Below are positions 1-41,357 of a DNA stretch of 41,357 nt, one piece after another (the first letter of the stretch is position 1; every line of letters begins with the position of its first letter). Made by a program: the position numbers and the translations under genes. The notes below the pieces were generated by a model. It was not told the DNA's origin. It was given only the letters and a program-made list of their open reading frames with translations, and did no database searches. The stretch spans positions 1 to 41,357 of the forward strand of contig JACQQX010000027.1 in assembly GCA_016206805.1 (NCBI GenBank), given 5' to 3'. Source of the DNA: Candidatus Omnitrophota bacterium. GTDB taxonomy: Bacteria > Omnitrophota > Gorgyraeia > 2-02-FULL-51-18.

Positions 1-306
1 AGTTTAGTGGACACTTCAAAAAGGGTATAATCATGATACCCAGAGAGGTGCCCCGTGACAAGAAAAGACCGAAAGAGATACAGCCGAGAATTCAAGCTTG
101 AAGCCGTTCGGATGGCCAATGAATCCGGTAAGCCCGTTGCTGAAGTAGCCAGAGAACTGGATATCAGCGTCCATCACCTCTATCGTTGGAGAAACGAAGC
201 CTCAAAACAAGGCGAAGCCGTCTTTCCGGGTCACGGCAAAACTAATTCCCAGGACGAGCTGACCATACTTAGACGTGAGAATGCCCGTCTCCGCGAGGAG
301 CGCGAA
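1..306 (+). mobile_element. Left-end fragment of an IS3-family insertion sequence
   Basis: This segment holds the left terminus and the first part of orfA of an IS3-family element. A near-identical stretch of about 75 bp (1-75) recurs in reverse orientation at 38891-38965, and this defines the end of the element. A TATAAT box at 26-31 and a purine-rich GAGAGG sequence before the GTG at 55 look like the native promoter and ribosome binding site of orfA. The element is cut near 306, where a REP repeat begins; the rest of orfA, orfB and the right end are absent. The window starts at the IS end, so target-site context is not visible. Confidence 0.75.
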
Positions 307-327
307 AGGGGTCAAATCTTTTCTTGA
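55..327 (+). pseudogene. IS3-type transposase OrfA, 3' truncated
   Basis: OrfA of IS3 elements is the DNA-binding subunit that is normally fused to the OrfB integrase by programmed frameshifting. The first 84 or so residues show the typical HTH_Tnp_1 domain: KRYSREFKLEAVRMA, then a helix-turn-helix (VAEVARELDISVHHLYRWR), then a leucine-zipper-like start (ELTILRRENARLREERE). Family members continue with a motif of the form RDILKKA; here the frame runs instead into the REP sequence and ends after GQIFS. It is therefore a broken gene with no OrfB partner. The GTG start at 55 is supported by the upstream GAGAGG. Confidence 0.8.
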
Positions 328-334
328 CTGCATG
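307..334 (+). repeat. REP-like repeat, left flank of the Y1 transposase gene
   Basis: The sequence is the reverse complement of the repeat unit that occurs six times at 1321-1574, so the Y1 transposase gene lies between inverted REP flanks. It contains GGGGTCAAATC and TTGACTGCAT. TTGACT (324-329) also serves as the likely -35 box of the transposase. Related copies lie near 40930-40977, 41108-41134 and 41188-41264. Confidence 0.8.
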
Positions 335-352
335 TCCCTTCTTTGATAGCGT
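324..352 (+). promoter_or_regulatory. Promoter of the Y1 transposase gene, supplied by the REP repeat
   Basis: TTGACT (324-329) is followed by a 17-nt spacer and TAGCGT (347-352). Six nucleotides then separate the -10 box from the ATG at 359, which predicts a leaderless transcript. The same geometry (TTGACT-17-TAGCAT-6-ATG) is seen at the decayed second copy at 40975-41010, and this conservation supports the call. No Shine-Dalgarno sequence precedes the ATG. Confidence 0.55.
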
Positions 353-358
353 GCCCTC

Positions 359-1345
359 ATGTCCAGACCTCTTCGCATAGAGTACCCAAACGCTTTTTAC
401 CACATCATGAACCGCGGAGCCAGCCGTCAGCCGATCTATCTTATCGATGACGACTACGAGATGTTTCTTGAAGCGGTTAAGGAATCGGCGAAGTTCTTCA
501 ATGTCCGGGTAATCTGTTATTGCCTCATGCCCAACCACTACCATTTACTGATCCAAACCCCCAAAGCCAATCTCTCCCGCGCCATGAGGCATTTAAACGG
601 CGTCTACACCCAGCGTTTTAACCGCCTTCACAAGAAAGACGGGCCCCTTTTTAGGGGGAGGTATAAAGCTATTTTAGTCCAGGAAGACGAATACCTGACC
701 CACCTTATTCGGTATATTCACCTTAATCCTGTCCAAGCCAACCTCACCCAAGACCTTTTAAAGTACCCCTGGACCAGCCACAAGGACTATTTAAAGGGCA
801 ACGATCAGGCTCCCTGGCTTCATGTGCGCTTGGGACTGGCTTTCTTCTCAAGCCAATTGGCCAAAGCTCTCAAGGAATACCGTCAATTCATGAAAGACGG
901 CGTTGATCTTAAAACTCTCTCGTTCTACAGCAAGAAGAAACTAAACCCCATCCTCGGAGACCCCGACTTCTTGAATCACATTAAAGAAAAGTATATTCTT
1001 ACCGACCGTAAGCTCTCCACCGAGATCCCCGAGGAACGCCAAATGACCGGCAATGCCATGATCCAACGCATCCTAAAGGAAACCTCCAGGGCATTTTCTA
1101 TCCCCAACGAAACGCTTTACAAGTCCAAGAGGGGAGAGCTAAACCAAGCTCGTCTGGTGGCTGTGGCTTTGTCGAGGGAGCTTTCAGGTCTTCGTTTGAG
1201 CGAGATCGCGGACCTCTTCCGCGCCAAATCCTACAGAACAATCGCCTCAAGCTGTCACCGGTTTAAAAAACTCCTGACATCTGATTCCGGCATGAGGCGG
1301 CGATACGGTGACATTCAAAAGAGATGCAGTCAGGAAAAGATTTGA
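359..1345 (+). CDS. REP-associated Y1 (IS200-like, HUH) transposase
   Basis: A 328-aa single-strand transposase of the RAYT/TnpA-REP type. These enzymes nick REP or REPIN hairpins through a tyrosine-DNA linkage. The HUH motif is in MPNHYHLL (H60 and H62). The probable catalytic Tyr is Y119 in LIRYIHLNP. After residue about 210 there is a C-terminal helical region (SIPNETLYKSKRGELNQARL, then RTIASSCHRFKKLL) resembling the DnaA C-terminal domain often fused in this subgroup. The gene starts 6 nt after a -10 box and has no ribosome binding site. Its last codons (KRCSQEKI) and stop lie inside the first right-hand REP copy. It appears intact and sits inside the truncated IS3 orfA. Confidence 0.88.
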   Translation: MSRPLRIEYPNAFYHIMNRGASRQPIYLIDDDYEMFLEAVKESAKFFNVRVICYCLMPNHYHLLIQTPKANLSRAMRHLNGVYTQRFNRLHKKDGPLFRGRYKAILVQEDEYLTHLIRYIHLNPVQANLTQDLLKYPWTSHKDYLKGNDQAPWLHVRLGLAFFSSQLAKALKEYRQFMKDGVDLKTLSFYSKKKLNPILGDPDFLNHIKEKYILTDRKLSTEIPEERQMTGNAMIQRILKETSRAFSIPNETLYKSKRGELNQARLVAVALSRELSGLRLSEIADLFRAKSYRTIASSCHRFKKLLTSDSGMRRRYGDIQKRCSQEKI

Positions 1346-1574
1346 CCCCTTCAGGACCCCTTCAGGCAAAAGAGATGCAGTCAAGAAAAGATTTGACCCC
1401 TTCACTTCACCAAGAGATGCAGTCAAGAAAAGATTTGACCCCTTCATCTTCACCAAGAGATGCAGTCAAGAAAAGATTTGACCCCTTCAGACCCCTTCAC
1501 TCAAGAGATGCAGTCAAGAAAAGATTTGACCCCTTCACCAAGAGATGCAGTCAAGAAAAGATTTGACCCCTTCA
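1321..1574 (+). repeat. Six-copy REP-like direct repeat array
   Basis: Six copies of a 33-nt unit (consensus GAGATGCAGTCAAGAAAAGA followed by TTTGACCCCTTCA) start at 1321, 1372, 1414, 1457, 1505 and 1542. Spacing is irregular (51, 42, 43, 48 and 37 nt). The spacers are short and themselves contain duplicated ACCCCTTCA pieces. The first copy encodes the end of the transposase. The array is inverted relative to the single copy at 307-334. Apparent ORFs through it (MQSRKDLTPS repeats) are artefacts of the repetition. Confidence 0.9.
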
Positions 1575-1579
1575 GACCC

Positions 1580-1687
1580 CTTCACCCCACCCAAAAATCC
1601 CAAAAGCTCTATGCCCTGGACGAGCTTTTGCGGCAGAGGCGGATCACCGCCGAAGAGTACGATCAAAGAAAGCGGCTTTTGGTTTAA
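1580..1687 (+). pseudogene. C-terminal remnant with SHOCT-like domain
   Basis: Directly after the REP array the frame ending at 1687 encodes LYALDELLRQRRITAEEYDQ followed by RKRLLV and a stop. This matches the pattern of the short C-terminal SHOCT domain, a helical hairpin usually at the end of secreted or membrane proteins. No start codon or upstream domain remains; the array has replaced the 5' part. The likely reading is that the Y1/REP insertion destroyed this gene. Confidence 0.5.
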
Positions 1688-1781
1688 ATAGCGCCCGCGC
1701 AAATGAATAAATTTTAACCCTATTTTAATCTCCTTTTCATCCTTCCTTTGTTACGATTCATCAAAATCAAAGGAGGGGCCC

Positions 1782-2606
1782 ATGTTCATCGTTGCTCGCC
1801 AGTTGATCGCGGTTTTGATAGTGTTGGGTTGTGTGTCGGGAGATGCCTTTGCCGCAACGCAGGCTGATCCCGCCGGCGTTGATCTGGTTTCGCCCGGCAG
1901 CTTCAGTCCAAGCGATTTGGAAGACCGTCAGGAAACAGCTGAAGCGCTGACGGAGGATCAGAATCTGGACCAGACGCGGCCCGAGTCGATGTTCGAGACT
2001 CAGGGCGCTCAGTACCGCATCCGGGTCGAGAACTTTGATCTTGGCCGCGACGATAAAATCGTGCGCCTGACCGTGAACGACGGCGCCGGCGGCAAGAAAG
2101 TCTACGTTCTCAATCTCGGCAAATGGCGGCGGATCACGGTGGTGGAGGGCGGACAAAGACAGATTCTCATGAAGAAGAAGGAACCGGGCAGGTGGCTGGA
2201 CGCGATGCTCGGGATGGAGTCGTCACTGGCGGAGGCCCTGGAAGCGGCTACCCGGAAAAACCAGCAGAATAAAATAAACGGCGTCCTCAACAAGGTCCGG
2301 AGAATCCTCGACAAGCGATTCGCCGTGACGACCAACATTGCCAACTGCGGCGTCACCACGGTCGAGCGGTACCGGGATGATTTGGTGCGGGTGATTCACA
2401 CGGGCGTGAACGGGCAGACGGAGATTCACACGTATCACACCAAATCCAAAACGGTCACTTTTACGGCCGCCGGGCAAACCGTCAGCCGCAGGGCCCAGAC
2501 CGGCGATTACAAAATCATGGCGCAGAGGATTCAGGACGCGATGCGCGACCAGTCCAACTCCATGGGCCGAGCTCGCTTGAAAGACGCGCTGATGATGCTG
2601 GTTTGA
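1782..2606 (+). CDS. Secreted protein of unknown function
   Basis: A 274-aa protein that I do not recognise. Residues 1-25 form a Sec signal peptide (basic start, hydrophobic IAVLIVLGCVSG, cleavage near AFA/ATQ), so it should act outside the cytoplasm. The mature part is polar and has a basic middle (KKVYVLNLGKWRRITVVEGG), then a helical, charged stretch (residues about 150-185) and a beta-rich end. Start choice is secure: AAAGGAGG lies 6-8 nt before the ATG. It is followed at 27 nt by a small basic gene and could be co-transcribed with it. Confidence 0.7.
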   Translation: MFIVARQLIAVLIVLGCVSGDAFAATQADPAGVDLVSPGSFSPSDLEDRQETAEALTEDQNLDQTRPESMFETQGAQYRIRVENFDLGRDDKIVRLTVNDGAGGKKVYVLNLGKWRRITVVEGGQRQILMKKKEPGRWLDAMLGMESSLAEALEAATRKNQQNKINGVLNKVRRILDKRFAVTTNIANCGVTTVERYRDDLVRVIHTGVNGQTEIHTYHTKSKTVTFTAAGQTVSRRAQTGDYKIMAQRIQDAMRDQSNSMGRARLKDALMMLV

Positions 2607-2633
2607 TTTTTAATAGAATAAAGGAGCATGACC

Positions 2634-2765
2634 ATGGCACAAAGAAAAAGAACGGGGCGCGGGAAGAACCGTCAGGCCGAACCGGGCGGACGCCAGACAA
2701 AAAATAAAAGAAAGCGCGCCAAAAGGGAAGAAATGGAAGCGCAGTACGATTGGGATCAGCATTGA
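2634..2765 (+). CDS. Small highly basic protein, 43 aa
   Basis: The ORF encodes 43 residues beginning MAQRKRTGRGKNRQ and ending QYDWDQH. More than a third of the residues are Lys or Arg, which suggests nucleic-acid or ribosome binding; no family is recognised. AAGGAG at 2621-2626 sits at good distance for the ATG at 2634; the in-frame ATG at 2628 is too close to it. It lies between the secreted protein gene and a terminator-like hairpin. Confidence 0.5.
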   Translation: MAQRKRTGRGKNRQAEPGGRQTKNKRKRAKREEMEAQYDWDQH

Positions 2766-2783
2766 TCCGTTGAAGCTCACCGG

Positions 2784-2820
2784 CAAAAGCTCCTAACCGG
2801 AGCTTTTGTCGGAGCTTTTG
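2784..2820 (+). terminator. Terminator-like hairpin
   Basis: CAAAAGCTCC (2784-2793) pairs perfectly with GGAGCTTTTG (2799-2808) around a 5-nt loop. A second GGAGCTTTTG follows at 2811-2820, so an alternative pairing is possible. The U-run is part of the stem rather than a separate tail. It lies 19 nt after the stop of the small basic gene and just before the dedA promoter. Confidence 0.5.
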
Positions 2821-2822
2821 CC

Positions 2823-2852
2823 TTGCCCGCCCGTTCGCCGTTTTGTTATACT
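2823..2852 (+). promoter_or_regulatory. Promoter of dedA with start codon at +1
   Basis: TTGCCC (2823-2828), an 18-nt spacer, and TATACT (2847-2852). Six nucleotides later comes TTG at 2859, in frame with the DedA protein. A longer frame exists from 2823, but it would begin inside the -35 box and has no ribosome binding site. Confidence 0.5.
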
Positions 2853-2858
2853 GACGCC

Positions 2859-3494
2859 TTGATTCAGGATATATTTTCCCAATCGCACAATCTGGACGCG
2901 CTGATCGCCTGGGCCGGGTATGCCGGGCTGACGGCCATTGTTTTCGCTGAGACAGGGCTGCTGGTTGGTTTTTTCCTGCCGGGCGATTCGCTTCTGGTGA
3001 CAGCCGGTTTTGTGGCCTCGCAGGGGAGGCTAGACATCGTGATCCTCAATATCCTCCTGGTGGCCGCCGCGATTGTGGGCGACAGCACCGGTTACGTGAT
3101 CGGCCGGGCTTGCGGTCCACGGATTTTTAAGAAAGAAGAGTCTTTTTTCTTTAAAAAAGAATACTTGGATCGCACGCACCGTTTTTTTGAGCGCTATGGC
3201 GGGAAAACCATCGTGCTGGCGCGCTTTGTGCCGATTGTGCGGACTTTCGCGCCGACGGTGGCGGGCGTGGGGCGCATGGATTATAAAAAGTTTCTTTTTT
3301 TTAATATTATCGGCGGATTTTTGTGGGTGCTGAGCATGACGTCCATCGGTTACTTTCTTGGCAAGTCCATTCCCAACCTTCAAAAAAGCATTCATATCGT
3401 CGTGGCGGTCGTCATCGTTGTTTCCTTCCTGCCGATTCTTTTTGAATGGGTGAAGTCCCGGAGCCGTCATTCCGAGCGTAGCGAGGAATCTTGA
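2859..3494 (+). CDS. DedA/SNARE-associated family membrane protein
   Basis: An inner-membrane protein of the DedA superfamily, linked in characterised members to lipid flipping (undecaprenyl phosphate or phosphatidylethanolamine) and membrane homeostasis. Signature segments are present: ETGLLVGFFLPGDSLL near the N-terminus and RFVPIVRTFAPTVAGVGRM in the middle, with a final hydrophobic helix (IVVAVVIVVSFLPILF). I chose the TTG at 2859 because a -10 box ends 6 nt before it. From this start it is 211 aa, normal for the family. The last residues (RHSERSEES) are not DedA-like; they come from a palindromic repeat at 3466-3531 that the frame runs into. tolC starts 4 nt upstream of this stop. Confidence 0.85.
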   Translation: MIQDIFSQSHNLDALIAWAGYAGLTAIVFAETGLLVGFFLPGDSLLVTAGFVASQGRLDIVILNILLVAAAIVGDSTGYVIGRACGPRIFKKEESFFFKKEYLDRTHRFFERYGGKTIVLARFVPIVRTFAPTVAGVGRMDYKKFLFFNIIGGFLWVLSMTSIGYFLGKSIPNLQKSIHIVVAVVIVVSFLPILFEWVKSRSRHSERSEES

Positions 3495-3531
3495 GGACAA
3501 GATCCCTCGTCGCTGTGCTCCTCGGGATGAC
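3466..3531. repeat. Palindromic REP/MITE-like repeat spanning dedA end and tolC start
   Basis: Left arm GTCATTCCGAGCGTAGCGAG and right arm CTCGTCGCTGTGCTCCTCGG followed by GATGAC form an imperfect inverted repeat with AATCTTGAGGACAAGATCC at the centre. Half-copies occur at 4756-4779 and 8472-8497. More distant relatives form the cores of the elements at 17711-17844 and 31311-31452. It encodes the last residues of DedA and the first of TolC. Confidence 0.8.
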
Positions 3532-4786
3532 TGTAAATTCTTTTCTTTGGGCTCAAGAGGCCAAGCCGCTTTCTTTGATGGACGCCTATCAGCTGGCTTT
3601 GAAGCGCAGTGAGGACCTGGCTATCCGGAAAGAAGCGATCGAGGAAGCCGAGGCTCATTTTCTTCAGGCGTTTTCCGGCATCCTGCCGAGTGTCAGTTAT
3701 CTCATCACCCGTAAAGAGCAGGACTCGGCCGCCGGAACCTCCGATTCGGATGGCGTGTCCTCAACTTCTTTGCGGCGGAGTACCCCTGAACAGAAGTTTG
3801 TTTTCAGTCAGCCGATATTCTCCGGTTTCAAGGAATTTGCCGCTATGCGGGGAGCGGGCGCTGAGAAAAGGCAGCGCGTGTATGAGCATCGACGATCCGA
3901 GGAATTATTATTTATCGATGTGATGGAGTCTTTTTACACGGTTCGCCAAATGAAAGAAAACGTTCAGGTGCTGGGCGTGGTCCGTCAAGCGGTTGAAGAA
4001 AGGATCAAAGAGCTGCGAGGCAGGGCTAAAATCGGGCGGTCCCGCGAAAGCGAGATCCAGAGTTCATTGTCGGATTTAAAGTTGCTGCGGGCGGATGAGG
4101 AGGACGCGCGTTACGCTTTAGTGTTGGCCAAACAACTTTTTGAGTTTTATATCGGGCGGCCTCTGGCCGAAGATCTGGCCGAAGATTTGGCGCCGGTGGC
4201 CGATAAAGAAGCGGTGGATTATCTGGCCAAGTCCCATGATCGGTCGGATGTCAAAGCTTTGGAGCAGGCCGGCATTTTATCCGATAAAAATGTTCAAGTT
4301 GCCCGAAGCGGCTATTGGCCGACGGTGTCCCTTGACGGCAATTATTATACCGAGCGCGTGGGTTTCCAATCCGATATCGAATGGGATGTGCTGCTCTCGG
4401 TTGATATCCCCATTTTTGAAGGAACGCAAGTGGCCGGCAAGGTGAAGGAAGCCGCCGCCGAAAGGGAAGCCGCGCGTCAGAATTATTCCAAATCAAAACG
4501 GCTGGCTCAGCTTGAGATCCGCAACGCCTACGCGGCTTTTCATTTTTTAAGGCGCCGGGAGAATCTGCTGGCCCAGGCCGCCACCGCGTCCGAGGAAAAC
4601 TATCGTCTCAATGCTTTGGAATACCGCAGGAACCTGGTGAACAACCTGGATGTTTTGGATGCGCTGCGCACCTGGCAAAATGTGCGATTGAGGCTCAATG
4701 AAGCGCGATATGAAACGCGAAAAAACTATTGGAAGTTACAAATAGCGGCGGGCATGATTCCTCGGCTTCGCTCGGAATGGCAGTGA
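3491..4786 (+). CDS. TolC-family outer membrane efflux protein
   Basis: A 431-aa outer-membrane channel protein of the OEP family, which forms the exit duct for RND pumps and type I exporters. The mature protein shows the typical tandem arrangement: SLMDAYQLALKRSEDLAIRKEAI at the start, coiled-coil helices around residues 130-200, and a second half containing QVARSGYWPTVSLDGNY and a long helix to the end. The TTG start at 3491 gives a signal peptide (RSLVAVLLGMTVNSFLWAQ); the ATG at 3527 would give too short a one. That signal peptide is encoded largely by the palindromic repeat. The C-terminus (MIPRLRSEWQ) is also repeat-derived. Its stop overlaps the start of the RND gene. Confidence 0.88.
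   Translation: MRTRSLVAVLLGMTVNSFLWAQEAKPLSLMDAYQLALKRSEDLAIRKEAIEEAEAHFLQAFSGILPSVSYLITRKEQDSAAGTSDSDGVSSTSLRRSTPEQKFVFSQPIFSGFKEFAAMRGAGAEKRQRVYEHRRSEELLFIDVMESFYTVRQMKENVQVLGVVRQAVEERIKELRGRAKIGRSRESEIQSSLSDLKLLRADEEDARYALVLAKQLFEFYIGRPLAEDLAEDLAPVADKEAVDYLAKSHDRSDVKALEQAGILSDKNVQVARSGYWPTVSLDGNYYTERVGFQSDIEWDVLLSVDIPIFEGTQVAGKVKEAAAEREAARQNYSKSKRLAQLEIRNAYAAFHFLRRRENLLAQAATASEENYRLNALEYRRNLVNNLDVLDALRTWQNVRLRLNEARYETRKNYWKLQIAAGMIPRLRSEWQ
4756..4779. repeat. Half-copy of the REP/MITE palindrome at the tolC 3' end
   Basis: GATTCCTCGGCTTCGCTCGG followed by AATG is the reverse complement of the arm at 3469-3490 with two changes. It lies inside the tolC reading frame and encodes the end of the protein. 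Confidence 0.75.
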
Positions 4787-7700
4787 TGACCCTTTCGGAT
4801 ATTTCCATTAAAAATCCGGTTTTCGCCTGGATGCTCATGGTGGGGCTGATTTTTTTTGGATGGATCTCATTCAACGGCTTGGGCGTGGGGGAAATGCCGG
4901 ATGTGGACTTTCCGGTGATTTCGGTGGGAGTCACCTGGGAAGGCGCGGCGCCGGAAGTGATGGAAAGTGATGTGGTGGACGTCGTGGAAGACGCGGTGAT
5001 GAGCATCCAGGGAATCCGCGAGGTTTCTTCAACAACGCGTCAGGGCAATGTGGATGTCACGATTGAGTTCGAGCTGGAACGGGATATTGACGTGGCGCTC
5101 CAGGAAGTGCAGTCCAAGATCGCGCAGGCGCAGCGCCGTTTGCCGGAAGGCATCGATCCGCCGGTTGTTTCAAAAGTGAATCCCACCGACTCTCCGATCC
5201 TATGGCTTGGGCTTTCCTCGGACCGGAAAACTCCGCGTGAACTGATGACTTATGTGCAGGACACGCTGAAAGACCGTTTTCAGACGATTTCGGGTGTCGG
5301 GGATATCATGCTGGGCGGTTTTGTCGAAAGAAATCTGCGGGTGTGGGTTTCCGCCGCGAAACTGGATCAATATCAGCTTACGGTCAATGACGTCATTCAC
5401 GCCATTGAGGCCAACCACGTTGAACTTCCCGCCGGAAGAATTGAAACGCCGGAAAAAGAAATGAATGTGCGCGCCATGGGCGAGGCGCTGACCGTGGAGG
5501 AGTTTCAAAATATTCTCATCGACCGTCGCGGCGGACAGCCCAACTATAAACCGATTTATTTGAAGGATGTGGCTGTCATCGAAGACGGTCTGGCCGACCA
5601 AAGGCGTTTATCGCGCGTTCTGGGCCATACCGCGATCGGGCTGGGCATCCGCAAGCAGCGGGGAGCCAACGCGGTCGCTGTCGCGCATGAAGTCAAAAAA
5701 CGCCTGAAAGAAGTTCAGCGGGAACTGCCTGAGGGAATGAATCTCGGCGTCAACTTTGACAGCACCCGTTTTGCCGAAGACGCGATTCACGAGCTTATTT
5801 TTACGCTGATTCTTTCCGCGCTTTTGACTTCGGCGGTGTGCTGGATTTTTTTGGGGTCCTGGAGCTCGACGCTCAATGTTTTACTGGCTATTCCCACTTC
5901 GGTTCTTGGAACATTTCTGGTTTTTAAATTCGCCAATTTTACGCTCAACACTTTTACGGTGCTGGGATTATCACTGGCTATCGGCATCGTGGTGGACGAT
6001 GCCATCATGGTGCTGGAAAACATCGTGCGTTATCGCGAAAAAGGTCTGGGCAGGATGGAGGCCGCGCGAACCGGGGCCCGACAGATCACCTTCGCCGCCA
6101 TCGCCGCTACCGCGGCGTTGATCGCTATCTTTCTTCCCATCGCCTTCATGAAAGGCGTTATCGGGAAGTTTTTCTTTCAGTTCGGGGTCACTATTTCGGC
6201 GGCGGTGGCGCTTTCGCTTTTGGAGGCCTTGACGCTGACTCCGATGCGCGCTTCGCAGTTTTTAACGGTGGGCCGGAGAACCACGCGTTTTGGCAAGGCG
6301 GTGGACGAGGGCTTCCGCCGTCTGGCCAGACAATATGGCAAGGCGCTGGTCTGGGCACTGGGCCGCAAACGCCTGGTTTTGATCACGTCTTTAGTGGTTT
6401 TTATCGTGTCGCTGGGACTCTTTAAAACGCTCAGAAAAGAATTTGTCCCGGCGCAGGACCAAGGGATGTTTTTGTGCCGGCTTCAAACGCCGGTGGGTTC
6501 GGCGCTTGAATTGACCGACTCCCGTTTCAAGCTGGCGGAACAATTTGTCATGAGCCGGCCGGAAGTGAATCGCTATTACGCGGCGATTGGCGGATTTGGC
6601 GGCGGCGAGGTGAATACGGGCGTTCTTTTTGTGACGTTAAAACCCAAGAACGAACGGAAACTGAGTCAGCAGCGGCTCATCGGTATTTTCCGGACGGAAC
6701 TCAATAAAATCCCTGACACCAAAGCGTTTATTCAGGATTTGTCCACGCGCGGCTTTACGGCCCAGCGCGGTTTTCCGGTCGAATTTTCGGTCCGGGGCCG
6801 AAACTGGGAAAAGTTGGCGGTCTATTCCCAAACCATCATGGAGGAAATGAAAAAAACCGGCCTCATGGTGGACGTGGACACCGACTATCTTTTGGGGGTG
6901 ACCGAAGTGCGGGTGAAGCCCGACCGCGGCCGAGCGCAGGAATATGGGGTGGACATGGCCGCGGTGGGCAAGACGGTCAATGCGCTGGTCGGCGGCCAGC
7001 GCGCGGGCAAGTACACCAAAGACGGGCGCCGCTACGATGTGCGGGTGCGGATGATGGCACAAGAGCGAACGAAGCCCGAAGACATTTTCAATCTTCGCGT
7101 GTGGAATAATCGCGGGGAGGTGGTTCGTTTGGAAGATATCGTCGATATTGAAATGAGGCCATCGCTTCTTTCGATCACTCGACGCGACCGCGAGCGCGCG
7201 ATCGGAATTTTCGCGAATATCGCTCCGGGCAAATCCCAATCCGACGCGCTGGACGCGGTAGATGAAATCTCCAAAAAAGTTCTGCCGGACGGTTACCGCG
7301 TGGTTTTAAGCGGGAGCGCCAAGGTTTTTAAAGAATCATTCAACAGTCTTTTCTTCGCGTTGTGGCTGGGCGTGATCGTAGCGTACATGATCTTGGCCTC
7401 ACAGTTCAACAGCACCATTCATCCGTTTACCGTGCTGCTGGCGCTGCCGTTCAGTATTTCGGGGGCGCTGATCGCGCTCTTTTTGGGAAATCAATCGATC
7501 AATATTTATAGCCTCATCGGCATCATTCTTTTAATGGGCATCGTGAAGAAAAATTCAATCCTCTTGGTGGAATTTACAAACCATGTGCGGCAGGAAGGCA
7601 AAAACGCGCATGAGGCGCTTTTGCAGGCTTGTCCGGTTCGCTTGCGGCCCATTCTCATGACTTCCATTGCGACGATCACCGCCGCCATGCCGCCGGCATT

Positions 7701-7854
7701 GGCGCTGGGCCCAGGAGCGGAGACTCGCATTCCGATGGCGATATCCGTTATCGGCGGAGTGCTTCTTTCCACCGTTCTCACGTTATTTGTCGTTCCCTGC
7801 GCTTATAGTGTTTTTTCGCGTTTCGAAAGACACATTGACGCTCATAACAATTGA
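4786..7854 (+). CDS. RND (HAE1-type) efflux transporter permease
   Basis: An inner-membrane proton-driven multidrug or small-molecule exporter of the AcrB/MdtB type. The start at 4786 shares its A with the tolC stop, and MTLSDISIKNPVFAWML is a typical RND N-terminus; a longer frame from 4729 lies within tolC. The protein is 1022 aa, normal for the family. The proton-relay pair in TM4 is present (D404-D405 in GIVVDDAIMVLENI), as is the TM10 lysine (K922 in GIVKKNSILLVEF). Two large periplasmic loops and twelve membrane segments are arranged as usual. The operon is tolC-RND only; the periplasmic adaptor (HlyD/AcrA-like) that such pumps need is not encoded in this window. Confidence 0.93.
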   Translation: MTLSDISIKNPVFAWMLMVGLIFFGWISFNGLGVGEMPDVDFPVISVGVTWEGAAPEVMESDVVDVVEDAVMSIQGIREVSSTTRQGNVDVTIEFELERDIDVALQEVQSKIAQAQRRLPEGIDPPVVSKVNPTDSPILWLGLSSDRKTPRELMTYVQDTLKDRFQTISGVGDIMLGGFVERNLRVWVSAAKLDQYQLTVNDVIHAIEANHVELPAGRIETPEKEMNVRAMGEALTVEEFQNILIDRRGGQPNYKPIYLKDVAVIEDGLADQRRLSRVLGHTAIGLGIRKQRGANAVAVAHEVKKRLKEVQRELPEGMNLGVNFDSTRFAEDAIHELIFTLILSALLTSAVCWIFLGSWSSTLNVLLAIPTSVLGTFLVFKFANFTLNTFTVLGLSLAIGIVVDDAIMVLENIVRYREKGLGRMEAARTGARQITFAAIAATAALIAIFLPIAFMKGVIGKFFFQFGVTISAAVALSLLEALTLTPMRASQFLTVGRRTTRFGKAVDEGFRRLARQYGKALVWALGRKRLVLITSLVVFIVSLGLFKTLRKEFVPAQDQGMFLCRLQTPVGSALELTDSRFKLAEQFVMSRPEVNRYYAAIGGFGGGEVNTGVLFVTLKPKNERKLSQQRLIGIFRTELNKIPDTKAFIQDLSTRGFTAQRGFPVEFSVRGRNWEKLAVYSQTIMEEMKKTGLMVDVDTDYLLGVTEVRVKPDRGRAQEYGVDMAAVGKTVNALVGGQRAGKYTKDGRRYDVRVRMMAQERTKPEDIFNLRVWNNRGEVVRLEDIVDIEMRPSLLSITRRDRERAIGIFANIAPGKSQSDALDAVDEISKKVLPDGYRVVLSGSAKVFKESFNSLFFALWLGVIVAYMILASQFNSTIHPFTVLLALPFSISGALIALFLGNQSINIYSLIGIILLMGIVKKNSILLVEFTNHVRQEGKNAHEALLQACPVRLRPILMTSIATITAAMPPALALGPGAETRIPMAISVIGGVLLSTVLTLFVVPCAYSVFSRFERHIDAHNN

Positions 7855-7863
7855 TGCCATAAT
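7835..7863 (+). promoter_or_regulatory. Promoter of thrH
   Basis: TTGACG (7835-7840), a 17-nt spacer and CATAAT (7858-7863). A short leader with AAAGGAG (7872-7878) precedes the GTG at 7884. The -35 box lies in the last codons of the RND gene. Confidence 0.6.
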
Positions 7864-7883
7864 TTGCGTCAAAAGGAGCGCGT

Positions 7884-8501
7884 GTGAATATCTGCTGTCT
7901 GGACATGGAAGGCGTTTTAACGCCTGAAATCTGGATCGAGTTTTCCAAGAAAACCCGCACCAAAGAACTGTCTCTCACTACGCGCGATTTGCCCGACTAC
8001 GATGAACTCATGCGCCGCCGACTTAAAATTCTCCGTGGAAAAGGGCTAAAACTCAAAGACATTCAGCGTGTCATTGCCGGCCTGCGTCCGCTTGCCGGCG
8101 CCAAGAAATTTCTCGACCATCTGCGCGCCAAGCGGCAGGTGATTATTCTTTCCGATACCTATTATGAATTTGCCATGCCGCTGATGGAAAAGCTCGGCCG
8201 GCCTTCATTATTGTGCAATAGCCTTTCGATCGATAAGGATGGATTTATCGCTGATTATCATTTGCGCCAGAAAAATGGGAAGGAGGGCGCGGTCAGGGCC
8301 TTGAAAAGCATCGGTTTTGAGGTGAAGGCGGCGGGAGATTCCTACAATGACATCACCATGTTGAAGGCCGCTGATGAGGGTATTTTATTCAATCCGCCGG
8401 CCGCGATCGCCAAGGAATTCCCACAGTTCAAAGTGACTAGGAATTACCAGCAACTGTTAGAAGTATTACTTGATCCCTCGGCTTCTCTCGGGATGACGTG
8501 A
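7884..8501 (+). CDS. thrH: ThrH: phosphoserine phosphatase / homoserine phosphotransferase
   Basis: A HAD-superfamily enzyme that dephosphorylates phosphoserine and can transfer the phosphate to homoserine. The protein matches ThrH along its length: motif I reads DMEGVL (ThrH has DxEGV rather than DxDGT), followed by TTRDLPDYDELM, GLKLKDIQRVIAGLRPLAGA, the Ser motif IILSDTYYEF, and AGDSYNDITML as the metal-binding motif IV. The GTG start has AAAGGAG upstream. The last residues (LDPSASLGMT) are encoded by a half-copy of the palindromic repeat and go beyond the family's normal end. It probably serves serine/threonine metabolism. Confidence 0.88.
   Translation: MNICCLDMEGVLTPEIWIEFSKKTRTKELSLTTRDLPDYDELMRRRLKILRGKGLKLKDIQRVIAGLRPLAGAKKFLDHLRAKRQVIILSDTYYEFAMPLMEKLGRPSLLCNSLSIDKDGFIADYHLRQKNGKEGAVRALKSIGFEVKAAGDSYNDITMLKAADEGILFNPPAAIAKEFPQFKVTRNYQQLLEVLLDPSASLGMT
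8472..8497. repeat. Half-copy of the REP/MITE palindrome at the thrH 3' end
   Basis: GATCCCTCGGCTTCTCTCGG followed by GATGAC matches the right arm of the element at 3466-3531. It supplies the final residues of ThrH, whose stop follows 1 nt after the repeat. Confidence 0.75.
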
Positions 8502-8502
8502 A

Positions 8503-9276
8503 TTGAAAAAAGTTACGATTCTTTCTTGGAATGTCAACGGCATCCGTTCGATGCTGAAGAAAAACTTCCTCACGTGGCTGAAGGAAACCTCGCCCGACAT
8601 AATCGGTTTGCAAGAAACGAAGGTCTCACTGACCGATCTTCCGCCGGAGCTCAAATATCCTGACGGTTATCATCCTTACTGGAATCCCGGCAAGCGGCCC
8701 GGCTACAGCGGGGTGGCGACTTTGAGCAAAGAAAAACCGCTTTCGGTGAAGGCCGGTTTTGATATTCCCCGGTTTGACGATGAAGGGAGAGTGCTGGAAA
8801 CGGAATTTCCCGAGTTTACGTTGTTTAATATTTATTTTCCTAACGGGAAAATGAGCCAGGAGCGGTTGGATTTTAAAATGGATTTTTATGATGAAGCGCT
8901 GCGCATTTTTATGAAATTGCGTAAAAAAGGAAAAAAGCTCGTTATTTGCGGCGATATCAATACCGCGCATAAGCCCATTGATTTGGCCCGGCCGAAAAAT
9001 AATGAGAATATTTCCGGTTTTCTGCCCATCGAGCGCGCCTGGATGGATAAGCTGGTGGGTCATGGATTTGTCGATAGTTTTCGCCATTTTCATCCGGAGC
9101 CGGACCAATACAGCTGGTGGGATATGAAAAGCGGGGCGCGGGAACGGAATGTGGGATGGAGAATCGATTATCATTTTATTTCCCAGGATTTGCAGCCGCA
9201 TTTGGATGACGCTTTTATCATGAAGGATGTCATGGGGTCCGACCATTGCCCGGTTGGCATTATTCTCAAATTCTGA
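8503..9276 (+). CDS. xth: Exodeoxyribonuclease III / AP endonuclease
   Basis: A 257-aa enzyme of the ExoIII/APE1 family, which cuts DNA 5' to abasic sites and degrades 3' ends in base excision repair. All signature motifs are visible in order: SWNVNGIRS, GLQETKVS (metal-binding Glu), GYSGVATLSK, GDINTAH (catalytic Asp and Asn), RNVGWRIDYHF and GSDHCPVG (catalytic His). The TTG start at 8503 places KKVTILSWNVNG at the normal position; there is no clear ribosome binding site, and the thrH stop lies 1 nt upstream, so translational coupling is likely. Confidence 0.93.
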   Translation: MKKVTILSWNVNGIRSMLKKNFLTWLKETSPDIIGLQETKVSLTDLPPELKYPDGYHPYWNPGKRPGYSGVATLSKEKPLSVKAGFDIPRFDDEGRVLETEFPEFTLFNIYFPNGKMSQERLDFKMDFYDEALRIFMKLRKKGKKLVICGDINTAHKPIDLARPKNNENISGFLPIERAWMDKLVGHGFVDSFRHFHPEPDQYSWWDMKSGARERNVGWRIDYHFISQDLQPHLDDAFIMKDVMGSDHCPVGIILKF

Positions 9277-9282
9277 TACAAT
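9254..9282 (+). promoter_or_regulatory. Promoter of the ROK gene pair
   Basis: TTGGCA (9254-9259), exactly 17 nt, TACAAT (9277-9282). A predicted leader of about 20 nt contains AAAGGA (9299-9303) before the ATG at 9309. The -35 box lies inside the exonuclease gene. Confidence 0.65.
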
Positions 9283-9308
9283 TATAAAAAGCTTTATAAA
9301 GGAACAAC

Positions 9309-10535
9309 ATGGCCTACCGTTCGCTTTACAAGAGTGAGCATCTCACTGACCGTGAAAGAAAAAATATCATCCTTTTGGATGTGATTCGCCGTAATGGGCC
9401 TATCGCCAAGACGGATATTTCCCGCATCACCCAGTTCAATATTGTCACTGTTTCCAATTACGTTGAGCATTACATTGACCAGAAGCTCGTGGTCGAAAAG
9501 GGTTTGGACATTTCCAGCGGCGGCCGCCGGCCGGAGCTGGTGGAGCTTAATTCCGATTGGGGCAGCCTTGTCGGCGTGGAGATCGGACCCACGCATATCA
9601 TGGCCATTGTTTCCAATTTGAGTCCGACGATTCTCCATAAAGAAAAAATCAGGCGGCCCGAAGGCCATATGGAAGTCGTGATTGCCGAGGCGGTGAAGCT
9701 TGTCCGGAAAGCTGTTGAAGAATCCAAAGTCCCGCTTGAGAAAATAAAAGGCATCGGTTTGGGCTTGTCCGGCGTCATCGACCGCGGCGCGGGGACGATC
9801 CGGGACACCGATACACTGCGCGGCAAGACGGTGGGTAATTTTGCCACCGCCAAAGGGGCGCTGGAAAAAGAGTTTCGTGTGCCGGTTTCAGTGGGCAATG
9901 ACGCGAGTTTGGCGGCGCTTGCGGAAAAAAAACTGAGCCTGCGCATCGATGATGAGAATGTGCTTTATTTTTATTCGGATGTCGGAAGCGGCATTATCGC
10001 CAATAATGATCTTTTTTGGGGTTCAAGCTGGAGCGCCGGAGAGATCCAGCTGAATCTGGACAAACTGGACGGGTTGGATCTGGGCGCTTGGGTGAAGCAG
10101 ACGGATTTTCTGCGCTCAGAGGGTTTGGATTTGGGGATGGTTCGCCGGGCCAGGGAAAAACTAAAAGCCGGCGGTCACTCCAAATTTCCCGATCTTTCCG
10201 AGAAGAATATCGATAAAATCGATGTCGGGATGATATTTGACGCGGCCAAGCGCGGGGATGATTTCGCGACGGGCATTGTCGAGGAGGCCGCCACCCGTTT
10301 TGGGCTCAAAGTCGCGTATTTGACCAATTTTTTCAATCCGGAAGTCGTGGTGCTCGGCGGCGGTATCGAACGGGGCGGGGAAATCATGCTGAATCACGTG
10401 CGCCGCGTGGTGAAACAGTTGGTGATGGAAGAAACGGCGGGAGCGGCCAAAATCATTCTCTCGCGGCTGGGTGAGGACGCGGTTTGTTACGGAGCCGTTT
10501 GTCTGGTCACGCAGGAACTTTTCGCGGAGGTATAG
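9309..10535 (+). CDS. ROK-family transcriptional regulator (paralogue 1)
   Basis: A 408-aa NagC/XylR-like protein: an N-terminal winged helix (GPIAKTDISRITQFNIVTVS, wing SSGGRRPELVEL) followed by an actin-fold ROK domain. The sugar-kinase catalytic Asp is retained (D198 in VGNDASLAAL). The usual phosphate loop is altered (VEIGPTHIMAIVSNL instead of DxGGTK). The zinc-binding CxCGxxGCxE signature that follows the sugar site in most ROK proteins is absent; the corresponding region reads WSAGEIQLNLDKL. It is therefore most likely a regulator rather than a kinase, with an unusual ligand site. Its paralogue follows 3 nt downstream. The target sugar is unknown. Confidence 0.85.
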   Translation: MAYRSLYKSEHLTDRERKNIILLDVIRRNGPIAKTDISRITQFNIVTVSNYVEHYIDQKLVVEKGLDISSGGRRPELVELNSDWGSLVGVEIGPTHIMAIVSNLSPTILHKEKIRRPEGHMEVVIAEAVKLVRKAVEESKVPLEKIKGIGLGLSGVIDRGAGTIRDTDTLRGKTVGNFATAKGALEKEFRVPVSVGNDASLAALAEKKLSLRIDDENVLYFYSDVGSGIIANNDLFWGSSWSAGEIQLNLDKLDGLDLGAWVKQTDFLRSEGLDLGMVRRAREKLKAGGHSKFPDLSEKNIDKIDVGMIFDAAKRGDDFATGIVEEAATRFGLKVAYLTNFFNPEVVVLGGGIERGGEIMLNHVRRVVKQLVMEETAGAAKIILSRLGEDAVCYGAVCLVTQELFAEV

Positions 10536-10538
10536 GCC

Positions 10539-11765
10539 ATGTCCACGGTAACCAGGCGCAGATTGCTGGATCAAATAGAGCTCAATGATCATGAGAAAAA
10601 AAATCTCCAGATTCTCGACACCATCCGCAAGAAAGGGCCTATTGCCCGCGCTGAAATTTCGCGGCTTATCGGCCTCAATATCGTAACCGTCACCAGCTAC
10701 ATCGATCAATACATCAAAAAAGGCGTGATCAAGGAAGTGGGCATTGATGTTTCCAGCGGAGGCCGGAAACCGACGCTGGTGGATTTGAATCCTTCGGCGG
10801 TTTTCCTGATCGGCGTTGGCCTCAACCTTGTGGAAATGATCGCCGTGCTGTGCAACCTTAAGGGGGAAGTTGTTTTTAAGGTTAAAAGGGAAAGGCCCAT
10901 GCAGGCGGGCGAGGCTTTGGTGATGTCGATGGTCTCGCTTGTCGAGGAACTGATCAAGCAGTCCAAGGTGGATACGGGGAAAGTCCATGGCATCGGGATC
11001 GGTATTCCGGGGATATTCAACCGCGATACGCATTCGGTGCGCTGGCCGGTTGGATTGCTGGAGGAAGATCTTTCGATTTCCGTCTCCATCCATGGGATTT
11101 TTGAGGAGCGTTTTGGAATTCCAACCATTGTGGATAATGACGCCAATGTCGCTGTATTTGGAGAAGATTGGTACAGCAAAGGGCTTGATGTGCAAAATGT
11201 CATTTATCTTTATTCCGGCAATGGCATCGGATTTATGATCAACGGGCAGATTTATCGCGGCGCCAACGGCTGCGCCGGCGAATGGCTTTTTGATTCCAAT
11301 ATGGACAATCCGCTCCCCGCGGCGATCGAAGCTTTCAAGGCGGGGGATTGGAGCATGGATATGGGAATTGTCCTTCAAGCCCGGTTGTTGCAGAAAGACA
11401 ACCCCGCCTCCAAAATCTACCGGGGAATGAAAGGCGACAACGAAAAAATTACTTTGAAAATTATCGCGCAAGCCGCGGAAACAGGGGATGCCTTGGCGAT
11501 TAAAATTCTCCAGGAGGCCGGAAGCCGGCTGGGTCATCGCGCGGCTTTTCTGATCAATTTATTTAATCCTGAGATTATTATTGTGGGCGGCGGCATTGAG
11601 GCCGCCGGCGCGGCTTTTTTTGACGCTCTGCGCGAAAAAGTGAAGCAGTCAGCGATTCCCGAGGCCACGGAAAAATTGCGCGTCGTTCCGTCGCAGCTGG
11701 GCGAAAACGGTGTGCCGCTGGGCGCGGCCGCTCTTGTCGCTCAAAACTATTTTATCCACGCTTAG
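10539..11765 (+). CDS. ROK-family transcriptional regulator (paralogue 2)
   Basis: This 408-aa protein has the same architecture and length as its upstream neighbour and clearly arose by duplication (shared GPIA, IVTV, DVSSGGR motifs). The winged helix lies at residues about 20-80. The ROK domain keeps D201 (VDNDANVAV), but the phosphate loop is lost (IGVGLNLVEMIAVL) and no CxCGxxGC zinc motif exists (region reads GANGCAGEWLF). ATP-dependent sugar phosphorylation is thus unlikely. GGAGG at 10526-10530, inside the end of the first gene, positions the ATG at 10539. The two products may form a heteromeric repressor; that is inference. Confidence 0.85.
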   Translation: MSTVTRRRLLDQIELNDHEKKNLQILDTIRKKGPIARAEISRLIGLNIVTVTSYIDQYIKKGVIKEVGIDVSSGGRKPTLVDLNPSAVFLIGVGLNLVEMIAVLCNLKGEVVFKVKRERPMQAGEALVMSMVSLVEELIKQSKVDTGKVHGIGIGIPGIFNRDTHSVRWPVGLLEEDLSISVSIHGIFEERFGIPTIVDNDANVAVFGEDWYSKGLDVQNVIYLYSGNGIGFMINGQIYRGANGCAGEWLFDSNMDNPLPAAIEAFKAGDWSMDMGIVLQARLLQKDNPASKIYRGMKGDNEKITLKIIAQAAETGDALAIKILQEAGSRLGHRAAFLINLFNPEIIIVGGGIEAAGAAFFDALREKVKQSAIPEATEKLRVVPSQLGENGVPLGAAALVAQNYFIHA

Positions 11766-11774
11766 CGAATACAA

Positions 11775-12128
11775 ATGGAAAGCCGCCACTGCCTCTATTG
11801 CCACGAGGCGTTCACACCCAATAAATATTCGCCCCGTCAGAAGGTCTGCTCCAAGCCCGAGTGCCAGAAAAAACGGCAGTTGGACAGCATGCGCGGCTGG
11901 CGGCAGAAGAATCCCAATTATTTTCGTTATGATGAGTCCAAGGGTCTGGTGTGGCTGGAGACGCAGCGCAAGCGTTCCAGGCAGTGGCGCGAGAAAAATC
12001 CCGACAAAGTCAGGCAATACCGACAAGCCCATTCGTCTCAATACCGCCAGTACATGCGCGAATACATGAGACAATACCGCCAGTCAAAAAAGAAACTCAA
12101 TGCTGAGCCAAATCCTCCAAGCGCGTGA
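11775..12128 (+). CDS. Small C4 zinc-finger protein with Tyr/Arg-rich tail
   Basis: A 117-aa protein I cannot assign to a named family. Residues 6-30 form a C4 zinc-binding module (C6-x2-C9, C25-x4-C30) resembling a treble-clef or FCS-type finger. A basic WRQKNPNYFRYDES stretch follows. The last third is a repetitive Arg/Gln/Tyr helix (QYRQ, MREYMRQYRQ). The composition suggests DNA or RNA binding. It starts 9 nt after the ROK pair, and its 3' end overlaps bioB by 29 nt in another frame, so it may link the regulators to the biotin genes in one transcript. Confidence 0.65.
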   Translation: MESRHCLYCHEAFTPNKYSPRQKVCSKPECQKKRQLDSMRGWRQKNPNYFRYDESKGLVWLETQRKRSRQWREKNPDKVRQYRQAHSSQYRQYMREYMRQYRQSKKKLNAEPNPPSA

Positions 12129-13077
12129 AACAGTTTTAAGCGGCGAGCCACTTTCTTATGAAGCGGCGCTGGGTTTGACCGAGATCCCCTCCGTCGAAAT
12201 CCCTTATCTTGCGGCCGCGGCCAATGAGGTGAGGGAAAAGTTCGTCGGAAACCATATCGAGTCCTGCGCGCTTTCCAATATCAAAAGCGGCAATTGCAGC
12301 GAAGACTGCAAGTTTTGCGCGCAGTCGGGGCATTACAAGACCGATAGCCCCGTTTATCCTCAAATCTCTGTTGAAGAAATCGTGGAGCAGGCCAAAAACG
12401 CCGAGACCATGGGGGCTTCGGAGTTTTGCATGGTCTCGAGCGGCTGGGGGGCGACCAACGATCGGGAGTTTTCCGTGGTGTTGGAAGCGGTCCGCAGGAT
12501 TTCCAGCGAAACCAAACTTTTTGTCGACTGCTCTCTCGGGTTCATGACCTCCGAACAAATGGTTCAGTTGAAAGACGCCGGACTTTACCGCAACAATCAT
12601 AATCTTGAGGCGTCGCGGGACTATTTTGAGAAAATTTGCGCGACTCACACCTATCAGGACCGCGTGAACCATGTGGAAATGGTGAGGCATTACGGCATTC
12701 ATCCTTGTTCCGGCGGAATTTTAGGAATGGGTGAGACGCCGAAAGACCGCGTTGATCTGGCGTTTGAGCTGGCGCGGATCGGCGCCGACTGCGTGCCGGT
12801 CAATATCCTCAATCCTCGCGCGGGAACGCCGCTGGGCCATGTCGCCGCGCTGGAACCCATGGAAATCATCCGATATATCGCGCTTTACCGACTCATTCTT
12901 CCCAAAAGCACGATCAAAATCGCCGGCGGCCGCGAAGTCAACTTGCGGGATTTGCAGGCCATGGCCATGCAGGCCGGCGCCAACGGACTCATTCTCGGCA
13001 ATTATCTCACCACGATGGGCCGCAACCCCGCTCGCGACATTCAAATGCTCAAGGACCTCGGCTTCGAGGTCAAGTGA
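12100..13077 (+). CDS. bioB: Biotin synthase BioB
   Basis: A radical-SAM enzyme that inserts sulfur into dethiobiotin, the last step of biotin synthesis. The cluster motif is GNCSEDCKFCAQS with C66, C70 and C73 binding the [4Fe-4S]; YRNNHNLEASRDYF and the RAGTPLG segment that closes the barrel are family hallmarks, and GGREVNLRDLQAMAM ends the barrel with the Arg ligand region. The length of 325 aa is normal. The ATG at 12100 lies within the upstream zinc-finger gene; the stop overlaps bioF by GTGA. Confidence 0.96.
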   Translation: MLSQILQARETVLSGEPLSYEAALGLTEIPSVEIPYLAAAANEVREKFVGNHIESCALSNIKSGNCSEDCKFCAQSGHYKTDSPVYPQISVEEIVEQAKNAETMGASEFCMVSSGWGATNDREFSVVLEAVRRISSETKLFVDCSLGFMTSEQMVQLKDAGLYRNNHNLEASRDYFEKICATHTYQDRVNHVEMVRHYGIHPCSGGILGMGETPKDRVDLAFELARIGADCVPVNILNPRAGTPLGHVAALEPMEIIRYIALYRLILPKSTIKIAGGREVNLRDLQAMAMQAGANGLILGNYLTTMGRNPARDIQMLKDLGFEVK

Positions 13078-14211
13078 CGGTGAGTTTTTCGCGGGAATTG
13101 GGCGCGGATCTCAAAAAACTTCGCGCCAAAAAACTTGATCGCGCGCTGACCCTTTCCGATCCCAAACGGTTTATCAATTTTTCATCCAATAATTATCTCG
13201 GCCTGACCACGCATCCGCGTGTGGTGAGCGAAACGGTCCGCGCCGTCCGAAAGTGGGGGACGGGCAGCGGCGCTTCACGGCTTGTTTCCGGCAATCTTGA
13301 AATCCATTCCCTTCTGGAAGAAAAAATAGCCCGGTTCAAGAAAGAGGAGTCGTCCCTTCTTTTTTCTTCGGGATATCTGGCCAACTTGGGCGCGTTAACC
13401 GCCGTGGCGCGGGAAGGCGACGTTCTTCTGTTGGACCGGTTGAATCATGCCAGTCTGATCGACGCGGCGAAACTGTCCAAAGCGAAGTTCTGGGTTTACC
13501 CCCATGCGGACCTGAAGGCCCTTTCCGGGCTTTTGGACCGCGCGAAGCCATTCCGCCGGCGATGGGTGGTGACGGACGCTTATTTCAGCATGGACGGGGA
13601 TGTGGCGAATCTCGCGGACTTGCGCGCGCTTTGCCGGCAGAAAAATGCTTTGCTCATGATAGACGAAGCGCACTCCACGGGTGTTTTTGGAAAAAACGGC
13701 GGAGGGCTCACGGAGCATTTCGGGCTTTCGGGAGAGGTGGACATCGTGATGGGGACGCTTAGCAAGGCGCTGGCGTCTTCCGGAGGCTTCATCGCGGGGC
13801 CGCAAGCGCTGAAAGAATATCTGGTCAATCACGCGCGTGAATTTATTTATACGACCGCCCCCGTGCCGGCGGCTTCGGCGGCGGCGCTGGCCGCTATTGA
13901 AGTGGTTGAGGAAGAGCCCGGGCTCCGCGAGGAACTATGGCGGAACGTGACGCTTGTCCGGGAGGGACTGAAAGCGCTGGGATTCGATCTTTTAAATTCA
14001 CAAGGGCCCATCATTCCCATTGTTTTAGGGAACACCGCGCGGACGCTGGATTTTGAGGCCTTCCTGATGAAAGAGGGGATTTTGGCGCCGGCCATCCGGC
14101 CTCCGACGGTCCCGGCCGGCACCGACCGCATCCGCATTTCCATCATGGCCACGCATTCTAAAGCGGAACTCGCGAGATTATTGGCCGCGCTTAAAAAGGC
14201 CAGAAAGAAAT

Positions 14212-14219
<8 letters not shown>
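13074..14219 (+). CDS. bioF: 8-amino-7-oxononanoate synthase BioF
   Basis: A PLP-dependent enzyme that condenses pimeloyl thioester and alanine. The 381-aa protein shows the alpha-oxoamine synthase pattern: FSSNNYLGLTTHPRV, GSGASRLVSGN, DEAHSTGVFG (PLP-binding Asp and His) and GTLSKALASSGGF with Schiff-base lysine K231. The GTG start overlaps the bioB stop. No bioC, bioH, bioW or bioI is found here, so the source of the pimeloyl moiety must be encoded elsewhere. Confidence 0.95.
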
Positions 14220-16148
<1,929 letters not shown>

Positions 16149-16168
16149 TAAATTAACGGCCAAAACGA

Positions 16169-17308
16169 ATGAGTCTCTTGGCCGAATCCAGCTCTCTTAA
16201 AAAAACGCCTCTCACTGACCGCCATGTCGCGCTCGGCGCTAAAATCGTCGACTTTTCCGGCTGGGCCATGCCGGTTTATTATTCCAGCATTATCGCTGAG
16301 CATCAATGGGTGCGCCGTTCCTGCGGCATCTTTGATGTTTCACATCTAGGCGAGATCCGAGTGAGCGGCGAAGGCGCTTTTGCTTTCCTGCAGGCCCGTC
16401 TCACCAACGATATGAACAAGCTTCGCGACGGCAAGATTCTTTATCATTTGATTTGTGATGAGCTGGGGATGACGCTCGACGATATTTTGGTTTACCAGGC
16501 CAAGCCGGATGATTTTTACCTGATTGTCAACGCGGGCAATATCGAGCGGGATTTTCAAGCGCTTGAAAAATATGTTCCGGACAGCGTTAAGCTTGAAAAT
16601 CACAGCGATCAGATGGCTTGCATTGCCGCGCAGGGGCCGCGTTCGGAAGAAGTCATGAAGCGCGTCTTGGGGTTGGACTTATCTAGCCTCGGTTATTATC
16701 ATTTCCGTGAAGAACAGTGGAATGGATCCCCGGTTTGGGTTTCCCGCAGCGGCTATACCGGTGAAGATGGTTTTGAAATTTTTTCCCAAAATGACCTGGC
16801 GCCGGCGATATGGGACCGGCTGATGGACTCAGCCCCGTCCGAAGGTATTCTTCCGGCGGGACTGGGCGCGCGGAACACGCTTCGCCTGGAAGCGGGCAAT
16901 GTGCTGTACGGGCATGAGCTGGACACGCAAACGACACCGCTGGAAGCCGGGCTTCAGTGGGCGGTGTCCTTCGATAAAGGAAGCTTTGTCGGCCGGGACG
17001 GCATGCTCATTCAAAAAGACAAAGGCTTGAGAAAAAAATTGATCGGGTTCCGAATGTTGGATAAGTCGGTAGCGCGCGAGCATTACCCGGTTTATCAGGG
17101 AGAAAGAAAAATCGGCGGCGTTACCAGCGGTTCTTATGGGCCGACGGTTGGCGGCAGCATCGGCATGGCTTTTGTGGTCAAAGGCAGCAGCGAAGAGCCG
17201 GGCACGCGCATGGATATTGAAATTCACGGCCGCCGGGCGCCGGCGGAGATTGTGAAATTGCCATTTGTTCCTATGAAACATAAAAACAGGCCGAAGGCCG
17301 AAGGCTGA
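16169..17308 (+). CDS. gcvT: Aminomethyltransferase GcvT (glycine cleavage T-protein)
   Basis: The T-protein transfers the methylene group from the aminomethyl-lipoyl arm of GcvH to tetrahydrofolate. The 379-aa product shows FSGWAMPVYY, CGIFDVSHLGEIRVSG, LTNDMNKL, SRSGYTGEDGFEIF (family signature) and GLGARNTLRLEAGN with the catalytic Asp/Arg region, then the C-terminal barrel domain. A TAAATT box at 16149-16154 and the absence of a ribosome binding site suggest a short leader of about 8 nt. It is the first gene of the gcv set. Confidence 0.94.
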   Translation: MSLLAESSSLKKTPLTDRHVALGAKIVDFSGWAMPVYYSSIIAEHQWVRRSCGIFDVSHLGEIRVSGEGAFAFLQARLTNDMNKLRDGKILYHLICDELGMTLDDILVYQAKPDDFYLIVNAGNIERDFQALEKYVPDSVKLENHSDQMACIAAQGPRSEEVMKRVLGLDLSSLGYYHFREEQWNGSPVWVSRSGYTGEDGFEIFSQNDLAPAIWDRLMDSAPSEGILPAGLGARNTLRLEAGNVLYGHELDTQTTPLEAGLQWAVSFDKGSFVGRDGMLIQKDKGLRKKLIGFRMLDKSVAREHYPVYQGERKIGGVTSGSYGPTVGGSIGMAFVVKGSSEEPGTRMDIEIHGRRAPAEIVKLPFVPMKHKNRPKAEG

Positions 17309-17325
17309 AGGCGGAAAGAGAATAT

Positions 17326-17712
17326 ATGGACACCTCAAAGTTAAAATACACTGAAACCCATGAATGGGTGAGTCTGAGCGGCAATGTCGCCACCATCGGG
17401 ATCAGCGATCACGCGCAAAAAGAGATTTCGGACGTTGTTTTTGTGGAATTGCCCGCCATGAGCCGGTCGCTCAAACAAAAAGAAAGCGCCATGGTGATCG
17501 AGTCGGTCAAAGCCGCTTTTGATATTTACGCGCCCGTGAATGGAAAAGTTATCGCCGTGAATGAAAAATTAAAAAATAAACCGGAACTGGTTAACCAGTC
17601 GCCTTATCAGGATGGCTGGCTTTTTAAAATCGAGTGCTCAAACCCCGGCGAAGCGGATTCTCTTTTGACCGAGGACGCTTATAATTCATTTAAATCGACA
17701 GCGCATCACTAG
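17326..17712 (+). CDS. gcvH: Glycine cleavage H-protein GcvH
   Basis: The lipoyl carrier of the glycine cleavage system, 128 aa. The lipoyl domain signature is visible: HEWVSLSGNVATIGISDHAQ at the start and the lipoylated lysine K62 in VIESVKAAFDIYAP. GAAAGAG precedes the ATG. The 17-nt gap after gcvT and the gcvT tail contain short CCGAAGG repeats. A MITE-like element separates it from gcvPA. Confidence 0.95.
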   Translation: MDTSKLKYTETHEWVSLSGNVATIGISDHAQKEISDVVFVELPAMSRSLKQKESAMVIESVKAAFDIYAPVNGKVIAVNEKLKNKPELVNQSPYQDGWLFKIECSNPGEADSLLTEDAYNSFKSTAHH

Positions 17713-17844
17713 CAGTTCGCTGAAAAAGCCACTGTCATTTCGAAGTCGCCGCGGCGACTGAGAAATCTCGTTCTGAAAAACAAGATCTCTCAGGGCCTTC
17801 GGCCCTTCGAGCTGACAATTTTGGAGGTTTTTCAGCAGACAGCT
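17711..17844. mobile_element. MITE-like palindromic element between gcvH and gcvPA
   Basis: About 134 bp with imperfect terminal inverted repeats (AGCAGTTCGCTGAAAAAGCC on the left; GGAGGTTTTTCAGCAGACAG on the right) and an inner hairpin GGGCCTTCGGCCC. The core resembles the REP palindrome at 3466-3531. A relative of the same length and order lies at 31311-31452. It has no coding capacity and could act as a processing site or attenuator inside the gcv operon. Confidence 0.75.
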
Positions 17845-17864
17845 GGTCATCAGATAAGGCTTCC

Positions 17865-19208
17865 ATGCACTATATTTCCAATACCGAAGAAGACAAGCGC
17901 CAGATGCTCGAGGCCATTGGTGTCGCTTCGTTTGATGCGCTGATCGCCAAGATTCCCAAAAAGCTGAGGGATTTCAAGCTTCGCCTTCCGGAAGGCCTTT
18001 CGGAGCTCGAGCTGGTGCGGGAGTTGGACGCGATAGGGGCTGCCAATAAAAATCTCCAGGATTACGCTTCTTATCTCGGCGGTGGTGTCTATGACCATTA
18101 TGTGCCGGCGCTGGTCAATCATCTGGCGCATCGCGGAGAATTCATCACCTCTTACACGCCGTATCAAGGAGAGGCCAGCCAGGGAACGCTGCAGTTCATT
18201 TACGAATATCAAAGTATGATTTGCGAGCTGACCGGCATGGATTATTCCAATGCCTCGATGTATGACGGCGCTTCGGGTTTGGCGGAGGCCGCGCTTTTGG
18301 CTTTGCGCTCCACCGGCAAGAAAAAGGTGATCCTGCCGCGAACGGTTCATCCGGAATACCGCGCGGTTGTTAAAACCTACCTTTCCTGTCTGGACGCGGA
18401 AATTGTCGAGCCGCCTTTTGTGGACGGCGCTGTGGATTTGGCGGCTTTGAAGCGGGCCTTGACCGCCGATACGGCCGCGGTTGTGGTCCAGCAGCCTAAT
18501 TTTTTCGGCGTTCTGGAAGAAGCGCGGGAAATCGCGAGGCTCACGCACGAAGCGGGCGCTCTTTTTATCGCTTCGGTAAATCCTATTTCTTTGGGGATTT
18601 TGGAACCGCCGGGGGACTATGGCGCCGACATCGCGGTGGGAGAGGGGCAGCCGCTGGGCAATCCCATCTCATTTGGCGGGCCGCACTTTGGATTTTTTAC
18701 CGTCAAAGAGCCGTTTTTGAGGAAGCTCCCGGGCCGCATTTGCGGAATGACGGTGGACAAGGTCGGCCGCCGCGCTTTTGTGTTGACGCTGCAGGCGCGC
18801 GAGCAGCATATCCGCCGCGAGAAAGCCACTTCCAATATTTGCACCAATCACTCGCTATGCGCGCTAAAGGGCGCGATCTACCTGTCGCTTTTGGGCAAGA
18901 AAGGACTTCGCAAGCTCGCGCTTTTGAATGTGGAGAAAGCGCATGAGGCTTATGAGAAGCTTAGGCGCTTGGATGGCGTGTCCGAGTTTTCCAAAAAGCC
19001 TTTTTTTAATGAGTTCACGCTTCAACTCAAAAAGAATCCGGCATCTCTCAAGGAAAATCTTGCCGCCAATCGCATCGTTGGGCCATTGGCGCTTTCCGGG
19101 TTTTATACCGGGATGGACGGCCGCTATCTTTTCGCGGTCACGGAAAAACGCACCACTCAAGAAGCGGAGCGTCTGGCCCAGGCGATTCAGAAAGCGAAGG
19201 CCCTATGA
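17865..19208 (+). CDS. gcvPA: Glycine dehydrogenase (decarboxylating) subunit 1, GcvPA
   Basis: The N-terminal half of the split P-protein, which with GcvPB decarboxylates glycine on PLP and passes the aminomethyl group to GcvH. The 447-aa protein shows the family pattern YISNTEEDKRQML, FTSYTPYQGEASQGTLQ-like segment at 18140-18190, MDYSNASMYDGASGLAEA, and the late REQHIRREKATSNICTNHSL stretch with C-terminal domain. The ATG at 17865 comes 20 nt after the MITE-like element; GATAAG 6 nt upstream might be a weak -10 box. The stop overlaps gcvPB (ATGA). Confidence 0.94.
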   Translation: MHYISNTEEDKRQMLEAIGVASFDALIAKIPKKLRDFKLRLPEGLSELELVRELDAIGAANKNLQDYASYLGGGVYDHYVPALVNHLAHRGEFITSYTPYQGEASQGTLQFIYEYQSMICELTGMDYSNASMYDGASGLAEAALLALRSTGKKKVILPRTVHPEYRAVVKTYLSCLDAEIVEPPFVDGAVDLAALKRALTADTAAVVVQQPNFFGVLEEAREIARLTHEAGALFIASVNPISLGILEPPGDYGADIAVGEGQPLGNPISFGGPHFGFFTVKEPFLRKLPGRICGMTVDKVGRRAFVLTLQAREQHIRREKATSNICTNHSLCALKGAIYLSLLGKKGLRKLALLNVEKAHEAYEKLRRLDGVSEFSKKPFFNEFTLQLKKNPASLKENLAANRIVGPLALSGFYTGMDGRYLFAVTEKRTTQEAERLAQAIQKAKAL

Positions 19209-20647
19209 GCGATCTTATTTTTGAAAAAACATCGCGCAATGACGCCGGGTGGCTGCCGGCTTTGAGTCATTCCGAGGAAGAAATCTTAAAGTTTCTTCCG
19301 GCGTCCGCGTTGAGGCGCTCCGAAGCGCATTTGCCGTCGGTTTCGGAGCTGGATGTCGTTCGGCATTTTACCAATCTTTCGCGCAAGAACTTTTCCGTGG
19401 ACAGCCAGTTTTATCCGCTGGGTTCCTGCACCATGAAATACAATCCCAAGGTGTTGGACGCGATTGCCGCCGCGGACGCTTTTTCTCAAACCCATCCTTA
19501 TCAGGATCCTCAGGACGCGCAAGGGGCGCTGCGGATTCTTTTTGAAACGCAAACACTCTTATCTGAAATAACGGGCATGGAAGAATTTACCCTGCAGCCG
19601 GCCGCCGGCGCGCATGGGGAGCTTTGCGGCCTGCTCATCGTCGGCGCTTACCATCGTTATAAAAAAGAAAAAAAGACCAAAGTCATGATCCCCGATTCGG
19701 CGCATGGCACCAATCCCGCGACGGCCGCTCTATGCGGTTATGAAGTGGTTCAGGTGAAAACCGATGCCAGGGGACATGTCGAACTCCGGGATTTGAAAGC
19801 CAAGATCGATAAAGAAGTGGCCTGTTTCATGCTCACCAATCCCAGCACGCTCGGTCTTTTTGAAGAAGAGATTCTGGAAGTGGCGCGTCTGGTGCATTCG
19901 GTGGATGGGCTGGTTTATTACGACGGCGCCAATATGAACGCCCTTTTGGGGCATTGCCGGCCCGGGGACATGGGTTTTGATATTGTGCACATCAATCTTC
20001 ATAAAACATTCGCGGTGCCGCATGGATCGGGCGGTCCCGGCTCGGGTCCTGTAGGCGTGAAAAAGGAATTGGTCAAATTTCTCCCAGCGCCGCGCGTTTT
20101 AAAGGAGGGCAGCCAGTTTATTTATGAAAAAGAGGCGCCGTATTCGATTGGAAAGCTTCGCTCTTTCTACGGTAATTTTGGCGCGATTATCCGTTCTTAC
20201 GCTTACATCCGGGCGCTGGGCCGCGAAGGATTGGAGGCGGTTTCGGAGCACGCGATTTTAAATGCCAATTATCTAAAAACAAAACTCAAAGACCTCTACG
20301 AAATCCCATTTGACGGCTATTGCATGCATGAGTTTGTGATGTCGGCCAAACGCCAGAAAGCCAAGGGGGTTAAGGCTCTAGACATTGCCAAGCGTCTGCT
20401 GGATTTTGGAATTCACGCGCCGACAATCTATTTTCCGTTGATTGTGGAAGAGGCGATGATGGTGGAGCCTACCGAAACCGAATCCAAGGCGACACTGGAT
20501 GAGTTTGTAAAAGTTCTCCAGGAAATTCAAAAAGAAATCGAAACCAACCCCCAAAAAGTTCTCGATGCCCCGCACACCACACCGGTCAGCCGCATCGACG
20601 AAGTCCGCGCGGCCAGAGAACCCAATCTCCGTTATCGGGCGAAGTGA
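19205..20647 (+). CDS. gcvPB: Glycine dehydrogenase (decarboxylating) subunit 2, GcvPB
   Basis: The C-terminal, PLP-carrying half of the split P-protein, 480 aa. FYPLGSCTMKYNPK, AAGAHGELCGLLI, DSAHGTNPATAALCGY and the Schiff-base lysine K267 in HINLHKTFAVPHGSGGPGSG are all present, and the end NLRYRAK is typical. The ATG overlaps the gcvPA stop. A lipoamide dehydrogenase gene, the fourth component, is not in the window. Confidence 0.95.
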   Translation: MSDLIFEKTSRNDAGWLPALSHSEEEILKFLPASALRRSEAHLPSVSELDVVRHFTNLSRKNFSVDSQFYPLGSCTMKYNPKVLDAIAAADAFSQTHPYQDPQDAQGALRILFETQTLLSEITGMEEFTLQPAAGAHGELCGLLIVGAYHRYKKEKKTKVMIPDSAHGTNPATAALCGYEVVQVKTDARGHVELRDLKAKIDKEVACFMLTNPSTLGLFEEEILEVARLVHSVDGLVYYDGANMNALLGHCRPGDMGFDIVHINLHKTFAVPHGSGGPGSGPVGVKKELVKFLPAPRVLKEGSQFIYEKEAPYSIGKLRSFYGNFGAIIRSYAYIRALGREGLEAVSEHAILNANYLKTKLKDLYEIPFDGYCMHEFVMSAKRQKAKGVKALDIAKRLLDFGIHAPTIYFPLIVEEAMMVEPTETESKATLDEFVKVLQEIQKEIETNPQKVLDAPHTTPVSRIDEVRAAREPNLRYRAK

Positions 20648-21363
20648 TGGGCGTTCGCGCGCGGCTGATTCCCGATCCACCGCGTTCTCCGTCGCTCAAT
20701 ATGGCCATCGATGAGATGCTGCTGGAATCCCAAAACGCGGGCGGCGCTTTGCCGACGCTGCGGATCTATTTTTGGGACAGGCCTTGCTACACCATCGGTT
20801 ATTTTCAGAAAGTGGAAAAAAAAGATGCGCCCGTTGTGCGGCGTTTGACCGGGGGAGGGCTGGTGCGTCATGGCCAGGACATTACTTTTTCCTTCACCGC
20901 TTTTCATTCAAGCGGTCTTGTTCCCAAGGACGTCAAAACATCGTATCTGGCCGTCAATGAAGCCCTCCGGATAGGGCTTAAAAGCCTTTATCCGGCGCTG
21001 GACTTCGCGGACTGTAAAACCGTTCCTTCCGGCCGCGGCAAAGAGGCTGAGCGGATCTGTTTTGATAAGTCCGCCTGCTATGACCTGCTTTTAAACCGTA
21101 AAAAAGTCGTGGGCGCCAGCCAGCGGCGTATCGGAACGGCTCTTTTGCATCAAAGCTCTATCTTCCTGGAAGGCAATAAGGGAGAGCTGGCGCGTTTGAT
21201 CGCTGAAGGCTTTCAGAAGAAAATGGGACTTGATTTTGAAATAGCGCCGCTGGATAAGGAAGAGATGGAAAAAGCTCGCGACGTGGAAAAAAAACGCTAT
21301 TCTTTGCCGGACTGGGCTTTTTTGGACGCTTCTTTTTTGGCGAAGCAGTCGGGGCAGTTATAA
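20647..21363 (+). CDS. lipM: LipM/LplA-family lipoyl or octanoyl transferase
   Basis: A member of the biotin/lipoate ligase superfamily, placed to acylate GcvH. RRLTGGGLVRHGQDITFSF forms the acyl-adenylate or thioester pocket and KKVVGASQRR carries the conserved lysine (K153). A Cys at residue 138, in ICFDKSACYDLLL, aligns with the catalytic Cys of the octanoyltransferase LipM (CFxxPSxYEL pattern), which LplA ligases lack; this favours LipM, but LplA cannot be excluded. The ATG at 20647 overlaps the gcvPB stop by one base; a GTG at 20644 is an alternative. Its 3' end overlaps a small reverse-strand gene. Confidence 0.7.
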   Translation: MGVRARLIPDPPRSPSLNMAIDEMLLESQNAGGALPTLRIYFWDRPCYTIGYFQKVEKKDAPVVRRLTGGGLVRHGQDITFSFTAFHSSGLVPKDVKTSYLAVNEALRIGLKSLYPALDFADCKTVPSGRGKEAERICFDKSACYDLLLNRKKVVGASQRRIGTALLHQSSIFLEGNKGELARLIAEGFQKKMGLDFEIAPLDKEEMEKARDVEKKRYSLPDWAFLDASFLAKQSGQL

Positions 21364-21452
21364 AGCGGCTTGGCTAAGACGCGGTCATAGTCTTTGTCGA
21401 CGATGACGCGCCGGACTTGGGATGTCTCTTTGCCGCAGGTGTCGCATTTCAT
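21297..21452 (-). CDS. Tiny zinc-ribbon protein, 51 aa
   Basis: On the reverse strand, ATG at 21452 opens a 51-residue frame starting MKCDTCGKETSQVRRVIVDK and containing a second pair in YNCPDCFAKKEAS. The two CxxC knuckles (C3/C6 and C33/C36) make a complete zinc ribbon, and the last third is lysine-rich. No ribosome binding site is obvious. It is convergent with the lipM gene and overlaps its last 67 nt. The coding pattern is convincing because both knuckles are intact in an otherwise short frame; the function is unknown. Confidence 0.6.
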   Translation of the reverse strand: MKCDTCGKETSQVRRVIVDKDYDRVLAKPLYNCPDCFAKKEASKKAQSGKE

Positions 21453-21474
21453 GAGTTCAGATTAACATAACCGC

Positions 21475-21503
21475 TTGACTTTGATAAACAGGAAAAGTAT
21501 ATT
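21475..21503 (+). promoter_or_regulatory. Promoter of the arginine decarboxylase gene
   Basis: TTGACT (21475-21480), a 17-nt spacer, TATATT (21498-21503), then 7 nt to the ATG at 21511. The longer frame from 21475 would start in the -35 box and can be discarded. The mRNA should have no real leader. Confidence 0.65.
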
Positions 21504-21510
21504 GAGCTTC

Positions 21511-22122
21511 ATGGCGGGCCCTGGCAACGGTATTGCGCAAACGCAGCAAGCTCATAATATGACGATCAACGCCCAAACGCTTTTGGTCCCGAAGAAGATG
21601 TTTTTCACAAAAGGCGTCGGGTCTCATAAGCACGAACTCCGGTCTTTCGAGTTGGCGCTGCGCGACGCGGAAATCGAAAAGTGCAACATCGTGCACGTTT
21701 CAAGCATTTTTCCTCCCAACTGCGAATTGATTTCCCGCAATGAAGGCGCCAAGTACATTTATCCCGGCATGATTACGTTTGCCGTCACCGCGCGGCTTTC
21801 TTCCAACGAGAACCGCCGTTTGATCGCCGCCTCCATCGGTTGCGCGATTCCGTCCGATCCCAACACTTATGGGTACTTGAGCGAATACTTCGCTTTTGGC
21901 CAAACCGAAAAAGAAGCGGGGGATACGGCCGAAGATCTCGCCGCCGCGATGCTGGCGTCAACGCTGGGCATCGACATCGACGAAGATAAAAGCTGGGACG
22001 AAAAAGAAGAGTTCTACCGTATTTCCGATAAAATCGTCAAAACGACCAATGTCACGCAGTCCGCGGTCGTGGAAAAAGGCGGTTACACGACGGTCGTTGC
22101 CGCCGGTGTCTTTATTTTTTGA
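21511..22122 (+). CDS. pdaD: Pyruvoyl-dependent arginine decarboxylase
   Basis: Makes agmatine from arginine, the entry to polyamine synthesis. These proteins self-cleave at a Ser-Ser bond and turn the second Ser into a pyruvoyl group; here the site is S64-S65 in [33 protein letters not shown] and [19 protein letters not shown] match the family closely, as does the end [11 protein letters not shown]. The start at 21511 follows a -10 box by 7 nt. An internal ATG at 21559 would still give a complete catalytic domain. 203 aa from the chosen start. Confidence 0.9.
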
Positions 22123-23513
22123 GAAATCCCGCCAAAAGCGCCTCGTTTGACCTTTTAGTTCTTTTTTCTCTTTCCTCCTTCTTCCTCCTTTTTAGGCTGG
22201 GGTATGGCTCTCTGGCCAGCTGGGACGAGGCCATCTACGCGTCCGTTGCCAAGGAGATCGTCGCTTCCGGCGACTGGTTTCGCTTCACCTTGAATGGCGC
22301 TCCCTGGTTTGATAAGCCTCCGGCGGCCATTTGGGCCACGGCTTTTTTTTACAAAATTTTCGGTGTGAATGAGTTTAGCGCCCGCCTTTTTTCGGCCCTC
22401 TGCGGTATGGGGGCCGTTTTTACCACCTATGCGTTAGGCGCCAAACTTTTTAATCGCTGGACCGGTTATGTCGGGGCGCTGATTCTTTTAAGCTCGCTCC
22501 ACTTTATCCGCTTTACCCGCTTTGGAATGATGGATGGCCCGCTCACTTTTTTCATGACGCTGGCTTTTTATTTTTTCTGGCTGGGACGCGATAAGAACCG
22601 TTATCTGATTTTTGCCGGCATTACGGCCGGAGCGGCCATTCTCACCAAAAGCTTTGTCGCGCTTTTCCTGTTTCCGATCCAATGGCTTTTTTGCTGGTGG
22701 ACCAAGGAAACCGATATTCTCGGCCGGTCTTCCTATTGGATTGGCGTCATGCTGGCCGTTTTGATCGCGCTCCCATGGAATGTATGGGAAATCTGTTTGA
22801 ACCAAGGCGCTTTCTTCAGCGAGGCCATCGTCAAGCATGGCGTTTTGAGGACTTTCACGGCGCTGGAAGGGCATGACGGCAATTTTTATTTTTACATCCG
22901 GGTGCTCGTGAACAAATATCATCCCTGGGTGCTGATCGGGATCGGTTCCGCGCCCTTTTTTCTTTTTAAGAGCATCAAGGACCGTGAACCCGAAGTCATC
23001 TTTGTCACTGTCTGGATGTTTTTCATCTTCTGTGTTTTTACGCTGGCGCGGACCAAACTTCCCTGGTACATCATGCCGCTCTATCCGCCGCTTTCATTAT
23101 CGGTGGCCTATGTGTTCGTGAAGATTTTCAGCGAAAACTATTGGAAAGTGGTTTCTTTTATTTTTCTGCTGATCATGATTCTGCACGTTTATTACGGGCG
23201 TATTTTTAATCAGGACTATAGTCCGGGTCTCAGGACTTTGTCGCCTGTGATCCGGAAGGAGATGGGGCAAGAGAGGGACATTTATCTTTACAACATGCAT
23301 GACTCGCCGGCTGTTTCGTTCTATGTGGGCAAGCGCAGCTTTTATGTCGACAATGCCGATGCCTTATGGGAGGCTGTCCAAGCCAAGAAGCGGCTTTATT
23401 TGATTATCCCGGATAAAGAGCTGGGTCAATTCCGCCAGGATCTTCTCAAAGCCGGGTTTACATTTAAAGCCTCCGGGAGGCGTTTATCCTTTTTGACGCG
23501 GGAGACGGTATGA
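22119..23513 (+). CDS. ArnT/PMT-like glycosyltransferase, integral membrane (GT39/GT83 type)
   Basis: A 464-aa polytopic membrane protein that probably transfers a sugar from a polyprenyl phosphate donor to a lipid or protein at the periplasmic face. The first loop carries the acidic motif [14 protein letters not shown] (as DExxYA in ArnT), followed by [27 protein letters not shown], a PMT_2 hallmark. About ten hydrophobic segments and a short soluble end follow. The TTG start overlaps the decarboxylase stop (TTGA); I see no better start. The acceptor cannot be told from sequence. Confidence 0.82.
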
Positions 23514-23521
23514 TTTATAAT
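23493..23521 (+). promoter_or_regulatory. Promoter of the DUF4912 / GH57 genes
   Basis: TTGACG (23493-23498), exactly 17 nt, TATAAT (23516-23521). Transcription would start near 23528, so the frame opening at 23520 cannot be the start, and the ATG at 23544 is favoured. Confidence 0.7.
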
Positions 23522-23543
23522 GAGAACACCTTGCGAGAGCGTC

Positions 23544-24122
23544 ATGAAGAAGAAGAAAAAAAGCGCGGTTCGTTCTAAGCCCAGCAAAGCGAGCAAGTTA
23601 AAACCTGCCCGTCGTAAAACCGTTAAGCCTGTCCAGTCCAAGAGCATTCCGTCGCGAGAAGCCGGCGCGTTTCAATTGCCGGCTCAATACGGACAAACCC
23701 GCGCGGCGCTTTTAGTCCGGGATCCGTGGTGGCTTTTCGCGTATTGGGAAGTGACGCCGGAAATTCGTGAGCGCATGCTCCATCGGATGACGCGGGCCGG
23801 AACGCATTTACAAAAGATGGTGTTACGGGTTTATGAAATGGATTCGGATTCGGCGGTGGCGTCCACTTTTGACATCGATCTGCCGGACGGCGCCGACCGG
23901 TGGTATGTGGATGCGGGGAAGCCAGACCGTGTTTTTTACATCGAAATAGGCGCCGTGGCAACATCAGGCTCTTTTTATCCGCTTGTCCGCTCGAACGCCG
24001 TCCGCGCACCCCGCGCGTCGCTTTCCGAAGCCCTCGATGAAAAGTGGGCGCCGCAGGCCGGTCTTTATCCGGACGGATTCTCCGCGTGGTGGCTGCGTTC
24101 TGAGGCATTATCCTCTCGCTAA
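23544..24122 (+). CDS. DUF4912 domain protein
   Basis: A 192-aa cytoplasmic protein. The first 45 residues are extremely basic (MKKKKKSAVRSKPSKASK and more); the rest is the DUF4912 fold with ALLVRDPWWLFAYWEVTPE, a Trp-rich segment resembling carbohydrate-binding modules, and FYIEIGAVATSGSFYPLVRSN. Such proteins recur next to GH57 glucan enzymes, as here (14-nt gap), so a role in handling glycogen-like glucan is a fair inference. GAGAG lies 5 nt before the ATG. Confidence 0.82.
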   Translation: MKKKKKSAVRSKPSKASKLKPARRKTVKPVQSKSIPSREAGAFQLPAQYGQTRAALLVRDPWWLFAYWEVTPEIRERMLHRMTRAGTHLQKMVLRVYEMDSDSAVASTFDIDLPDGADRWYVDAGKPDRVFYIEIGAVATSGSFYPLVRSNAVRAPRASLSEALDEKWAPQAGLYPDGFSAWWLRSEALSSR

Positions 24123-24136
24123 ATACCAAAAAACTC

Positions 24137-25717
24137 ATGGCAAAAGGCTATCTCTCCATTATTTTGCACGCGCATCTTCCGTATATTCGTCATCCGGAAC
24201 ATGAACATTTCCTCGAAGAAAGATGGTTTTATGAGGCCCTGACCGAAACTTATATTCCGCTGATCAAGGCGTTTCGCGCGCTCGCGAGGGATGGAGTGGG
24301 TTTCCGCATCACCCTATCTTTGACTCCCCCCTTGTTGTCCATGATGACAGACGAGCTTCTCCAAAAGCGCTATGCGCGGCATCTGGAAGCGATGATCGAG
24401 CTTTCTCGCCGCGAGATGGAACGGACTAAAGGGGACGGGCGTTTTGAGGGGCTGACGCGGATGTATCACTCGGCTTTTACGGAGTGCCGGCGGATTTTTC
24501 GGGAGTGCGGCGGCGATCTTACGAAAGCGTTTAAGGAGTTTGCCGATCGCGGACAGCTTGAGATCATCACCTGCGCGGCCACACACGCTTTTCTGCCGTT
24601 TTTTGAGCTTTACCCTGAGGCTGTTCGCGCGCAGATCCGCGTGGCCGTTCAAACGCATAAGCGGATCCTGGGTCGGAAGCCGCGCGGGATTTGGCTGCCG
24701 GAATGCGGGTATTATCCGGGGCTGGATGAGATTTTGAAAGAAGAAGGGATTCGCTTTTTTATTCTCGAGACGCATGGCGTTTTATTCGGATCGCCGCGCC
24801 CGCGTTATGGCACATTCGCGCCGGTTTATTGTCCTTCGGGCGTCGCGGCGTTTGGGCGGGACCTGGAGTCCTCCAAAAGTGTCTGGAGCGCCGAAGAGGG
24901 TTATCCGGGAGACGCCGTTTACCGGGATTTTTATCGGGATATCGGTTTCGATCTGGATTATGACTATCTCAAGCCCTACTTGAATGGGGACGGTGTCCGC
25001 GTTCAGACGGGCATCAAGTATTTCCGGATCACGGGCCGCACCGATCAGAAGGAACCCTATGACCCCCGCGCGGCGCGGGACAAGGCGGCCGAACACGCGG
25101 GTAATTTTATGTTTAATCGTGAGCGGCAGGTGGAGCATTTGTCCGCTTCCATGGATAGAAAGCCGTTGATTGTGGCGCCTTATGACGCGGAGCTTTTCGG
25201 CCACTGGTGGTTTGAGGGACCGCAGTGGCTTGAATTCCTGCTCCGGAAAATCCATTATGATCAGAATATTTTTAAGACGATTACGCCGATGGAATATCTG
25301 GATCAATATCCGCGGAACCAAACGGTCACGCCTTGCATGTCCAGCTGGGGGTACAAAGGCTATGCGGAAGTTTGGCTCAACGCGTCCAACGACTGGATTT
25401 ACCGGCACCTGCACACGGCGACTGAGCGGATGATCGCCTCCGCCAAGTTTTATCAGAAGCCCTCGGCGCTCGAGCGGCGCGCGTTAAACCAGATGGCGCG
25501 GGAGTTGATGCTGGCGCAGTCCAGCGACTGGGCGTTTATCATGAAGACCGGAACGCATACCGATTACGCGGTGAAGAGGACGCTGGCCCATTTGGAGCGT
25601 TTTACGCGGCTTTGGGAGGCGCTCGGCAAAAAATTGGTGGACATGGATACTTTGGAAAGCATAGAATCTAAAGATAATATTTTTCCACAGATAGACTACC
25701 GTGTTTACGCCCACTAA
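24137..25717 (+). CDS. Glycoside hydrolase family 57 enzyme (probable 1,4-alpha-glucan branching enzyme)
   Basis: A 526-aa GH57 protein with the family's N-terminal motif LHAHLPYIRHPE. The nucleophile Glu is E189 in WLPECGYYPG and the acid/base Asp is D350 in PYDAELFGHWWFEGP; these positions match known branching enzymes of the family, and the length fits the 520-530 aa type. A C-terminal helical DUF1957 region contains SSDWAFIMKTGTHTDYA. It probably acts on intracellular alpha-glucan with its DUF4912 neighbour. Distinguishing branching from amylase activity needs assay. Confidence 0.88.
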   Translation: MAKGYLSIILHAHLPYIRHPEHEHFLEERWFYEALTETYIPLIKAFRALARDGVGFRITLSLTPPLLSMMTDELLQKRYARHLEAMIELSRREMERTKGDGRFEGLTRMYHSAFTECRRIFRECGGDLTKAFKEFADRGQLEIITCAATHAFLPFFELYPEAVRAQIRVAVQTHKRILGRKPRGIWLPECGYYPGLDEILKEEGIRFFILETHGVLFGSPRPRYGTFAPVYCPSGVAAFGRDLESSKSVWSAEEGYPGDAVYRDFYRDIGFDLDYDYLKPYLNGDGVRVQTGIKYFRITGRTDQKEPYDPRAARDKAAEHAGNFMFNRERQVEHLSASMDRKPLIVAPYDAELFGHWWFEGPQWLEFLLRKIHYDQNIFKTITPMEYLDQYPRNQTVTPCMSSWGYKGYAEVWLNASNDWIYRHLHTATERMIASAKFYQKPSALERRALNQMARELMLAQSSDWAFIMKTGTHTDYAVKRTLAHLERFTRLWEALGKKLVDMDTLESIESKDNIFPQIDYRVYAH

Positions 25718-25740
25718 ACTAAAAAGGAGAGCATGTTTAA

Positions 25741-26031
25741 ATGAAACGGATGCCATATCTTTTTTTTGTTTTTGCGTTTCTTTTGATCGCAGGCTGCGCG
25801 ACCACAGGAAGGAATTACCAGACGGATATTGACGCTTTGAATTCGAAGCTGTCCGCGATGCAGGGCCAAATTTCCGCCAAGGATGAGGAAATCGCGAGAC
25901 TGGAGAGCCGTTTGAGGGAAGCTGAGGCCGAACGTGACCGGATCGAAAGCGAGAAGGACAAGCTTTCCGAAAAGATCGAGGGAATGAAGCGTCCTAACAC
26001 TTCTTCGGCTCCTGATTCGGATCTGAAATAG
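25741..26031 (+). CDS. Small coiled-coil lipoprotein
   Basis: A 96-aa protein with a lipoprotein signal peptide: hydrophobic FFVFAFLLIAGC, lipobox LIAGC with the lipidated Cys at residue 19. Residues about 30-85 form a continuous heptad-rich coiled coil (IDALNSKLSAMQGQISAKDE and onwards), followed by a short polar end. The overall plan is like Lpp or small periplasmic spacer lipoproteins. AAAAGGAGAG occurs 12-20 nt upstream. Its stop shares one base with the aspartase GTG start. Confidence 0.75.
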   Translation: MKRMPYLFFVFAFLLIAGCATTGRNYQTDIDALNSKLSAMQGQISAKDEEIARLESRLREAEAERDRIESEKDKLSEKIEGMKRPNTSSAPDSDLK

Positions 26032-27428
26032 TGCGCGTCGAAAAAGATTCGCTGGGCCAGCGGGAGATTCCGTCCACGGTGTATTATGGGATCCAAACCG
26101 ACCGCGCCATTCATAACTATCCGGTCAGCGGTTTAAGGGCCCATCCGCGCTTGGTCGATTCCGCTATTTTCATCAAAAAGGCCGCCGCGTCCGCCAACGA
26201 GAAAGCCGGCGATTTGCCGGCGGCTTCGGCTAAGGCGATACGGCAGGCCTGCGACGAGATTCTTTCCGGGCAGTTCCGCGACCAGTTTCCGGTCGATGTT
26301 TTTCAGGCGGGGGCGGGAACGGCGTTCAACATGAATGCCAATGAGGTGCTGGCCAACCGCGCCAATGAAATCCTTGGCGGAAAAAAAGGCGAGTATACGC
26401 CGATTCATCCCAACGACCACGTGAACATGGGGCAGTCGACCAATGACACGTTTCCCACGGCGATGCGGTTGTGCGGGCTATTGCTTTTAAAAGAAAATCT
26501 TTATCCCGCGCTGGAAAAGCTGGAAAATGCTTTTTTTGAAAGAGGGAAGAAGTTCGATCGTATTCTAAAGTCCGCCAGGACGCATTTGCAGGATGCCGTG
26601 CCGATTCGTTTGGGGCAGGAATTCAAAGCGTATGGCGAGGCGGTTAAAAAATGCCGGCTTTCTTTGCAACAGGCCGAAAAGTCCCTTGCGGAGCTTGGCA
26701 TCGGAGGAAGCGCCGCCGGAACCGGACTCAATACGGCGCCGGGTTACAGGGAGTCGATGATTCGGGAGCTGGAGAAGCTGGCGGGATTGAAGCTCGCGCC
26801 GGCGCCGGACATGCGGGAAGCCATGCAAAGTCAGCGGCCCATCGCGGAGGTTTCGGCGGGCCTGCGCAATCTGTCGCTGGAAATCACCCGCATCGTGAAT
26901 GACCTCCGGCTGCTTTCATCCGGGCCGACCACCGGTTTTGCCGAAATCACTTTACCGGCCAGCGCTCCGGGATCCTCCATCATGCCGGGGAAAGTCAACC
27001 CGTCTATTTTGGAAATGGTGAATATGGCGGCTTTTCATGTCATCGGCTCCGATACGGCGATAGCCATGGCCGTGCAGGCGGGGCAGCTGGAACTCAATGT
27101 GATGATGCCCTTGATGGCTTTTGAGCTTAATTTTTCGATCACGGTTTTGTCCAATGCGCTCAACATTCTTTGCGACAAATGTGTTAGCGGCATCGAGGCG
27201 GATGAAGCGCGCTGCCGTCATTACGCGGAGTCCAGCATGGGCCTGGCGACGGCGCTCAACGCTTATATCGGATATGCCAAGGCGGCGGAAGTGGCTAAAG
27301 AAGCGCTGGCTTCGGGCAAAACCATTGTGCAATTGATCCGCGAGAAGAAAATCCTTTCGGATGGCCAAATTCAGAAAATCATGGACCCGGTTAAAATGAC
27401 CGAACCGGGCATTCCCGGAAAGAGTTGA
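26031..27428 (+). CDS. aspA: Aspartate ammonia-lyase (aspartase/fumarase superfamily)
   Basis: Converts aspartate reversibly to fumarate and ammonia. The 465-aa protein follows aspartase rather than fumarase in several segments: VEKDSLGQREIPSTVYYGIQ at the start, DQFPVDVFQAGAGTAFNMNANE, HPNDHVNMGQSTNDTFPTA, RTHLQDAVPIRLGQEF and the flexible signature loop GSSIMPGKVNPS. MAVQAGQLELNVMMP is also aspartase-like. Fumarase activity cannot be excluded. The GTG start overlaps the lipoprotein stop. Together with the next gene it connects aspartate to the citric acid cycle. Confidence 0.85.
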   Translation: MRVEKDSLGQREIPSTVYYGIQTDRAIHNYPVSGLRAHPRLVDSAIFIKKAAASANEKAGDLPAASAKAIRQACDEILSGQFRDQFPVDVFQAGAGTAFNMNANEVLANRANEILGGKKGEYTPIHPNDHVNMGQSTNDTFPTAMRLCGLLLLKENLYPALEKLENAFFERGKKFDRILKSARTHLQDAVPIRLGQEFKAYGEAVKKCRLSLQQAEKSLAELGIGGSAAGTGLNTAPGYRESMIRELEKLAGLKLAPAPDMREAMQSQRPIAEVSAGLRNLSLEITRIVNDLRLLSSGPTTGFAEITLPASAPGSSIMPGKVNPSILEMVNMAAFHVIGSDTAIAMAVQAGQLELNVMMPLMAFELNFSITVLSNALNILCDKCVSGIEADEARCRHYAESSMGLATALNAYIGYAKAAEVAKEALASGKTIVQLIREKKILSDGQIQKIMDPVKMTEPGIPGKS

Positions 27429-27451
27429 CGATCCCTTTGCTCGATGGCAGA

Positions 27452-28606
27452 ATGACGGAAAAAATGAAGCCCGCAAAAGACGCATTTTCCAAAGGACTTG
27501 AAGGGGTTGTGGCCGCCCAGAGCGGAGTTTGCCGGATTGACGGACAGAACTCCCAGCTTCATTATCGCGGCTATAATATCCATGACCTGGTCCGTTATTC
27601 CACTTTTGAAGAGACGGCGTATCTTTTGCTTTTTGGAAATTTGCCCACCGCCGCCCAGCTTTCAGGTTTTGAAAAACAGCTGATATCCGAGCGCAATATT
27701 CCGGATGAAGTAGTCCGGTTTATTCAGCTTTTCCCGAAAGACATCCATTCGATGGCCGCTTTGCGTACGGCTATTTCCTATCTTTCTTTTTTTGACAAAG
27801 AGGCCGATGACAAGTCGGTTGAGGCCAATGTTCGTAAAGCTATTCGCCTGATCGCCAAGACGCCGGCGGTAGTGGCTTGTCTGGGAAGAGCCCAAAAAGG
27901 CGAAAAGTTTATTGCGCCCAAAACAGGCACTGTAGGCACCGCCGCCAGTTTTCTCTATATGTTGAAGGGCAAGGAAGCGTTAGCGATTGAAGTGAAGATG
28001 CTCGACCAGTATTTTATTCTCTTGGCCGAGCACGACTTGAACGCGTCCACATTTGCGGCGCGCATCACCGCATCCACTTTGTCTGACATGTATTCGGCCA
28101 TTGTTTCCGCGATCGGGACATTAAAAGGCGATTTGCATGGCTCGGCCAACAGCCGGGCGATGGAGAGCATTCTCGAAGTCGGCGACGTCAGCCGGGTTGA
28201 GTCTTATGTCGACGACGCTTTGCAAAATAAAAAAAAGCTCATGGGTTTCGGTCACCGTGTTTATAAGGGACCTGATCCGCGCGCGATTGATTTGCGTGTG
28301 ATGGCCAGGACGCTTGCCGAGCATAATGCCGAGCAGGCCAAGTGGTACGCGATTTCCGAGAAGCTGGAAAAAGCCGTTTGGGAGAAGAAGAAGCTCAATT
28401 GCAACGTTGATTTTTATTCCGCGTCGGTTTTGTACACTGTGGGGATTCCTATTGATTTATTTACGCCTATGTTTGCCGTCAGTCGCATGGCGGGCTGGAC
28501 GGCGCATGTGGTAGAACAGCTTTCTGACAACCGCCTCATCCGGCCGCTTTCGTATTATGTGGGCCGAAAAGATGAGTCTTATGTGCCTTTGGCAAAAAGA
28601 GGTTAA
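27452..28606 (+). CDS. gltA: Citrate synthase
   Basis: Condenses acetyl-CoA and oxaloacetate. It belongs to the short type common in Gram-positives and archaea (384 aa). FSKGLEGVVAAQSGVCRIDG at the start, LHGSANSRAME, GFGHRVYKGPDPRA (catalytic His) and VDFYSASVLYTVGIPIDLFT (catalytic Asp) are present. A 2-methylcitrate synthase role cannot be excluded. The frame is open from a TTG at 27425 that overlaps the aspA stop; I chose the ATG at 27452 because homologues start a few residues before GLEGVVA. The ATG at 27464 is equally possible. Confidence 0.9.
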   Translation: MTEKMKPAKDAFSKGLEGVVAAQSGVCRIDGQNSQLHYRGYNIHDLVRYSTFEETAYLLLFGNLPTAAQLSGFEKQLISERNIPDEVVRFIQLFPKDIHSMAALRTAISYLSFFDKEADDKSVEANVRKAIRLIAKTPAVVACLGRAQKGEKFIAPKTGTVGTAASFLYMLKGKEALAIEVKMLDQYFILLAEHDLNASTFAARITASTLSDMYSAIVSAIGTLKGDLHGSANSRAMESILEVGDVSRVESYVDDALQNKKKLMGFGHRVYKGPDPRAIDLRVMARTLAEHNAEQAKWYAISEKLEKAVWEKKKLNCNVDFYSASVLYTVGIPIDLFTPMFAVSRMAGWTAHVVEQLSDNRLIRPLSYYVGRKDESYVPLAKRG

Positions 28607-28608
28607 GT

Positions 28609-28890
28609 ATGCCTGTTGAAGAAACCAAACATGATTTGTGGCTGAAAAGGGTTCAGATTACAATCGCTATCTTAGCCGGACTGGCGACGCTGATCGTGGG
28701 GGCTTATAATATAAAGAAAACCCTTTTCACAAAAGAGAATCCCGAACCCGTTCTGTCGGTAAGGACGCCTGAACCACCGCCCGCGCAGTCGGTTAGTCCC
28801 CTTCGAAGCGCGCTCGAAGAAACGGGCGCCTCTTGGATCAAGAAGTTGGGGGAAGTTCCTTCGAAGTCCGACTCAAAAAACGAATCCTAG
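28609..28890 (+). CDS. Small single-pass membrane protein of unknown function
   Basis: A 93-aa protein with a short charged N-terminus, one membrane segment (VQITIAILAGLATLIVGAY, residues about 15-33), and a proline-rich, charged C-terminal region (PEPPPAQSVSP). It follows citrate synthase with a 2-nt gap, so it is probably translated from the same mRNA. No family is recognised. Confidence 0.6.
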   Translation: MPVEETKHDLWLKRVQITIAILAGLATLIVGAYNIKKTLFTKENPEPVLSVRTPEPPPAQSVSPLRSALEETGASWIKKLGEVPSKSDSKNES

Positions 28891-28903
28891 CATCAAACGT
28901 TTA

Positions 28904-29043
28904 AGCGGCAGTGGCGATCCGCCACAGGGCGCGGCGGATTCGTCCGTACGCACAGCGTACGGCGAAAACTATTAGCGGAAGTGGCGGTCCGCCAAAAAGC
29001 GCGGCGGATTCGTCACGTCGCCTGCGGCGTCGGCGAAAATTTT
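28904..29043 (+). repeat. 70-bp tandem repeat leading into tRNA-Leu
   Basis: Two units start at 28904 and 28974, and the tRNA begins one base into what would be the third, at 29044: exact 70-nt period. Each unit opens with AGCGGMAGTGGCG, the same as the 5' end of the tRNA, then gives GCGCGGCGGATTCGTC and a hairpin (CCGTACG/CGTACGG in unit 1; CGCC/GGCG based in unit 2) closed by GGCGAAAA. Stem sequences differ while pairing is kept in both. There is no coding frame. The 265-nt gap between genes (28891-29155) holds this repeat and the tRNA. Confidence 0.75.
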
Positions 29044-29044
29044 A

Positions 29045-29126
29045 GCGGAAGTGGCGGAATTGGCATACGCGCTAGTCTCAGAAGCTAGTGGGGCAACCCT
29101 TGAGAGTTCAAATCTCTCCTTCCGCA
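29045..29126 (+). tRNA. tRNA-Leu (anticodon CAG)
   Basis: An 82-nt class II tRNA. Acceptor stem GCGGAAG pairs with CTTCCGC (29119-29125), discriminator A at 29126. Anticodon stem CTAGT/GCTAG encloses loop CTCAGAA, giving anticodon CAG. The long variable arm (GGGGCAACCC) and T arm GAGAG-TTCAAAT-CTCTC complete the fold. CCA is not encoded; a run of eight T residues follows at once and probably terminates transcription. Confidence 0.93.
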
Positions 29127-29155
29127 TTTTTTTTGACAGATAAGTTAGGAGTCGA

Positions 29156-30838
29156 ATGAAAAAGATTTCCTATCCTGTTCTTGTTCTGATTGGTTTTTCA
29201 ATTTTCTTCTGGTGGTTTCCTTCCACTGTTAAAAATTCCCATGGCTTTCAAAAAACTTTAAAAGACACCCGCGACACTTTTTTTAAAATCCGTGAACGCT
29301 CGGCCACCCGCCCTACGGTTTTGAGCGATGCGGTGCTGGTGGCCATTGACGAGGAATCCACCGCGCGGCTCAATGCCCGCTGGCCCTGGTCCCGGAGAAC
29401 ATTTGCCGATCTGATTGACCGTTTGAGGGAAGGGGGCGCCCGGGTAATCGGGCTCAATGTTTCTTTCACCGGCCTTGAGGACGGGAGCGATGCCTCCAGC
29501 CAGGATTTGGCTCGCGCCATGAAAGCGCATGGGCGTGTGGTGATCGGCGTCACATTTGACCGGAGCAATCACCTGGTGAAACCCAGCCCCTTGATCGCCG
29601 AAGCGGTTCGCTCTTACGGGTATCTTGAAAAAATCGTGGATGAAGACTTATTGATCCGGAAATCATATCCGGTCCGGCCGTACGCGGCCGGAGGAAGTTT
29701 TGAAACTTCGTTTCCGTTTCAGGTTTTTGCGGCCCAGACGGATGAGAATGCCGGAGAACTTCACTTTGATCCGGAGTTGAATCTCGTCACTGTCGGCCAG
29801 CCCAGCCGGTCGGTCGCGCTGGGCGCGGATGGCAGCTACACGATTAATTATCTGGCAGGTCCCGCGGCTTTCCGGCGAATCCCGGCCTGGCGGGTGGTGC
29901 AGGGCAAGATCGCCGGCGACGATGTGAAAGGCAAAACCGTTTTTGTCGGCCTTTCCAGCTCCATTTTCTCCGATGTCCATCAAACGCCGCTGGGAATGCT
30001 GCCGGGGATTGCCGTGCATGCCAATGAATGGCTTTCGCTGGCCTCCGGCCGGCCCCTACGATTTGTGCCCGATGGGATTACGCTTTTTATTTCGTGGCTG
30101 GCCGCGCTTTGCGTGCTGGGGCTTTTCCTCCTGCGGCGTTTTTGGATGGGTTTTGTGGGTTTTGCGCTGGCTTTCGGCGGGTTTTTCCTGGGAGCGGGGA
30201 TAGCGTTCGAGCGGGACATCATCATCGAGCCTTTTCTTTTCCTGATGGGGCCTTTGCTGGGGATGGTCGCGGGTGTTTTGGCGCATTCGATCAAGCTTTT
30301 GGTGGACAATAAGGGCCTTGAGAAAAAAGTAATCCATGACAAAATGACAGGGCTTTATAAATACGAATATTTGAGGGAATGCCTGGATCAGGAATGGAAA
30401 CGCTGCCAAAACGCGAGCCTGCCGCTTTCGGTGGTGATGGCGGATCTTGATCGTTTTAAGCGCATCAACGATACGCTGGGGCACGAGGCGGGGAATAGGA
30501 TGATCAAAAAAGCGGGGGAGGCCATCCGCGAAAGCGCCCGGCGATACGATATCGTTTCGCGTTACGGCGGGGATGAATTTGTTGTTTTGTTATGGCATGC
30601 CAATCTGGCCGAGGCGCAGGCTTATCGGGACCGGCTGCGGCAGTTGTATCATGCGATGGCGCAAACACTGGACCAGCCCCTTTTAAAAAGCTCGTCCATC
30701 AGCATTGGCGTGGCCGCGTACGATCCCGGAATAGACCCCAACTTCCCGCCAACCGCCCAAAGGCTATTGGAAGAGGCCGACCGAGATCTGATGCTGGACA
30801 AGGAGAAACGGCGGGTCCCTGGCGAGCCTGCCCGGTAG
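29156..30838 (+). CDS. CHASE2-domain diguanylate cyclase
   Basis: A 560-aa membrane sensor that should make cyclic di-GMP. Residues 7-22 form an N-terminal membrane anchor. A periplasmic CHASE2 domain follows (VLVAIDEESTARLNARWPWSR, then GKTVFVGLSSSIFSDVHQTPLG). Three membrane segments (about 307-390) lead to a cytoplasmic GGDEF domain with active site GGDEF at 471-475 and an inhibitory I-site RRYD at 462-465, so product feedback is expected. DKMTGLYKYEYLREC marks the domain start. TAGGAG precedes the ATG. The sensed signal is unknown. Confidence 0.92.
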   Translation: MKKISYPVLVLIGFSIFFWWFPSTVKNSHGFQKTLKDTRDTFFKIRERSATRPTVLSDAVLVAIDEESTARLNARWPWSRRTFADLIDRLREGGARVIGLNVSFTGLEDGSDASSQDLARAMKAHGRVVIGVTFDRSNHLVKPSPLIAEAVRSYGYLEKIVDEDLLIRKSYPVRPYAAGGSFETSFPFQVFAAQTDENAGELHFDPELNLVTVGQPSRSVALGADGSYTINYLAGPAAFRRIPAWRVVQGKIAGDDVKGKTVFVGLSSSIFSDVHQTPLGMLPGIAVHANEWLSLASGRPLRFVPDGITLFISWLAALCVLGLFLLRRFWMGFVGFALAFGGFFLGAGIAFERDIIIEPFLFLMGPLLGMVAGVLAHSIKLLVDNKGLEKKVIHDKMTGLYKYEYLRECLDQEWKRCQNASLPLSVVMADLDRFKRINDTLGHEAGNRMIKKAGEAIRESARRYDIVSRYGGDEFVVLLWHANLAEAQAYRDRLRQLYHAMAQTLDQPLLKSSSISIGVAAYDPGIDPNFPPTAQRLLEEADRDLMLDKEKRRVPGEPAR

Positions 30839-30853
30839 GAAGGCCCTTGCTTG

Positions 30854-30862
30854 TGGTATAAT
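30854..30862 (+). promoter_or_regulatory. Extended -10 promoter of ssrA
   Basis: TGG-TATAAT (TGn extended -10) ends 8 nt before the mature tmRNA 5' end at 30871. No good -35 is seen, which fits an extended -10 promoter. Confidence 0.6.
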
Positions 30863-30870
30863 ACTTGTCT

Positions 30871-31290
30871 GGGGGCGAAAGGTTTCGATCTAGCCCTTTG
30901 ATCTGTGAGTTGCATGCGGAGGTTGCTAGGAGGCCTCCTAAAACACCTGGCAAAACATAAACGCTAAAAACACAGTACGGGTACCCTTCGCGGGTCCCAT
31001 GGCGTTACCGCTAGCCGCCTAAAATCGGCTACCGTCCGCTTGTCCCTGCCTGGGGGATGAGGTCGGGCGTAACTAACAGGCTTCCGCCACAAATCGTGGC
31101 GGATCCGCCAAGTTCTTTGGCGGAGGTTAATTGACGTGTCTTCGGTTGATTAACGACAGCGACAGAAGGCTAAACCTTCAAAATCGTGCGGATTCGAGTT
31201 TGAAGGAGATCTGAATAGACCCGCTAAGCATGTAGAGGCTCCAGACCTCGAAGGTTAGAGACGCGAGTTCAAATCTCGCCGCCTCCACCA
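30871..31290 (+). ncRNA. ssrA: tmRNA (ssrA)
   Basis: Transfer-messenger RNA that, with SmpB, frees stalled ribosomes and tags the incomplete protein. The tRNA-like ends are clear: 5' GGGGGCG pairs with CGCCTCC before the encoded ACCA end, and the T arm reads GCGAGTTCAAATCTCGC. A tag frame ending in the required LAA lies at 30963-31022: AKNTVRVPFAGPMALPLAA then TAA (19 codons if the GCT is the resume codon; the exact resume codon is inferred). GC-rich hairpins near 31083-31126 (CCGCCAC/GTGGCGG, CCGCCAA/TTGGCGG) belong to the pseudoknot region. Length 420 nt, longer than the usual 350-400. Confidence 0.93.
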
Positions 31291-31310
31291 GTTTTTCCCG
31301 CCGGGTTAGT

Positions 31311-31452
31311 GATTAACAATCTTCTAAAAAAGCCACTGTCATTTCGAAGCCGCCGGAGGCGGGTGAGAAATCTTGCTTTTAAGAACAAGATCTCTCGGGG
31401 CTTTCGGCCCCTCGAGATGACAAGTTTGAGGGCTTTTCAGCAGACTGTTAAC
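31311..31452. mobile_element. MITE-like palindromic element between ssrA and smpB
   Basis: About 142 bp, homologous in order and arms to the element at 17711-17844: AAAGCCACTGTCATTTCGAAG near the left (shared first 20 nt), AACAAGATCTCTC in the middle, a hairpin GGGGC-TTTC-GGCCCC, and a right end GGCTTTTCAGCAGACTGTTA. Left GATTAACA and right TGTTAAC form outer inverted repeats. It lies between two convergent genes and may act as a two-way terminator. Confidence 0.75.
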
Positions 31453-31459
31453 TTGTATT

Positions 31460-31912
31460 TTATTTTTGATTGCGGTTTTTGATGGCGCGGTCGATTTCGC
31501 GTTTGACGGCGTCTTTTTTGATGTCGGAGCGCTTGTCGTGCTGTTTTTTGCCTTTGGCTAGGGCCAATTCCACCTTGGCGATGCCACGGTCGCTGAAATA
31601 GAGCTTGATCGGGATGAGCAGCTGGCCCTTTTCAGCGGTTTTGGTTTTCAGGCGGAGCATTTGCGAGTAATGCAGGAGAAGCTTCCGCGGTCTTAGAGGT
31701 TCCGGGTTGTCCCGGCTCATCGGATAGGGAGCGATATAAAGGTTGTAAATATTGAGGCTAGGACCGTCAAAGCGCGCGAAACTGCCGGCAAGGTTGGCGC
31801 TTTTGAGTCTTAAGGATTTGACCTCACAGCCTTCCAAAACCAGGCCTGCCTCGATCGTCTCTAAAATAAAGTAATCGCGAAGGGCTTCGCGATGCGTGGT
31901 GATGATTTGCAC
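31460..31912 (-). CDS. smpB: SsrA-binding protein SmpB
   Basis: The 150-aa partner of tmRNA. It has the characteristic ETIEAGLVLEGCEVKSLRLK, NIYNLYIAPY and LLLHYSQMLRL segments with the OB-fold core, and the basic tail (ALAKGKKQHDKRSDIKKDAV) that lies in the empty mRNA channel. The GTG start at 31912 lies 6 nt after a TATATT box on the reverse strand and has no ribosome binding site. It is convergent with ssrA and divergent from the TPR gene. Confidence 0.95.
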   Translation of the reverse strand: MQIITTHREALRDYFILETIEAGLVLEGCEVKSLRLKSANLAGSFARFDGPSLNIYNLYIAPYPMSRDNPEPLRPRKLLLHYSQMLRLKTKTAEKGQLLIPIKLYFSDRGIAKVELALAKGKKQHDKRSDIKKDAVKREIDRAIKNRNQK

Positions 31913-31948
31913 GGGGCTAATATAACAGTTAAAATACTCCCATGTCCA
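31907..31948. promoter_or_regulatory. Interlocked divergent promoters of smpB and the TPR gene
   Basis: Forward: TTGCAC (31907-31912), 17 nt, TAAAAT (31930-31935), 6 nt, ATG at 31942. Reverse: TGGACA (complement of 31943-31948), 18 nt, TATATT (complement of 31919-31924), 6 nt, GTG at 31912. Each -35 box overlaps the start region of the opposite gene, and only 29 nt separate the two start codons. Confidence 0.6.
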
Positions 31949-32499
31949 TGCGTCTTTTATTAGCCGGTTTTTTGATCCTCACGCAGACGGCCGCTTTCGC
32001 CCAGTCGATTGACGACCAAAGTCATGAGGCCAATCAATTCCTCCAGGATCTTATTCTCAAGCAACTCCACCAACGCCTGACGTTTTCCAAGCCCGTTCAG
32101 GAAATTGAAACCCTTCACGAAAAAGCGCTCGCCTTGGTGGGTGAGAAAAAATATTCCGACGCCTCCCGAACCTACGAAGAAATCCTTTTGGCGACGCCGG
32201 AGGACGACGAGACTTATTTATTGCTCGGGCATACGTATCTATTGGGCGGGCAATATGAAAAAGCCGAGCGGGCTTTTAACCAGGCCATTCACATCGAGCC
32301 TTCCAATCATGGCCAGATCACTTCCTTTTACGAGGGCGTGATCCTGCAAACGCCGCATGATGACACGGCTTACGCCAATCTTGGGTACGCGTATTTATTG
32401 GTGGGAGAATTTTTAAAGGCGGAGGAAGCTTTTCAGGACGCTTTGACCATCAATCCCCAAAATCCCGCCGCCTTGCGTGGCCTCTCAATGCTTTCTTGA
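31942..32499 (+). CDS. Secreted TPR-repeat protein
   Basis: A 185-aa protein with a Sec signal peptide ([18 protein letters not shown], cleavage after AFA) and about three tetratricopeptide repeats ([20 protein letters not shown], then [15 protein letters not shown], then [20 protein letters not shown]), so it is likely a periplasmic scaffold. The ATG at 31942 sits at the predicted transcript start. The 3' end overlaps the convergent GGQ protein gene by 50 nt. Confidence 0.75.
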
Positions 32500-32875
32500 G
32501 GGAATGGCGTTTTTTGCTGTCCAGCATCTTCTCTTTGGCGCGTTTGGAGCGCTTTCGTTTTTGACGGCGGATCTTTTCCCGCAGCCGGATCTTCTCGGTT
32601 TCCTTGCCCAGAAGTTGCGCTTCGATTTTCTCCACCAGCTCCCGGCGGGCCAGAAAACGGTTTAGCGCCTGCGAGCGCTCACGCTGGCACTTGACCTCTA
32701 AACCGGTGGGGCGGTGAATCAAATGAACGCAGGTCGAAACTTTATTCACATTCTGCCCGCCGGCGCCGCCGGAGCGCACAAAACGTTCCTCAAAGTCAGA
32801 TTCCTTGAGTCTCAGCTTTGCCATTTTTTCGTGGAGCGCGTTTGCTTTCCGCGGCGAGACAGGGTAAATCGTCAT
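32450..32875 (-). CDS. Release-factor-like GGQ protein (ribosome rescue peptidyl-tRNA hydrolase)
   Basis: A 141-aa protein with only the catalytic domain of class I release factors. GGQ lies at residues 39-41 in [20 protein letters not shown] and should hydrolyse peptidyl-tRNA; [20 protein letters not shown] follows as in MTRFR/ArfB-type factors. There is no codon-recognition domain. The tail is very basic ([20 protein letters not shown]), as in ArfB, where it enters the mRNA channel. The ATG overlaps the orn stop (ATGA), so translation is coupled. It is near ssrA and smpB, which fits a role as a second rescue route; assignment to MTRFR or ArfB is uncertain. Confidence 0.85.
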
Positions 32876-33438
32876 TCTTTGGAAGGGGCGACGAAAACCT
32901 TTTTACGGTAAAAGCGAAGTTCCGCGATGGATTCGAGGATATCATCCATCACCCGGTGTGTTTGGTTTTTCTCGCGGGGCATTTTGAAATCGGCCGGGTA
33001 CCAGCGGCTGACCAGTTCCTTCACGGAGCTGACGTCAATGGTCCGGTAGTGCAGGTAAGCCTCAAGCTTCGGCATGTATTTGACCAGGAACCGGCGGTCT
33101 TGCCAGATGGTATTGCCGCAAAGCGGCGCGGTTCTTTCTTTGCAATGCGCTTTGATGAAGTGAAGCGTCTCTTTCTCGGCGGCCTTCATGGAAATCTTTG
33201 AACGCTGGCAAGCCTCGGTGAGGCCGGACTTTTTATGATGAAACTTGCTCCAGGCCTCCATGCCGTCGAGCACCTTTTTGGTGTGGTGAATGGTGTAAGA
33301 GGGGCCGGTAGCGATGATGTTGAGTTCATTGTCCGTGATCACGGTCCCAATTTCAAGGATAGCGCACGTCTTGGGATCCAGACCTGTCATCTCCAGGTCG
33401 ATCCAGACGAGATTCGTTTTTTTAGCTTGTGCGCTCAT
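32872..33438 (-). CDS. orn: Oligoribonuclease
   Basis: A 3'-5' exonuclease that degrades 2-5-nt RNAs and the pGpG formed from cyclic di-GMP. The 188-aa DEDDh protein shows [20 protein letters not shown] (first Asp/Glu pair), [32 protein letters not shown] and [19 protein letters not shown] with the catalytic His and last Asp. The ATG lies 56 nt from divergent bolA; TAGAAT (complement of 33456-33461) 17 nt upstream may be its -10. The GGDEF cyclase in the same region makes the c-di-GMP link attractive but unproven. Confidence 0.93.
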
Positions 33439-33482
33439 AATGTGGGTGAAGGGGTATTCTACCCATTTTGGATAAACTTTGG

Positions 33483-33488
33483 TAGAAT
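33483..33488 (+). promoter_or_regulatory. -10 box of bolA
   Basis: TAGAAT ends 6 nt before the bolA ATG (33495). There is no convincing -35 box and no ribosome binding site, so a leaderless start is inferred from geometry alone. Confidence 0.4.
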
Positions 33489-33494
33489 TTTCAC

Positions 33495-33725
33495 ATGCTC
33501 CCCGAAGAAGTGAAGGCTATGATTCTCGCCGCGATGCCGGACGCCCAGGTGTCGGTAGTGGATATGCGCGGTACCGGCGATCATTTTGATATCGAAATCA
33601 TCTCGCGGGCTTTCGCGGGAAAGACTTTGATCGAGCAGCATCAAATGGTTTTTAAAACCCTGGCCGGTGAAATGGACCGGCGAATTCACGCCGTTCAACT
33701 CAAGACTCGAATACCCAAGGAGTAA
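33495..33725 (+). CDS. bolA: BolA-family protein
   Basis: A 76-aa BolA/IbaG-like protein (AMPDAQVSVVDMRGTGDHFD, then HQMVFKTLAGEMDRRIHAVQ with the conserved His region). Members bind monothiol glutaredoxins through a shared [2Fe-2S] cluster and take part in iron sensing or Fe-S trafficking. The glutaredoxin gene starts 4 nt downstream, so the pair is an operon and the partnership is very likely. Confidence 0.9.
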   Translation: MLPEEVKAMILAAMPDAQVSVVDMRGTGDHFDIEIISRAFAGKTLIEQHQMVFKTLAGEMDRRIHAVQLKTRIPKE

Positions 33726-33729
33726 TGCA

Positions 33730-34035
33730 ATGTCCAACGTAATCGAACACATCGAAAAAGAAATTAATTCCAATAAAGTCGTTTTGTTTGTGAAGGGTTC
33801 GCCCCAGGCGCCTCAATGCGGGTTCTCGGCCGCGACGATGGAGCTTTTCAAGAAGATGAATGTTCCGTTTCATTCGGTGGACATTCTGGCCAATCCCGAG
33901 ATCCGCTCGACACTTCCCACTTATTCCCATTGGCCGACGTTTCCGCAGGTTTTCGTGAATGGAAAACTGGTAGGGGGCTGCGACATCGTGCATGAAATGT
34001 ACGAAAGCGGGGAATTGCAGAAACTGCTGAAGTGA
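33730..34035 (+). CDS. grxD: Monothiol glutaredoxin (Grx4/GrxD type)
   Basis: A 101-aa CGFS glutaredoxin that carries [2Fe-2S] clusters. The active motif is C30 in PQCGFSAATM; KGSPQAPQCGFS and WPTFPQVFVNGKLVGGCDIV are family signatures. The longer frame from 33667 lies inside bolA; AAGGAG at 33718-33723 fixes the ATG at 33730. A palindromic element follows right after the stop. Confidence 0.93.
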   Translation: MSNVIEHIEKEINSNKVVLFVKGSPQAPQCGFSAATMELFKKMNVPFHSVDILANPEIRSTLPTYSHWPTFPQVFVNGKLVGGCDIVHEMYESGELQKLLK

Positions 34036-34036
34036 T

Positions 34037-34172
34037 AAGCACGAAGCACGAAATCCGAAGCACGAAACAAATTAGAAATTAAAATGACCAAAACATCAAA
34101 CAAGAGGTTTAGAGCATTGAAATTTGAAAAATTTGAATTTGTTTCGAATTTCGTGCTTCGTGCTTCGGATTT
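34037..34172. mobile_element. Inverted-repeat (MITE-like) element
   Basis: Left arm AAGCACGAAGCACGAAAT, followed by CCGAAGCACGAAACAAATT, and right arm AATTTGTTTCGAATTTCGTG followed by CTTCGTGCTTCGGATTT form long, near-perfect inverted arms (outer part 18 bp). The AT-rich middle is noncoding. The right end coincides with the stop codon of the helicase gene on the reverse strand. It separates convergent grxD and the helicase and may terminate both. Confidence 0.75.
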
Positions 34173-36141
34173 AAGTATTTCTTAATTGTCTTTCCGCATC
34201 TACAAGATCCCGGTTAATTTTATGCAAAGCGCTGGTAGCACTTTGACGCAGCTTGGGCGAGACTTGCGGCGCTTGTTTGAGCTGACGCAGCAGTTGCACG
34301 ACCATCCGCAAGTAACGGATAATTTCTCCCTCATCTACCGCCGTGTATCTTTCCAAATCCCGGAACGCGCATCCCGCTACCCAGTTTTCCACGGCGGCTG
34401 CCAGGTGAAAGTGGGGGATTTTGGTGTGGGGATAAACTTTATGCATGGCTTCCTTGGCGTGGATTTTTCTCAAGAATCGCCATGCGGACTTTTCCAGGTG
34501 CTGGAGATGGGCGGGGAGCTTGGGCGCGGTTTCTGTCTTTCGCGGCTCAAACACCATAGCGGCCAGCAACACCGCAAGGCGCGCGTCATCCAGCGTATCC
34601 AAAAGCCCTTCTTCCAGCATTTCCGACAGCAATAATTCATAACCGTACATCCAGGAAGCGAATTCTCCTTTAGCGGTCAGGCCTTCGTCGGCCAGATACC
34701 CAAGCTCATCCAAAATCGCTAGTTTTCTTTCCATGGCCGCCACCCCTTTTTCCCGGCCCTTGCGGTTGGACTGAAAGAAATGAAACGAGCGGGGATAGAT
34801 GTCCAGGAGCTTTGAGCCGAATTGGGAATAAAGATTGAGCAGTGTCGCGTAGCAGGAGTTGAATTGGCTTTCAATGGCTTCGGGGTTGCCGAAAATCATT
34901 TTCTCGATGGTCGCGCAGGAGATGAGGTGCGGATTGACGCGGGCAACCACAAAGCCTTCAGCGTCCATGCCGCGGCGCCCGGCGCGGCCGGCCATTTGAA
35001 AATAATCACGTGTGCGCAGGTACGCGAAATGCGTGCCGTAAAATTTGCGCAGCTCGTCGAACACCACGGTTTTGGCGGGCATGTTGATCCCCAGCGCGAA
35101 AGTTTCCGTGGTGAAGATGAGTTTGATGAGTTTGGATGTGAAAAGCTGCTCAATCACTTCTTTGAGCGTCGGCAGCATGCCCGCGTGGTGAAACGCGATG
35201 CCGCGGTTGACCAGGCGCTTCATGTCGATGGCGCTGGCTTCTTTGGCCAGGTCATAGCGGTCGCAGAGGCTATTGTAAATCTCCTGCACTTGGGTTTTTT
35301 CTTCGGGAGTCAGAAAATCAAAGTGTTGCTGTTCCCAAGCCAGTTCCTCCGCGCGCTTTCTTCCAAACGCGAAATAAAGGCAGGGGAGACGCTTTTCATG
35401 GATGAGGTGCCGGATCAAATCATCCGGGCGGTTGGGTTTTGCCCGGAGCGCTTTTTCAAAATGATGGCCGTGCCGAAAGCGCCGGCGCTGATGCTGTTGA
35501 TGAGGGCCCGTCGCCGGCCATTGCTCGCGGTTCAAGAAACCTTCTTTTTTCATCATGCGCAGGTCGTCGTAAATTTTATTCTGACATTGAAAAAGATGGC
35601 GCAGAGGCACGGGCCGGTGTGATTCGATAATGACTTCGATGGGGTGGTTTAAAATCCGTCGGATCCATTCGGCCACTTCTTCGATGTTGGGGGCGGTGGC
35701 TGATAGCGCCAGAAACCGCACATGCTCGGGTGAGAACATAATGGCCTCTTCCCAAACCGTTCCGCGCTCAACGTCATCCAGGTAATGGACTTCGTCAAAA
35801 ATCACCCAGGAGGTGTTTTTGAGGCGCTCGGGATCTTCAAAAAGTTGATTGCGGTAGATCTCGGTGGTCATGATGACCAGCGGCGCGCTGGCGTTCAGCG
35901 AAACGTCACCCGTCAAAAGCCCTACGCGGTCGGGATAAATTTTTGAAAAGTCGCGGAATTTCTGATTCGACAGCGCCTTGATGGGGGCGGTGTAAATCAC
36001 CCGTTCGTCGCGGGCGAAGGCCTTGTTGATCGCGTATTCGGCGATGGCGGTTTTGCCGGCGCCGGTGGGGGCGGAGACCAAAACCGAATTTTCCGCGTCT
36101 ATAGCGGCGATAGCTTTTTCCTGGAACGGGTCATATTTCAT
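34171..36141 (-). CDS. Ski2-like DEAD/DEAH-box RNA helicase
   Basis: A 656-aa superfamily 2 helicase related to Ski2/Mtr4 and bacterial HelY. Motif I APTGAGKT (residues 24-31), APIKALSNQK (Ia), TGDVSLN, motif II DEVH at 116-119, motif III SAT, GIAFHHAGMLPTLKE, TETFALGINMPAKTVVF and motif VI QMAGRAGRRG are all intact. The C-terminal half has the helical DSHCT-like region found in this group. A His/Arg-rich insertion (about residues 208-240) lies between the two RecA domains. The ATG lies 8 nt after a TATAAT box on the reverse strand. A role in RNA turnover is inferred from the family. Confidence 0.9.
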   Translation of the reverse strand: MKYDPFQEKAIAAIDAENSVLVSAPTGAGKTAIAEYAINKAFARDERVIYTAPIKALSNQKFRDFSKIYPDRVGLLTGDVSLNASAPLVIMTTEIYRNQLFEDPERLKNTSWVIFDEVHYLDDVERGTVWEEAIMFSPEHVRFLALSATAPNIEEVAEWIRRILNHPIEVIIESHRPVPLRHLFQCQNKIYDDLRMMKKEGFLNREQWPATGPHQQHQRRRFRHGHHFEKALRAKPNRPDDLIRHLIHEKRLPCLYFAFGRKRAEELAWEQQHFDFLTPEEKTQVQEIYNSLCDRYDLAKEASAIDMKRLVNRGIAFHHAGMLPTLKEVIEQLFTSKLIKLIFTTETFALGINMPAKTVVFDELRKFYGTHFAYLRTRDYFQMAGRAGRRGMDAEGFVVARVNPHLISCATIEKMIFGNPEAIESQFNSCYATLLNLYSQFGSKLLDIYPRSFHFFQSNRKGREKGVAAMERKLAILDELGYLADEGLTAKGEFASWMYGYELLLSEMLEEGLLDTLDDARLAVLLAAMVFEPRKTETAPKLPAHLQHLEKSAWRFLRKIHAKEAMHKVYPHTKIPHFHLAAAVENWVAGCAFRDLERYTAVDEGEIIRYLRMVVQLLRQLKQAPQVSPKLRQSATSALHKINRDLVDAERQLRNT

Positions 36142-36149
36142 GGGGCTTT

Positions 36150-36173
36150 ATTATACATGAAATGTTGTATAAT
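36150..36173. promoter_or_regulatory. Divergent -10 boxes of the helicase gene and murI
   Basis: TATAAT on the reverse strand (complement of 36150-36155) lies 8 nt from the helicase ATG, and TATAAT on the forward strand (36168-36173) lies 7 nt from the murI ATG. Both boxes form an inverted pair (TTATACA/TGTATAA) in a 39-nt intergenic gap. Neither gene has a ribosome binding site. Confidence 0.55.
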
Positions 36174-36180
36174 GAGTCCC

Positions 36181-37077
36181 ATGCTTAAACCAAGACCAAT
36201 CGGTATTTTTGACTCGGGGATTGGCGGACTCACCGTTTTGCGCGAAATCCGCCGGGAAACGCCCTCTGAGGACATCGTTTACTTTGGCGACACGGCCCGC
36301 GTGCCTTACGGCACCAAGTCCAAGGAAACGATTACCAAGTTTTCTGTTGAAAATATGAAGTTCTTGCAGAATTTTGACATCAAAGTGGCGGTGGTGGCTT
36401 GCAACACGGCGTCATCACTGGCGCTGGATGTTTTGCGCGAGCGGTTTTCGATCCCCATTATCGGCGTGATTGAGCCGGGGGCTCGTCGCGCCATCGCCAC
36501 TACGAAAAATGGCCGGATCGGCGTTATCGGAACCAAAGCCACGATTGGCAGCGGTTCTTATGAAAGCTGTCTCAAGCGTCTGGCCCCTTCTGTGAAAGTT
36601 TATAGCGAAGCCTGTCCGCTTTTTGTTCCGCTGATTGAAGAGGGCTGGCTTGAGGGCGCGACAGTGCGGGATGTGGCGCGGGTGTATCTGGAGCCACTCA
36701 AGTCTTTTCGTATCGATACGCTGATCTTGGGATGCACGCATTATCCGCTTCTGGCGCCGGTGATTCAGGACGTTATGGGGCCTGAGGTACGCCTGGTCAA
36801 CTCCGCCGAAGAAACCGCGGAAGAGGTCAAAGCGCTTTTATCGGAGGACGGGTCCGGGGGAAATGATGCTGACCGTCGCGACGCGGTGACGCGTTTTTAT
36901 GTGTCGGATGAACCGGAAAATTTTAGAACGCTGGGGGAGCGGTTTTTGGGAACGGCCATAGCGTCTGTCGCCAAAGTAGATGAGCACGCGACTTACGCGA
37001 CTGAAAGGAGCGTCAAGTCGCCCGTGCGAATCTATCCCGAGGAGGCGTGGCCTAGCGTCGACGAGGGATCTAGTTGA
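36181..37077 (+). CDS. murI: Glutamate racemase
   Basis: Makes D-glutamate for peptidoglycan. The 298-aa protein has IGIFDSGIGGLTVLREI, the two catalytic Cys residues (C74 in ACNTAS and C185 in GCTHYPLL) and DTARVPYGTKS. The frame is open from 36157, but a -10 box lies at 36168-36173, so the ATG at 36181 is the start. Its presence is good evidence for a peptidoglycan wall. The stop overlaps the start of queD. Confidence 0.95.
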   Translation: MLKPRPIGIFDSGIGGLTVLREIRRETPSEDIVYFGDTARVPYGTKSKETITKFSVENMKFLQNFDIKVAVVACNTASSLALDVLRERFSIPIIGVIEPGARRAIATTKNGRIGVIGTKATIGSGSYESCLKRLAPSVKVYSEACPLFVPLIEEGWLEGATVRDVARVYLEPLKSFRIDTLILGCTHYPLLAPVIQDVMGPEVRLVNSAEETAEEVKALLSEDGSGGNDADRRDAVTRFYVSDEPENFRTLGERFLGTAIASVAKVDEHATYATERSVKSPVRIYPEEAWPSVDEGSS

Positions 37078-37463
37078 TGTACGAAATTATTGTCGAAGAT
37101 GAGTTTTCCGCCGCGCATTTTTTGAAGCTTTATGACGGCAGCTGGGAAAAGCGGCATGGGCATGACTTTAAAGTAGCGGTAACCGTCCAGGCTGAAAAGC
37201 TCGACTCGATGGGAGTAGTGACAGACTTTGAAGCGCTGAAGCCCGCTCTTAAAGGAGTTTTAAAGTCACTGTTGCATATCGCGGTCAATGATCATCCGGA
37301 GTTTAAAGGCGAAAAGCTCAATCCTTCCACGGAAAACATCGCCAAGATCATCTTTAGCCATTTGCAGAAAAACTTTGATTTCAAAACCGCCAAACTGACT
37401 AAAGTAACCGTATGGGAAACACCTGATGCCCAAGCAAGCTATTACGGCGGTCGTGAGTCGTGA
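37077..37463 (+). CDS. queD: QueD/PTPS-family protein lacking the catalytic Cys
   Basis: A 128-aa T-fold protein of the 6-carboxytetrahydropterin synthase family, the second step to queuosine and other 7-deazaguanines. Zinc-ligand histidines remain (FSAAHF and RHGHDF), as do VVTDFEALK and the C-terminal Glu in VTVWETP. The catalytic Cys of the CxxxHGH motif is replaced by Trp (WEKRHGH), and the Asp of the usual DHxxLND segment is missing (LLHIAVND). Activity may be altered. The ATG at 37077 overlaps the murI stop; a TTG at 37074 is an alternative. queE follows after 10 nt. Confidence 0.8.
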   Translation: MYEIIVEDEFSAAHFLKLYDGSWEKRHGHDFKVAVTVQAEKLDSMGVVTDFEALKPALKGVLKSLLHIAVNDHPEFKGEKLNPSTENIAKIIFSHLQKNFDFKTAKLTKVTVWETPDAQASYYGGRES

Positions 37464-37473
37464 GGGATGAGTC

Positions 37474-38199
37474 GTGAGCAGGATAATCGATAAAGCTGTA
37501 GAGACTGAAATCAGCGAGGTGTTTTCTTCGGTGCAGGGGGAAGGGCCGTATCTGGGCGTGCGGCAGATCTTTGTCCGTTTTGGGCGGTGCAATATGCATT
37601 GCTCCTATTGCGATGAGCTGGACAAGATGAAAGAGGGCAAGTTCTCGATCTATTCGCTGGAAAGACTTCTTTTGGAAGTAGACGACTTAGAAAAGGGAAG
37701 TGGCGCGCACCACTCCATCTCTTGCACAGGCGGCGAGCCGCTTTTTTACAGCCGCTTCCTCAAAAACTTTCTCTCCAAGCTCAAAGAGCGGGGACTGCGC
37801 ACGTACCTAGAAACCAACGGCACTTTACCCAAGGAACTAGAAAGCGTCATCCGCACCTGCGACATCATCGCCATGGACCTCAAGCCTTCAAGCAGCACCT
37901 CCGACAAAAACTTCTGGAAAGAACACAAAGACTTCCTAAAAATAGCCCTACAAAAAGAAGTCTTCGTCAAAATGGTAATAACCCCCCAAACCTCCTTCGA
38001 AGAGGTAAAAGAAGGAATCACCCTAGTCCAAAGCGTCAACGCTGGCCTACCTTTCATCTTCCAACCAGTAAGCGAAGCTTTTGGTATCAATACCATTGCC
38101 CTCAAAAAAATCGAGACCGAATTCTTTCCAATAGCCCAAAAACACCTCCACGACGTCCGAATCATCCCTCAAATGCACAAAATCTGGGGTGTGAGATGA
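37474..38199 (+). CDS. queE: 7-carboxy-7-deazaguanine synthase QueE
   Basis: A radical-SAM enzyme that forms the 7-deazaguanine ring. The 241-aa protein has EVFSSVQGEGPYLGVRQIFV, the cluster motif with C39, C43 and C46 (RCNMHCSYCD), SCTGGEPLFYS, YLETNGTLP and MDLKPSS, all typical. The GTG start follows a short repeat of GAGTCGTGAG. From about 37750 onward the base composition changes sharply to A- and C-rich codons with few G-ending ones, although the frame remains intact; the 5' part looks like neighbouring genes. Confidence 0.9.
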   Translation: MSRIIDKAVETEISEVFSSVQGEGPYLGVRQIFVRFGRCNMHCSYCDELDKMKEGKFSIYSLERLLLEVDDLEKGSGAHHSISCTGGEPLFYSRFLKNFLSKLKERGLRTYLETNGTLPKELESVIRTCDIIAMDLKPSSSTSDKNFWKEHKDFLKIALQKEVFVKMVITPQTSFEEVKEGITLVQSVNAGLPFIFQPVSEAFGINTIALKKIETEFFPIAQKHLHDVRIIPQMHKIWGVR

Positions 38200-38212
38200 T
38201 AATAAACTGGAT

Positions 38213-38241
38213 TTGTTATATGAGCGGATTAGAGGTATAAT
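38213..38241 (+). promoter_or_regulatory. Promoter of the DUF5678-like gene
   Basis: TTGTTA (38213-38218), 17 nt, TATAAT (38236-38241), then 6 nt to the ATG at 38248, again the leaderless geometry. The TTG at 38242, in frame, lies right behind the -10 box and is therefore not the start. Confidence 0.6.
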
Positions 38242-38247
38242 TTGGAC

Positions 38248-38439
38248 ATGAAACCGATCAATTTAGACCATATTCTACGCCCTTTCGCTGGTAAGTGGGT
38301 GGCCATGACTCAGGAGAGAGATGCTGTCTTAGCCTCAGGCGAATCCCCTGAACAAGTTTTACTTTTGGCCAGGCGTAAGTATTCTAATGCGCCCATTCTT
38401 GCGTTGGTTCCAAATCTGGACCTAGACTTCGTAGGTTAA
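38248..38439 (+). CDS. DUF5678-like small protein
   Basis: A 63-aa protein with the short pattern PFAGKWVAMTQERDAVLASG-ESPEQVLLLARRK, that is GKWVA, an acidic turn and a helix, as in DUF5678 proteins that commonly precede retropepsin-like genes. The downstream protease-like gene overlaps its stop (TAATG), so the two are translationally coupled. A regulator or partner role is plausible, but none is established here. Confidence 0.65.
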   Translation: MKPINLDHILRPFAGKWVAMTQERDAVLASGESPEQVLLLARRKYSNAPILALVPNLDLDFVG

Positions 38440-38720
38440 TGCGTTTTCCGTATCAACAGCACTCCCGAAATGCCTCTGAGGCATTTCCGCAGAAAACCAC
38501 TCGATTACTTCCTATCATCCCCGTAACTTTTCACGGCAAAGAGCAGATTACAATAGACATGCTTGTTGACTCGGGCGCCAGCGCTTGTCTTGTTCCCGGT
38601 TTCCTCGGGATAGCATTAGGGATTGACGTCCATTCCGGTCCGCGGCAGAAAATCACAGGTTTAGGTGGCAGGCAAGTAGAGGCGCGGTACCACAATGTCG
38701 ATATGTATCCTCGTCCATAA
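38439..38720 (+). CDS. Retropepsin-like aspartic protease domain protein, apparently truncated
   Basis: A 93-aa frame with the active-site motif DMLVDSGASACLVP (Asp-Ser-Gly) followed by ALGIDVHSGPRQKITGLGGRQ, as in bacterial retropepsin-like proteins. Family members continue for about 40 residues with a second conserved segment (typically containing LLGR); this frame stops after DMYPRP. Retropepsins act as dimers, and loss of the second part would probably unfold the protein. Likely a 3' truncated gene. Confidence 0.6.
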   Translation: MRFPYQQHSRNASEAFPQKTTRLLPIIPVTFHGKEQITIDMLVDSGASACLVPGFLGIALGIDVHSGPRQKITGLGGRQVEARYHNVDMYPRP

Positions 38721-38858
38721 AAGAACCTCATTTCAATCCTTTTTAACTCAACTGGGCATTTAGCCAGTCTTTAGCGGTATTAATTGTTACGATTTAGATC
38801 GAAATTTCAAAATTCAAAGAACTGACACCAACATAAGAGAGGTGCAAGAGGCGTCAAC

Positions 38859-38874
38859 TGTCAACAACTGACAC
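38859..38874. repeat. TGTCA-palindrome repeat, copy 1
   Basis: TGTCAACAACTGACAC, with inverted TGTCA/TGACA arms. The same 16 nt recur at 39074-39089; part of the unit (AACTGACACC) occurs at 38820-38829, and its inverse GTGTCAGTTG closes the window at 41348-41357. It resembles an end or target of a small mobile element. Confidence 0.55.
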
Positions 38875-38890
38875 TTAAACTTAAAACGTG

Positions 38891-38965
38891 CTTTCGGTCT
38901 TTTCTTGTCACGGGGCACCTCTCTGGGTATCATGATTATACGCTTTTTGAAGTGTCCACTAAAAC
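38891..38965 (-). mobile_element. IS3-family left-end remnant, inverted copy
   Basis: The reverse complement matches positions 1-75 at nearly every base, including the terminal GTGGACACTTC, TATAATCATGATACC, the GAGAGG site and the first seven codons of orfA (GTGACAAGAAAAGACCGAAAG). Homology stops at 38891. So only the terminus survives. Its outer end abuts the gene remnant at 38967. Confidence 0.8.
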
Positions 38966-38966
38966 G

Positions 38967-39086
38967 GGGGAAGTCCAACTTGACCCCCTTACCGTCAGAC
39001 GATTTGAAGCGCGGCTTGTGAAAGATAATCTACTGAAGAAAACGGTCGAAGAGATTCGTGAAAAGATGTCAAATGTCAACAACTGA
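38967..39086 (+). pseudogene. C-terminal remnant of an unidentified gene
   Basis: A frame without a start, ending at 39086, encodes GEVQLDPLTVRRFEARLVKD, then NLLKKTVEEIREKMSNVNN. The charged, helical composition looks like genuine protein. The 5' part is replaced by the IS3 remnant, and the stop is supplied by the TGTCA-palindrome at 39074-39089. I cannot assign a family. The rest of 38721-39181 shows only repeats. Confidence 0.35.
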
Positions 39087-39089
39087 CAC
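39074..39089. repeat. TGTCA-palindrome repeat, copy 2
   Basis: Identical 16-nt copy of 38859-38874. It is followed by a short tandem ACCAGGTGTG-C-ACCAGGTGTG at 39088-39108. Confidence 0.55.
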
Positions 39090-39149
39090 CAGGTGTGCAC
39101 CAGGTGTGTTAATTTGGCGTAGTAGGGTGGCGGAATTAGGCGCTTAAGG

Positions 39150-39155
39150 TATAAT
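39150..39155 (+). promoter_or_regulatory. -10 box of the small secreted ORF
   Basis: TATAAT 26 nt before the ATG at 39182. A clear AAGGAG (39171-39176) lies 5 nt before the ATG. No good -35 box is seen. Confidence 0.45.
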
Positions 39156-39181
39156 AGAGGGGTAAAAACAAAGGAGCGCAT

Positions 39182-39487
39182 ATGGATTCAAAAGGAAAAG
39201 CAACCGTCACGTTCATTGCAGTAAATTTGCTGGCCGGTTCCGTGGCCTATGCTGTTGATCAACCCGGGCCGACTATTCATTATGCCCCGGAATTGAGCCA
39301 CACATGGACCATTGGGACAAGCGCAACGGCCGCAAGCTATGTCATCGACTTTTCGTTCATGTCGTCTGTAGAGCGGAAAATCCAGAAGGCGGCTCTGCCT
39401 TGGTATGTTACTCCAACAGTTCTTGAGCGAACAATTCGAGAACAAACAGTGGAACAGCGCCCTATTACCTGGGTTTATCAAGTCTGA
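39182..39487 (+). CDS. Small, probably exported protein of unknown function
   Basis: A 101-aa protein with a signal-like N-terminus (KGKATVTFIAVNLLAGSVAYAV; cleavage perhaps after AYA). The rest is polar, with a motif SSVERKIQKAALPWYVTP and a short beta-like end. It has a strong ribosome binding site and a -10 box, so it looks expressed, although it is surrounded by remnants. No family is recognised. Confidence 0.5.
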   Translation: MDSKGKATVTFIAVNLLAGSVAYAVDQPGPTIHYAPELSHTWTIGTSATAASYVIDFSFMSSVERKIQKAALPWYVTPTVLERTIREQTVEQRPITWVYQV

Positions 39488-39681
39488 CGCAGGTGACCCC
39501 CAGGGGTAGGTGGATTTTTATAGACCTCCAGGTGGGGTGATACCACCGTGGACATATATAACCCACCAAGTTTTTTTTCGGGGGGAGGGCTTGCCTAGTG
39601 TGACCACTTTTCCAATATATTTCACCCAGTTTCTAGTTTTCACCCAGGACCTTGAGGCTATAAACTAATTTAAAAAACAAA
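39488..39681. other. Noncoding region with several short palindromes
   Basis: A 194-nt gap before the DGQHR gene. It contains ACCCCCAGGGGT (39496-39507), a GGTGGG/CCCACC pair (39530-39570), TGGGGTGATACCACC, and T8-CG-GGGGGG. I see no ORF and no known RNA family. Pairing could form a structured RNA or a terminator for the upstream ORF; nothing firmer can be said. Confidence 0.3.
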
Positions 39682-39710
39682 TTGACAAAACAAATTAGTA
39701 TTGATACACT
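39682..39710 (+). promoter_or_regulatory. Promoter and possible operator of the DGQHR gene
   Basis: TTGACA (39682-39687), 17 nt, TACACT (39705-39710). A palindrome GTAT-TG-ATAC (39698-39707) overlaps the -10 box, and ACAAATT is directly repeated around the -35 box. An operator for a repressor is a reasonable inference. A frame starting at 39682 would begin in the -35 box and is rejected. Confidence 0.6.
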
Positions 39711-39759
39711 AGGCAACAGCCGTAAGGAAGAAGCACTAAAAATCAACCAGGAGAAAGCC

Positions 39760-40842
39760 ATGCAGATACCAGTGATCAAAATTAATCAGAACCAAAAAGA
39801 TCTTTTCATCACCGCGATGCCCGTACGCGATCTGATGAAGTTAACAAGAGTCGATCTGTGGTCGCCCGAAAAGGAAGGCACGAAGGAGCAAGGGTACCAG
39901 AGAGCAGCCGAGAAATATCACATTGGAAGAATAGCGACCCATCTTCAGAAAGAAGATGCCCTGCTACCCAACGCGATCCTACTGAACTCGCGCAAACCTC
40001 TTGGGTTTGTGGAGCAGGAAAAGGATTCCATGGCTGGTACAATCAATCTCAAGCCTTCCGATGTTTTGTGGAATGTCGACGGTCAGCACAGGGTGGCCGG
40101 CCTGAAGCAGTCCATTGAGGATGGACAACCCGGGATGGAAGATTTCTTCATTCCCGTAGTAATCGCTAATGGGTTAAACAGGGATGAAGAAATGCGTCAG
40201 TTTTATACCGTGAATAAGACGCAGAAGGGTGTTCGCACCGACCTGACGGAACGCCTGATTTGTCAGCAGGCAAAAACTGACAGCGGTCGTGATGATATTC
40301 GTGCGAGCGGGAAGTATTGGATTGTGAGAGCGGTCAAGGTTTCCGACTACCTAAACGAACAGCCGGGCCCCTGGCAGGGTCGTATTCAGTTGCCTAACAC
40401 ATCCAGCAAGGCGCCCGCGAAACAGGGGTCTGTCACCAAGTCGTTGCAACCTCTTTTGAAGGGTGGTTTCCTAGAAGACCAATCCGACAGTTTGGCATGT
40501 CAGTTGATGCTGATCTATTGGAAGGCCGTCCAAGACGTTTTTCCCGAGGCGTTTGCGGAGCCAACGGAATACGCAATTCAAAAAACCGCTGGGCTGTTTC
40601 CTCTTCACGCGGTTGCGAACCGGATCTTCAGGATATGCCAGGCGGAAAACAAATCGTTCAAGCAATCCAAAATGGCAGATCTTCTTCGCAAGGCGGCCGA
40701 AGAGAATGACATGGATAGTGATTTCTGGAGACTGGACAATACCGAGGGCGCTACGCTCTACGGCAGCATGAAGGGCTTCCGAATCCTCGCGGATCGGATT
40801 CTTGACAAACTTCCCACGGCTGACGTTACGGTAGAAGTCTAA
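39760..40842 (+). CDS. DGQHR-domain protein (DndB-like)
   Basis: A 360-aa protein with the defining motif WNVDGQHRVAGLKQS (about residues 105-119), preceded by YHIGRIATHLQKEDALLPNA and followed by FYTVNKTQKGVRTDL, all typical of the DGQHR/ParB-like fold seen in DndB (phosphorothioation regulator) and in proteins of DNA-modification or mobile islands. AGGAG before the ATG at 39760 and the promoter at 39682 fix the start. It is a lone gene: no dndCDE, dpdA or nuclease genes flank it in the window. Its role here is unknown; a DNA-binding regulator is likely. Confidence 0.8.
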   Translation: MQIPVIKINQNQKDLFITAMPVRDLMKLTRVDLWSPEKEGTKEQGYQRAAEKYHIGRIATHLQKEDALLPNAILLNSRKPLGFVEQEKDSMAGTINLKPSDVLWNVDGQHRVAGLKQSIEDGQPGMEDFFIPVVIANGLNRDEEMRQFYTVNKTQKGVRTDLTERLICQQAKTDSGRDDIRASGKYWIVRAVKVSDYLNEQPGPWQGRIQLPNTSSKAPAKQGSVTKSLQPLLKGGFLEDQSDSLACQLMLIYWKAVQDVFPEAFAEPTEYAIQKTAGLFPLHAVANRIFRICQAENKSFKQSKMADLLRKAAEENDMDSDFWRLDNTEGATLYGSMKGFRILADRILDKLPTADVTVEV

Positions 40843-40857
40843 GAATAGGTAACAATA

Positions 40858-40898
40858 GGGTGGTTCTTGGGCCAATTAAAAGGCTCAAGAACCGACCC
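40858..40898 (+). terminator. Strong hairpin after the DGQHR gene
   Basis: GGTTCTTGGGCC (40862-40873) pairs with GGCTCAAGAACC (40882-40893) with one mismatch around AATTAAAA, and flanking GGGT/ACCC extend the stem. There is no U-tract, but the position 15 nt after the stop suits a terminator or mRNA-end stabiliser. Confidence 0.6.
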
Positions 40899-40929
40899 TG
40901 CGCCTGTTAGCGGCTGTATTTAAGCATTT

Positions 40930-40977
40930 AAGGGGTCAAGTCTCTCCTTGCAAGATAAGGGGTCAAGTCTCTCCTTG
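40930..40977 (+). repeat. Two REP-like repeats upstream of the Y1 remnant
   Basis: AAGGGGTCAAGTCTCTCCTT (plus G) occurs at 40930-40950 and 40957-40977, a variant of the left-flank REP at 307-334. The second is followed by ACT and thereby provides the TTGACT -35 box of the next gene. Confidence 0.75.
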
Positions 40978-41003
40978 ACTACTTAGTAGATTTACGATAG
41001 CAT
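40975..41003 (+). promoter_or_regulatory. Promoter of the decayed Y1 transposase gene
   Basis: TTGACT (40975-40980), 17 nt, TAGCAT (40998-41003), 6 nt, ATG at 41010: the same spacing as at 324-359 although the intervening sequence differs. Confidence 0.5.
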
Positions 41004-41009
41004 CGCCCC

Positions 41010-41129
41010 ATGTCCCGTCCTTTAAGAATCGAATATCCCAACGCCTTCTACCATGTCATGAATAGGGGATCTGCTCGTCAAGCCATTTACCTCGCTCATT
41101 TAAGTTTAAGGGGTCAAATCTTTTTTTGA
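41010..41129 (+). pseudogene. Y1 transposase gene, 5' fragment only
   Basis: The first 29 codons (MSRPLRIEYPNAFYHVMNRG, then SARQAIYLA) are homologous to the intact transposase at 359. The frame then enters a REP copy (41108-41134) and stops after GQIFF. HUH and Tyr motifs are absent, so it cannot be active. A REP pair with a deleted interior replaced the rest of the gene. Confidence 0.8.
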
Positions 41130-41265
41130 CTGCATGTCCCTTCTCCGATAGCGTTTTCTCATAAACGCTACACCAAAATTCATCAAACATGCAGTCAGAA
41201 AAAGACTTGACCCCTTAGACAAAATTCATCAAACATGCAGTCAGAAAAAGACTTGACCCCTTAGA
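41108..41265. mobile_element. REPIN-like inverted REP pair with tandem right unit
   Basis: A left REP (AAGGGGTCAAATC... to GACTGCATG, 41108-41134) faces right REPs (CATGCAGTCAGAAAAAGACT plus TGACCCCTTA) at 41188-41217 and again 46 nt later. The right unit is tandem, at 41174-41219 and 41220-41265. Between the arms, TAGCGTTT (41149-41156) and AAACGCTA (41163-41170) form a perfect 8-bp hairpin. The left 53 nt match the flank at 308-360 up to the transposase start, so this is a Y1 element whose transposase was deleted. Confidence 0.7.
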
Positions 41266-41357
41266 TTCTTCAAGAAGAAAAGGGTTCAATTAAAAAAATT
41301 TAAGGGGTTTAATTTAAGAATGCATATAAGAATGCATAAATGTAAATGTGTCAGTTG

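Follow-up and report, generated by a model that had tools for sequence, protein, structure and literature searches.

Terminal inverted repeats of a TIRYT-type Y1 transposon as the putative source of a leaderless transposase promoter and of the transposase stop codon

The question raised by this locus is whether a repeat placed just upstream of a Y1 transposase gene carries the -35 box of that gene. The window, i.e. the whole stretch of 41,357 nucleotides analysed here (contig JACQQX010000027.1 of a Candidatus Omnitrophota bacterium), holds two starts of Y1 genes with the same layout. At the first one, TTGACT (324-329) is followed 17 nt later by TAGCGT (347-352) and, after 6 more nucleotides, by the ATG at 359; at the second, TTGACT (40975-40980) and TAGCAT (40998-41003) precede the ATG at 41010 with the same 17 and 6 nt. 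The initial annotation reported this arrangement, noted that the intervening bases differ and took the geometry to be selected, each repeat copy being a REP that could act as a mobile -35 box. Its description of the layout is accurate: the 17-nt spacers share 6/17 bases and the 6-nt stretches 3/6, and the pattern TTGAC-N18-TANNNT-N6-ATG matches only at these two Y1 starts on either strand of the window, compared to a mean of 0.01 in 200 mononucleotide shuffles. It also listed two Y1 loci; both starts are present, but the second is only a fragment of 29 codons.

The complete gene (359-1345, forward strand) encodes a TIRYT-type transposase of 328 amino acids, with a PF01797 Y1 (HUH) domain (52.5 bits, cut-off 23) and a C-terminal PF08299 Bac_DnaA_C domain at residues 235-300 (34 bits, cut-off 31.5). 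Upstream of it, on the forward strand, lies a 31-nt left terminal inverted repeat (TIR; 306-336), the presumed REP of the initial annotation, which is the inverted repeat of 1321-1351 and 1372-1402; arms 306-336 and 1321-1351 are 94% identical. The core GGGGTCAAATCTTTTCTTGACTGCAT of the left TIR spans 308-333 (forward strand), and the candidate -35 box TTGACT (324-329, forward strand) is read directly in its inner arm. The candidate extended -10, TG-A-TAGCGT, occupies 344-352 on the same strand (TG 344-345), its hexamer being placed, again by direct reading, 17 nt from the -35 and 6 nt from the ATG. The right TIR (1321-1351, reverse strand) contains the last codons of the gene (SQEKI) and its stop TGA (1343-1345).

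Five further right-end copies follow at 1372-1572 (reverse strand), making six right-end TIRs in tandem between 1321 and 1572, 37-51 nt apart and in a single orientation: the array has grown at the right end only. Doubled ends are also seen in other elements (L040, L053, L062, L083, L085, L094). A remnant of an IS3-type orfA (55-305) stands immediately 5' of the left TIR; the contig starts within it, which suggests that the assembly was interrupted by repeats on either side. The right flank beyond the TIR array is a different sequence. Folded as a single strand, the left TIR forms a weak hairpin (-2.9 kcal/mol, z -1.9); the repeat shows little propensity to fold in general (z -1.2 to -1.9), and this carries no weight in the argument.

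Judged by sequence, such elements fit the TIRYT/TIRtron class and subclass 2.1 of Quentin 2018, and not the RAYTs associated with GTAG-REPs. TIRYTs, or TIRtrons, are presented in the relevant passages of Di Nocera 2013 (PMC3733652) as Y1 transposase genes between TIRs sharing the motif GGGGWSAS; in the window TIR, GGGGTCAA matches 7 of its 8 positions, and many relatives carry GGGGTCAG, which fits it. TnpA-Y1 subclass 2.1, with a Y1 and a Bac_DnaA_C/HTH C-terminal domain, is equated with TIRYT by the authors of Quentin 2018 (PMC6006769). RAYTs (REPtrons) with GTAG REPs resemble the window element in placing a Y1 transposase between inverted palindromes, and REPs may directly follow a RAYT stop codon, according to a passage of PMC2817692; they differ in lacking both the GGGGTC end and the promoter geometry of the window element. 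The window transposase scores below the cut-off of NF047646, the REP-associated tyrosine transposase (75.7 vs 80 bits). A search for the GTAG tag on the window repeat, which begins AGGGGTC, was negative. When up to 3 mismatches are allowed, the 1.39 Mb assembly (87.6% complete) contains 17 copies of the repeat, which is below the copy number of RAYT REPs (over 100 per genome). Among 27 typical RAYTs, with NF047646 scores of 190-212 bits, TTGAC at -38..-34 was found in 0/27, TANNNT at 6 nt in 2/27, a promoter in 3/27 and a GGGGTC end in none. The name REP is thus better replaced by TIR.

To compare the start regions across the family, a contig scan provided 80 loci with relatives, from which L067, L068 and L072 (5' end missing) and L080 (start codon missing) were dropped before all counts. 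Adding both starts in the window and another two from the same genome to the 76 usable ones gave 80 starts, or 75 non-redundant ones after removal of rows with at least 70% identity over 42 nt; L025, with ATC at the aligned start, was excluded from the control-ORF comparison onward. TTGAC occupies -38..-34 in 41/75 non-redundant starts. It is present there in 55% of 74 Y1 genes and in 3.0% of 267 control ORFs from the same loci; the proportions for TANNNT 6-7 nt ahead of the start are 38% and 3.7%, respectively. In the TTGAC-aligned class, where the -35 columns are 100% conserved because TTGAC defines the class, the columns between the boxes are mostly close to 0 bits, while T-G-n-T-A reaches up to 0.86 bits at the -10 position. 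TANNNT at a spacing of 16-18 occurs in 22/41 of these starts (mean 5.0 and maximum 12 in 2000 shuffles). As the spacer has diverged to background and the boxes have not, inheritance alone is insufficient to account for them. Column counts anchored on the ATG (75 starts) are blurred by spacings that vary by 1-2 nt.

The hexamers themselves are less telling. A scan for the best hexamer is noisy, with the expected place found in 17/41 (shuffle mean 3.9). The window's TAGCGT is a weak -10, some members have predicted hexamers of middling strength, and with a plain -10 matrix the W1 and W2 spacers hold other, higher-scoring hexamers; the matrices are those generally known for E. coli, from which Omnitrophota and similar organisms may differ. 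With the full promoter score, 91/140 TIRYT-type starts have a predicted promoter 5-8 nt from the ATG at shuffle p<=0.05. Members without this spacing do exist, namely the remaining 49, of which 22 have a predicted promoter further upstream at p<=0.05.

Because the score penalises spacing and favours 17 nt, spacing was judged only from penalty-free counts, made on 94 non-redundant relatives with the TIR core and TTGAC. TANNNT follows the TIR-linked TTGAC at 17 nt in 52/94 and at 16 nt in 13, with at most 10 for any other spacing. When over 40 nt separate TTGAC from the ATG, TANNNT is found at exactly 17 nt in 12/13; the spacing of the boxes is therefore independent of the gene start. No other single observation speaks as strongly for a promoter as this persistence of the apparent -35/-10 pair in genes whose start has moved and which have acquired a leader.

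The geometry was then followed in a hold-out of 285 genomes of the window's phylum, taken from part of the matches listed (80 regions and 29 new loci). It provided 95 further non-redundant starts, after L119 and L123 (no usable start) and L104, L156, L191 and L192 (start unsure or pseudogene) were dropped. TTGAC at -38..-34 is found in 34/61 long, TIRYT-type Y1 genes versus 0/34 short Y1 genes of the same genomes, TANNNT at exactly 6 nt from the start in 30/61 versus 0/34, and a promoter score with shuffle p<=0.05 in 39/61 versus 4/34. Together with the conserved spacing and the unconserved spacer, these counts uphold the proposal that the geometry is under selection. The promoter signal is weaker in a second hold-out (40 regions and 30 loci from the matches listed, 64 kept): it occurs in 14/37 lower-scoring Y1 genes, mostly in genomes belonging to the same class as the Vibrio locus, that is in 11/24 with a GGGTC core and 3/13 without it. 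One Y1 clade (L170, L172, L176, L179, L180, L181, L183) has TIRs that begin with GGGAC instead of GGGTC; it keeps the TTGACA-16/17-TANNNT geometry.

The position of the -10 next to the gene points to a leaderless message. It ends 6 nt before the ATG in 64/87 cases, which places the start at the A; for the window gene, the predicted transcription start is the A of the ATG at 359. The start codon is ATG in 86/87, and the base at -1 is a pyrimidine in 79/87 (hold-out 37/38), compared to 51% at -6..-2. The remaining long Y1 genes likewise prefer a pyrimidine at -1 (73%, Fisher p 0.01), as do the short ones (67%), making it a supportive sign and not a decisive one. Shine-Dalgarno pairing of -6 kcal/mol or stronger is found in 28/34 short Y1 genes and in 11/61 long ones; among the latter, the median is -1.5 with the promoter and -6.8 without it (p 3e-6). 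Tree-aware independent pairs go in the same direction, as a trend only (median p 0.25, starred branches). A leaderless transposase mRNA is accordingly what the pyrimidine at -1 and the weak Shine-Dalgarno would predict.

How far the TIR itself contributes differs between lineages. A significant TIR was detected in 101/127 complete elements. In the 71 elements that have both a TIR and a predicted leaderless promoter, the -35 lies inside the TIR in 42, the window element included, partly inside in 6 and outside in 23; the -10 lies inside in 0/71. The outside cases belong mostly to one Omnitrophota clade whose TIR stops just before TTGACA. With 23/71 outside the aligned TIR, it is not a general rule that the TIR carries the -35; it appears to supply it in many lineages, not in all. 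Another two TIRYT genes of the source genome (48% and 44% identity) combine a different TIR (GTGTCAG) with the same TTGACA-17-TANNNT-6-ATG, indicating that the promoter is selected in itself.

At the other end of the elements, the transposase stop codon is within the right TIR in 82/101, an addition to what the initial annotation claimed. TGA followed by C[CA]C ends 67/127 of the genes, compared to 5/204 control ORFs and 5/36 short Y1 genes. The outer arm GGGGTCA gives TGACCCC when reversed and the inner arm gives TTGAC, so that one palindrome could serve both ends of the gene.

We assign a probability of roughly 0.86 to the reading that a TIR-borne -35 and an extended -10 form a sigma-70-type promoter for a leaderless transposase mRNA, with the inverse right TIR giving the stop. 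This Y1/HUH transposon would carry the -35 in the inner arm of its left TIR, and the extended -10 would lie 17 nt further in, inside the element. The positions of the boxes, their spacing, the link to the TIR, the missing Shine-Dalgarno and the stop in the TIR all come from comparison of sequences, and this family comparison supports the claim that the transposase promoter takes its -35 from the TTGAC of the repeat. RNA polymerase would then begin at the A of the ATG, and the resulting mRNA would need no Shine-Dalgarno sequence. The right copy, in inverse orientation, would provide the last codons and the TGA; one palindrome would act as transposition end, -35 box and stop codon, and the element would bring its own start signals to each new site.

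Other readings of the same signals have to be weighed. TTGAC could be kept only as a palindrome arm recognised by the transposase, its likeness to a -35 and its spacing being a chance inheritance: it is the reverse complement of the outer arm GTCAA, and right ends and other copies retain it with no -10. This account, very improbable in our estimate, is already hard to hold, since the 17-nt distance to TANNNT is found where the TIR sequence differs, TTGACA outside the aligned TIR still has a 16-17 nt spacing in 21/23, the distance survives removal of the ATG to another place (12/13), the spacer bases are at background and the -10 is never part of the TIR (0/71). It is just as hard to credit that the TGATA box near the ATG is a binding site for the transposase or a host factor. 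The extended TGnTA is indeed well conserved (TG in 33/87, G at its place in 54/87), and the box forms part of the mobile unit's left end and persists in MITE copies. Against this, it is absent from the TIR in all 71 cases, it stands at a distance from TTGAC that suits sigma-70, the -1 base and the start codon have the character of a start site, and genes without the box at 6 nt gain Shine-Dalgarno leaders.

Expression of the transposase by read-through of upstream host transcripts, with boxes of little use, was proposed for RAYTs in a passage of PMC3733652 and would suit the middling hexamers of some members; we consider it extremely improbable, as it explains neither conserved boxes around an unconserved spacer nor the loss of Shine-Dalgarno sequences. 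The broadest suggestion of the initial annotation, that every REP copy is a mobile -35 linking copy number to the expression of the transposase or of neighbours, has little chance of being right. Each copy has TTGAC on both strands, and MITE copies retain the whole left-end promoter. However, TANNNT at 17 nt is found in only 3/39 non-redundant copies not placed before a Y1 start, all three being left-end copies (W2 itself, a MITE and a left-end relic), and in 0/53 when reading outward from the left TIR. The same counts leave the link to neighbour expression unsupported.

Returning to the TIR-borne promoter, its -35 would lie within the binding site of the transposase, so the bound protein would switch off its own gene; this shut-off is a step further removed from the data than the leaderless start. 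Extra TIR copies would relieve the autorepression by titration. It is tentatively conceivable, at somewhat less than even odds, that the palindrome was selected for its three jobs throughout an entire class of single-strand transposons, with autorepression and TIR-copy titration as a built-in copy-number control. Such a control would work in many phyla, as a leaderless mRNA needs no Shine-Dalgarno match.

For the TIRYT class, this reading would give a concrete and testable answer on transposase expression, which PMC3733652 states to be unknown in the passages concerned. There, promoter analysis is said not to have been tackled, and whether REPs drive RAYT expression is called unknown and not favoured, read-through being thought more likely. 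The same source places TIRs at an about constant distance from the gene with no reason given, and the promoter geometry would explain it. The -35/-10 pair, the leaderless start and the stop in the TIR are not described in its TIRtron passages, the word promoter has 0 occurrences in the main text of PMC6006769, where passages on expression were not found, and our search of open-licence PMC papers found no description, for this class, of a leaderless start or of a -35 carried by the TIR. The elements also amount to an extensive natural collection of predicted leaderless promoters, with about 13 phylum labels in the record titles, and closely related leadered versions can serve as their controls.

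A comparable arrangement is known for DDE insertion sequences: in IS1 and IS911, the -35 of the transposase promoter is located in the left IR. The likeness consists in an end sequence doubling as -35, which allows autorepression by an end-bound protein; the transposase chemistry is different. Elements of the IS1/IS911 type are not known to have a leaderless start of this kind. A literature search did not find a paper matching the IS1/IS911 precedent.

The second locus of the window begins with a left TIR at 40956-40991 (forward strand), preceded by a partial tandem copy of it (40929-40950). It includes the -35 TTGACT and is followed by the putative -10 on the same strand and by the 5' fragment of the Y1 gene (41010-41102, forward strand), which comprises its first 29 codons, at 83% identity. 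The gene is cut at about 41104 by a third TIR element, a non-autonomous derivative that joins a left end to a right end (41104-41220, forward strand). It keeps the left-end promoter (-35 at 41126-41131, -10 at 41149-41154), with ATA replacing the ATG. A near-identical derivative of about 115 bp is found at G000:C49, around 13996-14108 (L009, L014); two such copies, one of them within a Y1 gene fragment, suggest recent mobility. The genome of the window also has a TIRYT fragment that is degenerate and contains two stop codons (G000:C15:26414-26560), as well as a short Y1 gene belonging to a different group (G000:C43:17526-17831).
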